A model generated the notes under the pieces. The model saw nothing but the letters and a program-made list of their open reading frames with translations. It searched no databases and had not been told where the DNA came from. From IMG/VR virus record IMGVR_UViG_3300005253_000465, positions 1 through 45,213 of that record: DNA of 45,213 nt. The stretch is one strand, 5' to 3'. Every line of letters begins with the position of its first letter. Position 1 is the first letter of the stretch. Below are positions 1-45,213 of the stretch, one piece after another. This DNA comes from a virus. Both the position numbers and the translations under genes were made by a program.

Positions 1-56
1 TAGCAACTATTTGTGGTCGAAATTTCTATGTAACTTTTTTTTAAAGGAGGGATAAA

Positions 57-350
57 ATGTCAAGTACATTAACGTGCGCATACTGCGGGATGGCCTATCC
101 AGAAGGGACGCCGCCGCATGGAGCAAAAATCCTAACCGACCATATTAAAGTTTGTGGAAAACATCCAATGAGAAAAGCAGAGGCCACGATCTCTAAATTG
201 CGTACTGCTCTGGTTGGTTTAGTTGGAGCATCAACCGAGGAAAAACTTACGATGATGGAAATACACTCGCGATCTTCTCTGGCCCCTGATGCTGACAAGG
301 TCGCTGTCATCAACGCAATTCATGTGCTTATTGAAACGGCAGACAGCTAA
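57..350 (+). CDS. Small zinc-finger protein, unknown role
   Basis: A 97-residue protein beginning with a CxxC pair (CAYCGM, residues 7-12) and a downstream HIKVCGKH stretch, which together look like a C2HC-type zinc knuckle. The rest is mostly helical. A strong Shine-Dalgarno (AAAGGAGGG, 43-51) decides the start. It is the first gene before the terminase block, followed by a structured leader and a tiny membrane gene. Small zinc-binding proteins are common in phage genomes, but I recognise no specific family, so the function is unknown. Confidence 0.75.
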   Translation: MSSTLTCAYCGMAYPEGTPPHGAKILTDHIKVCGKHPMRKAEATISKLRTALVGLVGASTEEKLTMMEIHSRSSLAPDADKVAVINAIHVLIETADS

Positions 351-360
351 AACTTTTTTT

Positions 361-432
361 CTTGCGGGTGCTCTTGGTCGGTGCCTGGAGTGATATCGGC
401 TTAAAAGTCCGGGGACTCCCCGCAAGGCCGAT
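361..432 (+). other. Structured leader with pseudoknot potential
   Basis: CTTGCGGG (361-368) is exactly complementary to CCCGCAAG (419-426). A GGGG-ACT-CCCC hairpin (411-421) competes with it. ATCGGC (395-400), inside the long loop, can pair with GCCGAT (427-432) just upstream of the AGGAGG ribosome site at 438-443. These pairings could form a pseudoknot or alternative folds controlling translation of the next gene. Seen by eye only; no folding was computed. Confidence 0.3.
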
Positions 433-447
433 TTATTAGGAGGACAC

Positions 448-606
448 ATGGTTTACCTGAGAACTGTTTTGTTGTTTGTTTGCCTGCTTCACACACCGGT
501 GGTTACCATCAAAGCTGTTCGTGGCGAAATAATTACTTGGGATATGGTGCTGCTGGCAGCTGGATGGACGCTGTTTATTTCCTCAATGGGATGGCTGTCC
601 TTCTAA
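448..606 (+). CDS. Tiny hydrophobic membrane protein
   Basis: A 52-residue reading frame with a good AGGAGG site 4 nt upstream of its ATG. It begins MVYLRTVLLFVCLL, a hydrophobic segment, followed by a short polar stretch (KAVRGEIITWD) and a second hydrophobic segment (LLAAGWTLFISSMGWL), so two membrane spans are likely. The stop lies 3 nt before the terminase small subunit start, which itself has a weak ribosome site, so the two may be translationally coupled. It could be a holin-like or simply a small inner-membrane protein. Confidence 0.6.
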   Translation: MVYLRTVLLFVCLLHTPVVTIKAVRGEIITWDMVLLAAGWTLFISSMGWLSF

Positions 607-609
607 AGC

Positions 610-1281
610 ATGACTAAAAGGAAGAAAACAAAACTTGATAAAGCCCTGGAAAAGGGGCAGGGCGCAAAGGTCAAGCTGTATAGCGACCTTCTACAGATGA
701 TTGCCAAGGGTGAAAAGCTGTCACCCACTCAGCTACGTGCGTTTAGTCTGCTCGGGCGCGAGCTTGAGAAAATGTCCGGCGACTCGGATCCGCCGGAGCT
801 GATTGCATCTTTTGACGATGCGGCCGAATATTGTGGAGTGTCGAAAAGGACAATCTCTCATCATCTCAAGATGGGGCATATCCGGCAGAACGCGGACGGC
901 ACGTTTGAGACCTCGGTGCTGGATGATTATCTCAAGTCTGGGCGGCACAGGGGGAAAAAGGGATCGGCAACCAACGAGGAGCAAACCACCAGAGCGAAAC
1001 TGCGGAAGTTGCTGGCCGATGCTCGGCGGTCGGAAATCATAACAAAGCAGTTGTTAGGGGTGCTAATCCACCGAAATGACGTGGACACGAAATGGGCGCA
1101 GCGGACGGCGGCGCTTTGTTCGGGTCTGGAATTACTGGAGAATCGGCTGCCGCCCCTACTGGAAGGGAAGACCAAGCGGAAGATGTCGGAGATTATCAAG
1201 AAAGAGGTTTGGACGTTGCGGAGCGTGTATTCGGGGGAGCGTGTCGAGGATAAAAAAGGCCGGAAGGTGAACAAACCATGA
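610..1281 (+). CDS. Terminase small subunit (Nu1-like)
   Basis: A 223-residue protein with a basic N-terminus, a helical segment and a MerR/excisionase-like helix-turn-helix at about residues 63-112 (FDDAAEYCGVSKRTISHHLK followed by a wing). A charged helical part and a basic C-terminus follow. This is the architecture of lambda Nu1-type small terminase subunits, which bind the packaging site with a winged HTH and contact the large subunit through the rest of the chain. Position two genes upstream of the GpA-type large subunit supports the call. The start has little Shine-Dalgarno, so coupling to the upstream tiny gene is likely. The stop overlaps the next ATG (ATGA). Confidence 0.75.
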   Translation: MTKRKKTKLDKALEKGQGAKVKLYSDLLQMIAKGEKLSPTQLRAFSLLGRELEKMSGDSDPPELIASFDDAAEYCGVSKRTISHHLKMGHIRQNADGTFETSVLDDYLKSGRHRGKKGSATNEEQTTRAKLRKLLADARRSEIITKQLLGVLIHRNDVDTKWAQRTAALCSGLELLENRLPPLLEGKTKRKMSEIIKKEVWTLRSVYSGERVEDKKGRKVNKP

Positions 1282-1745
1282 AGGCAATTAGCCTATGGCA
1301 ACCCTGGGCCTCAGCAATGGCGCTTGGATGGAAACGGAATGAAACAAGGCACTGGCGAACGTCCTATCGCGGCCCATTGCTTATCCATGCCGCAAAAAAA
1401 ATTATTGGATGGCCCTCCTTGGATATTCAAGAGTTGTTTTATGATATAGCGTTTCAGCCCTCTGACTTACCTCGCGGCGCGATCTTGTGTAAGGTCGACC
1501 TGATTGGCTGTGAGAAAATATTTATGCATAATAGGCCGAAAGGGGCTGAACGGATATTGGGAGATTATACACCGGGGGGATTTATGTGGATTACTGAAAA
1601 TATGATCTCGTTCGGCCCCATTCCATACCGAGGATCGCAAGGATTTTTTGATGTGCCGGAATCCGCGATAAATATAAACATCGCCCCGGAAAACCCGAAG
1701 CTGTTGATTGAGAAAAAAACCAGGCAGTTGAAGTTATGGAATTGA
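1278..1745 (+). CDS. ASCH-domain protein
   Basis: A 155-residue protein whose N-terminus has the hallmark ASCH pattern: AISLWQPWA, then E-R-W (NETRHWRT), then YRGPLLIHAAKK. ASCH domains have a PUA-like beta-barrel fold and are thought to bind RNA or modified nucleotides; some have amidohydrolase activity on modified cytidines. In phages such genes often sit among packaging or early genes. It overlaps both neighbours (ATGA with the terminase small subunit; 10 nt with the nuclease gene), so it is cotranslated with them. A link to modified-base metabolism is inference. Confidence 0.8.
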   Translation: MKAISLWQPWASAMALGWKRNETRHWRTSYRGPLLIHAAKKIIGWPSLDIQELFYDIAFQPSDLPRGAILCKVDLIGCEKIFMHNRPKGAERILGDYTPGGFMWITENMISFGPIPYRGSQGFFDVPESAININIAPENPKLLIEKKTRQLKLWN

Positions 1746-2542
1746 CAATCGCCCCTATCGGGTACCGAGCATCAGACATAACAGAGCTGTTGGTGCGAAA
1801 GTACCCGATTGAAAAATTTCTTTCGGTACCAGAATGTAAAATCGGGTCGACGGTTTTTAAATACGGATGTCCCCGCTTTGATTTATGGGTAATGGCTCGG
1901 TCATGGGCGCATCCTCGTTTTATCGGTTGCGAGATAAAAGTCACGCGGCAAGACTTCCTGAGAGACGTAAAGTGGCAGGATTATTTGCCGTATTGCACTG
2001 AATTTTATTTTGTTGCGACGCCTGGCGTTATCGATCCGGGCGAAGTTCCGGAAACCGCCGGACTGATGGTAACCTCAAAAAACTGCAAAAGACTGATCAC
2101 CAAGAAAAAAGCGCCTGTCAGAGATGTTGAGATTCCACAGTCGATTCTTATTTACCTCCTGATGTGTCGGACACGCGTTACGGCAGACAATACGGGCCGG
2201 GAACTGCCGGCCAGATGGCAAGATCGACTGAAGCAGATGAAAGCAAATAAAGGATTAGGGCATGATGTAGCATATCATATCCGCAGTCTAGTAGATAAGA
2301 AAGTCAAGGATGTGAGAGATGAAAACCAAACACTCAAAGAAGAAAATCGACGGTTTGAAATTATAAAAGACTGCATGGAGGAGCTTGGGGTCTCTCCTGG
2401 CGACCTTCAAATTCGTGTCCGGCACGGAATCGAACACAAGCTCAAAGAAGTGATGAGCGGGATTCCTTTTGACCTAATCCAATTTCTGAAACAAGTTGAA
2501 CTCAATGCCAGCCAAGCGATTAAGGCATTGGAAACGAAATGA
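1736..2542 (+). CDS. MmcB-like PD-(D/E)xK nuclease with coiled coil
   Basis: Residues 1-140 match the pattern of the MmcB-type DNA repair family: a conserved acidic site (CPRFDLWVM), then an ExK nuclease core (GCEIKVTRQDF) followed by KWQDYLPYCTEFYFVATPG. These residues form a restriction-like nuclease centre. The C-terminal half (about 180-268) is charged and helical with a likely coiled coil (VKDVRDENQTLKEENRRFE), longer than the usual family member. It lies between the terminase subunits and overlaps the large subunit start (ATGA). Packaging-linked DNA processing or repair is possible; the specific role is unknown. Confidence 0.7.
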   Translation: MELTIAPIGYRASDITELLVRKYPIEKFLSVPECKIGSTVFKYGCPRFDLWVMARSWAHPRFIGCEIKVTRQDFLRDVKWQDYLPYCTEFYFVATPGVIDPGEVPETAGLMVTSKNCKRLITKKKAPVRDVEIPQSILIYLLMCRTRVTADNTGRELPARWQDRLKQMKANKGLGHDVAYHIRSLVDKKVKDVRDENQTLKEENRRFEIIKDCMEELGVSPGDLQIRVRHGIEHKLKEVMSGIPFDLIQFLKQVELNASQAIKALETK

Positions 2543-4473
2543 CATTAATAAACCCCAAAAACATGGCGTCCTGGCTTGTCCTGGCTGACGAGCTGGACCG
2601 GATCGGGTATTCTCGGAAGGAAGAATTCGCCTGGAAGCCGAAAGAAAACATAAAGCCGTCTGAATGGACGGAAAAATATCGGGTTTTATCGGGGCAGAGT
2701 GCGGAAAAAGGGCCTATGCGACTGCGCCGGACTCCGTATGTCGTGCATATTATAGACACCCTGGCCCAACCAGAAACAGAAGAGGTTGTAATCGTTAAGC
2801 CTGCTCAAATTGGGCTTACAGAAATATTTATTAGCGTCATCGGATATTATGCCCATCAGGAGCCCTGCCCAGTCCTTCTAGTCATGGCTGATGAGAAAAC
2901 AGCTGGACATATGGCGAATGAGCGAATCCAGCCAATGTTCGAGGCGATACCGGATATGGCGGAGTTGATCGGAACGCCCTGGAACAAGGAAGAAATGAAG
3001 TTGCTGAATGGGGCGTTTGTCGCCACAGCCTGGGCCTCGAGCGTGGCTACCCTTGCGGCAAGGGAATATCGGGTTGTCATCCAAGATGAAATCGATAAAC
3101 CAGGATATTATATAATATCGAGGGAAGCAGGTCCCATCTCACTGGCAAGGGAAAGATCGGAGACATTTTTCAGCCGGAAACATGCGTTGCTTTCGACCCC
3201 GACCCATGAAACGGGGAATATCTGGCAGGAATTTTTGCGATGTTTGAGGACGTATTATTTTCATGTGCAGTGTCCATCGTGCAGGGTTTATCAGCCCCTG
3301 GTCTGGTCATATGAGTATGCGGCCGGGTTTAAAAAAGAGGAGTACGTTGACCACAAGGGAAAGACTCGGCATCTGGGCCGGGTGGTTTGGGGAGGCGGCC
3401 GGGAAGCCAGCCACTCTCAGATCCAGGACGCGGGCTACGAATGTGGGACGTGCAAGAAAGTCTGGACAACGATCAAGAAAAACCATGCGGTCGAAAAAGG
3501 CAAGATGGTTGTCAAAAAAAAGGGGTTAAAACGAAAAATCGGTTACCACTTGAACCGGTTGTATTCCCTTCTCGGACAGTCGGGCAACATCGCTAAGATG
3601 GTCGATAATTTTCTGACGTGTTTGGCCTCTGGGGATCCGAAGCTGTTGCAGGGGGTTGTCAATTCCAGCTTCGCGGAGCCGTGGAAAACGTACACGGTTG
3701 AGAGATCGGAAGACTCGATTCTCGAATTGAGAGATACACGGCCCAGGGGCCAAGTGCCGTCGGGGGATGTGGTGTCTTGTGTGCTCGGTTCGGTGGACAC
3801 GCAAAAGGATGGTTTTTTTTATGAGGTGAGAGCGTGGGGTTATGGGATGAACCTGGAATCGTGGCAGATCAGGGCGGATTATGTCACGACCTTTGAAGCG
3901 TTGGAGAAGATTTTCTTTCAAGACGAATACTTGGACATAGACGGGAAAATATATGTTGTCCGAATGGTTGGAATCGATTCGCAGGGGTCGCCGGCCGGAG
4001 GATATAACACAAGCCAGGTATATGATTGGGCGCGGAAAAACCGGGGCCGGGTTATACCGATCAAAGGTGAGCAACGAAGGGGCATGACTCAGTCGATAGT
4101 GTGGGGGCGGATCGACTCATACCCCGGGACAAACAAGCCTATCCCCGGTGGGATCAAACTTTTGAGGGTCAATACAAAATATTTCAAGGATATTCTGTCA
4201 AGCAAGTTGATGGTTGACAAAGATGACCCGGGGGCGTGGCACATGCACAGCGAATGCAAGATTGATTGGGCCAGGCAGATGACCGTGGAATATGTCGATG
4301 AAGAGGGTTTGTGGCAATGTCCGCCGGGAAAGCCAAACCATGCCTGGGATGTGTCGGTGTATCAATTGGCCATAGCAGATGTTGTGGGCGTTCAGTTTTC
4401 GAAGAAGGAGCCGCTGGGCAATGGCGGCGGGAAAAAACCGAAAAAAAAGTCAACGAAAAGAGCGAGATGGTGA
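2539..4473 (+). CDS. Terminase large subunit (GpA family)
   Basis: 644 residues, close to lambda gpA (641). The ATPase domain shows a Walker A-like stretch (VIVKPAQIGLTE, 84-95), a Walker B with catalytic acid (VVIQDE, ending D183-E184) and a coupling region (LLSTPTHETG). A zinc-ribbon-like cysteine set follows (CPSC and CGTC, about 253-300). The nuclease part has the usual aspartates (GSVDTQKDGF, VGIDSQG) and HAWD near the C-terminus. The enzyme cuts concatemeric DNA and drives it into the prohead through the portal. GpA-type terminases usually generate cohesive ends, so a cos site is expected nearby, but I could not identify it. Confidence 0.95.
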   Translation: MTLINPKNMASWLVLADELDRIGYSRKEEFAWKPKENIKPSEWTEKYRVLSGQSAEKGPMRLRRTPYVVHIIDTLAQPETEEVVIVKPAQIGLTEIFISVIGYYAHQEPCPVLLVMADEKTAGHMANERIQPMFEAIPDMAELIGTPWNKEEMKLLNGAFVATAWASSVATLAAREYRVVIQDEIDKPGYYIISREAGPISLARERSETFFSRKHALLSTPTHETGNIWQEFLRCLRTYYFHVQCPSCRVYQPLVWSYEYAAGFKKEEYVDHKGKTRHLGRVVWGGGREASHSQIQDAGYECGTCKKVWTTIKKNHAVEKGKMVVKKKGLKRKIGYHLNRLYSLLGQSGNIAKMVDNFLTCLASGDPKLLQGVVNSSFAEPWKTYTVERSEDSILELRDTRPRGQVPSGDVVSCVLGSVDTQKDGFFYEVRAWGYGMNLESWQIRADYVTTFEALEKIFFQDEYLDIDGKIYVVRMVGIDSQGSPAGGYNTSQVYDWARKNRGRVIPIKGEQRRGMTQSIVWGRIDSYPGTNKPIPGGIKLLRVNTKYFKDILSSKLMVDKDDPGAWHMHSECKIDWARQMTVEYVDEEGLWQCPPGKPNHAWDVSVYQLAIADVVGVQFSKKEPLGNGGGKKPKKKSTKRARW

Positions 4474-4501
4474 TCCGCAATCCAAAGAGGAGGAACAAAA
4501 A

Positions 4502-4723
4502 ATGACGACGCAAACCATTAACATCAATATGGGTGATGTCGAAGAAGAGTTTTGTGTAACGTGTGAGGGGAAAATTTTTATTGAGGTGGTCAGGTGTAAA
4601 AAGCTTTCGGCGATACAAAGTCCGACCGGGAAAGATGAAATGGTCACGTTTCCGGCGGGCCTGATCTGTGCGAACTGCAAACCCGTGGTGGGCGATCCCC
4701 CGTCGGGGGAGAATGAGGTATAA
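4502..4723 (+). CDS. Small zinc-ribbon protein
   Basis: 73 residues starting MTTQTINI after a strong AGGAGGAAC site; a longer in-frame extension upstream lies inside the terminase gene and is not needed. Two CxxC knuckles (CVTCEGK at about 18 and CANC near 56) form a probable zinc ribbon. No family recognised. It begins a chain of small genes of unknown role between packaging and head genes. Confidence 0.7.
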   Translation: MTTQTININMGDVEEEFCVTCEGKIFIEVVRCKKLSAIQSPTGKDEMVTFPAGLICANCKPVVGDPPSGENEV

Positions 4724-4725
4724 CT

Positions 4726-4935
4726 ATGAAACACATCTTATGTTTATTTGGATTACACAAACTGAGGAGAACTGTTGGTCAAAGTCCGGGAGCGTGGCAT
4801 TGTGAACGATGCACATATATCCGCTCGGGAATAATTCGCCCCATCCCGTTACCAAGGCCTGGAAAACAGTCAGTGCCCGACAAACCAACACCTCCTCCAC
4901 CGCTACCGGAAAAAAGTGAAAAGGAGGGATTATGA
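4726..4935 (+). CDS. Small Cys- and Pro-rich protein
   Basis: 69 residues. The N-terminus has the LCLFGLHKLRR and WHCERCTYIR pattern typical of short phage zinc-binding proteins; the C-terminal third is proline-rich (KPTPPPPLPEK). It starts 2 nt after the previous stop and its own stop overlaps the next ATG, so it is part of a tight operon. Function unknown. Confidence 0.6.
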   Translation: MKHILCLFGLHKLRRTVGQSPGAWHCERCTYIRSGIIRPIPLPRPGKQSVPDKPTPPPPLPEKSEKEGL

Positions 4936-5165
4936 TTAAACGATCAGACGATGCCCTGCAGGGCATGAAAGAAATTTGTGCATATGCGAACAGGTCGGAG
5001 TCGACCATTATCGATTGGATCCTGAAACGAGGATTTCCTGCATCGAAAATAGGCGGGGGGATCTGGGAGTCGAGCAGAACCGCGATCGATAAATGGAAAC
5101 AGGGCCAGGTTGAAAAAGATGATCCGGAAAAACCGGCGATCTCGAAGAAGAAAAAGAAGCACTAA
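4932..5165 (+). CDS. Helix-turn-helix DNA-binding protein
   Basis: 77 residues with a compact HTH at about 10-55 (MKEICAYANRSESTIIDWI, then GFPASKIGGGIWESSRTAIDKW), the pattern of helix_turn_helix_17/excisionase-like and Nu1-like domains. The C-terminus ends in a strongly basic tail (SKKKKKH). Strong AAGGAGGG site before the ATG. It could be a second packaging-site binder or a late-gene regulator; which cannot be decided from sequence alone. Confidence 0.65.
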   Translation: MIKRSDDALQGMKEICAYANRSESTIIDWILKRGFPASKIGGGIWESSRTAIDKWKQGQVEKDDPEKPAISKKKKKH

Positions 5166-5186
5166 GCGCCATGCGCAGGTTGGATT

Positions 5187-5226
5187 GTTAAAAACAGGAG
5201 GAAGCAAGGATGGATAAATCAACTGA
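5187..5226 (+). repeat. Leader/N-terminus direct repeat, copy 1
   Basis: GTTAAAAACAGGAGGAAG, a short variable spacer and the start of the coding sequence (MDKSTE) recur at 5876-5914 (MDKATE) with only a few changes. The duplicated unit is the ribosome-binding region plus about six codons, joined to two unrelated genes. Confidence 0.7.
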
Positions 5227-5872
5227 ATATCGTCATGCCAGCATGGAATGGGAAGAAAAAATAGACGCTTGGCTAATTGAAATGGAAAAGCTGACCACAT
5301 GCGAGCTTTTTGACCCGTTGTGTTTTAAAAAAATCGTTTATGAGCATATGGCCAAAGCGTTATGCAAAGATATCGATATCATTTTAGAATCTGCTCGTCG
5401 TCTCGCCACCATAGGCGTTGATTACCGACAAAGTTTTTATGTTATTCGGGCTGTTGAAAAGTTGACTATCGACTGGGAATATCGAGTTCCCTTTTTGAAA
5501 ATATTAGAAACACTTATAACGGTAATGGTGAGCTATAGTGCCAGCCCTCAAGGTGCTATGGATATTGCTGTAATATTGGCGAAAAGCTTTAAGACAAATT
5601 CTGATTCTCTTAATGAAGAAATATATCATTTGAAATATTTTCTTCCCATATCAAGACTTGTCGGGATTTCGCTCGAGGGAATAATTTCAGCATATAGCAA
5701 TTTGATATTAACGGAAGGCAACCCAAACAAAGCAGCCATAGAAATTCGTCGAAAATGTTTTAAAATAGCAAAAGAAATGGAGGCTGCCGCTGTTAAGATT
5801 GGAATTATTTCTAAAATCAAGAGGGCTGTTGTAAATAGGATTCAGTACTTTGTAGATTATTTCATCGGTTAA
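5210..5872 (+). CDS. Free-standing tape-measure-like domain protein
   Basis: 220 residues, AT-rich relative to neighbours. Residues about 58-188 align by eye with residues about 115-245 of the tape measure protein encoded at 17022-19649. ILESARRLATIGVDYRQS matches ILQSTANFKQAGFDVQEA there, and FLPISRLVGISLEGIISA matches LSPIANLMGFSMEQTAAI. This is the conserved TP901/PhageMin_Tail core region normally found near the N-terminus of full tape measure proteins, here as an isolated protein far from the tail genes. It could be a decayed tape measure fragment or a regulator/decoy of tail assembly. A good ribosome site supports expression. Confidence 0.6.
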   Translation: MDKSTEYRHASMEWEEKIDAWLIEMEKLTTCELFDPLCFKKIVYEHMAKALCKDIDIILESARRLATIGVDYRQSFYVIRAVEKLTIDWEYRVPFLKILETLITVMVSYSASPQGAMDIAVILAKSFKTNSDSLNEEIYHLKYFLPISRLVGISLEGIISAYSNLILTEGNPNKAAIEIRRKCFKIAKEMEAAAVKIGIISKIKRAVVNRIQYFVDYFIG

Positions 5873-5875
5873 ATC

Positions 5876-5914
5876 GTTAAAAACAGGAGGAAGGAAGATG
5901 GATAAAGCAACTGA
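5876..5914 (+). repeat. Leader/N-terminus direct repeat, copy 2
   Basis: Second copy of the unit at 5187-5226: GTTAAAAACAGGAGGAAG, spacer, and the first codons of the following gene. Duplication probably delivered a ready-made translation start to the 5898 gene. Confidence 0.7.
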
Positions 5915-6095
5915 ATTGCTTATAAAATTAATGAAAACAATGAAGTGTGATCATTTAAATGGGAATTTCAAGCATCACGATGCCCATGGCATGTACGTTT
6001 GCGATGAGTGCGATGATGCTGTGACTACTCCGATTTCCCCGCCGGTTATAAAGGAAATCAAAGCTCATTTAGACGGGATAAACGGAAAGGAGTAG
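5898..6095 (+). CDS. Small zinc-finger protein
   Basis: 65 residues, start MDKATELL borrowed in style from the upstream 5210 gene (see repeat entries). A likely zinc site is built from CDH, HHDAHG and CDECDD (about 17-40), typical of short phage C2H2/C2HC proteins. AGGAGG site 8 nt upstream. Function unknown. Confidence 0.6.
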   Translation: MDKATELLIKLMKTMKCDHLNGNFKHHDAHGMYVCDECDDAVTTPISPPVIKEIKAHLDGINGKE

Positions 6096-6097
6096 AA

Positions 6098-6325
6098 ATG
6101 TCGAAGATTACACTGAAAACACCTGTTCAGTATGATGAATGCGCTCCACAAAAATGCAATCAATGCCAGGGGGATATATTTCTTCATGATGGCGAAAAGG
6201 CCGGTTCGTTGCCCCCGGAGCATCCGAAAAATCCAACCACCGAAACCTTGTATTTTACTTTCGGTGTCAGCTATTGCAGGGAATGCGGCTTGGAACGCGG
6301 GAAACCGGCTCGGATAGTAAGCTAA
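6098..6325 (+). CDS. Small zinc-ribbon protein
   Basis: 75 residues with two CxxC knuckles (CNQCQG about residue 20 and CRECGL about residue 63), the two halves of a zinc ribbon, and GKPA after the second. Start chosen by AAAGGAG just upstream; it follows the previous stop by 2 nt. No family recognised. Confidence 0.65.
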   Translation: MSKITLKTPVQYDECAPQKCNQCQGDIFLHDGEKAGSLPPEHPKNPTTETLYFTFGVSYCRECGLERGKPARIVS

Positions 6326-6414
6326 GGGTTGTGCGGTGGATGGGGAGAGAACGGTTTACAGTTCCCGGTCCTCAGTTTACGGTTGAAAAAACAGCGAAAA
6401 AAGGAGGACCCGGA

Positions 6415-6672
6415 ATGAAGATATTCAGAATTGAAGATTTTTCGGATTCGGAAATAGAGGAGGTAAAATCGGTACTGGCAGAACGGCTCAAGGATCTTAT
6501 TTTTATGAACGTAAAAGAGAAAGTCGGTGAGGTTATCGAAGAGCTAAAATCGACCGGGCTTTCAGAAATAGACACGATTAATATTAAGTATACTTTTGAA
6601 TTGATCGGCGGCGATATTTTACAGATCGTTGGAAGGGTCAGACGGAAAGCTATAGAGGAGGATCCGAAATGA
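6415..6672 (+). CDS. Hypothetical protein, helical
   Basis: 85 residues starting MKIFRIEDFSDSEIEEV behind AAGGAGGACCC. An in-frame extension back to 6274 overlaps the zinc-ribbon gene and contains low-complexity intergenic text, so it is not used. Acidic and mostly helical, ending in a basic/acidic tail. The stop overlaps the next start (ATGA). Not recognised. Confidence 0.6.
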   Translation: MKIFRIEDFSDSEIEEVKSVLAERLKDLIFMNVKEKVGEVIEELKSTGLSEIDTINIKYTFELIGGDILQIVGRVRRKAIEEDPK

Positions 6673-7106
6673 AAGAAATACCCATAGTGAACTTTAGGAA
6701 AACCGAAATAATCGGCAAGGTCAGTATAAACGACTCAACTCAGGCTTTATATCAGGCTTTATCATCCGGTGTCTTTCGTATTGCGAGGGGGGACATAAAA
6801 GAGAACGATGATGGTTCTGTCGGTATTGTAGAATTCATCATTGTACCTCGACATGTTTCTTTTTCTCGGTCAGGTTCGATAAAATATCCCGATGGGGAGA
6901 AGGAGGTTATTATGCGAAATCTATTAAGTGATGCTGAAATAAAGGCAATGGAAAAAGAACTGGCAGCTAAAACAAATACATCTATGGTTGCCCTCCCAAC
7001 AGGACGAGAATATTGGGATGTCAATAGGATTGTCGCGACGCTTAGATACTTCCAATGTATAGAAGAAAAATATAACAAATTGCGGAAGCAAAAGGATTCG
7101 GAATGA
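6669..7106 (+). CDS. Hypothetical protein
   Basis: 145 residues, N-terminal part beta-rich (about 1-75, IVNFRKTEIIGKV...VEFIIVPRHV), C-terminal half helical and charged. Good GAGGAG site upstream and ATGA overlaps with both neighbours, so it belongs to the same translationally coupled chain. No recognisable motif. Confidence 0.55.
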   Translation: MKEIPIVNFRKTEIIGKVSINDSTQALYQALSSGVFRIARGDIKENDDGSVGIVEFIIVPRHVSFSRSGSIKYPDGEKEVIMRNLLSDAEIKAMEKELAAKTNTSMVALPTGREYWDVNRIVATLRYFQCIEEKYNKLRKQKDSE

Positions 7107-7381
7107 AAGAAACGGTCGAATACCAAGTTGAGTGGAAAGCCCTTGGAGAGAGACGGTATACAAGGAACTTCACCTATTTCAAGGACAAAGAAGTGGCTAT
7201 GGGTATTGCGGCGAAATTTGGATCTATCGGTGTGGTTTCCGTTAGGGTTGTAGAGCTGAGACGTAAAATTCATAAAGTTTTCCCAAAAGATGCAGTGGTC
7301 AGGGAGTCTGGTGGCGAGGTGATCACACCGGCCGCGTCGGGCGACAAAGGCAAGATTGATAATCACCGCCATGAAAGTTGA
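7103..7381 (+). CDS. Hypothetical protein
   Basis: 92 residues. Beta-strand-rich N-terminal 50 residues (VEYQVEWKALGERRYTRNF), then a basic stretch. Coupled to the upstream gene by ATGA overlap and overlaps the next gene slightly. Not recognised. Confidence 0.5.
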   Translation: MKETVEYQVEWKALGERRYTRNFTYFKDKEVAMGIAAKFGSIGVVSVRVVELRRKIHKVFPKDAVVRESGGEVITPAASGDKGKIDNHRHES

Positions 7382-7592
7382 TGTTGATGAACGAAAATCA
7401 ATTGATGAACTATTGCAACTCATCCGTGGAGAAGGCAAGTTCGGTCATTTATGTAAAGGAATTACTAGCTATCCCAATGGTGATGGAAATAACCAGAATA
7501 TTCATTCCGATTGTTTAGAACTGGAACGGCGTAGGCTTGTTTATCGTCATTACATATCGGAGTGTGGCAGCATAGTATGGAGGGCAACCTGA
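7371..7592 (+). CDS. Hypothetical protein, end of the orphan chain
   Basis: 73 residues from ATG 7371 (MKVDVDERKS); a TTG 15 nt upstream is an alternative start. Neither has a clear ribosome site, so expression would depend on coupling to the gene it overlaps. Contains one CxxxI and a central Gly/Asn patch. Unknown function; modest support. Confidence 0.4.
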   Translation: MKVDVDERKSIDELLQLIRGEGKFGHLCKGITSYPNGDGNNQNIHSDCLELERRRLVYRHYISECGSIVWRAT

Positions 7593-7663
7593 AACCCGCC
7601 TCTTTTCAAGCCGATCAGGCGCAAACCTGAAACCTAAAACCCCCTGTCAACCTCAAACATCCC

Positions 7664-7712
7664 CATCCGTCCCACTTTCTTCCGCATCCGTTCCTTGTTT
7701 TTCCCCATCCGT
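7664..7712 (+). repeat. Three CATCCGT iterons, 21-nt period
   Basis: CATCCGT occurs at 7664, 7685 and 7706, exactly 21 nt apart, with pyrimidine-rich spacers in between (CCCACTTTCTTCCG, TCCTTGTTTTTCCC). The repeats sit in the 158-nt gap between the orphan chain and the head operon. Two-turn spacing places all copies on one face of the helix, as for a protein-binding array. It could be a regulatory site for the head genes or a packaging/replication element. The rest of the gap (7593-7750) is C/T-rich with repetitive text such as AAACCTGAAACC and shows no gene. Confidence 0.5.
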
Positions 7713-7750
7713 CAGATTCGGCATAAATCCCGTGGTAAATTCCGGGCGTT

Positions 7751-7972
7751 ATGGCATATACGTCAACCGATCTCACCAATGTCGAAGCGGCGATCGTCGC
7801 ACTGGCCACCGGATCAAGAAAAGTTGAGGTTACCCTGGCCGGGAAGTCGATCACCTACGCTCCGGTAAACATAGACAAGCTGAGAACCCTCCGATCCACC
7901 ATCCAGACCGAGTTAGATCCCACCACATTCCCATTGAGAACCTACGCAAAGCAGGGAGGGCGTGGCGCATGA
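7751..7972 (+). CDS. Head-tail connector, gpW-like
   Basis: 73 residues (lambda gpW has 68). The sequence pattern MAYTSTDLTNVEAAIVALATG...VEVTLAGKSITYAPVNIDKL is typical of the GpW family: an N-terminal helix, a two-stranded beta hairpin, and a second helix running into the C-terminus. GpW-type proteins plug the portal after DNA packaging and form the surface for tail joining. It lies directly upstream of, and overlaps, the portal gene as in lambda (W-B order). Confidence 0.85.
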   Translation: MAYTSTDLTNVEAAIVALATGSRKVEVTLAGKSITYAPVNIDKLRTLRSTIQTELDPTTFPLRTYAKQGGRGA

Positions 7973-9504
7973 GCTTCGCAACTGCCCTGGATAATGCGTT
8001 TGAAGCTCTCTCGCCGAAATGGGGCTTTAACCGCCAGTTTTATCGGGATCAAAACAAAAAAGTTGCGAAAAAGCAATCTTCCGAAAACGACGCAACCGGT
8101 AGGTGGGGATCCAGGTATGCAGCGGCGTCCACGACCCGCTTGACCGGCGCCTGGTCTCCTGTCGATTCATCTGTTAACGAACTGATATCTGATGCCTCCG
8201 CAACGGTCCGGGCTCGAGTACGGCAGCTGGTTCGGGATTTTCCCTATTTTACCCGTGCTGTTAACCTGTTGACCGACTATGTCGTTTCGGACGGCATGAC
8301 ATTCCAAAGCCGCGTCAAGAACTCAGACGGAAAGCTAAATAAACCGGTGGTCCAGAAGATCGAGGATTCGTTTAATTTTTGGGCGGACGAGGCCGATGTC
8401 GCAAAGAAGTTGCACTATTACGAGATGGACGCGTTGTCCAAAACCCAGGATTCGGAATGCGGCGAATTTCTTTTTATTAAACGATACCGCAAAGGCGAGG
8501 GCCGGTACCTGCCCTACGCGTTGCAGATGATCGAATCGGATTGGTTGACCGATATAGGAACCGAGCCTGGATCAGCTGAAAACGATATCGACCAGGGGAT
8601 CGAGTACAAAAAAGCCACTGGCGAGGTCGTTGCATATCATTTTACGGATCCGGACAGCTGGGGATTGGTTGTTCGCGAGCCTGCCGAGAGCGTTATACAC
8701 GGTTTCAAAACTTTGCGGCCGGGCCAGCGAAGGGGCATTTCCCCGTTTGTCCCGGCGATCTTGTTGGCCCACGATCTCAGTGAGTATATGGATACGGAGA
8801 TGGACGGCGCGAAGATGGCGGCCAAATACCTGGCGATGGTCACGACGCCAGATCCGGTAGCCTGGCAGGCCGCCAGAGCAAGCACCGACCCGGATACCGA
8901 AAAAAAAATCGAAGAGATGGAAAACACCATCATTGAATATCTCAGGCCGGGAGAAGGTGTCGAGATCGCCTCAAACCCCAGGCCAGGCACGAACTTTCCG
9001 CCTTTTGTCAAGCTGATCCTGACGATGCTCGGTATTACCGTCGGCGTTCCCTATGAACTTTTATCCGGGGAGTACCAGGGGCTCAATTATGCAACCGGCC
9101 AAATCGTTCGAAACGATTTTGCCTACCAGCTCCGGCCGATAGCGGTCCGGCATGTCCGGCACTTTGCTCAACGCAACTTTGTGCCCTTTATGGATCATGC
9201 GGTTATGAATGGAAAATTGGATCTGCCCGGATATTATACGAACCCAACGCCGTATCTTCAATGCGCATGGCAGCCGCCCGGGATGGAACCGGTCGATCAT
9301 TTGCGGACAGCCAAAGCCCAGATCGAACAGGTCCACGCCGGGCTACGGTCTCCCATAGAGATCGTAGGTGCCAGGGGGCGGGATCTGGAAGATGTCTATA
9401 ATGAAATTGAGATCGCAAAAGGGATGGCTAAAGATCATAAGCTCGATTTTAGCGAAAAACCAAACACCGCCATGGCGAACAACCCAGCGGCATTAGGAGC
9501 GTGA
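7969..9504 (+). CDS. Portal protein (lambda gpB family)
   Basis: 511 residues, close to lambda gpB (533). Family features: RARVRQLVRDFPYFTRAVNLLTDYVV near the N-terminus, CGEFLFIKRYR, LQMIESDWL, IHGFKTLRPGQRRGISPF, and the C-terminal GEYQGLNYATGQIVRNDF block. Twelve copies would form the ring through which terminase pumps DNA and to which the connector binds. Start behind GGAGGG, overlapping the gpW-like gene by ATGA. No separate protease gene of the ClpP type follows; protease and capsid are fused in the next gene instead. Confidence 0.95.
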   Translation: MSFATALDNAFEALSPKWGFNRQFYRDQNKKVAKKQSSENDATGRWGSRYAAASTTRLTGAWSPVDSSVNELISDASATVRARVRQLVRDFPYFTRAVNLLTDYVVSDGMTFQSRVKNSDGKLNKPVVQKIEDSFNFWADEADVAKKLHYYEMDALSKTQDSECGEFLFIKRYRKGEGRYLPYALQMIESDWLTDIGTEPGSAENDIDQGIEYKKATGEVVAYHFTDPDSWGLVVREPAESVIHGFKTLRPGQRRGISPFVPAILLAHDLSEYMDTEMDGAKMAAKYLAMVTTPDPVAWQAARASTDPDTEKKIEEMENTIIEYLRPGEGVEIASNPRPGTNFPPFVKLILTMLGITVGVPYELLSGEYQGLNYATGQIVRNDFAYQLRPIAVRHVRHFAQRNFVPFMDHAVMNGKLDLPGYYTNPTPYLQCAWQPPGMEPVDHLRTAKAQIEQVHAGLRSPIEIVGARGRDLEDVYNEIEIAKGMAKDHKLDFSEKPNTAMANNPAALGA

Positions 9505-9508
9505 AAGA

Positions 9509-11572
9509 ATGAAAAAGAAAAACAGATGGCAACACCGGTCAGCCGATAAAAAAAATAACAATATGAATTACCGAACACTATTGCTGCGGGTCGATAAAAG
9601 CGGCATACCGTCGAGCCTGAACGAGGAGGAGCGGTCGGTCGAAGTCGTTGCCATGACCGAGAAACCGATCGAGGTGTTCGATTATAAAAGATTTGAAGTT
9701 GTGAAAGAGGTTCTGTTGATGTCCGGTCTTGTAATGCCGAAAACAAGGCAGGTTCCGCTTTTAGATACTCATTCAAGGTACGAAACCGCCAGCGTGTTGG
9801 GATCGTTTCGAAACATGAAAAAAGAGGACGATCAGCTAGTGGGGCGAGCAATTTTTTCATCTGTACCAGAGGCGGAAAGCCCTTTTACCAAGGTTCGGGA
9901 AGGACACTTGACCGATTTTTCAATCGGTTACCGGGTGGTCGGCTCAATATGGGTGCCCGAGGAAACGACCAAAAAGATCAAGGGCCATGAATTCGAGGGG
10001 CCGCTCAGCGTAGCTACCCGGTGGCGGGTGAAGGAATTATCAATCGTTCCGATCGGAGCGGATGAGGACGCGAGGGTGCGTAATGAAACGAGAAACGATA
10101 ACATTTTGGAGGAACCTAAAATGGACGAAAAATTCAGAGAATATTTAGAGAGCATCGGCCTGACCCGGGAAGCAACCGAGGATGAGGCCTGGGCGTTTGC
10201 CGGAACCTTGCAAGCCCCGAAGGAGAAAGAAAAAAGGGATGAGGAAAAAATCGACACCGACAAGATCCGGGCAGAGGCAACGGGCGAAGAGAGAAGCCGG
10301 ATCCGGGAAATCGATGCCATGTGCAAGAGATATGAGCTTTCTGACATGGCTGATGACCTGGTCCGTGAAGGGACGCCCATTCTTGAAGCTAGGGAGAAGG
10401 TCCTGACCCGGGCTGAAGAAAATTGGGTTGAAAAGGAAACGAAGAGAAAGGACCGCCCGATGATCGAGATCGGGAAGGACGAAAGGGATAAGTTCCGGGC
10501 GGCTGTCGGGGATGCCTTGACATTACGGGCCGGCATGGAGATCGAAAAGCCCGCCCCCGGCGCAGACGAGCTGCGGGGGTACACAATGGTGGAGATGGCC
10601 AGACTTTGCCTGCGGAACGCCAATGAAAAAACCGCCGGCAATGTCATGGAGATGGTCGGACGGGCCATGACCGTATCGGATTTTCCGTACCTTTTGGCGA
10701 ATGTGGCGCATAAAACCCTGTTCGAGGGTTGGAATACCCAGGAAGAGACCTGGCCGATTTGGTGCGGTACCGGGTCTGTATCGGATTTCAAGACCCATTA
10801 CAGCCCACGGATCTCCGAAGCCGACGACCTCGAAGAAGTGCCGGAAGAAGGGGAATACCGGTACGGGAAGAGGACCGAGGCCCAGGAAAGCTACTCGGTC
10901 GTAACCTATGGCAAACTGTATGCCATCACGCGCCAGGCCATCATCAACGATGATCTGAACGCCCTGTCCAACCAGCCAAAGGCCCACGGAGAGGCGGCGG
11001 CCCGCAAGGTCGGCGATGTGGCGTATGCGGTTTTGACCGCCAACGCGGCAATGGGGGATGCGGTCGCCCTGTTTCATGCGAATCACAGCAACTTTGTGGA
11101 CCATGCATCGGGCGCGGCCCCGGGAATTTCTACCATCGCGGCCGGCGTTCTGGCCATGAAAAACCAAACAGACCTGCGGGGTCTGCGGAGCCTGAATATT
11201 CAGCCAAGATTCATGCTGGCTCCAAACGCTCTTGAGGGTGCGGCAGAGGTCTTTTTTAGATCCGAGAGGTTTTCCGATGCAAGCACGATCGCTACGGACT
11301 CCTCCATGGCCAGCACACAGGTTAATCCCTATGCCGGTACATATTTGACTCGGGTCTATGATGGCCGCCTGGATGATAATGATGCGCTCCAATGGTATTT
11401 GGCTGCAGCCAAGGGCAAGACTGTAATCGTATTTTTTCTCAACGGGATTAAGAAACCATACCTCGAAACAAAAAAGGGGTGGAGCGTCGACGGTGTCGAA
11501 TACAAAGTCCGGATCGATGCCGGCGCCAAGGCAATGGACTGGAGAGGCCTGTACGAAAACGACGGCAATTAA
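9509..11572 (+). CDS. Fused prohead protease and Mu gpT-like major capsid protein
   Basis: 687 residues, a polyprotein. Residues about 20-195 are an HK97-type (U35) prohead serine protease with a DTHSR box (His88) and DFSIGY (Ser138). About 200-345 is charged and coiled-coil-like, with the character of a scaffold/delta domain. About 360-687 matches the Mu-like major head subunit family (FPYLLANVAHKTLFEGW, TRQAIINDDLNAL, FHANHSNFVDH, MLAPNALEGAAE). The protease is expected to cut itself and the scaffold away during head maturation. Protease-capsid fusions are known, but a Mu gpT-type shell inside a lambda-type packaging set is a mosaic combination. Start behind GGAGCG; an internal ATG at 9563 is an alternative. 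Confidence 0.9.
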   Translation: MKKKNRWQHRSADKKNNNMNYRTLLLRVDKSGIPSSLNEEERSVEVVAMTEKPIEVFDYKRFEVVKEVLLMSGLVMPKTRQVPLLDTHSRYETASVLGSFRNMKKEDDQLVGRAIFSSVPEAESPFTKVREGHLTDFSIGYRVVGSIWVPEETTKKIKGHEFEGPLSVATRWRVKELSIVPIGADEDARVRNETRNDNILEEPKMDEKFREYLESIGLTREATEDEAWAFAGTLQAPKEKEKRDEEKIDTDKIRAEATGEERSRIREIDAMCKRYELSDMADDLVREGTPILEAREKVLTRAEENWVEKETKRKDRPMIEIGKDERDKFRAAVGDALTLRAGMEIEKPAPGADELRGYTMVEMARLCLRNANEKTAGNVMEMVGRAMTVSDFPYLLANVAHKTLFEGWNTQEETWPIWCGTGSVSDFKTHYSPRISEADDLEEVPEEGEYRYGKRTEAQESYSVVTYGKLYAITRQAIINDDLNALSNQPKAHGEAAARKVGDVAYAVLTANAAMGDAVALFHANHSNFVDHASGAAPGISTIAAGVLAMKNQTDLRGLRSLNIQPRFMLAPNALEGAAEVFFRSERFSDASTIATDSSMASTQVNPYAGTYLTRVYDGRLDDNDALQWYLAAAKGKTVIVFFLNGIKKPYLETKKGWSVDGVEYKVRIDAGAKAMDWRGLYENDGN

Positions 11573-11610
11573 GCGCAGAGCGGTAAGCGCACAGAGCATA
11601 GTGTAAAAGG

Positions 11611-11630
11611 ACCGCCCATCCAGGGGCGGT
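11611..11630 (+). other. Hairpin before the decoration genes
   Basis: ACCGCCC-ATCCAG-GGGCGGT is a perfect 7-bp stem with a 6-nt loop, not followed by a T run, so more likely an RNA-processing or attenuating hairpin than a full terminator. GGGCGGTTCAA is repeated before the second decoration gene at about 12063, without the left arm. Confidence 0.5.
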
Positions 11631-11658
11631 TCAACTAAATATTTCGGAGGATAAAAAA

Positions 11659-12048
11659 ATGCAACAAAGCGCATTAGAAAATTACATGAAGGTTGCTCAG
11701 TATGAGTACAGTTTCGCAAAGCATGGCGGAGTGGTCGGGGCGATTACGGTCGGGCCGAAGTTGCTTCCCAAGGGGGCAAAAATCGTTCACGGCTTTGTGG
11801 ATGTTTCGGTCGCTGTTGTAGGGACCACATCTACTATCCAGCTTAAAGTGACCGGGACCGATGATATTTTGGCCTCTACAGCCGAAGCCACGATGTCAGT
11901 CAATGCCTTGATCGATTGTGTCCCGGATTTTACGGCAACCAATATGGTCATCGTGGCGGCAGCGGCTAACCTGATTGTAACGGTCGGGACCAACGTTTTA
12001 ACCGCAGGTGTTTTTACGGTCAACCTGTTTTACGTGATAACCGAGTAA
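11659..12048 (+). CDS. Decoration-like head protein, tandem copy 1
   Basis: 129 residues, beta-rich and low in charge, with a conserved N-terminus (SALENYMKVAQYEYSFAKHGG) and C-terminus (LTAGVFTVNLFYVITE). Position directly after the capsid gene is where lambda gpD-type stabilising proteins are encoded, and the size fits a capsid decoration or vertex protein. It is about two-thirds identical by eye to the next protein. CGGAGG site upstream. The function rests on position and size, not on a recognised motif. Confidence 0.6.
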   Translation: MQQSALENYMKVAQYEYSFAKHGGVVGAITVGPKLLPKGAKIVHGFVDVSVAVVGTTSTIQLKVTGTDDILASTAEATMSVNALIDCVPDFTATNMVIVAAAANLIVTVGTNVLTAGVFTVNLFYVITE

Positions 12049-12096
12049 GCCGGCTTTGGTAGGGCGGTTCAATTATGTTTTTTGGAGGACATTAAA

Positions 12097-12489
12097 ATGG
12101 AACAAAGCGCATTAGTAACCAACATGAAAGTCGCTCAGTATGAGTACAGCTTTGCCAAACACGGCGGGGTCACAGGCGAGATTACAGTCGGACCGAAGCT
12201 GCTCCCCAAAGGAGCGAAGATCTTTCAGGGTTTTATCGATGTCTCAGCTGCCGTTACTTCCGGCTCATCGGCCACCATACAGTTAAAGGTGACCGGTGCG
12301 GATGACATTCTAGCTTCGACCGGTAAGTCCAGCTTTTCTTTAGCGGCCCTTTTGGATGTCGTGCCTGTTGGAACGGTTGCAACGATGGTAATCGTGGCGG
12401 CAGCGGCAAACCTGATTGTGACGGTCGGCACCGCGGACCTGACTGCGGGGATTTTTACGGTCAACCTGTTTTACGTCATTACCGAGTAA
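12097..12489 (+). CDS. Decoration-like head protein, tandem copy 2
   Basis: 130 residues from ATG 12097 behind TTGGAGGAC. Paralog of the preceding protein: same start (EQSALVTNMKVAQYEYSF) and same end (GIFTVNLFYVITE), with the centre (residues about 55-95) more diverged. The leader GGGCGGTTCAA is duplicated too, so the duplicated unit is gene plus leader, about 430 nt. The divergence suggests an old duplication kept by selection, possibly two subunits at different capsid positions. Confidence 0.6.
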   Translation: MEQSALVTNMKVAQYEYSFAKHGGVTGEITVGPKLLPKGAKIFQGFIDVSAAVTSGSSATIQLKVTGADDILASTGKSSFSLAALLDVVPVGTVATMVIVAAAANLIVTVGTADLTAGIFTVNLFYVITE

Positions 12490-12496
12490 TCGAGAT

Positions 12497-12817
12497 ATGA
12501 GCGAAGAAGCTACATTCAGCCAGGCAGCCCAGGATATTTTCGATACCTTGGCCGAACCTGCTACCTTTACGCCGCTGGTAGGCGATCCGGTCGAAAATGT
12601 CATGGTCAACCCGGAATTCGAGGTTGAGTTTCAGCCGGCCGGTGAATCCCAGGTGTGGGACCAGGTCGCCACGATCGAATACTTACTTTCGGAAGTCGGG
12701 AAGGAAGCGGATCCGGGGGATACATTTTTGATTGCGGCGGGTATCTATGCGGGAACCTACACGGTCAAGGTTGTTTTGGAGAATGATGGGCGGTTTGTCA
12801 AGGCTACGGTGAAGTAG
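12497..12817 (+). CDS. Head-tail joining protein (gpFII-like)
   Basis: 106 residues, similar in size to lambda gpFII (117). It has an N-terminal helix (FSQAAQDIFDTLAEPATF), the pattern PLVGDPVENVMVNPEFE, and a C-terminal GDTFLIAAGIYAGTYTVKVVLENDGRFVKATVK beta pattern common in phage head-tail joining proteins. Gene order (after capsid and decoration, before a gpZ-like protein) agrees. The weak ribosome site and 8-nt spacing from the previous stop suggest coupling. Confidence 0.75.
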   Translation: MSEEATFSQAAQDIFDTLAEPATFTPLVGDPVENVMVNPEFEVEFQPAGESQVWDQVATIEYLLSEVGKEADPGDTFLIAAGIYAGTYTVKVVLENDGRFVKATVK

Positions 12818-13437
12818 TGGAAATATCTATCGACCAGACTCAGATGCGAGATGTGCAAGCTATGTTATCGGGGATCAAGAACGGATATCCGAAGGTGTTG
12901 AGCCGATCGGTTAATAAGACGGTGACCGGTGTCCGGACCGATGCGGTCAATGAGATTTATAAAAACCTGAACCTTACCAAAACTCGTATCCGAAAGGACT
13001 TCAAGATCAAGAAAATGACCTGGGCCTATCTGACGGCTCGGATTGTCAGTAAAGGGGCGCCGGTCGGCTTGGCTGCGTTTGCAGGAACACGGCAGACCAA
13101 AAAGGGTGTGTCGGTAAAGGTCAAACGAGCAGGCAAGCGGAGCATCCTCAAACACGCATTTATTGCGGATGCCAAAAAGGCCGCCGTTTTTGGTTCAAAA
13201 ACCCGGACCCATGTTTTCTGGCGGAAGTATAAGGGGCCGAGGTCAAAGCCCAAGGCCGGTTTTTCGTATGGGGCATTGCCAAGGACATACCGGCTTCCTG
13301 TAGAGCGTCTGGTCGGGCCGAGAATTCAGGACATTCTTGACGAACCGAAGGTGATGAAACCGGTTATGAAGATGGCGGATGATCGCTTGGCGGTAAACCT
13401 TCAACGAGAATTGAATTTCGAACTGAGTAAACTTTAA
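12817..13437 (+). CDS. Minor tail protein Z-like
   Basis: 206 residues, very basic, starting with GTG that overlaps the previous TAG. Lambda gpZ (192 aa) family features are the NKTVTGVRTDAVNEIYKNLN block with basic helices and a compact C-terminus (YRLPVERLVGPRIQDIL). GpZ-type proteins act in tail completion at the head-proximal end. Order joining protein - Z - tail terminator matches lambda. An alternative label is HK97 gp10-like. Confidence 0.75.
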   Translation: MEISIDQTQMRDVQAMLSGIKNGYPKVLSRSVNKTVTGVRTDAVNEIYKNLNLTKTRIRKDFKIKKMTWAYLTARIVSKGAPVGLAAFAGTRQTKKGVSVKVKRAGKRSILKHAFIADAKKAAVFGSKTRTHVFWRKYKGPRSKPKAGFSYGALPRTYRLPVERLVGPRIQDILDEPKVMKPVMKMADDRLAVNLQRELNFELSKL

Positions 13438-14154
13438 ATGGCTGACACGATTCGAGAACAGATCATTGCGGCGATTGTAACCAAGCTGGCCGATATCCGG
13501 ACGGCCAAGGGGTACAATACCAACATCGGGCAGAACGTCCAAAGGGTCTTGAAGGATGTCGATCCGGGCGAACTGCCGGCGACAACGGTATGGCCCCAGC
13601 CGGAGGCATCGGGAAGAGGATACGGTCATTCTCAAATCGTGATGCCGGTCAACCTTAACGGCCTGGTCGCTTTCGGGGGGGTCAACGCATCTGTTAAAGC
13701 TGAAAAAATCCTGGGGGATCTTATCGAACTGATGACTTCTATTAGGTGGACCCTGCCGTTTACGTCGGGCGGGGCATATACCGTTGTGGCGGGGAATACA
13801 ATCGAGGGGCAGGGGTCAGGGGCGGTTGCCCTGGTAGAGTTTGTCGATCTGACAGGGGGTGCATGGGGTGATGAGAACGCTGCCGGTAATCTCACTTTAA
13901 GGCGGCTTGTGGGTACGTTTGAAGCCGAGGACTTGGATGTGGGAGCGAATGCAAACGTGGCCACCACTTCCGGGGTGATAACCGGCCAGGATGCGCCGAC
14001 GGTCGTTACCGGGGGGCTTGTGGAGGATGTCGAGTATTCGGCCGGGGGTGTTGAGGACTACCCGGAGGCCGGGCACAAAGATGTCGGAGTGCCGGCGCTT
14101 TTCAATATTAAATACAAAACGCTGGCCGGGGATCCGTATAACCAGCCATCGTAA
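13438..14154 (+). CDS. Tail terminator/completion protein with inserted beta region
   Basis: 238 residues. The first about 95 (IREQIIAAIVTKLADIRTAKGYNTNIG, then ATTVWPQPEASGR) and the last about 30 (HKDVGVPALFNIKYKTLAGDP) look like phage tail terminator proteins of the lambda gpU/DUF-type group, which cap the tail tube. Between them, about 105-195, is a Gly/Ala/Val-rich, beta-type insert (SGGAYTVVAGNTIEGQGSG..., EAEDLDVGANANVATTSGV). The insert roughly doubles the usual length and may be surface-exposed. Start immediately after the previous stop. Confidence 0.6.
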   Translation: MADTIREQIIAAIVTKLADIRTAKGYNTNIGQNVQRVLKDVDPGELPATTVWPQPEASGRGYGHSQIVMPVNLNGLVAFGGVNASVKAEKILGDLIELMTSIRWTLPFTSGGAYTVVAGNTIEGQGSGAVALVEFVDLTGGAWGDENAAGNLTLRRLVGTFEAEDLDVGANANVATTSGVITGQDAPTVVTGGLVEDVEYSAGGVEDYPEAGHKDVGVPALFNIKYKTLAGDPYNQPS

Positions 14155-14166
14155 AGGAAAATCAGG

Positions 14167-14358
14167 ATGGAAGATACGCGAGAAAAACAACATCTAGCGA
14201 AAATTGATGGATGTGTGCAAAAGCTCGTTCACATAATGAATCAGTTTAACGATTGGACGGGGGGGGATGCTCCGCTTGCGAAGAAGCCGGATGCGATCAG
14301 GCTTTTGGAGTCATGGAGCTTGCCCCGAAAGAAAGACAAGGAAGCAAAGCCCCTCTAG
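14167..14358 (+). CDS. Small hypothetical protein
   Basis: 63 residues, helical N-terminus (EKQHLAKIDGCVQKLVHIMNQ) and a basic C-terminus; AAAGGA site upstream. Its last codons lie in a hairpin (14349-14376). Not recognised. Confidence 0.5.
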   Translation: MEDTREKQHLAKIDGCVQKLVHIMNQFNDWTGGDAPLAKKPDAIRLLESWSLPRKKDKEAKPL

Positions 14359-14376
14359 TTTTTTTACTCGAGGGGC
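14349..14376 (+). terminator. Terminator-like hairpin after head-completion genes
   Basis: GCCCCTC (14349-14355) pairs with GAGGGGC (14370-14376) around a T-rich loop. No T run follows the right arm, so termination would be weak; the stem overlaps the end of the 14167 gene. Confidence 0.4.
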
Positions 14377-14527
14377 GTTATGGGTTGACTGTAAAGCCTG
14401 TAAATAAGCTGTCTCGGGGATCATAGATTTACTCGAGAGGCGATTAACTAATAACAAATAACCATTAAACCATAAAACAACGGGTTCGGTCTGAGACTGA
14501 CGGGTCAAAGGCTGACGCAAGAAATCG

Positions 14528-14578
14528 AAAGGGGTCGATGCAGCGGCTGCAAACGTTGCATTAGACCCCTTTCTTTTT
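14528..14578 (+). terminator. Rho-independent terminator before the tail tube gene
   Basis: AAAGGGGTC (14528-14536) pairs with GACCCCTTT (14564-14572), followed by CTTTTT; an inner TGCAGCGGCTGCA hairpin sits in the loop. Classic form. It separates the head-completion genes from the highly expressed tail tube gene, which is only 25 nt downstream. The gap 14359-14602 otherwise holds a repeated TTTACTCGAG(G/A)GGCG element and low-complexity text, with no gene and no convincing promoter. Confidence 0.75.
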
Positions 14579-14602
14579 GCCCGCAAACAGGAGGAACAAA
14601 AA

Positions 14603-15628
14603 ATGCCGACTGCTGAAAATGCAAAACTACAATATGAGGCTGGCCAGAATGCAGCAGGGTTTATACTGTTGACCAATGCGGCCGCCGATTACATAGACTA
14701 CAAAAGTGCGGTGAATCTATGGTCGAATCGCGCCGGTTATGTGCCATCCGTGAAACCAAACGGCTTGGCGACCGGCGGCGTGATCACGCCTGCAATCTCA
14801 GGGACCAATGACCTGGTCGATGTGGCAGCTTTGACTTGTTATATCGCCGGGGTCTTGACGTCTGTCGGAGCTGCAACGGATGAAACCTGTCTGAGGGGTG
14901 TAACTACCGATATTTACCGGACCAACTCGCTTACCGTCACAAGCGGCGGTGCGATTGCGGTTGTGGCCGGTACTGACCATACGGCGGTGTCCGAAACAAG
15001 AGGGGCAACCGGAGGGCCGCCCTGGATAGATAACAATGCAATAGAGATCGGCCAAGTACGGTTTATTTTGATCGCTAATGCCGCTGTCGTGGCGTCCGAA
15101 ATCAAACAGGTCAATGGGGTCCACCAGGAGCGGTACGATTATCCGACCTGGGTCGTTGAGCATTACGATGTCGAGTCTGGGATCATCGGCTATGCCGGGG
15201 TGAAGTTCAACGCGGCCCTGGCTGCAATCCATTCAGAGGATGCGGGCTCCACCGTTGCGGGAAAGCTGGTTTATGTCAGTTACTATACGCCGTCATTTGC
15301 CGATGTGCCCCAGGCCGATGCTTTTGTCAGGCCCGGGGAGGCCCACAGTGTGGGGTCGAAGCAGATCTATGGTTCAGTCTTGGGGTCTGTGTCAAAGACG
15401 CTGAACCAAGGAGGCTTCACCGCCTACCTGCTGCAGGGCGTAACCGACGGCCTTTTGCTTTACGAGGGTGCAAATTTGTTGTTCAAATTTTTTCCAGACA
15501 AGCTGAACAGCGAGTATATCCTAACTCAAGGGATCCTCGGGATCGTCGAAAGCTATCCGGCCGGCGATGAGATCAGTGCGGTATGCACGATCTCGGCTGC
15601 AAAGCAAGGCGTCCGGGTAACAGGATAA
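14603..15628 (+). CDS. Major tail tube protein (probable)
   Basis: 341 residues, beta-rich, with strong AGGAGGAAC initiation, as expected for an abundant structural protein. The C-terminal stretch (FFPDKLNSEYILTQGILGIVESYPAGDEISAVCTISA) resembles siphovirus tail tube proteins. The gene stands between the tail terminator and the G/GT chaperone, exactly where the tube gene lies in lambda-like phages. The large N-terminal/central part (1-150, Gly/Ala/Thr-rich) may be decoration-like. The assignment rests mainly on context. Confidence 0.7.
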   Translation: MPTAENAKLQYEAGQNAAGFILLTNAAADYIDYKSAVNLWSNRAGYVPSVKPNGLATGGVITPAISGTNDLVDVAALTCYIAGVLTSVGAATDETCLRGVTTDIYRTNSLTVTSGGAIAVVAGTDHTAVSETRGATGGPPWIDNNAIEIGQVRFILIANAAVVASEIKQVNGVHQERYDYPTWVVEHYDVESGIIGYAGVKFNAALAAIHSEDAGSTVAGKLVYVSYYTPSFADVPQADAFVRPGEAHSVGSKQIYGSVLGSVSKTLNQGGFTAYLLQGVTDGLLLYEGANLLFKFFPDKLNSEYILTQGILGIVESYPAGDEISAVCTISAAKQGVRVTG

Positions 15629-15633
15629 AGACA

Positions 15634-15690
15634 GAGGTCAGGGGTCAGAAGTCAGAAACAGACTATTGATCATCGACTATCGACCATCGG
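15634..15690 (+). other. Decayed octamer-like intergenic repeat text
   Basis: Short near-repeats follow each other: AGGTCAGGGGTCAGAAGTCAG, then GACTATTGATCATCG and GACTATCGACCATCG. Similar degenerate text occurs at 6355-6392 and 7620-7645. No gene. The ribosome site of the next gene (GGAGGCG) follows. Confidence 0.5.
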
Positions 15691-15708
15691 GATGGCTGGA
15701 GGCGAATA

Positions 15709-16185
15709 ATGGGATTTGACAAGGAAGCGTTTTTAACGGCGAAGTTCGAGCCCCGCACAGATGATGTACCGGTAGGAAATTCAGCTTTGCAAGGGTTTTT
15801 CGATAAGGGCGAAAAGCCTGTATGGAAAGTGCGGGGCTTAGATGGAAAAGAATATGGCAGAGCGGAAGTAGCGGCCGAAGCAAATAAGAACATTGAGGCT
15901 CTTGTCGATGCGCTTTTTGGGAAGTCGGACAAGAAAAAAGCGGAGGCGATCAAGAAGATGATGATCGGCGGCGATACGCCCCAAGACATTGCAAAACGGA
16001 TTGCGATGTTAAAAATCGGCAGTGTGGATCCGGAAGTCAATGACGAGCTGGCCCTCAAAGTTTGCACGGTCGCCCCGATCGAGTTTCTAATTATTACCAA
16101 TAAAATTATCAAACTGACCGGGGCGGGTCATGTGCCGGGAAAACCGCCGCCCTCTGGCAAGACGAAGGAATCAAAGCAGCCCTGA
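15709..16185 (+). CDS. Tail assembly chaperone, short form (gpG-like)
   Basis: 158 residues, charged and helical, ending in a Pro/Lys tail (KPPPSGKTKESKQP). Position between tail tube and tape measure and the slippery site near its 3' end identify it as the G-type chaperone that coats the tape measure before the tube polymerises. In lambda the unshifted product is in large excess over the shifted one. GGAGGCG site upstream. Confidence 0.8.
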   Translation: MGFDKEAFLTAKFEPRTDDVPVGNSALQGFFDKGEKPVWKVRGLDGKEYGRAEVAAEANKNIEALVDALFGKSDKKKAEAIKKMMIGGDTPQDIAKRIAMLKIGSVDPEVNDELALKVCTVAPIEFLIITNKIIKLTGAGHVPGKPPPSGKTKESKQP

Positions 16186-16319
16186 CGCTGTGCAGTGCCG
16201 GACTCAATGCCGGAGGGCCAAGACATTTTTTATTTGAAGCACGGCCGGACCTCTTCCCACCATTTTTAACCAACACGGAAATAGAGCTATGGGCGAAACA
16301 TTACGCAAGCAAAAAATGA
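15709..16319 (+). CDS. Tail assembly chaperone, -1 frameshift product (gpGT-like)
   Basis: Reading 145 codons in the zero frame, slipping -1 on GGGAAAA (16137-16143) and continuing to TGA 16317-16319 gives about 203 residues. The second frame adds 58 residues (TAALWQDEGIKAALTLCSA, then AGLNAGGPRHFLFEARPDL, then FPPFLTNTEIELWAKHYASKK in pieces) and is protein-like, with aromatic and acidic residues and no stops. It ends 30 nt before the next gene. In lambda the T extension binds the tube protein while the G part binds the tape measure. No other gene explains 16186-16319. Confidence 0.85.
16137..16143 (+). promoter_or_regulatory. Slippery heptamer for -1 programmed frameshift
   Basis: G GGA AAA lies in the correct phase (zero-frame codons GGA 16138, AAA 16141), fitting X XXY YYZ; lambda uses GGGAAAG at the same place in its G/T genes. 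Slippage opens the 58-codon T-like frame. Confidence 0.9.
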
Positions 16320-16349
16320 AATAACCTTCCCCGTTTTTCTAGGAGCGAA

Positions 16350-17021
16350 ATGAGCTTAACCCGCGACCAGAAATATTATCAGAAAAACAAAGAAAAAATT
16401 AAGGCCCGGTCAGTCGCTCGGTATGAACGAACCCGAGAAAAAGCCCAGGAGGCTATGCGCAAATATTATCATAGAACCCAACCGTTAAAGCCAGTTGTTT
16501 TGTGTGGCTGTGGTTGTGGTGAAAAGGCTATGCCGGGGAGAAAATATATCAAGGGCCATTTTAATAGGGGCCGCAAATTCTCTGATGAATTTTGTCGCAA
16601 TGTGTCAAAAGCAAAGCGGAACATGACCGAAGAAACAAAGCGAAAAATGTCGAAATCAGCAAAAGGTAAAGTGCTTTCTTTTGAAACTCGCCGGAAAATA
16701 TCAGAAGCATTTACAGGCCATAAACACCCTGCATGGAGGGGCGGCATTTCTCATCATCCTTACGGTTGTGATTGGACAAAAGAACTCAAACAATTAATCA
16801 AGGATCGTGACAACCATAATTGCCAAAACCCTGGCTGTTGGGGAACAAGTCGGGAATTGGACGTACATCATATAGATTATGGCAAAAAAAATTGCAGGCT
16901 TGATAACCTGATAACCCTTTGTGTTTCATGCAATGCCAGGGCGAATCATAACCGGCGAATGTGGCAAGAATTTTATCAGGGGATAGTTGATGACATTCTT
17001 ACAAAATGGAGGGCGGCTTAA
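16350..17021 (+). CDS. Free-standing HNH homing endonuclease with NUMOD3 repeats
   Basis: 223 residues. A very basic N-terminus is followed by a cysteine cluster (CGCGCGEK) and NUMOD3-type DNA-binding repeats (TEETKRKMSKSAKGKVLSFETRRKISEAFTG in two parts, then HPAWRGGIS). A C-terminal HNH nuclease has paired CxxC knuckles (CQNPGC, CVSC) and the DVHHIDY core. It is inserted between the tail chaperone and the tape measure, where tail genes are normally adjacent, so it is very probably a selfish homing gene that spreads by cutting genomes lacking it. Its stop overlaps the tape measure start (TAAATG). Confidence 0.9.
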   Translation: MSLTRDQKYYQKNKEKIKARSVARYERTREKAQEAMRKYYHRTQPLKPVVLCGCGCGEKAMPGRKYIKGHFNRGRKFSDEFCRNVSKAKRNMTEETKRKMSKSAKGKVLSFETRRKISEAFTGHKHPAWRGGISHHPYGCDWTKELKQLIKDRDNHNCQNPGCWGTSRELDVHHIDYGKKNCRLDNLITLCVSCNARANHNRRMWQEFYQGIVDDILTKWRAA

Positions 17022-19649
17022 ATGTGCGCCGATCTCGAAAAAACGGTCAGTATAGTCTTCAAAGGTAAAGATGACCTCTCCAAAAAGCTGAAATCCATAT
17101 CCGGGAGTCTCGATACTTTTGGCCGGGGGGTTACCACTCTGACCGATCCGCTTGCAGGCATGGCGAGGACCGTTGAAAAGCTGGAGCTTGTATTTGCTGG
17201 TCTTGCCGCCGGTGGCATCGCGTACGCATTCACGAAATCAAAGGAGTTTGAGAGCGCGTCCATCGATTTGCAAAAAGTGATCGGCGATCAGATCGAGTTT
17301 TTGGACGAGGCCAAAGTTGCGGCCCTGGGACTGTCGAGCCAGTACGGCGAATCATCGGTTGAGATCCTGCAGAGCACGGCCAATTTCAAACAGGCCGGGT
17401 TTGACGTCCAGGAGGCGATGACCCTGACCAAGAACGCCCTCGACTTGGTGATTGCAGGTGATCTGGAGGCAGCGGAATCCAGCGATATTTTGGTACGTGC
17501 TTTAAAAGGTTTCAAAGCGCCTGCATCTGAAGCAGGTCGGTTGATGGATATAATGAACGCGGTCTCGGAACACTATGCGACCAATATCAGGGAGTTGGCA
17601 ACCGGAATGGCAGACCTTTCACCTATTGCTAACCTTATGGGCTTTTCAATGGAGCAAACTGCCGCGATTTTAACGCCGGTTATTGAGATATTCGGATCGG
17701 GAAGTGAAGCGGCGCGGGCTTTTAAAACGGGCCTTTTGAGACTAATCGCCGACCAACCCAAGGTCCAGGCAGCTTTAAAGGCGCTTGGAGTTTCGCAAAC
17801 CGATGTGAATGGCAAGCTGAGATCAGGCAAGGATATCATGTTTGATGTGGCCAAAGCGTTTCAAACCGCAGAAAAAGACCAGAAGTTGTTTCTCACCACT
17901 CAACTGGTCGGGATTCAGCAAGCGGGGAAGATGGTCGAGGCGTTTGATGGCCTGGATAAGGTCTTAGGGGTTGTCGAGATTGGCATGAATTCTGCCGGAT
18001 CTATTACAAAAGAAGTTGCCTTGCGGCTTGCAAGTGCGGAGGTTGCGGTCAACCGATTCAAAGTAGGATGGGAAAACCTGGCCATCGTTGTCGGCGACCA
18101 GTTCAGGGCGGCGGCCACCGAGGCGATCGAGGGCGGCGTCGCCATCGAGCTGGCTCTTCAAAAAGCGGTCAGCGACGGATCCTTTGAGCCTATATTTGAA
18201 GCCCTCCGAGGGTTCAGTACTAAACTCGGTGTGTTTTTACAAGGCGTGGCCGAGGCCATGCCCGAGGCATTGGGGCAGGTCGATTTTACCGGGCTGGTCG
18301 ATTCGGTCGAGGACCTGGGAACGGCGTTGAAGGGAGCGTTTGAAGCCCTATTTGGAGAGATTGATCTCACCACTCCCGAAGGGCTGGCGGCCGCGATCCA
18401 GAAGATCGTCGATGGCGCGGAACTACTCACAAACGTGACATCCGGTATTGTCGAGGCGTGGACGCCCTTTTTAGAAATGCTTGGAAAGGCGTTTGAATCC
18501 GCGACCTCGTTGGATGAGGCAACGGAGAAGCTGATCGGCAAGGTTTTGGGGATGGGTCAGGCGCTTAATATAGTTGCGAAGGCATTGCCTGGGATATCCG
18601 GAGGGATGAACACCTTGGCCGGTGCGATCGGTTTTCTTGGGACAACCAATTTGATCAGGGCGGGAGCAAGTGGCGGACTTCTTACCCTGGCAACAGGTCT
18701 CGGGGCTATGAAATTAGCCCTGGCAGGGGGAGCGATCGGGCTTGGATTATACGGCATCGCAAAGGCGGCCGAGTATGCCGCGGAAAAAGCAGACGAACTG
18801 CTTTATGGGCCGTTAGAGCTGCTAAAGCAGCCGATTGAGACGCACCTGACCCTGGATTCCGGCAATGTCCTGGAGCTTGCGACCGGTATTATAAGGGATA
18901 TAGAGGGGAGGGTAATCAGTATTCCGTTTGAAATTAAGGAACCTACGGGCGCTACAAGGGAGCTGATCGACTGGTCGAAAGACCCGGAGATCAAGAAGCT
19001 CATTGTCATAGATGGGGATAAAATAGAGACCACCGCCGAGAGTATCACCGATCGCATAAAGGATGCCATAGCGACCGGAGCCACGTTCACGGATGAGATA
19101 TTTGCCGGCGTGGCAGACAGCGTGAATAAAAAGCTGTCGGAGATCGATCCTATAAGCAAGGATCAAAAGACCCTAGCGATCCAGCGGCTCGAGGAGATTA
19201 AAGTCAAGGGCAAAACCATCCAAACAGCGGTCGAGTGGTCGGCGAAGCTGAATATATCAAAAGTCGAGTCCGAAACAAAACGGATTGAAGCGTTATTTAA
19301 GTCTCTTGGCACTACCATTGAAAGCACCACTGACCTGCTTGGCGATCTGTTCGGTTCGCTCGGAAGTGGGGATTTGCACGGACTCGACCTAATGGCTTTA
19401 AGGGAGGCGATCGATCAAAACCTGAATATCCAACAAGAGGCCTGGGAGCTCCAGAAAAAAACCGGCGAAGCGGGATTGAGGCTGCTCGAGCTGAAAGCGG
19501 AAAGAATGGAGAGAGGCGACGCCATGATTCAGATCGACGGTGCCGGCCTGCAGCCGCACCTGGAGGCGTTTATGTATGCAATCCTGGAAGAACTTCAAAT
19601 CACGATGAGCGAAGAAGCGTCGGAGTTCTTATTGAATGTTCCGGCGTAA
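17022..19649 (+). CDS. Tail tape measure protein
   Basis: 875 residues, the longest gene. The N-terminal TP901/PhageMin_Tail core is at about 75-260 (AALGLSSQYGESSVEIL, FKQAGFDVQEAM, IANLMGFSMEQTAAIL). A hydrophobic Gly/Ala-rich stretch at about 525-595 could insert in the host membrane during DNA ejection. A helical C-terminal third follows. The length sets the tail length; 875 residues would predict a tail of roughly 130 nm at 1.5 angstroms per helical residue (inference). It lies downstream of the G/GT chaperone and homing endonuclease. Confidence 0.9.
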   Translation: MCADLEKTVSIVFKGKDDLSKKLKSISGSLDTFGRGVTTLTDPLAGMARTVEKLELVFAGLAAGGIAYAFTKSKEFESASIDLQKVIGDQIEFLDEAKVAALGLSSQYGESSVEILQSTANFKQAGFDVQEAMTLTKNALDLVIAGDLEAAESSDILVRALKGFKAPASEAGRLMDIMNAVSEHYATNIRELATGMADLSPIANLMGFSMEQTAAILTPVIEIFGSGSEAARAFKTGLLRLIADQPKVQAALKALGVSQTDVNGKLRSGKDIMFDVAKAFQTAEKDQKLFLTTQLVGIQQAGKMVEAFDGLDKVLGVVEIGMNSAGSITKEVALRLASAEVAVNRFKVGWENLAIVVGDQFRAAATEAIEGGVAIELALQKAVSDGSFEPIFEALRGFSTKLGVFLQGVAEAMPEALGQVDFTGLVDSVEDLGTALKGAFEALFGEIDLTTPEGLAAAIQKIVDGAELLTNVTSGIVEAWTPFLEMLGKAFESATSLDEATEKLIGKVLGMGQALNIVAKALPGISGGMNTLAGAIGFLGTTNLIRAGASGGLLTLATGLGAMKLALAGGAIGLGLYGIAKAAEYAAEKADELLYGPLELLKQPIETHLTLDSGNVLELATGIIRDIEGRVISIPFEIKEPTGATRELIDWSKDPEIKKLIVIDGDKIETTAESITDRIKDAIATGATFTDEIFAGVADSVNKKLSEIDPISKDQKTLAIQRLEEIKVKGKTIQTAVEWSAKLNISKVESETKRIEALFKSLGTTIESTTDLLGDLFGSLGSGDLHGLDLMALREAIDQNLNIQQEAWELQKKTGEAGLRLLELKAERMERGDAMIQIDGAGLQPHLEAFMYAILEELQITMSEEASEFLLNVPA

Positions 19650-19655
19650 AAAAAA

Positions 19656-20000
19656 ATGATCGGGATATCGACAATTACACAAGACACAGCCGGGGCGATT
19701 ACGTTCGAGACTGAAAAGCTGACGACGATCCGGGATGGTACCGCACGGGTATCGAGATCCGCTACCCTTGACGGCGGGGCCGTGGTCAACCATTTGGGCT
19801 TTTCCCATGGCGACAGGACCCTGCGGATCTATGCCACGGTCGGGAAAACCGTTGCGGATGCGCTTTGGGCGATCTTTGTTCTGGGCGTCATGGTCAACGT
19901 GGCGACCGACGAGGGGATGTACCGGGCTGCCATCGACAATCTGGTGGTGGATAACGGAGATATCAAAATGGTCATAGTAATTAAGGAGAGTTTGACATGA
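19656..20000 (+). CDS. Small tail protein, unknown
   Basis: 114 residues, beta-rich (ISTITQDTAGAITFETEKL, RTLRIYATVGKTVADAL). Starts 6 nt after the tape measure stop in an A-rich stretch and overlaps the next gene by ATGA. Position downstream of the tape measure suggests a distal-tail or tail-tip component, comparable to gpM in lambda order. No motif recognised. Confidence 0.6.
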   Translation: MIGISTITQDTAGAITFETEKLTTIRDGTARVSRSATLDGGAVVNHLGFSHGDRTLRIYATVGKTVADALWAIFVLGVMVNVATDEGMYRAAIDNLVVDNGDIKMVIVIKESLT

Positions 20001-20572
20001 TAAATAAATTCGGAATTGGAGCACAGATGGAGGCAAGCCTTGAAAGGGCAGTGAACGTGGGGGCATGGATAAATCTCCGGGGCATCTGGACCGTTGAGCA
20101 TTACAGATCCGGTCAGTTAATAAGCTTGGAAAGGGATATCAAGAACATCGTCACGGCGGAGGGGCGAGACGCGCACCTGGATATCATGTTTGCTGCTGGT
20201 ACGCAGATCACCACCTGGTATATGTTGACATTTGAGAGCGACACGAACCCGGCTTCCGGACACACCTATGCGGTGCCGGTATATACCGAGTGCACCGCCA
20301 TTGATGAAGCGACCAGACCCGAGTGGCAGGAAGGAGCGGTATCGGGCCAGTCAATTACAAACTCCGCAAATAAGGCGACCTTTACCTATAATGCCACGAA
20401 AACGATTTACGGCGCAGCCTTAATTGGTGGCGGATCGGCCCCGACAACCAAAGGAGACACTGCCGGAGGGAGCACCTTGTTTTGCTCGGTTAAATTTGGA
20501 ACTGCAAAACCGGTTGTGAGTACCGATGTGTTGAAAATCACGAACACCATTAACGAAACCGATGTTCCCTGA
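19997..20572 (+). CDS. Tail-tip associated beta protein
   Basis: 191 residues, beta-rich with Thr/Ser/Gly/Ala bias, the composition of receptor-binding or structural tip proteins. The middle (TWYMLTFESDTNPASGHTY) and end (TNSANKATFTYNATKTIYGAALIGG, split here by eye into strands) resemble proteins often annotated as hypothetical in phage tail regions. AAGGAG start, coupled to the gene before. Function by position only. Confidence 0.6.
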   Translation: MINKFGIGAQMEASLERAVNVGAWINLRGIWTVEHYRSGQLISLERDIKNIVTAEGRDAHLDIMFAAGTQITTWYMLTFESDTNPASGHTYAVPVYTECTAIDEATRPEWQEGAVSGQSITNSANKATFTYNATKTIYGAALIGGGSAPTTKGDTAGGSTLFCSVKFGTAKPVVSTDVLKITNTINETDVP

Positions 20573-20585
20573 TTAAGGATCTTTT

Positions 20586-22076
20586 ATGCCGAACGATTTT
20601 TCAGAAGATGCAGACTGTATGGCTCTGTGGCGTTTTGAGCCGAGCGCCTTAACGGTTGACTCCAAAGGAGCCAATACGCTCACAAATATCAACGCGGTTG
20701 CAGAGAACGCTGTGGATGTTTGGGAAGGCGCTGGTTCCGCTGATTTTGAACAGACCAGTACACAATATTTTTCTATCCCAGATGCTGACCTCGATGCTGA
20801 TTTTCCATTAAAAAGCGGGGACGTCAATAAGAAGATTAGTGTTTGTGGTGCATTCCAACTTGAATCATTTAATACGGCGTGGCGCGGACTATTTTCAAAA
20901 CTTGATACTAATGGTCTTAGATCGTTGTCAATAGGGATACAGCAAACCAGTGGTCAATTTGTCGTTGTACTGGGTTACAACAACGGAAACAGCGGAGAGA
21001 CTTTATATCAGGCCGGTTCGTTAGTAACAGGAAGATTTTATCATTTTGGATTTACATTTCAAGATTCAGACAAGAGTTGGAAATTGGTTGTTTGGGACGA
21101 TACGGCGGGTAGCAAGGTAATAAATACAAGCGGGACTGCAACTAATAATATAAGTGTTGGAACGGCAGCGGTTGGGATCGGTGTCAGATATTTTGCTACA
21201 GGAACTCCGGTAGAAACATTTGATGGCGAGATTGATGAAATTGTCGTTTTCAAGGATATTCTGACCACCGGGGAAATCGATCTGATACGCCAAGGGGGGT
21301 TTGGGCCGGTCGATCGGACGGTGGTCGCCGGGATCGGGATTGAGGCCGAGGTCGGCACGAACTGGCCTGGAATTACAGCCGGGATCGGAGTAAGTGCATC
21401 GGTTTTGGTCGAGCAGGAAGCGGCTATCGAGGCCGGTATCGGCATCGAGACGGTTGTTAACACGGAAGCCTATCCTGTGATAACCGCTGGGATCGGCATC
21501 GAGGCCGAAGTCGCAGTTTTCAATTGGGCCGAGTGGATAGCGATATACGGCAGCCGGTTCACGGCCCGGTATTATTGCACTTTGACCGGCGCTCCGGACG
21601 GCCTGGCCGATATCGAGCTCCCTATGTCATCTTTTCAATACCGGCTGAGAGACAACACGCCTTCCTATCTGCAGGTGGTGATCCCAAGGATCGACGATGC
21701 CCAGGACATCGCAGACCGGTCGAATGGCGATCTGCTCGTGGAGATGGCTTACCTTGTCGATGGCGTGGAGCAACACCGGGAGCAGCTGGCACGAGTCGAT
21801 CTGGATCCGCCAAGAAGCGACGAAGGAACTCGCCGGCAATCGATCACGTTATCCGGGCATCGGACGGAAACCTGGGGGGCCCAGATCGTGACACTTCGGG
21901 GGATAACGTACCAAGGCGATTATAATGGTCTGATCAGGATCAGGTGCGCCATGCCGGATCTGTGGCTTAGGCCCGGGGATACGGTTCATGCCGGGGATGA
22001 GACATTTGTGGCCGGTAAGGTGCTGACCGCTATGTCTAAAAAAACGCATTGGATGGAAGTGGTCGAAGCGGCTTAA
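20586..22076 (+). CDS. Tail-tip protein with lectin-like domain and GIGIEA repeats
   Basis: 496 residues in three parts. Residues about 1-235 resemble a LamG/concanavalin-like carbohydrate-binding sandwich (DCMALWRFEPSAL, FEQTSTQYFSIPDADL, GEIDEIVVFKDILTTGEI). Residues about 245-325 hold four copies of an (A)AGIG(I/V)-type motif about 17-18 residues apart. Residues 335-496 are a tail-base domain (ARYYCTLTGAPDGLADIELPM, GDTVHAGDETFVAGKV). The repeats recur in the two downstream tail genes. A role in host-surface recognition is likely. AAGGAT start. Confidence 0.65.
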   Translation: MPNDFSEDADCMALWRFEPSALTVDSKGANTLTNINAVAENAVDVWEGAGSADFEQTSTQYFSIPDADLDADFPLKSGDVNKKISVCGAFQLESFNTAWRGLFSKLDTNGLRSLSIGIQQTSGQFVVVLGYNNGNSGETLYQAGSLVTGRFYHFGFTFQDSDKSWKLVVWDDTAGSKVINTSGTATNNISVGTAAVGIGVRYFATGTPVETFDGEIDEIVVFKDILTTGEIDLIRQGGFGPVDRTVVAGIGIEAEVGTNWPGITAGIGVSASVLVEQEAAIEAGIGIETVVNTEAYPVITAGIGIEAEVAVFNWAEWIAIYGSRFTARYYCTLTGAPDGLADIELPMSSFQYRLRDNTPSYLQVVIPRIDDAQDIADRSNGDLLVEMAYLVDGVEQHREQLARVDLDPPRSDEGTRRQSITLSGHRTETWGAQIVTLRGITYQGDYNGLIRIRCAMPDLWLRPGDTVHAGDETFVAGKVLTAMSKKTHWMEVVEAA

Positions 22077-22078
22077 CG

Positions 22079-22249
22079 ATGGGCAAGGGAACCGTTGAGA
22101 GTCATATCGCGGACGGAGAATACGAAGTGCAATTGAAATATGATCGGGAAACCTTTGATCGCAGGATCGCTCAATTGAATACGAAAATAACCGATTTCGA
22201 TACACGGATAACTGATATTGAGGATGCTTTGGAATATGCCGGTTTTTGA
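22079..22249 (+). CDS. Short coiled-coil tail protein
   Basis: 56 residues from ATG 22079, largely a heptad-like helix (RRIAQLNTKITDFDTRITDIE). The gene sits between two tail-tip genes and overlaps the next one by 14 nt. The upstream in-frame extension to 22049 lies in the previous gene. It could trimerise as a linker or chaperone. Moderate support. Confidence 0.5.
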   Translation: MGKGTVESHIADGEYEVQLKYDRETFDRRIAQLNTKITDFDTRITDIEDALEYAGF

Positions 22250-23294
22250 AGAAGCCATAGTTGCAGGGATCGGGATCGAGGCGCTGGGAGAGGTATTCTA
22301 TGCCCCGGCCTATCCGGTCGTCGAGGCCGGTATCGGTGTGGGGGCAGCGGTTGAATACGAATATATAGCGGGAGTGTGGAATACTATCTGGGAACAAGCG
22401 ATGGAGAAGAACCAAAACGTTCCTGAAAAGGCGGCGGATTATTTACGGAAAAGGGTCGGCTTTTTGAAGTTGCGGAAGGTCGGTGCTGAAAAGACGATTT
22501 TGCAGATGCAAAAATTATCGCTTCAGGAACGGGCCGGTGAGATAGCAAACCTGCTCGAGTACGGCCATGAAGCTCAGATTTGGTGTGCGGACTATACGCT
22601 TGATCTGTCCGACGACGTGGGGATCATCGAAGTGCCGGGTGAACAACAGGCCCGAAACATTCAACCGGGGTATAACGACAATGCGGTTTACAGTCAGGCC
22701 CGGGACGGTCAGATGTTGCCGGCGATCGTGAGTACCCCGGCCGCGACATTCTGGAATTTGGCCATGATGCCGGGATGGCAGAAATGGATGCCGACTTATC
22801 GGTACGGAACGATCACATCGATTGATTATGGTGCCAACACCTGCAACCTGGATTTAGAGGCGGCGGCAAGCAGCCAACAGAATATCGATGTCAACCAGGG
22901 AACGTCCCTGGCCGGTGTTCCGATCGAATATATGTACTGTAATGCGGGTGCTTTCGAGGTCGATGATGTTGTCTTGATAGAGTTTACGAACCAGGATTAT
23001 GCAACTCCGAAAGTGATCGGTTTCAAGAGCAACCCCAAGCGGTGTACGCAATGGGTTGTCTTTAAGTGTTGGGCTAAAAATTCCGGGCTTCCGGGAGATA
23101 ATGAGTACCCACTGAGCTATGTCCATCCGGAGCGATATGTCGTCTGGGACGCGCATCAAGCCGATTTCGCGGACCTAGGCCTTTGGGGGGGGCCAGAGGT
23201 TGCCGGGGATTATCCCTGTCTGTTGGCCGATTTAACGACCTGGCTATCGGCCACATCGGAGGTATCGGTGTCAGAATGCTACGAAAGCGATTAA
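22236..23294 (+). CDS. Tail-tip protein with GIGIEA motifs
   Basis: 352 residues. I place the start at ATG 22236 because MPVFEEAIVAGIGIEA parallels MPTYEEIITAEIGIEA of the next gene; upstream TTG extension is less likely. Two GIG-type motifs lie at about residues 10-16 and 31-37. Residues 60-120 are charged, and the remainder is a large beta-rich domain (YRYGTITSIDYGANTCNLDL, DVVLIEFTNQDYATPKVIGF) of the kind found in baseplate hub/spike proteins. Function unknown, probably structural in the tip complex. Confidence 0.6.
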   Translation: MPVFEEAIVAGIGIEALGEVFYAPAYPVVEAGIGVGAAVEYEYIAGVWNTIWEQAMEKNQNVPEKAADYLRKRVGFLKLRKVGAEKTILQMQKLSLQERAGEIANLLEYGHEAQIWCADYTLDLSDDVGIIEVPGEQQARNIQPGYNDNAVYSQARDGQMLPAIVSTPAATFWNLAMMPGWQKWMPTYRYGTITSIDYGANTCNLDLEAAASSQQNIDVNQGTSLAGVPIEYMYCNAGAFEVDDVVLIEFTNQDYATPKVIGFKSNPKRCTQWVVFKCWAKNSGLPGDNEYPLSYVHPERYVVWDAHQADFADLGLWGGPEVAGDYPCLLADLTTWLSATSEVSVSECYESD

Positions 23295-23303
23295 AGGGTT
23301 TTT

Positions 23304-24227
23304 ATGCCGACGTATGAAGAGATAATAACTGCTGAGATCGGGATAGAAGCGATCGTAATTCCGCTCACCGGCGCTGGCGAAGGCAGTTACCCAGAGATAG
23401 CGGCGTGGATATCCACTCCCGAGCCAATAGGGGGTCCCTTGGGTAGTTCAGGCAGTGGCAGATCGTTTAATGTCGGCTGCGGATTTTTAGAGTGGTCCCG
23501 GGCGTCGGTTATGTCATGGATTGATGAATATCGCTATGATCTTGCTTTTGACGTGTTATTCCCTGCGTTCATGTATACGCCGGATTGGCCGCCGGAAATA
23601 GGGGACCACCTTTGGCCGGAAGTCTTGGGAAAATCATATAATTTGAGAGTTGTGGCTGCGTTGGCCGGTGCAGAGGAACGAACGTGTTATCGCATGGAGA
23701 TCATAGTCGATCTTGACGCGACGAATGTGAACGTCCCGGCCGACACTGTCGATGCCATAGCTTTTTATATGTCGTCTCAACGACATACACCAATTGGCGC
23801 GATGGATTTGATTGAAACAACAAAAATCGGTTGTGGAGTGGGCACCGGCAATTTCGCTTGGCCCAACGTAACAGACAAAGAGGATTTTGACGCGTTTCAC
23901 CCGGAATCCAGGCCGTTTGAAGATGTTTTAAGATGTGCACTTTATAGCGATCTGGTCATGGTTCAATGCTACGGATTGCAGGTTTCCAGTCAGTATAGAA
24001 CGCGGGTGAATGAAGTCGATCCCTGGGTGTACGTGGACAGTCCGGCCAGATATTCAAATGCGCGGATAGCGGTTGATTACGATGAGGAAATAACATCCAT
24101 AAACCCAAAAAATCAGACAAGGATCGCAGCCCTGGAAGCCAAGATCGAAGAAGCGATGAACGATGCCGCTGACGAGGCCGGGAATAAACGCTGCATCGAT
24201 TATATGGAAATTACGATTAGACAATAA
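23304..24227 (+). CDS. Tail-tip protein with N-terminal GIGIEA motif
   Basis: 307 residues with one GIGIEA motif at residues 11-17 following MPTYEEIITAE, then a Gly/Ser linker (GGPLGSSGSGRSF). The long domain has several Trp and Tyr (MYTPDWPPEIGDHLWPE), and the C-terminal helical region (RIAALEAKIEEAMNDAADEAG) may be a short coiled coil. AAAGGG start. The shared N-terminus with the previous gene suggests docking to a common partner. Confidence 0.6.
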   Translation: MPTYEEIITAEIGIEAIVIPLTGAGEGSYPEIAAWISTPEPIGGPLGSSGSGRSFNVGCGFLEWSRASVMSWIDEYRYDLAFDVLFPAFMYTPDWPPEIGDHLWPEVLGKSYNLRVVAALAGAEERTCYRMEIIVDLDATNVNVPADTVDAIAFYMSSQRHTPIGAMDLIETTKIGCGVGTGNFAWPNVTDKEDFDAFHPESRPFEDVLRCALYSDLVMVQCYGLQVSSQYRTRVNEVDPWVYVDSPARYSNARIAVDYDEEITSINPKNQTRIAALEAKIEEAMNDAADEAGNKRCIDYMEITIRQ

Positions 24228-24243
24228 TGGAGGAACCTAAAAA

Positions 24244-24717
24244 ATGAAACGATATTTAATGACGATATTAATTTCTTTGCTGCTTTCCGGAACGGCCCTG
24301 GCGGCCGGCTCCTCGAACACCTACAGCATTGCATGGGACATCTATAATAATGATCGGATGGCGGTCATCACCTGGAATTGGGTTGCGGATGATGCCGATG
24401 GATCGGTCCCAGATTCGTCTCTGAGTACGATTCATGCGACGTTATTAAAGTTCTACTTTGCTGATATGGCCGAAACGACACCGGGTGGGGTAACGGCTCC
24501 GACAGCTCTATATGATGTGACCCTGGTGGATACCGGCGATGAGGATGTTTACGGGGGCAAGATGATAGACCGGAGTGCCACCGATGTGGAAACGGTTTTA
24601 CCAGCTATTGACGGTTGTCTGGGTGGTCGGCCGATCTATACCGGCTTAACCATGAAGGTTGGAGGCAACAGCGTCAACAGTGCAACCGGCAAGGTAGTTG
24701 TAATCTTTTACAAGTAG
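24244..24717 (+). CDS. Secreted protein with Sec signal peptide
   Basis: 157 residues. A clean signal peptide (MKRYLMTILISLLLSGTALA then AGSSNTY) precedes a beta-rich mature domain (SIAWDIYNNDRMAVITWNWV). GGAGG start. It is the first of a series of exported proteins in this late region. An exported protein cannot be a conventional cytoplasmic-assembled virion part, so it may act in the periplasm or cell surface. No family recognised. Confidence 0.6.
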   Translation: MKRYLMTILISLLLSGTALAAGSSNTYSIAWDIYNNDRMAVITWNWVADDADGSVPDSSLSTIHATLLKFYFADMAETTPGGVTAPTALYDVTLVDTGDEDVYGGKMIDRSATDVETVLPAIDGCLGGRPIYTGLTMKVGGNSVNSATGKVVVIFYK

Positions 24718-24728
24718 GAGCAAATAAA

Positions 24729-27101
24729 ATGAAGAAGCTATTAAATATAATTTTAATCGTTCTGATGCTGGTACTGGCTTGGGGCAGCTCGGCTTTTGCA
24801 CACGGGCCACGCAGGACGGTTGACCTTTCGAACCTGGTCTTGACTGGGAATCTAACTATACCAGATGACGCCTGGATCGGCCTGGGAGCTGCAGCCTGTC
24901 GCGGAGAATTCGACAATCAGACAATAGACGAGTTCAATCTGCTGGATTGTAACGTCGGAATTAACACCTCAACTCCGGCGGGTTTGCTCCACGTAGTGCT
25001 CGCTGCCGGTAGACCCGTCATATTCGGTGGAGATACCCTCGCCACAGTAACCGGAGTCTCTGGCACCGACGCTACTCCAACCGTTCTGACCGTTAGCAGC
25101 ACTAATGGTGTAGCTGAAGACGATGCAGTTATCATCAATTCCGGAACCAATGCCACGGTCGGAACCTACTGGGTGACAGCGGTTGCAGTTGACGCGACCG
25201 TCACCCTGGATCGAAACGCCAGCTCCACTGGGGCTATTTCGGCAGCAAGTATAACTTATATAAACGATCCTCTGATAATCGAATCCGGTTCTGGAAGTGG
25301 GGAACCGAGGATTATTTTGCCTACGCAAAATGATGCCGCTACTCCGACCTTGGCATTCGGTGATGGGGATACAGGGCTTTATGAACAAAGTGATGATGTT
25401 CTAGGTTTTAGTCTTGGGGGTATTCGCTATGCAACCCTTTCTTCTTTTGCATTTTTTAGAGAGGGCGTTGGAGTCGGTTGGTCTTTACAGATGAATTTAG
25501 GCTCATCAACAAGTCCTGTTTATGCTATTAATAATGATACGAATACGGGTGTCGGTTATACCAGTACAGACACCCTCTCCCTCATCGCCGGTGGGGTTGA
25601 AGCCCAACGTCTAACCGAAGCCTCTCGGACAATCGAGTCTAACGCCTCGGTCTGCCAGGACAACAGTGGTGTAGAGTTAAAGACTGTTGTTGCTCATGGT
25701 CTCGCCGTGGATGATGTGGTACAGGTAGCGGGATCTTTTTGCACAGGGCTTTCTGCATCTACAAACTATTATGTTCTAGCCGTGGGTAGTACCACGACTG
25801 CAACACTGTCCGCATCCAGGGGTGGAAGCATTATCCCTTACCAGGATACAGGTACGGCATTTACCTCTTATGAGATGGAGATTACCATAAATTTTTATGG
25901 CCCTGTAGGGGAATACTTGGAAATCTACGGCGATGAACCTGTTCTGCGTCTTCGTGATTCGGGAGCCACAGCTGATGCGACTGCAGCATATTTAGAATTT
26001 GGAGGCACAGATGCTGGGTCTTGGGTTAGAACAGGATATGTGGGAGACTCAAGCGGGGGAAATACACACATACATCTTTGGGCAGAAATCGGTGATTTGC
26101 ACCTTGGAGATTCTTCCGGAAGTGATGTGTTAGTACTAACCGGTGGTAACGCTTTTTTTAACGGTTTTGTGTATGCTTCAACCTTTGCAAATAGGACAGC
26201 TGGTGATGATCTCTTATTGTCCCCTCAAGGTACAGACCAAACTATGATAGAAGTTGACTCTAGGTCAGCTTTACTTGCAGGGAATAAAACTAAATTAGGT
26301 ACTTGGGCCGGCGACGGAGTATCTAATGGAACCGCAACTATTACGGATGTTGGCGGAGCTGCTCACGGGCTTTCGCTTGCTGCTGGGGACTTGGTAAATA
26401 TCACAAATACGGGCGAAGCAGGAGATATAGGCTTCTATCGAATTGTAACAGCTGGGGCAACAAATGTTGTCCTGGATAGAACTTTAACTGGAAGCAATTC
26501 AGACCTTACTGTCGTCTTTTACAAAGACGTAATCGGTCTCTTCGCCACCGACGGCACAAACGGCCAGCGGATAATGAATTACTCTCACCAAGATAAGCCC
26601 TTGCAGATTGGAGGGGATACACTGGCGGCTACCGGGCATAGTCTTGGATCTGAAGATGTGCTGATTGGGGGCACTTTGTTTGAGGTTAACGCCCAGGCTT
26701 ATTTTGATGCTGATGTTGTTATTGAAAGCGAAATAAACACCGTTGGTTGGACAGATTATGGCGGAACTTCAACGATAGTTGGATGGGCAGCAACTCCTAC
26801 AAAAAATATTTGGTATAAAAAAATTGGCAATCTTGTATTCGTAAATTATTATATTACTGGAACTAGCAATGCTACAAATGTGACTTTTACACTTCCGTAT
26901 ACAACTAAAAACTCAACTCAAGCAAATATCGCATCTGCTGCTAGAGTAACTGACAATGGTACTCTTTCAGGAACAAGCGGATTGCTTTATTTAACTGCGA
27001 ATTCAAACACTGCTGCTGTATATACTGGATGGGATGCAGCCGCTTGGACAAATTCAGGTACTAAAACTGTACAAGGACAATTTTGGTATGAAGCTCAGTA
27101 A
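24729..27101 (+). CDS. Large fibre-like protein with signal peptide
   Basis: 790 residues from ATG 24729 (an in-frame extension to 24615 overlaps the previous gene). N-terminal Sec signal (KKLLNIILIVLMLVLAWG then SSAFAH). The body is beta-rich and low in charge, with the phage fibre signature GDGDTGLYEQSDDVLGF at about residue 210 and repeats of AGDLVNITNTG type. Composition shifts to AT-rich after about 25.4 kb, suggesting acquisition in pieces. Tail fibre or surface adhesin; the signal peptide is unusual for a fibre. Confidence 0.65.
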   Translation: MKKLLNIILIVLMLVLAWGSSAFAHGPRRTVDLSNLVLTGNLTIPDDAWIGLGAAACRGEFDNQTIDEFNLLDCNVGINTSTPAGLLHVVLAAGRPVIFGGDTLATVTGVSGTDATPTVLTVSSTNGVAEDDAVIINSGTNATVGTYWVTAVAVDATVTLDRNASSTGAISAASITYINDPLIIESGSGSGEPRIILPTQNDAATPTLAFGDGDTGLYEQSDDVLGFSLGGIRYATLSSFAFFREGVGVGWSLQMNLGSSTSPVYAINNDTNTGVGYTSTDTLSLIAGGVEAQRLTEASRTIESNASVCQDNSGVELKTVVAHGLAVDDVVQVAGSFCTGLSASTNYYVLAVGSTTTATLSASRGGSIIPYQDTGTAFTSYEMEITINFYGPVGEYLEIYGDEPVLRLRDSGATADATAAYLEFGGTDAGSWVRTGYVGDSSGGNTHIHLWAEIGDLHLGDSSGSDVLVLTGGNAFFNGFVYASTFANRTAGDDLLLSPQGTDQTMIEVDSRSALLAGNKTKLGTWAGDGVSNGTATITDVGGAAHGLSLAAGDLVNITNTGEAGDIGFYRIVTAGATNVVLDRTLTGSNSDLTVVFYKDVIGLFATDGTNGQRIMNYSHQDKPLQIGGDTLAATGHSLGSEDVLIGGTLFEVNAQAYFDADVVIESEINTVGWTDYGGTSTIVGWAATPTKNIWYKKIGNLVFVNYYITGTSNATNVTFTLPYTTKNSTQANIASAARVTDNGTLSGTSGLLYLTANSNTAAVYTGWDAAAWTNSGTKTVQGQFWYEAQ

Positions 27102-27156
27102 GCTTATAGTGACTTATGAGCAGTAATTACTTATAAAGCATTTTAAAGGAGAAACT

Positions 27157-27468
27157 ATGAAAAACCTATTTATGATAGCAATGATTGTTTTGTCTTTGTC
27201 GCTCGCCACAGGCTCATCGGCCGCTGATGTGGAGTTGAAAATTACGGTCCCGGATGCCTGGGTTGATGTTACGATAGCGGCTATAAATTCAAAATGGCCG
27301 AAACCGGCTGGAATCACCCAAAAGAAGTGGGCCGAAACCCAGATAAGAACTTGGCTGCGGAATATAGTTGGGGCCTACAAAAGAAATCTGGATCGAAGCG
27401 CTGCTCTGGATGCTGGCGGATACGTTGAAACCCGTGACGATGATATTCCGATTGAGATAAACCCGTAA
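27157..27468 (+). CDS. Small secreted protein
   Basis: 103 residues. Signal peptide (MKNLFMIAMIVLSLSLATG, SSAADVEL) then a short mature domain (about 78 residues) with VTIAAINSKWPKPAGITQKKW. AAAGGAG start. Not recognised; follows the fibre gene and resembles phage proteins annotated only as hypothetical. Confidence 0.55.
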   Translation: MKNLFMIAMIVLSLSLATGSSAADVELKITVPDAWVDVTIAAINSKWPKPAGITQKKWAETQIRTWLRNIVGAYKRNLDRSAALDAGGYVETRDDDIPIEINP

Positions 27469-27493
27469 TAATTCATAAAAAAGGAGGTAAGTC

Positions 27494-28060
27494 ATGCGTA
27501 GATTTTTATTCTATTATATTTTAGGGATGATCTTATTGGTCGTAGTGGTGAGTGTAGCTTATTCTCAAGAGCAAAAGCCGCTTACGCAGGAGAAGAGGAT
27601 TGAGAACCTGACTCGATCTCTCCTCAATATGAAATTTAATTTCGCTGAAGAAAAGGCACTATTTGCTAAAGAAAAGAATATGAATGCCAGTGAGATGAAA
27701 ATAACTGTTCAATTGCAGGATCAGGTTATGCGTCTTCAGAATCAGGCAGCCAAACTTGAGAAGAAATTGAAACGGGTTAATGAACAATCAAGCAAGAAAG
27801 TAGAGGAGTATGAGAAAAGGCTCGGGGAATCTAACGGAGAAATTGTACTCCTTGCGAGTAATCTGGAAAAGCTGAATCAAAAATACGGCGTTTTGCTGAT
27901 TCAATCCCAGGAATTAATGACTGAGAAGATAGAGCTTGAAGAAAAACTTAAAATAGCCAATGCCTGGATTGTACAACTGGAGATGAAAGCCGTAGAGATA
28001 CATCCCTATGATGTTGCGCCTGGAGAAGCGATAGATGTTCCGAAGGATGACGGGACATAA
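27494..28060 (+). CDS. Membrane-anchored coiled-coil protein, candidate i-spanin
   Basis: 188 residues: a single N-terminal hydrophobic segment (FYYILGMILLVVVVSVAYS), possibly uncleaved as a signal anchor, followed by a long periplasmic coiled coil (about 40-160, rich in E, K, L and Q). This is the layout of Rz-type inner-membrane spanin subunits, and the next gene is a tiny lipoprotein as expected for the outer partner. Length is comparable to lambda Rz (153). Spanins fuse inner and outer membranes in the last lysis step. AGGAGG start. No homology claimed. Confidence 0.5.
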   Translation: MRRFLFYYILGMILLVVVVSVAYSQEQKPLTQEKRIENLTRSLLNMKFNFAEEKALFAKEKNMNASEMKITVQLQDQVMRLQNQAAKLEKKLKRVNEQSSKKVEEYEKRLGESNGEIVLLASNLEKLNQKYGVLLIQSQELMTEKIELEEKLKIANAWIVQLEMKAVEIHPYDVAPGEAIDVPKDDGT

Positions 28061-28081
28061 CGATAAGTTGATAGAGGAGAA

Positions 28082-28255
28082 ATGAAAATGAAAAGACTAA
28101 TTTTAATATTAATTGTACTCGGTTTTGTTTTGGTAACAGCTTGCTCCGGTCCACAAAGGATCAAACTTAGCAGTTGCTTGGAAAATGAAGGAGTGAAAAC
28201 GGATTGTCGCACTTTTGAAATTGAGGGAGAGATCGATATAATTCCAATTCTTTAA
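28082..28255 (+). CDS. Tiny lipoprotein, candidate o-spanin
   Basis: 57 residues from ATG 28082 (ATG 28088 is an alternative), behind GAGGAG. Hydrophobic leader LILILIVLGFVLVTAC ends in a lipobox (VTAC); the acylated Cys begins a short mature peptide of about 40 residues with two more cysteines. Size and position directly after a coiled-coil membrane protein suit an Rz1-like outer-membrane subunit, although it is not proline-rich like Rz1. Alternatively an accessory surface lipoprotein. Confidence 0.5.
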   Translation: MKMKRLILILIVLGFVLVTACSGPQRIKLSSCLENEGVKTDCRTFEIEGEIDIIPIL

Positions 28256-28282
28256 AATGAACACATTATACGAGGTAGCACT

Positions 28283-28537
28283 ATGAGGGGCTGTACAGGT
28301 TGGCCGGAAGGCAATTGGCATGATTGTTGTGTTCAGCATGACCTTGATTATGAAGCAGGCGGGGATATTTGGGCAAAGATCAAATGCGATCATAAACTTG
28401 GGCGGTGTGTTGCTGGAAAATGTTCGATGCTCCTTGGATTGCTTATGTTCGTTGGAGTTTTGATTCTTGGTCTTGGGCCATGGTATCAGCATAGATGGTA
28501 TCAATGGAGAGCAAAAAAAGGGGCACGGAAAAAATGA
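28283..28537 (+). CDS. Phospholipase A2-like membrane protein
   Basis: 84 residues. Residues 3-32 carry a secretory PLA2-type active-site signature: GCTGWPEGNW, then DCCVQHDLDY (C15-C16, catalytic His19-Asp20, Tyr23), then paired cysteines (CDHKLGRC). Residues about 47-65 are a membrane helix (LLGLLMFVGVLILGLG) followed by a basic tail. The order suggests the PLA2-like part faces the periplasm. It could hydrolyse envelope phospholipids during lysis or entry. Much shorter than animal PLA2, so it may be a minimal or degenerate enzyme; activity is inference. Confidence 0.7.
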   Translation: MRGCTGWPEGNWHDCCVQHDLDYEAGGDIWAKIKCDHKLGRCVAGKCSMLLGLLMFVGVLILGLGPWYQHRWYQWRAKKGARKK

Positions 28538-29307
28538 CAACACAAATTAAGGTTGTTGGAAAGTGTGTTAAGCGGAGCTGGGAAATCCTATTATCCATTG
28601 CGATCGCAATCATCTTGTTTGCCGGGATAGCATTCGCTGATATCCCAAGTTGGTTTAATTCTGAGGAGTACCTAAAAGCTAATCCCGACGTTGCGGCCGA
28701 TGGCTACTATGGTAGCCATCCATTTGAGCATTTTCTGTCGTCTGGATATCCAGAGCAGCGTACATGGCAAGGAGATCCGAAGCCGCCAGTAGCACCTCAG
28801 CCACCTAAGCCAGACCCTCCGAAACCAGACCCCCCGAAACCGGGTCCAATTGGCCCGAAGACTCATACCGTCTGGGTTGATAAGTTCAGCGGGTATGAAA
28901 AGACCACCAAGTTCAGCAGTTCCGGCGACAATCCCGAATTTAAACGGTTCGGGGCGGTTGAGTTTGGATATTGGCCTGGAAGTGATAGGCGGTACGTCTA
29001 CAATACGAAATACCGTAAGAACGGAGTAGGCCATGTCGAGTATCACCCGGGATTGACCGGAAGATATGAGATCCGGTGGTATTTCCGAAAAACCGAAAAC
29101 CGCGCAAAAACGGCAGTCAATGTCAGGGTGGTAAGATCCGATGGGACCAAAGATCTAAAAGCTGTATCGCAGTACGCCGCCAAAGCTGTATACACAAGCG
29201 TCGTTATCGGTACGGTGGATTTGACTGCGGGTGACTATATCAGCGTTATGCCGGGCGATCGGAGATCGATCTCGTTCGGAAAAATGGTTTTCAAAAGGGT
29301 GACATAA
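28534..29307 (+). CDS. Exported multidomain protein with proline-rich linker
   Basis: 257 residues from ATG 28534, overlapping the PLA2-like stop (ATGA). A membrane segment/signal (ILLSIAIAIILFAGIAFA) is followed by a motif known from surface and secreted proteins (FNSEEYLKANPDVAADGY, then PFEHFLSSGYPEQR). Next come a linker of PKPDPP repeats (about 85-105) and a beta-sandwich C-terminal domain (105-257). Probably anchored in or exported across the inner membrane. Specific function unknown. Confidence 0.55.
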   Translation: MTTQIKVVGKCVKRSWEILLSIAIAIILFAGIAFADIPSWFNSEEYLKANPDVAADGYYGSHPFEHFLSSGYPEQRTWQGDPKPPVAPQPPKPDPPKPDPPKPGPIGPKTHTVWVDKFSGYEKTTKFSSSGDNPEFKRFGAVEFGYWPGSDRRYVYNTKYRKNGVGHVEYHPGLTGRYEIRWYFRKTENRAKTAVNVRVVRSDGTKDLKAVSQYAAKAVYTSVVIGTVDLTAGDYISVMPGDRRSISFGKMVFKRVT

Positions 29308-29594
29308 TGCCAGAGAAAATCTGTGATGTTCCGTGCCCGGTGGTTGATGACAAGTTGGAGAAGGTGTGGCTAGCAATAGGCAAAAGGGTTTCTCTTCTTG
29401 TGTTTTTCTCTATTATAGGAGGCTTGTTAGTCATAGCTATCTATTTTGGGGAGGGTATTGGTCGACGGCAAGAACAGGTAGCTCTCCAACAAGGAAAAAC
29501 CTTTGGTGCCCTGATTGATATCCAGAAAAGTGTTAGTGAAATTAAAGGAGAGCTAAAGCATCTGAACGGGCGTGCTAAGCGTGATAGGAGATAA
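29307..29594 (+). CDS. Small membrane protein, holin/XhlA-like candidate
   Basis: 95 residues: charged N-terminus, one clear membrane helix (SLLVFFSIIGGLLVIAIYF, about 29-48), and a helical amphipathic C-terminus (KSVSEIKGELKHLNGRAK). This layout is seen in class III holins and XhlA-type holin-associated proteins. It lies in the lysis block (spanins, PLA2-like, endolysin). It is the best holin candidate in the window, but without family motifs. Confidence 0.4.
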   Translation: MPEKICDVPCPVVDDKLEKVWLAIGKRVSLLVFFSIIGGLLVIAIYFGEGIGRRQEQVALQQGKTFGALIDIQKSVSEIKGELKHLNGRAKRDRR

Positions 29595-29596
29595 AA

Positions 29597-30436
29597 ATGG
29601 CGATATTATTTGAAAAAAACTTTGAGGACGGGAACTTGGAAGGTTGGAGGATTAACGGCCTGACTCCAACAGTGACATCTGAGATTTTGGCCAGAGTTGG
29701 AACGAAGTGCATGAAATCTCACTTACTTGCGGGAGAAACTCGTTCAGAAGTTAGAATGCCAGGCCTTTTAAATGCGGTTGGGAATGAATACTGGTATGGT
29801 TTTAGCGTTTACTTGCCGGAGCCTTTTGAAACTAATTCAGCATGGGAGCACGTTGCTAATTGGCATGGATATCCCGATTTTGGTATAGGAGAGGGTTATT
29901 TTGGGCAAGGTGCTCCACTGCAAATAAGTACTGCTCATCCACAAACCGCACCTGGATGGTCCGTGAGGGTTCGTTGGGATTCAAAACCAAACTCAACTCC
30001 GGGCGGTGTGCCGGATATAGAAGGGCAAGCCTTTTATGAGTTTGGAACATATGAAACAGATGTCTGGACTGATTGGGTGTTTCATATCAAGTGGGAGTAT
30101 GATGAGACCGGCCTTCTTGTGATATGGAAAAATGGGGATAAGGTTTTAACTCGTAATGGTCCAAACTGCTACAATGATGAATTTGGTCCATATTTCAAGA
30201 TGGGCATATACCGGGCGGGTAGAAGTGCTGGTGCTGCCCGCACGATTTACCATGATGAGTTTAAAATGGCAGATGCTGATAGCATTTACGAAGACGTGGC
30301 TCCAGGCGGGAAGCCTCCTGAGCCCGAGCCCAAACCGCCTGTTTCCAGGACCGCCAACATAATTATCAACATCCCGGCAACTCAAATCTTAGCCACAATT
30401 GACTGGACTGCCCCTGCCAAAGAGGACGAAAAATGA
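29597..30436 (+). CDS. Polysaccharide lyase-like depolymerase
   Basis: 279 residues. Pattern of the PL family with heparin-lyase-I-like jelly-roll fold (Pfam polysaccharide lyase PF14099 type): YWYGFSVYLPEPFE, then WEHVANWHGYPD, then DWVFHIKWEYDETGLLVIW, KNGDKV and GPYFKMGIYRAG. C-terminal tail (about 230-279) is a proline-rich linker and a hydrophobic beta patch (NIIINIPATQILATIDW). It would cleave uronic-acid-type polysaccharide of capsule, biofilm or sediment mucus. No signal peptide, so probably released at lysis or carried on the virion. GGAGAT start. Confidence 0.75.
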   Translation: MAILFEKNFEDGNLEGWRINGLTPTVTSEILARVGTKCMKSHLLAGETRSEVRMPGLLNAVGNEYWYGFSVYLPEPFETNSAWEHVANWHGYPDFGIGEGYFGQGAPLQISTAHPQTAPGWSVRVRWDSKPNSTPGGVPDIEGQAFYEFGTYETDVWTDWVFHIKWEYDETGLLVIWKNGDKVLTRNGPNCYNDEFGPYFKMGIYRAGRSAGAARTIYHDEFKMADADSIYEDVAPGGKPPEPEPKPPVSRTANIIINIPATQILATIDWTAPAKEDEK

Positions 30437-30993
30437 AAAAGCTATTCGTTATATTGTTCGCTCTCTCCATCCTGCTTGTCGGATGCACCAAAGAGACAAT
30501 ACCATATGGAGTGAGCGTAAAAGACGGTGTTGGATTTTTCACCTTTGAGGGTCCATTGACCTCAAGGTATTTGCCGGGAGCGCTCGAATATTTTTCCACG
30601 CATGGTATCAAGCGGGTCGTTATGGAGATGCACTCGCCTGGAGGGAGCTTTTATGAGATGTGGCGCATAATTGCCTGGATGGAGGCATATGATAATATTG
30701 AATACGAGACGAGAACTTACAGCCTGGCCGGGTCCGCGGGCCTTATTGTTTTTCTTGCAGGCGATATACGTCTGATATCACATTATCCTACTTTTATGTG
30801 GCATAACGTTCAAAGTTATGTGCCCGAAGAAGTTAAAAAGTTCTATAATGAGCGAAACAATACCTATTTCGCCTCTAGAACAGGCTTAACAGTAGAACAG
30901 ATTCAAGAGAAAATTGAGAGCGCTGGAGGGGATTGGTACTTCGGAGCTAAGGAAGCGATCGCCCTTGGAATCGCTCATGGGTATATCGAATAA
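30433..30993 (+). CDS. ClpP-fold serine protease lipoprotein
   Basis: 186 residues. Lipobox LVGC with the acylated cysteine at 18 follows a signal peptide. The mature part has a ClpP/crotonase-fold pattern: HSPGG (67-71), AGSAG with nucleophile Ser101, MWHN with His124, and GGDWYFGAKEA whose Asp aligns with the ClpP acid residue. All three catalytic residues are present. ClpP is normally a cytoplasmic 14-mer that works with an ATPase; a lipid-anchored single-gene version on a phage is unusual. Possible roles are cleaving envelope or exported phage proteins. ATGA overlap with the lyase gene. Confidence 0.7.
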   Translation: MKKLFVILFALSILLVGCTKETIPYGVSVKDGVGFFTFEGPLTSRYLPGALEYFSTHGIKRVVMEMHSPGGSFYEMWRIIAWMEAYDNIEYETRTYSLAGSAGLIVFLAGDIRLISHYPTFMWHNVQSYVPEEVKKFYNERNNTYFASRTGLTVEQIQEKIESAGGDWYFGAKEAIALGIAHGYIE

Positions 30994-31337
30994 TGATTAC
31001 AGTTAAAGATATAAAAGTCTTGCGGGGATTGATGGAGGTCCCTGCCGTGGGAGTTCTGATGGATATTGTAGAGTGGATCTATGATGAACACGATCAAAAC
31101 CATGTTATAACATCAGGTTTTCGTAGAGAAGATGCAGGGGTCCACGGGCAAAATCCTCTTAGGGGTTTAGACCTCCGCTCTCGAATTTATTCAGATCCGA
31201 ACCGGCTTTGCCGCTTGGTTAATGACCGATGGGAATACGATGGGAAAAGGCCGGAGAAGGTGTGTGCGTTGCTTCACGGGATTGGCCTGAATGAGCACAT
31301 TCACCTTCAAGTGCATCTCGGGACAAGGCTGAGATGA
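30993..31337 (+). CDS. M15-type peptidase, probable endolysin
   Basis: 114 residues. Zinc-ligand pattern of M15/hedgehog-type peptidases: VITSGFRRED, VHGQNPLRGLDLRS (His51, Asp60), and EHIHLQVH (His102/His104). These enzymes cut the peptide cross-links of peptidoglycan as L-alanyl-D-glutamate or DD-carboxypeptidases. No cell-wall-binding domain, as usual for Gram-negative phage endolysins. No signal peptide, so it would need a holin. Start is TAATG-coupled to the previous gene; a strong terminator follows. Confidence 0.8.
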   Translation: MITVKDIKVLRGLMEVPAVGVLMDIVEWIYDEHDQNHVITSGFRREDAGVHGQNPLRGLDLRSRIYSDPNRLCRLVNDRWEYDGKRPEKVCALLHGIGLNEHIHLQVHLGTRLR

Positions 31338-31410
31338 CCGGGCTGTTGCAGATCATGTTTGTTTTAACTTAGCCCTTCCATGGAGGGGGATTGTACCTCC
31401 TTTCCACATA

Positions 31411-31453
31411 CCGGCTATCTGTCAAGGGGTGTACTGGCACCCTGGATAGCCGG
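31411..31453 (+). terminator. Long stem-loop after the lysis operon
   Basis: CCGGCTATC (31411-31419) pairs with GATAGCCGG (31445-31453) around an inner AGGGGTG/CACCCT hairpin. No T run directly follows; acts probably with the terminator at 31461-31512. Confidence 0.55.
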
Positions 31454-31460
31454 GTCTCTA

Positions 31461-31512
31461 AAGCCCTGGATCCGGCGGAGTGATGAACCGCCCCAGGGCT
31501 TTTCCTTTTTTT
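31461..31512 (+). terminator. Strong Rho-independent terminator
   Basis: AAGCCCTGG pairs with CCAGGGCTT (31493-31501) and GGCGG with CCGCC inside the same stem, followed by a T-rich tract (TTTTCCTTTTTTT). This ends the late transcript. The gap 31338-31599 contains these two stem-loops, then an AT-rich stretch and a promoter, with no coding sequence. Confidence 0.9.
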
Positions 31513-31570
31513 GTTATATATAAGCCTCTATATGTGACCTTTTTTATTCCATTTTTATTAATAAAAAGAC

Positions 31571-31599
31571 TTGACAAATAATCATAAAGGGTTTATAGT
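31571..31599 (+). promoter_or_regulatory. Sigma70-type promoter of the pre-attP operon
   Basis: TTGACA (31571-31576), 17-nt spacer, TATAGT (31594-31599): a near-consensus promoter. The predicted start is about 31606, so the ATG at 31600 cannot serve this transcript and the gene most likely starts at 31651. Confidence 0.8.
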
Positions 31600-31650
31600 A
31601 TGAACATGAACGGGAAACAATATAACACAAATCAAAGAGGGGGCCCGACC

Positions 31651-32052
31651 ATGTCAAAAACAATTAAGCAGCAAACGGGCTGGAAAAGACCGCACAAGAA
31701 AGCAGTTTGCCAGGATTATCACGCCTTGATGGCGGTCCATGAATATGATTTTGATTTGGATAACCCGGAATTTTTAAATTATTTCATCGAGAGGACCGGA
31801 ATTTGTATCGGATCCGAAGAAAAGCCAGAGCTTGCCAGGTGGTTATTGATATCACCGAAGGCTGAAGGATGGTTGAGAACGTCCAAAGATTATAGATATA
31901 TCAAGTCGGGGGAAGTGGTGCCACTAGGCAAAGAGCGGGAAGGCGCTATCATCACAAATAAGATTTTAAAGGGTCGCATTCAAGATTGCTGGGAACTATT
32001 CGCGGAAAAATGGGAGATGGGGGTGCGAGATGACCAGAGGCGGCAAGCGTGA
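31651..32052 (+). CDS. Hypothetical protein of the pre-attP operon
   Basis: 133 residues from ATG 31651 (MSKTIKQQTGWKRPHKK), behind AGAGGGGG and downstream of a near-consensus promoter. Basic N-terminus, then acidic/aromatic mid part (HEYDFDLDNPEFLNYFIER) and a helical C-terminus. Promoter without a nearby phage operator suggests it can be made from a lysogen. Not recognised; an anti-host or anti-phage accessory role is possible but unproven. Confidence 0.5.
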   Translation: MSKTIKQQTGWKRPHKKAVCQDYHALMAVHEYDFDLDNPEFLNYFIERTGICIGSEEKPELARWLLISPKAEGWLRTSKDYRYIKSGEVVPLGKEREGAIITNKILKGRIQDCWELFAEKWEMGVRDDQRRQA

Positions 32053-32224
32053 AGGGGCCGGGCGGCCGCTCGGCTCCACGAAACCGAAAACCAAAACGAA
32101 GGTGACTTTCTGGTTGCCGACCTGGCTGTTTCGATTGCTGCAAAAGATGCCCGGATCACAAGGTAAAATCGTCGAGAGGGCGTTGATCGGGTTTTACAAG
32201 TTGAGAAGGAAGGGGAAAGCATGA
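32030..32224 (+). CDS. Small DNA-binding-like protein (GGxREGAGRP motif)
   Basis: 64 residues, strongly basic. The N-terminal GGKREGAGRPLGSTKPK is a motif known from many small phage and plasmid proteins. The helical end (FRLLQKMPGSQGKIVERALIGFY) is compatible with a ribbon-helix-helix. GGGGG start, overlapping both neighbours. Probably a small DNA-binding regulator. Confidence 0.55.
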   Translation: MTRGGKREGAGRPLGSTKPKTKTKVTFWLPTWLFRLLQKMPGSQGKIVERALIGFYKLRRKGKA

Positions 32225-32448
32225 TTCGAACTAAATTAGCAAAAAAGGTGCTCACGAAAAAAGAGCAAAGGCATTTAACAAAAGACGCCAACGTCCATTC
32301 AATGGCAACTTTCATACGAAGCCGAAAAAAACAAGATGAGATGAGAGAAGAATCACTTGCAAGAGGGGTGCCTATCGGGCTTGCAGAGCCATGTTGGGAT
32401 TGTGCCCATATTGCCGTAAAATTGACAGCGGGGGATGTCAATATCTGA
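32221..32448 (+). CDS. Hypothetical basic protein
   Basis: 75 residues, basic N-terminal two-thirds with helices (KKVLTKKEQRHLTKDANVHS), a CWDC pair near the C-terminus. ATGA overlap with the previous gene and AAGGAAG upstream. Ends 45 nt before the attP core, so it is the last gene before the attachment site. Not recognised. Confidence 0.5.
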   Translation: MIRTKLAKKVLTKKEQRHLTKDANVHSMATFIRSRKKQDEMREESLARGVPIGLAEPCWDCAHIAVKLTAGDVNI

Positions 32449-32492
32449 AATTATCGGGTTTCCGGAATATCGCGCAAACCCTTGCTGCCGCT

Positions 32493-32545
32493 TGGTCGGG
32501 ACGACTGGATTTGAACCAGCGACCCCAGCGTCCCGAACGCTGCGC
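32493..32545 (-). other. attP core: 3' part of a tRNA-Pro(CGG) gene
   Basis: On the minus strand these 53 nt read as the anticodon arm (stem CAGCG/CGCTG, loop TTCGGGA with anticodon CGG), variable region, T arm (CTGG, TTCAAAT, CCAG) and acceptor 3' strand ending in CCA. Upstream, where the D arm and 5' acceptor strand should be, similarity to tRNA-Pro stops. It abuts the integrase gene (40 nt from its stop) and has phage genes on both sides, as expected for attP. Integration would restore the host tRNA 3' end. A full tRNA gene is not present here. Confidence 0.85.
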
Positions 32546-32584
32546 CCGGCTGGCAGGACCTTATTTTAAAGGGTTTAGGGCGAT

Positions 32585-33691
32585 TCATTTGACAGCCCTC
32601 AGTTTGGGGATGTCAGGGCTGCCGGGCGCTGACTTGCCAAGCGGGGGCAGCTTGCTTATGGCATCCCGGGCGAGTTCCATATCGATGTGTTGATAGATCC
32701 TGGTCGTGGTCTCGGTACGGGTGTGGCTCAAAAGTTCCGATGTTGTTTTAAGATTTGCACCCTTGCCAAGGAGGATTGAGGCGAATTTATGCCGGAAAGC
32801 ATAGGGCGGCATACGCCTGGTTATTCCGGCTTTCTTTTTTGCGGTGATGAACGACTTCTTGATCGATGAGATCGGCCGGCCTTTGTATTCGATGATATAG
32901 GTCTGATTGTCCTGGTTCATCCACCTCATAAGGTACCCGAAAAACTCCTCATGCAGAGGAACTTCCCGTTTTTTTAGGCCGCCTTTTCGGGCGGATCTGA
33001 TCAGGATTGTTCGATCAGTCCAGTTGATATCATCGAAAGTCAAGACAAAGAGCTCGGTCCCGGGGCGAAGGCCGGTGAAATAACAGATAATGATGGCCCG
33101 TTCAAGGTGTGGAGGGGAATGCTCAAGGATAGCAAGGATCTCATGGTGAGCCGGGGGTTGGATGATCTCATCGTCACGTTTCGGCATTTCATATCCCTGG
33201 ATCGGGTTGCGAAGGATATAGCGCCGCTTTGCAGCCCAGTTTAAAATCGCTTGAATGATGGACAATTCACGATGAACGGTTGTGGCCTTGATGTTTCGTG
33301 GAGGGATCAGGGGGTTTTTGAATGTCTGAACGGTATTTAACCGCTTGTAAATATATTGATCGATCCGGTATGGCGTTACCTGGGCGATCGGCAGGTGTCC
33401 TATTTCCGGAAGGATGTTCCCGGTGAGTTTGTAAATGAGATCGTCTTTTGTGGTCGCCGATATGTTCCCCTCTTTGGCGACCGTGTATGCTTTTGCCAGC
33501 TCCTGAAAGAGGGGCCCTGACCGCCCGGGTTTTGGTGTCGTTTTTGTGGTTTCAAGGATTTCCTGGTTTCGATCCCGGGCTTTCCGTTCAGCCTCGAGGC
33601 CGCGGCCAAAATATTCCTGAGTTTTGTTTTTTCGGCCGGGGATCCGGTACTGGCAGATCCACCTTCCATCTTTTCTTTGGATGACGGACAT
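32585..33691 (-). CDS. int: Tyrosine recombinase integrase
   Basis: 368 residues. N-terminal arm-binding part (about 1-60, RKDGRWICQYRIPGRKNKT), SAM-like core-binding domain (60-165), and a catalytic domain with Arg209 (FTGLRPGTEL), a basic beta-hairpin (RSARKGGLKKREVPL), Arg300-His301 (PYAFRHKFAS), His323 (LSHTRT) and nucleophile Tyr333 (YQHID). The first His of box II is Tyr297, a substitution common in this family. It recombines attP, 40 nt from its stop, with a host tRNA-Pro site. No clear ribosome site; it follows the zinc-ribbon gene by 4 nt, so coupling is likely. Confidence 0.95.
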   Translation of the reverse strand: MSVIQRKDGRWICQYRIPGRKNKTQEYFGRGLEAERKARDRNQEILETTKTTPKPGRSGPLFQELAKAYTVAKEGNISATTKDDLIYKLTGNILPEIGHLPIAQVTPYRIDQYIYKRLNTVQTFKNPLIPPRNIKATTVHRELSIIQAILNWAAKRRYILRNPIQGYEMPKRDDEIIQPPAHHEILAILEHSPPHLERAIIICYFTGLRPGTELFVLTFDDINWTDRTILIRSARKGGLKKREVPLHEEFFGYLMRWMNQDNQTYIIEYKGRPISSIKKSFITAKKKAGITRRMPPYAFRHKFASILLGKGANLKTTSELLSHTRTETTTRIYQHIDMELARDAISKLPPLGKSAPGSPDIPKLRAVK

Positions 33692-33694
33692 CGT

Positions 33695-33883
33695 TTAAAA
33701 ACCAAATAGGCTCACGGCCCGGCTGAATTTCCACAGGCCGTATATCAGGAAGCCCAGGGAACCCATTGTCAGCAGGGTGATTATGACATTAAACGGGGTC
33801 TTTACCATGGCCCCGCAATGAGGGCATTTATCGGCCTTTGATGAAACGGGCTTTTCGCATTCGTGGCAGTTGATCAGGGGCAT
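33695..33883 (-). CDS. Zinc-ribbon membrane protein
   Basis: 62 residues (an in-frame ATG 12 nt upstream would give 66). The better start, behind GGAGGG, gives MPLINCHECEKPVSSKAD, then CPHCGAMV: a zinc-ribbon_2 pattern. One membrane helix follows (NVIITLLTMGSLGFLIYGLW). Short zinc-ribbon/TM proteins are widespread in bacteria with unknown roles. Cotranscribed with prepilin and integrase. Confidence 0.7.
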   Translation of the reverse strand: MPLINCHECEKPVSSKADKCPHCGAMVKTPFNVIITLLTMGSLGFLIYGLWKFSRAVSLFGF

Positions 33884-33904
33884 CGAACCCTCCATCCCCA
33901 GGCG

Positions 33905-34549
33905 TCAAAACCACAGGTTTCGGGATTGGATTCTCGTGGTTAGCGCACGTTCGACTGCGCCTTTTTTACCAGCTGGAAACCGAACTTTTATGGTTAAGCG
34001 GATCTCTCTGATGTCTTCAAGCTCGATCGCAGCAACCGGCGTTGTGATGAGGGCACCGTCTTCATCATGATAGCTGAAGAGGGGATCATCGTCAAGGGAA
34101 TTATTGGCGATATTATAAGGCCCAAGCGGAATGAACACATAATCGATTAATGTATTCTGCTCCGGGGCTCCCTCTCCTTCACCTAAAATTTGATCAATCC
34201 GATTATTCGGCCGATCATAAAAATAAGTTATTCTCTCGTCGTTATCGTCGATCGATCCATCCAAATTGATATCTATGGTAAAGCGGATATTGTCATCCTC
34301 AGCCTTTATAATCCCGAAATTATCACTTAAAGTGGGATCGAGGCCGGCCATCCGGATGTCCCTGGTTATAAAATCCATTGCAGCCCGCAAGTCCTGCTGG
34401 GCATTGGCCTTAACCTCCTCAGCGGTGTATGATGTGGATAGTTTTATGAAGAGGCCAGCCAAAGCCGCAAACATCACTGAGAGCATGGCGATGACCACCA
34501 GTAATTCAACCAGGGTAAAACCCTTGGTCTGTTTGGCTAATAAATTCAT
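33905..34549 (-). CDS. PilW-like type IV prepilin
   Basis: 214 residues. Short leader ending in a prepilin peptidase site (KG/FTLVELLVVIAML) with Phe methylation site and Glu at mature position 5, then a hydrophobic helix. The rest matches the pilus assembly PilW-type minor pilin pattern common in deltaproteobacteria (AQQDLRAAMDFITRDIRMAGLDP, DNIRFTIDINLDGSIDDNDE, DIREIRLTIKVRF). Strong AAGGAGGG start. Minor pilins prime pilus assembly and sit at the tip. It lies in the phage lysogeny operon between repressor and integrase, so it may alter host pili, e.g. to block superinfection (inference). A 63-nt piece of this gene recurs at 43911-43973. Confidence 0.9.
   Translation of the reverse strand: MNLLAKQTKGFTLVELLVVIAMLSVMFAALAGLFIKLSTSYTAEEVKANAQQDLRAAMDFITRDIRMAGLDPTLSDNFGIIKAEDDNIRFTIDINLDGSIDDNDERITYFYDRPNNRIDQILGEGEGAPEQNTLIDYVFIPLGPYNIANNSLDDDPLFSYHDEDGALITTPVAAIELEDIREIRLTIKVRFPAGKKGAVERALTTRIQSRNLWF
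34013..34075 (-). repeat. Prepilin-derived 63-nt segment, source copy
   Basis: Read on the minus strand, this segment (starting AGCTATCATGATGAAGACGG) is 58/63 identical to 43911-43973 on the plus strand. It encodes SYHDEDGALITTPV and then AAIELED, a normal part of PilW-type minor pilins. Confidence 0.95.
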
Positions 34550-34677
34550 TCCCTTTCGCCCTCCTTTTTAAATAACAAAACAGTGAAAGCCCTCATAAAG
34601 AGATACGATCTTGATTGGTGATATAAAAACCAAACCTTTTGCCGTTCTTAGCCAGATTATATGGATTACATTGGGTT

Positions 34678-35073
34678 TTAAGTTATTTTTTTTTTGGGCT
34701 CTATGAGCAACTTTCCTTGATCTTCCACAAGTGACTTTTTTGGTTTTATAACCGCAATCATTCCTTTCAAAGAGACTTTTATCATTTCTTTTTGTTCAGA
34801 ACTAAGCCCTTCAAGATCCAAAAGTATCTCGTTCATCTCCTTCTTCCATCCCGTGGGTCCGATCGTTGGGATTTGTTTGTCGGCTTCTTTCCCTGTAAAA
34901 GTTGCTGAATATATATAATCAATAAATATTGAAAATGTTTTCGATGGTTTTTTCTTGCCGGTTTCAATCCCAGATATGACCTGCTGGCTTACTCCAAACT
35001 TTTCCCCAAATTTTTCTTGGCTATAACCCATTGATTTTCTAAGACTTAATACTTTATCCGATAAACTTTTCAT
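34678..35073 (-). CDS. XRE-family phage repressor (CI-like)
   Basis: 131 residues. HTH_3 domain at about 4-60 (LRKSMGYSQEKFGEKFGVSQ, QVISGIETGKKKPS), then a helical region (about 85-115, EILLDLEGLSSEQKEMIKV) and a basic tail. No LexA/S24 peptidase domain, so induction would not follow the RecA self-cleavage route of lambda CI. It is divergent to the Cro-like gene and first in the minus operon repressor-prepilin-zinc ribbon-int. It is the expected lysogeny maintenance regulator. The gap to the prepilin gene (34550-34677) is 128 nt and AT-rich. Confidence 0.8.
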   Translation of the reverse strand: MKSLSDKVLSLRKSMGYSQEKFGEKFGVSQQVISGIETGKKKPSKTFSIFIDYIYSATFTGKEADKQIPTIGPTGWKKEMNEILLDLEGLSSEQKEMIKVSLKGMIAVIKPKKSLVEDQGKLLIEPKKKIT

Positions 35074-35078
35074 AAAAT

Positions 35079-35127
35079 TAACTATATTTATGTATTTTCT
35101 ACTTGACAGATAACTATATTAGTGTAT
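35079..35127. promoter_or_regulatory. Candidate operators in the genetic switch
   Basis: TAACTATATTTATGTAT (35079-35095) and TAACTATATTAGTGTAT (35111-35127) are near-identical direct repeats with starts 32 nt apart, three helical turns, on the same helix face. The second overlaps the rightward promoter. A second pair, AATGTATCA/AATGTTTCA, lies at about 35161-35178. They are likely binding sites for the repressor or Cro-like protein. Confidence 0.6.
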
Positions 35128-35130
35128 CAT
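35103..35130 (+). promoter_or_regulatory. Rightward early promoter
   Basis: TTGACA (35103-35108), 16-nt spacer, TATCAT (35125-35130). It reads towards the Cro-like gene at 35187. Its -10 overlaps the -10 of the leftward promoter. Confidence 0.7.
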
Positions 35131-35153
35131 AGGTTTCAGCCTACATTCATCAA
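35126..35153 (-). promoter_or_regulatory. Leftward repressor promoter
   Basis: On the minus strand TTGATG (35153-35148), 16-nt spacer, TATGAT (35131-35126). It reads towards the repressor. As its -10 overlaps that of the rightward promoter, the two polymerases exclude each other. Confidence 0.6.
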
Positions 35154-35186
35154 CCTATCAAATGTATCAAATGTTTCAAGTAAAAA

Positions 35187-35423
35187 ATGGCAATTAAAAA
35201 TCATCATGCTGTAATCCAGCTCAAGTTATTGGGCTTTCCTTTAGTCAACATCCGAAAATCCTTTCACAAACTAACCGGCATAACCCATGAAGAAATGGCC
35301 CGAAACGTCGGGACAAGCCGGGCAAACCTTACAAATCATATTGATGGCCGTCGTCATAATTCTGAGATTCAGCAAAAAATAGCTGATGTATATGAAGTCC
35401 CAGTTAATGAACTTTTTGAATAG
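35187..35423 (+). CDS. Cro-like HTH regulator
   Basis: 78 residues. HTH_3-like domain at about 28-72 (THEEMARNVGTSRANLTNHI, then DGRRHNSEIQQKIADVYEVP), the pattern found in Cro-type and antirepressor-linked XRE proteins. First gene of the rightward early operon, 50 nt after the predicted start point, with only a weak ribosome site. Expected to repress the lysogenic promoter and favour lytic growth. Its N-terminal 25 residues (basic/hydrophobic) extend beyond the usual Cro. Confidence 0.7.
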   Translation: MAIKNHHAVIQLKLLGFPLVNIRKSFHKLTGITHEEMARNVGTSRANLTNHIDGRRHNSEIQQKIADVYEVPVNELFE

Positions 35424-35478
35424 AGAATATCCACACATCCGCAACTTGTAAATTTCTAAATGCATTGGAGTTGGAAAT

Positions 35479-35943
35479 ATGAGATTTGAATCGTCTTTTG
35501 TTTTTGCAGCTGCCAAAAAATACCTTCCAAAAGGATCCATCCAAAAACTGTTTACCAAATCCACGCGCCTTTTCAATATGTGGGCCACCGATCCAAGGAC
35601 CTCGGCAATTGTGGCCAGAAATCCGATCGACAGAATAAGAATATTACTCAACGAGCTTGACGATTTCGGCCAAGGCCATGTCTCTCGGGCTGCCATCGAT
35701 TACATGGCCGAACCGCTTGGATGTCATTGTGTCGAAAAAAGCGGGGCGAAATCAGACAAGGGGACGATTGACGGCGAAGTCGCCGACATCTCGATCGCTT
35801 TGGGGAATTTGGGGTCAGAAGTCCGGGAGGCGCTTAAAAATGGGGAAATTGATTCTGATAAACGAAGGCTGATCGTAGAGGCGGCCAGAAACGTCAAGCG
35901 TCAAGTTGAGGAGCTTCTTGATGCGGCAGGAATGAACAAATAA
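35479..35943 (+). CDS. CII-like regulatory protein (CP76 family)
   Basis: 154 residues. Resembles the phage regulatory protein CII (CP76, PF06892) family of P2/186-like and related phages: N-terminal helical part, then SRAAIDYMAEPLGCHCVEKS, a GTIDGEVADISIALGNLGSEV block, and a helical end (KRRLIVEAARNVKRQVEELL). These proteins bind near the early switch and promote establishment of lysogeny. Second gene of the rightward operon, GGAGTTGG start. The TAATG junction couples the next gene. Confidence 0.75.
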   Translation: MRFESSFVFAAAKKYLPKGSIQKLFTKSTRLFNMWATDPRTSAIVARNPIDRIRILLNELDDFGQGHVSRAAIDYMAEPLGCHCVEKSGAKSDKGTIDGEVADISIALGNLGSEVREALKNGEIDSDKRRLIVEAARNVKRQVEELLDAAGMNK

Positions 35944-36152
35944 TGCCCTTACAAACAATCACAGCAGAAGACGAACTGATACACGACATCGACCAGATGA
36001 TTGCCACGCTGAAATTGAGGCGAGCGGCTATCGTTGCCCGGAGGCCTGCGCCTGTTAGTCGGCGGCCCGGGGATACCAAGATCACTCACAAGGGGCGTGT
36101 ATGGGATTTTGATTTATGCACGAAAGGCAAAAAGAGAGGGAAAAAATCATGA
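35943..36152 (+). CDS. Small basic hypothetical protein
   Basis: 69 residues, coupled to the previous gene by TAATG. Helical N-terminus (DELIHDIDQMIATLKLRRAA) and a basic C-terminus (CTKGKKRGKKS). Not recognised. Confidence 0.5.
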   Translation: MPLQTITAEDELIHDIDQMIATLKLRRAAIVARRPAPVSRRPGDTKITHKGRVWDFDLCTKGKKRGKKS

Positions 36153-36304
36153 TGCTTGAAATGATGTTCGATTGGTTATGGCACAGATTTTTAGGGGCCA
36201 TGCTTTTTACGCTTGGGGTTGTCCTGGCCTATGTTGCGGCTTGGCTTTTATCAGAAGCCATCGAGTCGTACCAGGCGGCACAACAGGCGCTTTATTTGAG
36301 ATGA
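36149..36304 (+). CDS. Small membrane protein, paralog 1
   Basis: 51 residues from ATG 36149 (36152 is equally possible); a longer frame from 36116 overlaps the previous gene. N-terminal MLEMMFDWLWHRF, one or two hydrophobic spans (AMLFTLGVVLAYVAAWLL), C-terminal EAIESYQAAQQALYLR. The same ends, with a different membrane core, occur in the gene at 36838-36990. Function unknown; early membrane proteins of this size can act in exclusion. Confidence 0.55.
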   Translation: MMLEMMFDWLWHRFLGAMLFTLGVVLAYVAAWLLSEAIESYQAAQQALYLR

Positions 36305-36321
36305 AAGGGGGTGAAAAAACG

Positions 36322-36612
36322 ATGGGGGAAGAATTTACATATACACCCGATCCCGATGGGCCGGTTATTGGCGAATCCCCTATGGATTTATTTCGCCGGG
36401 AATTGAAAAAATGGGAGGTTAAAATCGACAGGATGTCACGCTTGGAAATGGCCCGGATGCGGAGGTACGCACCGGCTGGACACCTGGTTTTTGACAAGAA
36501 CCTGCCGCTGTTTGACCGCTTTGTAAGGCGGTTTGAAAGTATGGGCGGTATGTCGCTGGCAGTTTCAAAGGCGATAGCCAGAATCCGGGAAGCTGAAGGA
36601 GGGAAGGGGTGA
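36322..36612 (+). CDS. Hypothetical protein
   Basis: 96 residues from ATG 36322 behind AAAGGGGGTG; ATG 36301, overlapping the previous stop, would add 7 residues. Pro-rich start (YTPDPDGPVIGESP) then basic helices (RRELKKWEVKIDRMSRLEMAR). Longer frame from 36172 is in the previous gene. Not recognised. Confidence 0.5.
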   Translation: MGEEFTYTPDPDGPVIGESPMDLFRRELKKWEVKIDRMSRLEMARMRRYAPAGHLVFDKNLPLFDRFVRRFESMGGMSLAVSKAIARIREAEGGKG

Positions 36613-36616
36613 TGCA

Positions 36617-36850
36617 ATGTCAATGGAATTAAAATTGGAAATCAAACGCTTAAAAGATGAGATAAAGATTACTGAAAATTGGTTGATGACTTCCAATAAC
36701 TTACTTGAGGAACAATACCGGGTTATGGATGAAATCCCAGCGTGTTCCGTCCATGGCAACCGTTGTATCCCCCACGCGGTGGAATGGTTATCTCGTATCA
36801 GAACCCTGGGCCAGATTATCTATGAAGAGGATAAGCGATGCTTGAAATGA
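36617..36850 (+). CDS. Small coiled-coil protein with CxxHxxxC
   Basis: 77 residues. Charged helix (ELKLEIKRLKDEIKITENWL), then ACSVHGNRCIPH, a possible metal site. GGAGGG upstream. Overlaps the next tiny membrane gene by 13 nt. Not recognised. Confidence 0.5.
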   Translation: MSMELKLEIKRLKDEIKITENWLMTSNNLLEEQYRVMDEIPACSVHGNRCIPHAVEWLSRIRTLGQIIYEEDKRCLK

Positions 36851-36990
36851 TTTTCGATTGGGTATGGAAACGGTTTTTCGAGATTGTGATGCTAACAACG
36901 GCGCTAATCCTGATCACCTTTTCAGTATGGTGTTTCCTTGAGGCCATCGCACCGTATCAGGCGGCGCAACAGGGGTTTTATTTGAGATGA
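36838..36990 (+). CDS. Small membrane protein, paralog 2
   Basis: 50 residues. MLEMIFDWVWKRFF, a hydrophobic core (MLTTALILITFSVWCFL), then EAIAPYQAAQQGFYLR. N- and C-terminal ends match the 36149 gene closely at DNA level while the membrane core differs, and both end in TTGAGATGA. ATGA couples it to the Dam methylase. The pair probably arose by duplication, and the cores then diverged. Confidence 0.6.
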   Translation: MLEMIFDWVWKRFFEIVMLTTALILITFSVWCFLEAIAPYQAAQQGFYLR

Positions 36991-37853
36991 AAGACGCACC
37001 GACGAGACCGGCGATGAGATATCACGGCGGAAAATGGAGAATCGCCCCATGGATTATCAGCCATTTTCCAGAACATAAAGTTTACGTCGAGCCGTATGGC
37101 GGCGCGGCCGGTGTGCTTTTGAGAAAGCCTAGAAGTTTTGGGGAAGTCTATAACGATTTGGATGGGGATGTAGTTAATTTTTTCCGAGTTTTACGTACGC
37201 CTGCCCAAAGAGAACGATTAATAGAGGCGGTCCGGTATACCCCGTACGCTCGCAGCGAATTCAAGGAAGCGTACGAGCCTGCGGATGATCCTGTTGAGCG
37301 AGCCCGTCGTTTATTAATTCGGGCTGAAATGGGGTTCGGGTCTGCCGGCGCATCGAAGGGGACAACCGGTTTTCGCTGCCAATCCCATCAACATTTAGAC
37401 AGAGATCATCCGGGAAGAAGCGTACAAATGGCATGGGCCGATAAGGGAAATGTTCTAAAGAAAGTGGCAGCACGGTTTCAGGGAGTGATGATCGAGAATC
37501 GACCGGCGATGGAGGTAATATCGTATTGGGACCGGGAGGAAGCGCTGTTTTATATCGATCCGCCATATCTTCCGGGAGTGCGGGACTCAAAAACCCGCAG
37601 CGTTTACCGGCATGAAATGACAGAGGATCAACACACCGACATGTTACAAGCGATTCGGGCAATAAAAGGCATGGTGATTTTAAGCGGGTATTCGTCTGAT
37701 TTATATAATTCTATTTTGTCGAACTGGTACACGCAAAGCAAAAAGGTGCGGGCCGCCGGGAATCGAGGAACGGTTATGCGCACAGAGCGATTGTGGATGA
37801 ATACCGCAGTTGTCGACCGGTTGAATAGAAGGGATCCCCTTTTTAATGGATGA
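36987..37853 (+). CDS. DNA adenine methylase (D12 class)
   Basis: 288 residues. Class D12 N6-adenine methyltransferase: N-terminal RYHGGKWRIAPWII (AdoMet-binding region), YVEPYGGAAGVLL (motif I, about 33-45), and the catalytic IDPPYLPG (DPPY 191-194). It would methylate adenines, commonly at GATC, protecting phage DNA from host restriction or marking replicated DNA. No paired restriction enzyme is visible, so it is a solitary methylase. ATGA-coupled to the upstream membrane gene. Confidence 0.9.
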   Translation: MKDAPTRPAMRYHGGKWRIAPWIISHFPEHKVYVEPYGGAAGVLLRKPRSFGEVYNDLDGDVVNFFRVLRTPAQRERLIEAVRYTPYARSEFKEAYEPADDPVERARRLLIRAEMGFGSAGASKGTTGFRCQSHQHLDRDHPGRSVQMAWADKGNVLKKVAARFQGVMIENRPAMEVISYWDREEALFYIDPPYLPGVRDSKTRSVYRHEMTEDQHTDMLQAIRAIKGMVILSGYSSDLYNSILSNWYTQSKKVRAAGNRGTVMRTERLWMNTAVVDRLNRRDPLFNG

Positions 37854-37883
37854 AATTATTACTGAATGCATGGAGAGTATGCA

Positions 37884-38129
37884 ATGAAAAACAAACTAAT
37901 CGACCTGAATAACCATTTGTTTTTTCAGATGGAGCGGCTGATGGACGAGGAGCTGAACGATGAAGGTTTGATTCGTGAGATCAACCGTTCCAAATCCGTT
38001 AGTAATATGGCAGCTCAAATTATCAATAATGCAAATCTGGCATTAAAAGCCTCGGTTGCCATCAATGATGGGCTCCTGAAAGAACCTCCCAAAATGCTGG
38101 GGTTGAATGGCTACAAAGATGAGGATTAA
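37884..38129 (+). CDS. Conserved small phage protein next to HNH gene
   Basis: 81 residues from ATG 37884 (ATG 37866 is an alternative). Pattern KLIDLNNHLFFQMERLMDEE, then INRSKSVSNMAAQIINNANL, a helical phage protein repeatedly found beside HNH-type proteins of the next gene's family. Probably DNA-metabolism related. Overlaps the HNH gene by 23 nt. Confidence 0.65.
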   Translation: MKNKLIDLNNHLFFQMERLMDEELNDEGLIREINRSKSVSNMAAQIINNANLALKASVAINDGLLKEPPKMLGLNGYKDED

Positions 38130-38919
38130 CTACACACGCCAACAGCTCGATTTTTTACAGGCCGGATATTTGTCTATGAATATTCATGGCCTTGCAAAGG
38201 CATTTAATAACCGGTTCGGTACGGACAAGACCGATGTGGCTATCAAATCAGCCCTGAGTAGCCACCGAATTACTTGCGGTCGGGAGGCTAAAGACCGCCT
38301 GATTTCAAGGTTTCGGATATTCAACCCGGAACAGGCACAGTTTCTGAAAAACAATTATGGGGGCCGGAGCATAGCGGAAACGACCGTTTTATTTAACGGT
38401 CGTTTCGGGACCGACAGAACACTACAACAAATCAAGACATTTGTACGTAACCGCGGTATCACCTCGGGGCGCACTGGCTTCTTTGTCAAAGGGCACACGT
38501 CCTGGAACAAGGGCACCAAAGGGCTTACAAGTAGGAATAAGACCAGTTTTAACAAAGGAAACGTGCCTCCAAACCGCAAGCCGCTTGGAACGGAACGGAT
38601 ATGTCCGAAAGACGGATTTATACAAATAAAAATTTCAGAGAAAAATCCGTATACGGGATTTCCGACTCGCTATAAGCATAAGCACGTACACATCTGGGAG
38701 CAGACGAACGGTCCAGTTCCGAAGGGCATGGTGGTGGCTTTTATAGATGGCGATAAAACCCGCTGCGAGCTTGATAACCTGATGCTGATTTCCCGGGCCG
38801 AATTACTCAACCTAAATCAACATGGTTATAAAGATACGCCGGCTGAATTAAAACCGAGTGTGCTGGCACTATCAAAACTCCAGGTGAAGACCTGGGCAAG
38901 AGAGAAAAAGATAGGCTAA
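38107..38919 (+). CDS. Phage HNH endonuclease-like protein
   Basis: 270 residues (ATG 38119, MRINYTRQQL, is an alternative start). The N-terminal half has two repeats of an HTH-like unit (FLQAGYLSMNIHGLAKAFN and FLKNNYGGRSIAETTVLFN). The C-terminal half carries the HNH-type block (KHVHIWEQTNGPVPKGMVVA, then FIDGDKTRCELDNLMLISRAE). This architecture is frequent in tailed phages. It may be a homing enzyme or a DNA-processing nuclease. It sits with the Dam methylase and annealing protein. Confidence 0.8.
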   Translation: MATKMRINYTRQQLDFLQAGYLSMNIHGLAKAFNNRFGTDKTDVAIKSALSSHRITCGREAKDRLISRFRIFNPEQAQFLKNNYGGRSIAETTVLFNGRFGTDRTLQQIKTFVRNRGITSGRTGFFVKGHTSWNKGTKGLTSRNKTSFNKGNVPPNRKPLGTERICPKDGFIQIKISEKNPYTGFPTRYKHKHVHIWEQTNGPVPKGMVVAFIDGDKTRCELDNLMLISRAELLNLNQHGYKDTPAELKPSVLALSKLQVKTWAREKKIG

Positions 38920-39047
38920 ACGCTTGAGGCCGCGACCAGTGAACCTGCAACCAAAAAGGAGGATCCTGTGTCGTTGAGGTAGGAAAGGACAAGAGCCCGG
39001 CTTGGGCGGCCGGTTGGGCTTCTTAAACTGAAAGGGGGTAAAATATT
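38920..39047 (+). other. Gap with imperfect hairpin before the Rad52-like gene
   Basis: AGCCC...GGGCT and GGC...GCC can pair within 38993-39021, followed by TTCTT, a weak terminator-like stem. The region also contains an AAGGAGG with only a 5-codon frame. The ribosome site AAAGGGGG of the next gene lies at its end. No gene. Confidence 0.35.
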
Positions 39048-39749
39048 ATGAATTTAAAGGAGCTAAAAAAAGAAACGCCGCCCAAATGGCGTGTTCAATC
39101 GTTCAGTAAACGCAAACCTGTGGCTTCCTGTGTACCCTACATCGATGCGCGAACTGTAATGGATCTGTTGGATGAGGTTTGCAGTCCCGAGAACTGGCAA
39201 GATGACTATAAGACCATTGATGGCAAATTATTTGCAGGTATTGGGATTTGTAATCCAAACGGTTTTTTCGCGTGGAAGTGGGACTGTGGTGTTGAAAGTA
39301 AAAAAGAGAAGGAAAAGGGCCAGGCCTCAGACGCCTTCAAACGAGCTGCCGTGAAATGGGGTATAGGTAGGTTTATTTATACCATAGACGTCCAATACGT
39401 TGATGCAAACGAGAAGAAAACCGACAGTAATTATCCTTACTGTATAGACGCCCGAAAACAACGAATATGGGATTTGACAAAACACATTAACGAGAAAGTC
39501 GCTGGGAAGAGGCCGGAGGTTACGGAAGACAAACGCTCAGAGTTTTCCGCTCCATCTTCCCGGAATGATGCCGACCAGACCGCTCACGAAGAACTGGTCA
39601 AGGCTGTTTTGCAGTTTAAGGCGGTAGACGCGCAAAAATATTTAGAGACAATCAAGGGTGGAAACCCAGAAAAGGCGTCAGATGATCAGCTGAAGAAGTG
39701 GCTCAGTGCGTTTGATCAAATCGTTGAAGAGGATAATATTCCGTCTTGA
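39048..39749 (+). CDS. Rad52-family single-strand annealing protein
   Basis: 233 residues. The N-terminal about 130 residues match the Rad52/Rad22 family core: VPYIDARTVMDLLDEVCSP, WQDDYKTIDGKLFAGIGI, ASDAFKRAAVKWGIGRFIY. Such phage proteins form rings that anneal complementary strands and act with a nuclease in recombination-dependent replication. The C-terminal tail is acidic and helical. No dedicated 5'-3' exonuclease is seen next to it; the VRR-NUC protein at 43096 may partner it. Confidence 0.85.
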   Translation: MNLKELKKETPPKWRVQSFSKRKPVASCVPYIDARTVMDLLDEVCSPENWQDDYKTIDGKLFAGIGICNPNGFFAWKWDCGVESKKEKEKGQASDAFKRAAVKWGIGRFIYTIDVQYVDANEKKTDSNYPYCIDARKQRIWDLTKHINEKVAGKRPEVTEDKRSEFSAPSSRNDADQTAHEELVKAVLQFKAVDAQKYLETIKGGNPEKASDDQLKKWLSAFDQIVEEDNIPS

Positions 39750-40234
39750 GAAACCTCAAAAAATACAAACCTGCAAGATATCGATTGGGATTTCCGGATA
39801 GACCGATCGAAAGGAAGTGCTCCAACTGTGCCGATTATGAAATTAAGGTCGGCGGGGGCGGCGCGTATTGCAATAACCGTAAGGAGTTTTTCGTAAACCC
39901 CGGCAATTTGAGCCGACAGGAGGAATGCCTACCGCCGGGAAAGCGAGTTTGTAAAAAGTGGATAAAAAAGGAGGTAATTATGCAGCCGAATGCACAAGAT
40001 AAACAAGAGACCGACGGGGGCACGAAAGACGCTATCAGGAGGTATCCGCCGACCATCAACAGGACCGGTTTTCCGCTTACGGACGCGGCAATCAAGGCCC
40101 TTGGTCCGGATGGTCCAGGGATTTACGACCAGGCCAAAAAGGATCTTGGCTTTCCGGATGGGCCGTATACGTCGGTGACAGATACAGCGATCGCGGACCG
40201 GATGAGCCTGCTTGTGAATCGGGCGAATCGCTAG
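39746..40234 (+). CDS. Zinc-finger protein with in-frame internal start
   Basis: 162 residues from TTG 39746, overlapping the stop of the Rad52-like gene. The first part has a cysteine cluster (CSNCADY, YCNNR, CLPPGKRVC) typical of phage zinc-binding proteins. The rest (SSB-like position, unrelated composition) begins at ATG 39980 (MQPNAQDKQETDGGT) with AAAGGAGG just upstream, so an 84-residue product could be made separately. Function unknown. Confidence 0.5.
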   Translation: MRNLKKYKPARYRLGFPDRPIERKCSNCADYEIKVGGGGAYCNNRKEFFVNPGNLSRQEECLPPGKRVCKKWIKKEVIMQPNAQDKQETDGGTKDAIRRYPPTINRTGFPLTDAAIKALGPDGPGIYDQAKKDLGFPDGPYTSVTDTAIADRMSLLVNRANR

Positions 40235-40260
40235 CGACGCACACAGAGAGGGAGGTTTAA

Positions 40261-40584
40261 ATGCAAACAAAAACAGAAGACGCGGAATCATTCTTTTCAG
40301 ATCTATACCACGGAGCCCATCATATACCGGGAAAAATAAAGGCATTCGGGGAAGGATGGTCTGTGAACCATTGTGGGGACTTATCCACCTTTGATTTTGA
40401 TGATTTAACCCGCTTGGTGTTTATGGCGCATGATCGCTGCATGAGGGCAAGTATTATGCAAAGCGGCCCGGGCATGGTCAAGATTGTTGTTTGCAAAAGA
40501 GAGGGTCGAAAGGGCTCTTTTTGTTCCAGACATCCGACCATTGAGGAGGCTCTTAATATGTATCAAGAGTATCCCCATGGCTAA
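40261..40584 (+). CDS. Hypothetical protein
   Basis: 107 residues, GGAGG start. Alternating strands and helices (WSVNHCGDLSTFDFDDLTRL, MVKIVVCKREGRKGSF). Some similarity in pattern to small phage single-domain proteins such as DUF-type; not recognised. Confidence 0.5.
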   Translation: MQTKTEDAESFFSDLYHGAHHIPGKIKAFGEGWSVNHCGDLSTFDFDDLTRLVFMAHDRCMRASIMQSGPGMVKIVVCKREGRKGSFCSRHPTIEEALNMYQEYPHG

Positions 40585-40610
40585 GGCAACAGGGGGCTTT
40601 GAGAGAAACA

Positions 40611-41000
40611 ATGACAAAAAAAGCAAAATATAGAAAACCAATAAACCTTAAGGGTATGTCACTCGACCCCAAAAGAAAACCGGTCCCAAAGCCGCCACCG
40701 ATTGATTGGGAATCAATTCCGATATCAGGATGTTCGGCCATGGTCGGTTGGTGGCCGCTTCGGAGGGTGTGTGGACATCTCTTTTTTCATCCGTTGTGCA
40801 ACATTAAGGTTATTCCGGGATCTCAGCCGGTTATGTTCGGGTTGATAGCCTCCCCGTTTGTGGTTTGCGCGAAATGCGGGGTGAATACCAGGGAGCCTGA
40901 AGCACCGAAGGTTGATATAAAATTGTCTCAGTTTTGGGAGTGGTTTCGTTACTCTCTTTTCCGGGGGCAATTCAAAAAAAAGGAAGGTGGTTCATCATGA
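40611..41000 (+). CDS. Hypothetical protein with CxxC
   Basis: 129 residues from ATG 40611; TTG 40599 is upstream in frame. Basic Pro-rich start (KPVPKPPPIDWESIP), mid-region with tryptophans (MVGWWPLRRVCGHLFFHP), one CAKCG knuckle and a Trp/Phe-rich tail. ATGA-coupled to the deoxyribosyltransferase-like gene. Not recognised. Confidence 0.45.
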   Translation: MTKKAKYRKPINLKGMSLDPKRKPVPKPPPIDWESIPISGCSAMVGWWPLRRVCGHLFFHPLCNIKVIPGSQPVMFGLIASPFVVCAKCGVNTREPEAPKVDIKLSQFWEWFRYSLFRGQFKKKEGGSS

Positions 41001-41467
41001 CTAAAATATATGTCGCATCTTCTTGGAGAAATCAAGACCAACCCCATATTATCGATTTATTACGTGAGCATGGACACAAAGTTTATGATTTTCGAAATCC
41101 CATGACGATAGTCAACTTGGTGGGATTTAAGCAAGTCGCATACCCTGAATTGGCAGGCAAAGGGTTTCACTGGTCAGAAATAGACCCTGATTGGCAAAAT
41201 TGGGATAAACATCATTATAGGAAGGAGCTTGACCATCCAATAGCTGTTAATGGATTCAATTTAGACCTCGATGCTATGAAATGGGCCGATGTGTTTATTG
41301 GGGTTCAGCCATTTGGCCGAAGCGCTTCAATCGAGATGGGATGGGCTGCCGGGCAAAACAAGAAAACCATCCTGCTTTTAGCAAACGGTGAGCCTGAATT
41401 GATGGTGAAGATTTTTGACCATATTTGCTGCAACCCTTATGAAGTTTTGGAGGCCTTGAAGAGCTGA
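40997..41467 (+). CDS. Nucleoside 2-deoxyribosyltransferase-like protein
   Basis: 156 residues from ATG 40997. Rossmann-like start IYVASSWRNQDQPHIIDLLR, then GHKVYDFRNP and WADVFIGVQPFGRSASIEMG with the family Glu (SIEMGWAAG). Pattern of the nucleoside 2-deoxyribosyltransferase/DUF4406 superfamily. Some members transfer or hydrolyse nucleotide sugars, others are defence-related TIR-like NADases' relatives. Here it could alter nucleotide pools or counter host defence; substrate unknown. Confidence 0.75.
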   Translation: MTKIYVASSWRNQDQPHIIDLLREHGHKVYDFRNPMTIVNLVGFKQVAYPELAGKGFHWSEIDPDWQNWDKHHYRKELDHPIAVNGFNLDLDAMKWADVFIGVQPFGRSASIEMGWAAGQNKKTILLLANGEPELMVKIFDHICCNPYEVLEALKS

Positions 41468-41471
41468 ACTC

Positions 41472-42314
41472 ATGGCGCGTCCAGAAAGACATGATGTTGA
41501 TTATTTCCCATTCTACATAAAAGACGGCCGGACCCTGTTTATCCTTGAAGCAAAATATGGATGTAAAGGAACGGGATTTTTCACCAATGTAATGCGGTTT
41601 TTATGCTCTACGCCCGATCATCATTTTTCCATTCAAGAGGATACCGACCGTCTTTATTTCTTTTCAAAGACAAAATGCGATGAGACTTCCGGTGCTGACA
41701 TGTTGGATATAATGTCAAAGACCCGGAAGATACACACTCACCTGTGGGTTTCTTCCGCCGTAATTGTTTCAGAGGCCCTTTTAGAGTCCCTTAAAGATGC
41801 CTATCGCAAAAGAAAAAACCTCATCATCACCATAGAGGAAATTGCTAAAAAGTATGTTTCTACCGGAGTTGAGGCGGTTTCCGGCGGAGGAAACGGGATA
41901 AACGCCGGCAATAAACCACAAAGGAAACTAAAGGAAACTAAAGGAAAGAAAACAAAAGAAAAACCATCCCCCTACCTCGGCGACCTAAGCTCTAAAATAA
42001 CTGAGCTCGCTAAGCAGCTCGCTCGCCTTTCTTTAGCTTATCCAAAAAACGGTCATAAGAATTTTAACATCAACGGGCTCGTCCAAGAGCTCGTCAATAA
42101 AAAAATCCACCCACAAGCGATCCATGTCGCGTTGAGCTCACTCGCTAAGCGATGGACGTTCACAGGTAAAAACGAGGTTAAAAACCCAAGAGGTTACGTT
42201 TGGACGATCATCAATACCACCAGTGGCAACTATTACGAGCGTGAGCACATCGTTAAATCTCAACAGTTTAAAAATCTTGAGATGCCCGGGGAGCTGCTCC
42301 GGGGAGAGGAGTGA
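41472..42314 (+). CDS. DUF4373 replication-initiation-like protein
   Basis: 280 residues. N-terminal DUF4373/Lin1244-type domain (MARPERHDVDYFPFYIKDGR, ILEAKYGCKGTGFFTNVMRF), a basic linker (about 155-170, KETKGKKTKEK) and a C-terminal helical domain (DnaD-like: NINGLVQELVNKKIHPQAI). These proteins are proposed origin-binding or helicase-loading factors in phages. Weak ribosome site; the gene contains candidate origin repeats (see next entry), as in lambda gene O. Confidence 0.75.
   Translation: MARPERHDVDYFPFYIKDGRTLFILEAKYGCKGTGFFTNVMRFLCSTPDHHFSIQEDTDRLYFFSKTKCDETSGADMLDIMSKTRKIHTHLWVSSAVIVSEALLESLKDAYRKRKNLIITIEEIAKKYVSTGVEAVSGGGNGINAGNKPQRKLKETKGKKTKEKPSPYLGDLSSKITELAKQLARLSLAYPKNGHKNFNINGLVQELVNKKIHPQAIHVALSSLAKRWTFTGKNEVKNPRGYVWTIINTTSGNYYEREHIVKSQQFKNLEMPGELLRGEE
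41921..42150 (+). repeat. Candidate replication origin repeats inside the DUF4373 gene
   Basis: Two AAGGAAACTA and one AAGGAAAGAA lie in tandem at 41921-41950. CTCGCTAAGC occurs identically at 42006-42015 and 42141-42150, with further GAGCTCG/GGGCTCG variants between. Origin by analogy with lambda iterons in O only; the repeats may be coding coincidence. Confidence 0.3.
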
Positions 42315-42317
42315 AAG

Positions 42318-42524
42318 ATGGAATTAATAATCGTAAATAGCCGGGAATATCGGGATAGATTCGCAGCTAGGTTGGTGGAAAAAGGGTACGAAAAGACCGA
42401 GGCATGGAATGCGATGATAGCATGGGAAGAGGCCACCTCTTCATTAGCTAATACCGAAGCTGGTCCCGAATATGAAGCTGATGAGTGCTTTATTTATTGG
42501 AAAGAGCATGAGCCTACTTTTTGA
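42318..42524 (+). CDS. Small acidic hypothetical protein
   Basis: 68 residues, acidic and helical with Trp (VEKGYEKTEAWNAMIAWEEA). GGAGAGGAG upstream. Not recognised. Confidence 0.5.
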   Translation: MELIIVNSREYRDRFAARLVEKGYEKTEAWNAMIAWEEATSSLANTEAGPEYEADECFIYWKEHEPTF

Positions 42525-42539
42525 GTTGGGAATTGATTC

Positions 42540-42719
42540 GTGATTAAAAAATATCTTCAACTTCCAAACTCGGGGTTTTTCGGGGGGTATTCTGTTCGCC
42601 CTGCAGGAAAAACGATTGAGTCCGGCCCAAACGACGCCCTTGTGAAGCATCGGAAAAAACGCAAATGTAGAAATGAAATAGCAGGTAAATCACGGGCTGC
42701 GAATAGACGCAGACATTAA
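42540..42719 (+). CDS. Small basic protein, GTG start
   Basis: 59 residues from GTG 42540. Ends in a highly basic stretch (KHRKKRKCRNEIAGKSRAAN). TTGGGA is the only ribosome site. It fills an otherwise empty 209-nt gap and keeps the plus-strand direction, which supports it modestly. Possible nucleic-acid binder. Confidence 0.4.
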   Translation: MIKKYLQLPNSGFFGGYSVRPAGKTIESGPNDALVKHRKKRKCRNEIAGKSRAANRRRH

Positions 42720-42733
42720 AAAAGGAGGATGAA

Positions 42734-43099
42734 ATGGAAAAGAGATATTCAAACGAGTATGTAAAACATCTTTTCTCAGACGATGAGAAAAAAGAAATCG
42801 CGATAGACCTGGCTCAAAAGGTCGCCGAACTAAAACAACAGGAAGACGACAAGAAAGCAACCCTGGCGGCTTGGTCGGAGTTGAAAAGCAAGATCGACAG
42901 TCTCACAGCGATGCTGAATGTTGCAGCCGTCAAGCTGAATAATGGGTATGAAATGACCACCGTAAAATGCGAATTCGTTCCTGACTGGAAAGCAAAAACT
43001 TGGATTATAAATCGTGTCGATAATGGCGAGTTTGTTAAAGAGCGTAAAATGACGCCGGACGAGCTGCAGATGAGGCTTAAAATGGAGTCTTCAGAATGA
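42734..43099 (+). CDS. Coiled-coil hypothetical protein
   Basis: 121 residues; AAAGGAGG start. The first 70 are a charged helix (EIAIDLAQKVAELKQQEDDK), then a small beta part (YEMTTVKCEFVPDWKAKTW). Resembles small phage proteins encoded next to VRR-NUC genes. ATGA-coupled to that gene. Confidence 0.5.
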   Translation: MEKRYSNEYVKHLFSDDEKKEIAIDLAQKVAELKQQEDDKKATLAAWSELKSKIDSLTAMLNVAAVKLNNGYEMTTVKCEFVPDWKAKTWIINRVDNGEFVKERKMTPDELQMRLKMESSE

Positions 43100-43437
43100 A
43101 ACAGACCGAGGCTGAAATAACCAAGGCGATCCGGAATGTGCTTCGTAATTTGGGCGTTTTCCATTGGAAAAACTTCTCGGGACCCATGCAACACCCGAAA
43201 GGCATATCAGACATCCTGGGGATTTGGAAAGGCCGGTTTTTAGCGATCGAGGTTAAAACAGAGACTGGCCGGGTGTCTGATGATCAAAAGGAGTTTCTTC
43301 GTCACATTAATCAGCCTGGAATGGCGGGAAAGTGCCCTCATTGTGGCGTACCGGTCAAAGCTACTGGTTTAGGATTTGTTGCCCGATCGATTGACGTTGT
43401 GATTGATCAGCTCGGGGTGAAAGATAGATTTTTTTAA
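43096..43437 (+). CDS. VRR-NUC domain nuclease
   Basis: 113 residues. PD-(D/E)xK core of the VRR-NUC family: GISDILGIWKGRFLAIEVKT (Asp and ExK), DDQKEFLRHI, and the end VARSIDVVIDQL. An insert GMAGKCPHCGVPVKATG with a CPHC knuckle interrupts the usual Gly-Gly turn before the last strand. VRR-NUC phage enzymes resolve branched DNA (Holliday/flap structures) and fit with the Rad52-type protein. Confidence 0.85.
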   Translation: MKQTEAEITKAIRNVLRNLGVFHWKNFSGPMQHPKGISDILGIWKGRFLAIEVKTETGRVSDDQKEFLRHINQPGMAGKCPHCGVPVKATGLGFVARSIDVVIDQLGVKDRFF

Positions 43438-43454
43438 ATATGGAGGGTTTGAAA

Positions 43455-44207
43455 ATGGAGAAGCTAATGTATTGCGAAGCAAATAAATGCAAATTAACGC
43501 AGGCTGCCTGTATCGCTCGCAAGGCGCTTGTTAAAAAACAGGTCGAGGATGAATCACAGCCCAAGCCACGGGGCAGACCGAGGAAGAAAAACACGTTTAT
43601 GGACCTCGAAAATTGCCTGAAATGTACGGGCGGGTTGAGAGAGCTACGACCCGGACAAGAGCCCGGAATAACCGACGAGGGGCTTGGGGCGAAAACGTGT
43701 AAAAAATGTGAAGAGGAGAAGAGCAGCCATTATTTTGACCGCGGTAAAAGTATCTGTGTGCTCTGCATTATAAGAAAGAAGGAGGAGGCGAAAGAGAACA
43801 TAGAAAAAGAGGAAAAAAAGCGGAAGAAGAAGGATCTTGAAGATTTTATAGAAGCGGAAACAACTTCGGACCAAATAAAGGCAGACGTAAAAAAGGTGGA
43901 CGATATCATCAGCTATTATGATGAAAACGGCGCCCTCATCGCAACGTCGGTTGCTGCGATCGAGCTTGAAGACAAACAAATACAGTCTGATGGAATATTA
44001 CAAATAGACCTTTCCCTCGTTGCCGGCCTGAAAGACGCCTTAAAGAAAGCGGCCGATGAAGACGTCCGAACGGTCGAGCAGCAAGCGCTGTTCATGCTGA
44101 AAGTTGGGCTGCATGAGGATGTAGATTTGGCCGTATCAAGACGATTTAAAGAAATAGATTATTCAAAATACCCATCTAATTGGCGGACCGACCCGAATGT
44201 TAAATAA
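43455..44207 (+). CDS. Zinc-finger protein with embedded prepilin segment
   Basis: 250 residues from ATG 43455 behind TGGAGGG. N-terminal Cys sites (CEANKCKLTQAAC, CLKCTGG) around a basic RGRPRKK, a second zinc site (CKKCEEEK, CVLCII), a charged coil (about 115-140), then about 150-175 a segment reading SYYDENGALIATSV and AAIELED, and a helical C-terminus (about 185-250). The segment at 43911-43973 is 92% identical in DNA, in the same frame, to part of the PilW-like gene. Nothing else in this protein resembles a pilin. Function unknown. Confidence 0.6.
   Translation: MEKLMYCEANKCKLTQAACIARKALVKKQVEDESQPKPRGRPRKKNTFMDLENCLKCTGGLRELRPGQEPGITDEGLGAKTCKKCEEEKSSHYFDRGKSICVLCIIRKKEEAKENIEKEEKKRKKKDLEDFIEAETTSDQIKADVKKVDDIISYYDENGALIATSVAAIELEDKQIQSDGILQIDLSLVAGLKDALKKAADEDVRTVEQQALFMLKVGLHEDVDLAVSRRFKEIDYSKYPSNWRTDPNVK
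43911..43973 (+). repeat. Prepilin-derived 63-nt segment, captured copy
   Basis: 58 of 63 nt identical to the complement of 34013-34075, in the same reading frame. The five differences are transitions, four changing an amino acid or kept silent, and no frameshift occurs. Homology stops at GAC on the 3' side (CAAATA here, ATCAGA in the pilin gene). Confidence 0.95.
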
Positions 44208-44220
44208 GCAAAAAGGAAAC

Positions 44221-44883
44221 ATGTACGGTTTCGTGGATGCCACCTGGAATGTGGTCAAGGGGAAGTGCCCCCACGGTTGCACGTATTGTTACATGAAGCG
44301 GTTCGGCGAACAAGCGGAGCTGCACTTTGACGAATCGGAGATGAAAACGGATCTCTATAAGTATGGGGAAAACCAATTCATCTTTGTCGGAAGTTCCTGC
44401 GATATGTGGGCGGAAGATGTCTTATTCAGGTATAGAAGCCGAACGATTAACCATTGTAATAAATATCCTAAAAACAAGTATTTGGTTCAAACCAAAAACC
44501 CGCAGGGCGTCCTGGTTATGCTGCTGTTCCATGATTTTGTTTTCCCAAAAAACACCACCATCGCCACCACCATCGAAACCAACCGGGCCTATCCACAGAT
44601 GGGCAAGGCGCCGCCGATCGAAGAAAGGATCCGCGCGCTCCGTCAAATAAAAGAGCTTGGCTTTAAAACCATGATCACGATCGAGCCGGTCATGGATTTT
44701 GATATTATGCCCCTAATAGCCTGTATATTTTATGCAGGGCCGGACCAGGTCAACATTGGCGCCGACAGCCAAGGCCATAAATTACCAGAACCAAGCGCAG
44801 AGAAAATTAAAACGCTGATCGAGAGGCTTTCTAGGTTTACCGAAGTCAAACGAAAGCCGAATTTGAAGAGGCTGTCTATTTAG
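44221..44883 (+). CDS. DUF5131 (phage Gp37/Gp68-like) radical-SAM protein
   Basis: 220 residues from ATG 44221 behind AAAGGAA (an in-frame ATG at 44197 overlaps the previous gene). A CxxxCxxC iron-sulfur motif (CPHGCTYC, residues 16-23) follows DATWNVVKGK. Then come IFVGSSCDMWAED, YLVQTKNPQGV, ATTIETNRAYP, MITIEPVMDFDI and QVNIGADSQGHK, the order seen in DUF5131/SPL-like radical-SAM proteins. Expected to bind a [4Fe-4S] cluster and S-adenosylmethionine; substrate unknown, possibly nucleic acid or nucleotide modification. Confidence 0.85.
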   Translation: MYGFVDATWNVVKGKCPHGCTYCYMKRFGEQAELHFDESEMKTDLYKYGENQFIFVGSSCDMWAEDVLFRYRSRTINHCNKYPKNKYLVQTKNPQGVLVMLLFHDFVFPKNTTIATTIETNRAYPQMGKAPPIEERIRALRQIKELGFKTMITIEPVMDFDIMPLIACIFYAGPDQVNIGADSQGHKLPEPSAEKIKTLIERLSRFTEVKRKPNLKRLSI

Positions 44884-44924
44884 AGCCGAAAACAAAAAGG
44901 CCCATCCAGATCCAAGGAGCGAGA

Positions 44925-45131
44925 ATGAAAGCAATTAGCAGGAGGTCTTTTTGCAGGAAAGTGGCTGGAGCGCTTGGGCTTGCCCTTGTGTTTCCAGTTG
45001 AGGCAACGACCCATGAAACACCCCAGAAAGTTACAGTCACGATTGGCGCAAGCGAATCAGCGACAAAAATATATTGGCGTATGTGGCGAGCGCTTGACGA
45101 TGTAGAAGCTAAGCCAAGCCACTGGTGCTAA
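44925..45131 (+). CDS. Small Tat-signal protein
   Basis: 68 residues. Twin-arginine signal motif SRRSFCRK (residues 5-12) then a hydrophobic AGALGLALVFP and cleavage region (VEATTHE), leaving about 40 residues (KVTVTIGASESATKIYWRMW). Tat export is for folded proteins, odd for such a short peptide; it could be a remnant of a longer Tat protein. AAGGAGCG start. Confidence 0.5.
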   Translation: MKAISRRSFCRKVAGALGLALVFPVEATTHETPQKVTVTIGASESATKIYWRMWRALDDVEAKPSHWC

Positions 45132-45213
45132 GCTCTGGAGCGAAGCTACAAAGGCTAAGCAGCGTTGGTGATGAGGTGGTGATGAACATACTATATGTAA
45201 TGATATCAAGAGC
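45132..45213 (+). other. Window end, possible frame across a circular junction
   Basis: No full gene. A frame starting ATG 45183 (MNILYVMISR) is still open at the end; joined to base 1 it would stop at TAA 53-55, two nt before the next gene's ATG. This is compatible with a circular contig but is weak evidence. Confidence 0.3.

Follow-up and report, generated by a model that had tools for sequence, protein, structure and literature searches.

Rickettsia palindromic elements are mini-insertions that lie in frame, and shufflons are invertible switches of gene ends. In temperate phages, sub-gene mosaicism swaps small gene fragments more often than whole modules, the Rad52-like proteins of these phages recombine short, diverged sequences, and traces of flanking homologous recombination are seen in merely about one-third of the mosaics (PMC3945230). 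The case analysed here concerns a 66-nt segment found in two genes of one phage genome, a PilW-like prepilin gene (the donor) and an unrelated gene (the recipient), and is most readily understood as a small capture within the genome, of an ordinary kind, that is real, in frame and directional. It shares with sub-gene mosaicism the small size of the fragment, the short or diverged homology at which it is found and the presence of an encoded Rad52-like protein. In contrast to those mosaics, whose fragments are common to different phage genomes (PMC3945230), the present segment would have moved between two unrelated genes of a single genome, and it has no clear flanking homology. Like a Rickettsia palindromic element it is short DNA in frame within an unrelated protein gene, but it has no palindrome and no family of copies and is instead a protein-family motif of its donor gene. 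The likeness to shufflons lies in inverted repeats within coding regions and in the proximity of a tyrosine recombinase and of a gene of pilin type, whereas here the repeats have diverged, the likely attP is located elsewhere and the partner gene provides no alternative pilin end. Finally, the donor shares with the PilW-type minor prepilins of type IV pili the cleavage motif, the RNL end and the conserved C-terminal strands, but sits in a phage between repressor and integrase, outside any pil cluster; the recipient gene falls outside this family.

The window, meaning the whole stretch of DNA that was analysed, is an IMG/VR virus record 45,213 bases long. Its genes for terminase, portal, capsid, tape measure, tyrosine integrase and repressor are those of a temperate tailed phage. 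The features that enter the comparison are the following.

32493 to 32545, minus strand: likely attP, immediately downstream of the integrase gene and corresponding to the 3'-terminal 53 nt of a tRNA-Pro(CGG) gene (98% identity to chromosomal copies; ARAGORN; partial Rfam tRNA match)
32585 to 33691, minus strand: tyrosine integrase (PF00589, E = 3e-22)
33695 to 33895, minus strand: gene for a small zinc-ribbon protein between prepilin and integrase (weak Zn_ribbon/DZR matches)
33905 to 34549, minus strand: PilW-like minor prepilin gene, 214 aa, intact (PF07963, full-length relatives, PilW profile)
34012 to 34077, minus strand: the segment in its native place, at residues ~158-179 towards the C-terminus of the PilW-like prepilin (F-Y-D...P-V...LEDIR motif conserved in chromosomal PilW relatives)
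34678 to 35073, minus strand: HTH repressor-like gene, upstream of the prepilin gene on the same strand (HTH_3, E = 7e-10)
39048 to 39749, plus strand: Rad52-like single-strand annealing protein that may have carried out the copying (Rad52_Rad22, E = 1.4e-11)
43440 to 44207, plus strand: recipient gene, 255 aa (translation; weak AT_hook and RHH_5 matches)
43909 to 43974 (loosely 43906 to 43974), plus strand: the prepilin segment as a derived copy, read in frame within the recipient gene (61/66 nt match; direction from the PilW alignment)

A blastn comparison within the window finds 61 of 66 nt identical, ungapped and with E = 2e-22, between positions 43909-43974 (plus strand) and 34012-34077 (minus strand), and a looser alignment extends this to 63/69 nt (91%) between 43906-43974 and 34012-34080. 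The first-pass annotation had claimed a match of 58 of 63 nt and 17 of 21 residues, in the same frame, to a PilW-like gene on the opposite strand, and both blastn and a check of the frames confirm it: the two copies occupy the same codon phase in their genes, and over the 63-nt core (43911-43973) exactly these 58 nt and 17 residues are identical (SYYDENGALIATSVAAIELED versus SYHDEDGALITTPVAAIELED). The five nucleotide differences between the copies, read on the coding strand as recipient/PilW, are T/C, A/G, C/T, G/A and T/C, which makes them transitions throughout, and four of the five are non-synonymous. The longest identical run shared by the copies is 27 nt. Beyond the segment the downstream flanks are unlike each other, with similarity stopping at GAAGACA and a shuffle p of 0.83 over the next 36 nt, while upstream the similarity fades and is marginal at best (shuffle p = 0.087). 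The edges of the segment are thus sharp between otherwise unrelated loci, as in sub-gene mosaicism, and no clear microhomology was found at either of them (upstream p = 0.087, downstream p = 0.83).

The donor gene, 33905-34549, is assigned as a full-length PilW-type minor prepilin. Its product has the class III prepilin leader GFTLVE and an N-methylation motif (N_methyl PF07963, E = 7.5e-7; TIGR02532 above cut-off), and it scores 159 bits against a PilW profile built from 32 chromosomal relatives. In a class-wide search, residues 4-212 align with chromosomal PilW genes at E values down to 2e-34, and this alignment takes in the C-terminal strands and the RNL end. Across 297 genomes of a PilW-bearing phylum and 231 of the class, the best PilW relatives are ~38-44% identical; one of the genome searches for PilW used a query of shortened, joined pieces. 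A structure model of PilW built from seven sequences reached a pLDDT of 42, too poor for use.

The recipient protein runs from a Cys-rich N-terminus through an AT-hook-like PRGRPRKK, a zinc-ribbon-like part with CxxC...CxxC and a charged coiled coil to the segment and then the C-terminus. Its AT_hook match (E = 0.16) lies below the cut-off, and the match of its C-terminus to RHH_5 (E = 0.015) reaches 15.5 bits against a cut-off of 26. A single-sequence structure model with a pLDDT of 43 is too poor to place the segment. From the AT-hook-like, zinc-ribbon-like and possible RHH parts, the protein looks cytoplasmic and DNA-binding. The description of this host gene as unrelated to pilins holds up, since a Pfam scan detects in it no prepilin leader or N_methyl match and the PilW profile gives 4-5 bits, located over the segment. 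Relatives of the recipient were found neither in IMG/VR, GenBank phages, plasmids, 395 genomes of the phylum and two orders, with one of the viral searches using a query of shortened, joined pieces, nor beside related terminases in prophages. Within the collections searched the recipient is accordingly classed as an orphan gene, and because no relative was found, an empty pre-insertion site was not seen.

The direction of the transfer can be read from the chromosomal relatives of the donor. Full-length chromosomal PilW relatives carry F-Y-D-E...P-V...L-E-D-I-R at the position of the segment, and the closest of them (L091) has FRYFDEAENDLGLPVPALNLEDIRGIDITLTI at the site where the phage PilW has FSYHDEDGALITTPVAAIELEDIREIRLTIKV. 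Past the segment's end both these relatives and the phage PilW run on into a conserved IR-x-I-x-I-T strand. The recipient tracks PilW up to ELED and then leaves it (ELEDKQIQSDG), so that it diverges exactly where the PilW relatives enter the conserved strand. Because the relatives share the landmarks of the segment and continue beyond its end while the recipient departs, PilW is the native setting of the segment and the recipient copy is the derived one, and the alignment shows the capture to have gone from prepilin to recipient. The pair is therefore assigned as one native PilW copy, with native PilW sequence on both sides of the segment, and one derived recipient copy. The capture of a small, in-frame prepilin segment that the first-pass annotation had proposed is borne out in this respect, as the segment's motif belongs to the chromosomal PilW relatives, and its reading of the capturing gene as unrelated also stands; the two roles that it had suggested for the piece, a pilin mimic or a mobile mini-segment, find no support.

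The segment probably results from one short, accidental copying of a piece of pilW within the genome, harmless and passive in its consequences, an account preferred to a pilin mimic or mobile element. A fragment of the PilW-like prepilin gene that the phage itself carries would have been copied once, by insertion or replacement, through short non-homologous recombination or a template switch, and the Rad52-like annealing protein of the phage may have been the agent. To judge from the weak domain calls, the piece would have landed between the coiled coil and the ribbon-helix-helix-like C-terminal part, where an insert with an open frame could be tolerated. The two copies would then have drifted ~8% apart after the capture. 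What remains is most likely a passive linker insert of 22 residues in a DNA-binding or regulatory phage protein, with a role unconnected to pilins.

A near-identical record, L003, provides two further sequence changes. At 6054-7058 it is longer by ~737 nt, which lie between 268-nt repeats of 98.5% identity, where the window has 6054-6321, a difference that the two sequences mark as a copy-number change between direct repeats. L003 also lacks 35 nt in the capsid/protease gene (window ~9715-9749), with AGGTTC at the flanks; the length of this gap is no multiple of three, and it would be either a frameshift variant or an assembly error. The repeat change and the 35-nt deletion are counted as other short-repeat events of the same phage population and in that sense support the copying event.

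The proposed donor could be questioned, as the recipient residues Y161 and N164 occur commonly among PilW relatives but not in the PilW of the phage, so that the differences between the copies may have arisen on both branches; this would fit a pilW gene of the host or of another phage as the source. An outside donor of this kind is nevertheless unlikely: the 297 phylum and 231 class genomes held no closer donor, their best relatives being those at ~38-44% identity, and for a pair of 92%-identical copies in one genome the simplest explanation is a single source within that genome. An artefact of assembly or a chimera has to be considered for any metagenomic contig, the more so as inverted repeats with 27 nt of identity can mislead short-word assembly and the region of the segment lies outside the part of L003 that was compared. 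A misjoin would copy the sequence exactly, yet five differences are present within 66 nt; native PilW sequence on both sides of the segment excludes a flip of the interior, and two joins inside 66 nt that preserve a frame of 255 codons are implausible, which leaves an artefact very unlikely. As a control, 12 more distant phage loci bearing a DUF5131 gene (L005-L016) yielded two long-range inverted repeats with >90% identity, and neither joins two unrelated protein genes, the one in L016 consisting of leader-like intergenic pieces and the one in L010 lying in short, doubtful ORFs. The inverted orientation of the copies, one of which lies ~320 bp upstream of the tyrosine integrase gene, might further suggest a shufflon-like switch in which the integrase flips the intervening 9.8-kb region or uses the copies as att cores. 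This arrangement is given an extremely low probability, because the likely attP lies on the opposite side of the integrase gene, the native context of PilW on both sides of the segment implies that the present state is unswapped, an inversion would reverse the early gene block relative to the repressor region, and the copies differ at 5 of 66 positions. The suggestion of a mobile mini-element that enters genes in frame, as Rickettsia palindromic elements do, takes its appeal from a short, in-frame sequence in two unrelated genes and is almost certainly wrong. The phage holds two copies and no more, an exact match to a 22-nt core of the segment was not found in IMG/VR, and an 81-nt query gave no match in 395 genomes of the PilW-bearing phylum; the segment forms no hairpin (fold z-scores of +0.90 and +0.61), and one of the two genes has it as an ancestral motif of the protein family.

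Whether the captured peptide has been selected turns on the frame and on the differences between the copies. The first-pass annotation had inferred a selected function, and the corresponding explanation is a pilin mimic in which the PilW piece of the recipient binds a pilus assembly partner, for example shutting down host pili during infection. The frame has been kept over ~8% divergence with no indels or stops, and a phage prepilin gene adjoining repressor and integrase makes it plausible that pilus control matters to this phage. Even so, the mimic is very unlikely: an open frame is cheap to keep, as three of the six reading frames of the segment are open, and the recipient lacks a prepilin signal and resembles a cytoplasmic DNA-binding protein, whereas in PilW the segment is part of the periplasmic pilin head. 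With so many frames open, in-frame retention needs no selection on the peptide, and the in-frame survivor is one of three tolerated outcomes. The high share of non-synonymous differences (4/5) also speaks against the mimic, and one of them puts serine where PilW has P171, a proline shared by about half of its 12 closest relatives. At most one synonymous change in five has a probability of 0.46 under neutrality and of 0.003 at dN/dS = 0.1. These differences look like relaxed constraint, although five are too few for positive selection to be dismissed. A related idea, that the recipient is a phage regulator using the minor-pilin piece as bait for a cytoplasmic or membrane partner of pilus assembly and so coupling the state of the pilus to the phage programme, is highly improbable.

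Two further candidates were set aside. The copies do not look like a TR/VR pair of a diversity-generating retroelement, as their differences are not confined to template adenines, and antisense pairing of the two mRNAs fails because both bear the sense copy and are hence non-complementary.

The surroundings of the donor raise a question of their own. On the minus strand the order is repressor-like gene, prepilin, zinc-ribbon protein gene, integrase and tRNA-Pro attP, and the interval between repressor and integrase is the usual place of lysogen-expressed genes. From this placement, the phage prepilin is probably a lysogenic-conversion gene, a candidate for acting on the type IV pili of the host; it matches weakly the PHROGs pilin family phrog_3433, which is listed under moron genes. 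Over its 53 nt the site at 32493-32545 is 98% identical to copies on chromosomes of the PilW-bearing phylum, six of which ARAGORN identifies as tRNA-Pro(CGG), and this tRNA end beside the integrase is likely the attP; the match may also point to the host group.

Other features of the window were recorded separately. The window and L003 begin at the same base, which suggests either that the genome has a fixed end or that the two assemblies share a break. Positions 36151-36307 and 36837-36993 form a 157-nt repeat of ~70% identity, 686 nt apart, that represents an old local duplication, and 11624-12048 and 12062-12489 are a tandem gene duplication with ~72% identity. The DUF5131 / radical-SAM-like gene at 44197-44883 on the plus strand occurs in many otherwise different phages (13 IMG/VR loci) and has weak matches to the PADLOC candidate-defence models PDC-M41B and PDC-M30B.

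The segment offers a clean case in which one protein gene has gained a short peptide from another, unrelated one in the same genome while the donor is still present; divergence usually blurs gains of this kind. Proof that the peptide acts would make this an instance of mimicry by micro-capture; at present it serves to illustrate the way in which new linker sequence enters phage genes. The phage prepilin as a lysogenic-conversion gene is a separate question, and perhaps a more interesting one than the 66-nt scrap.
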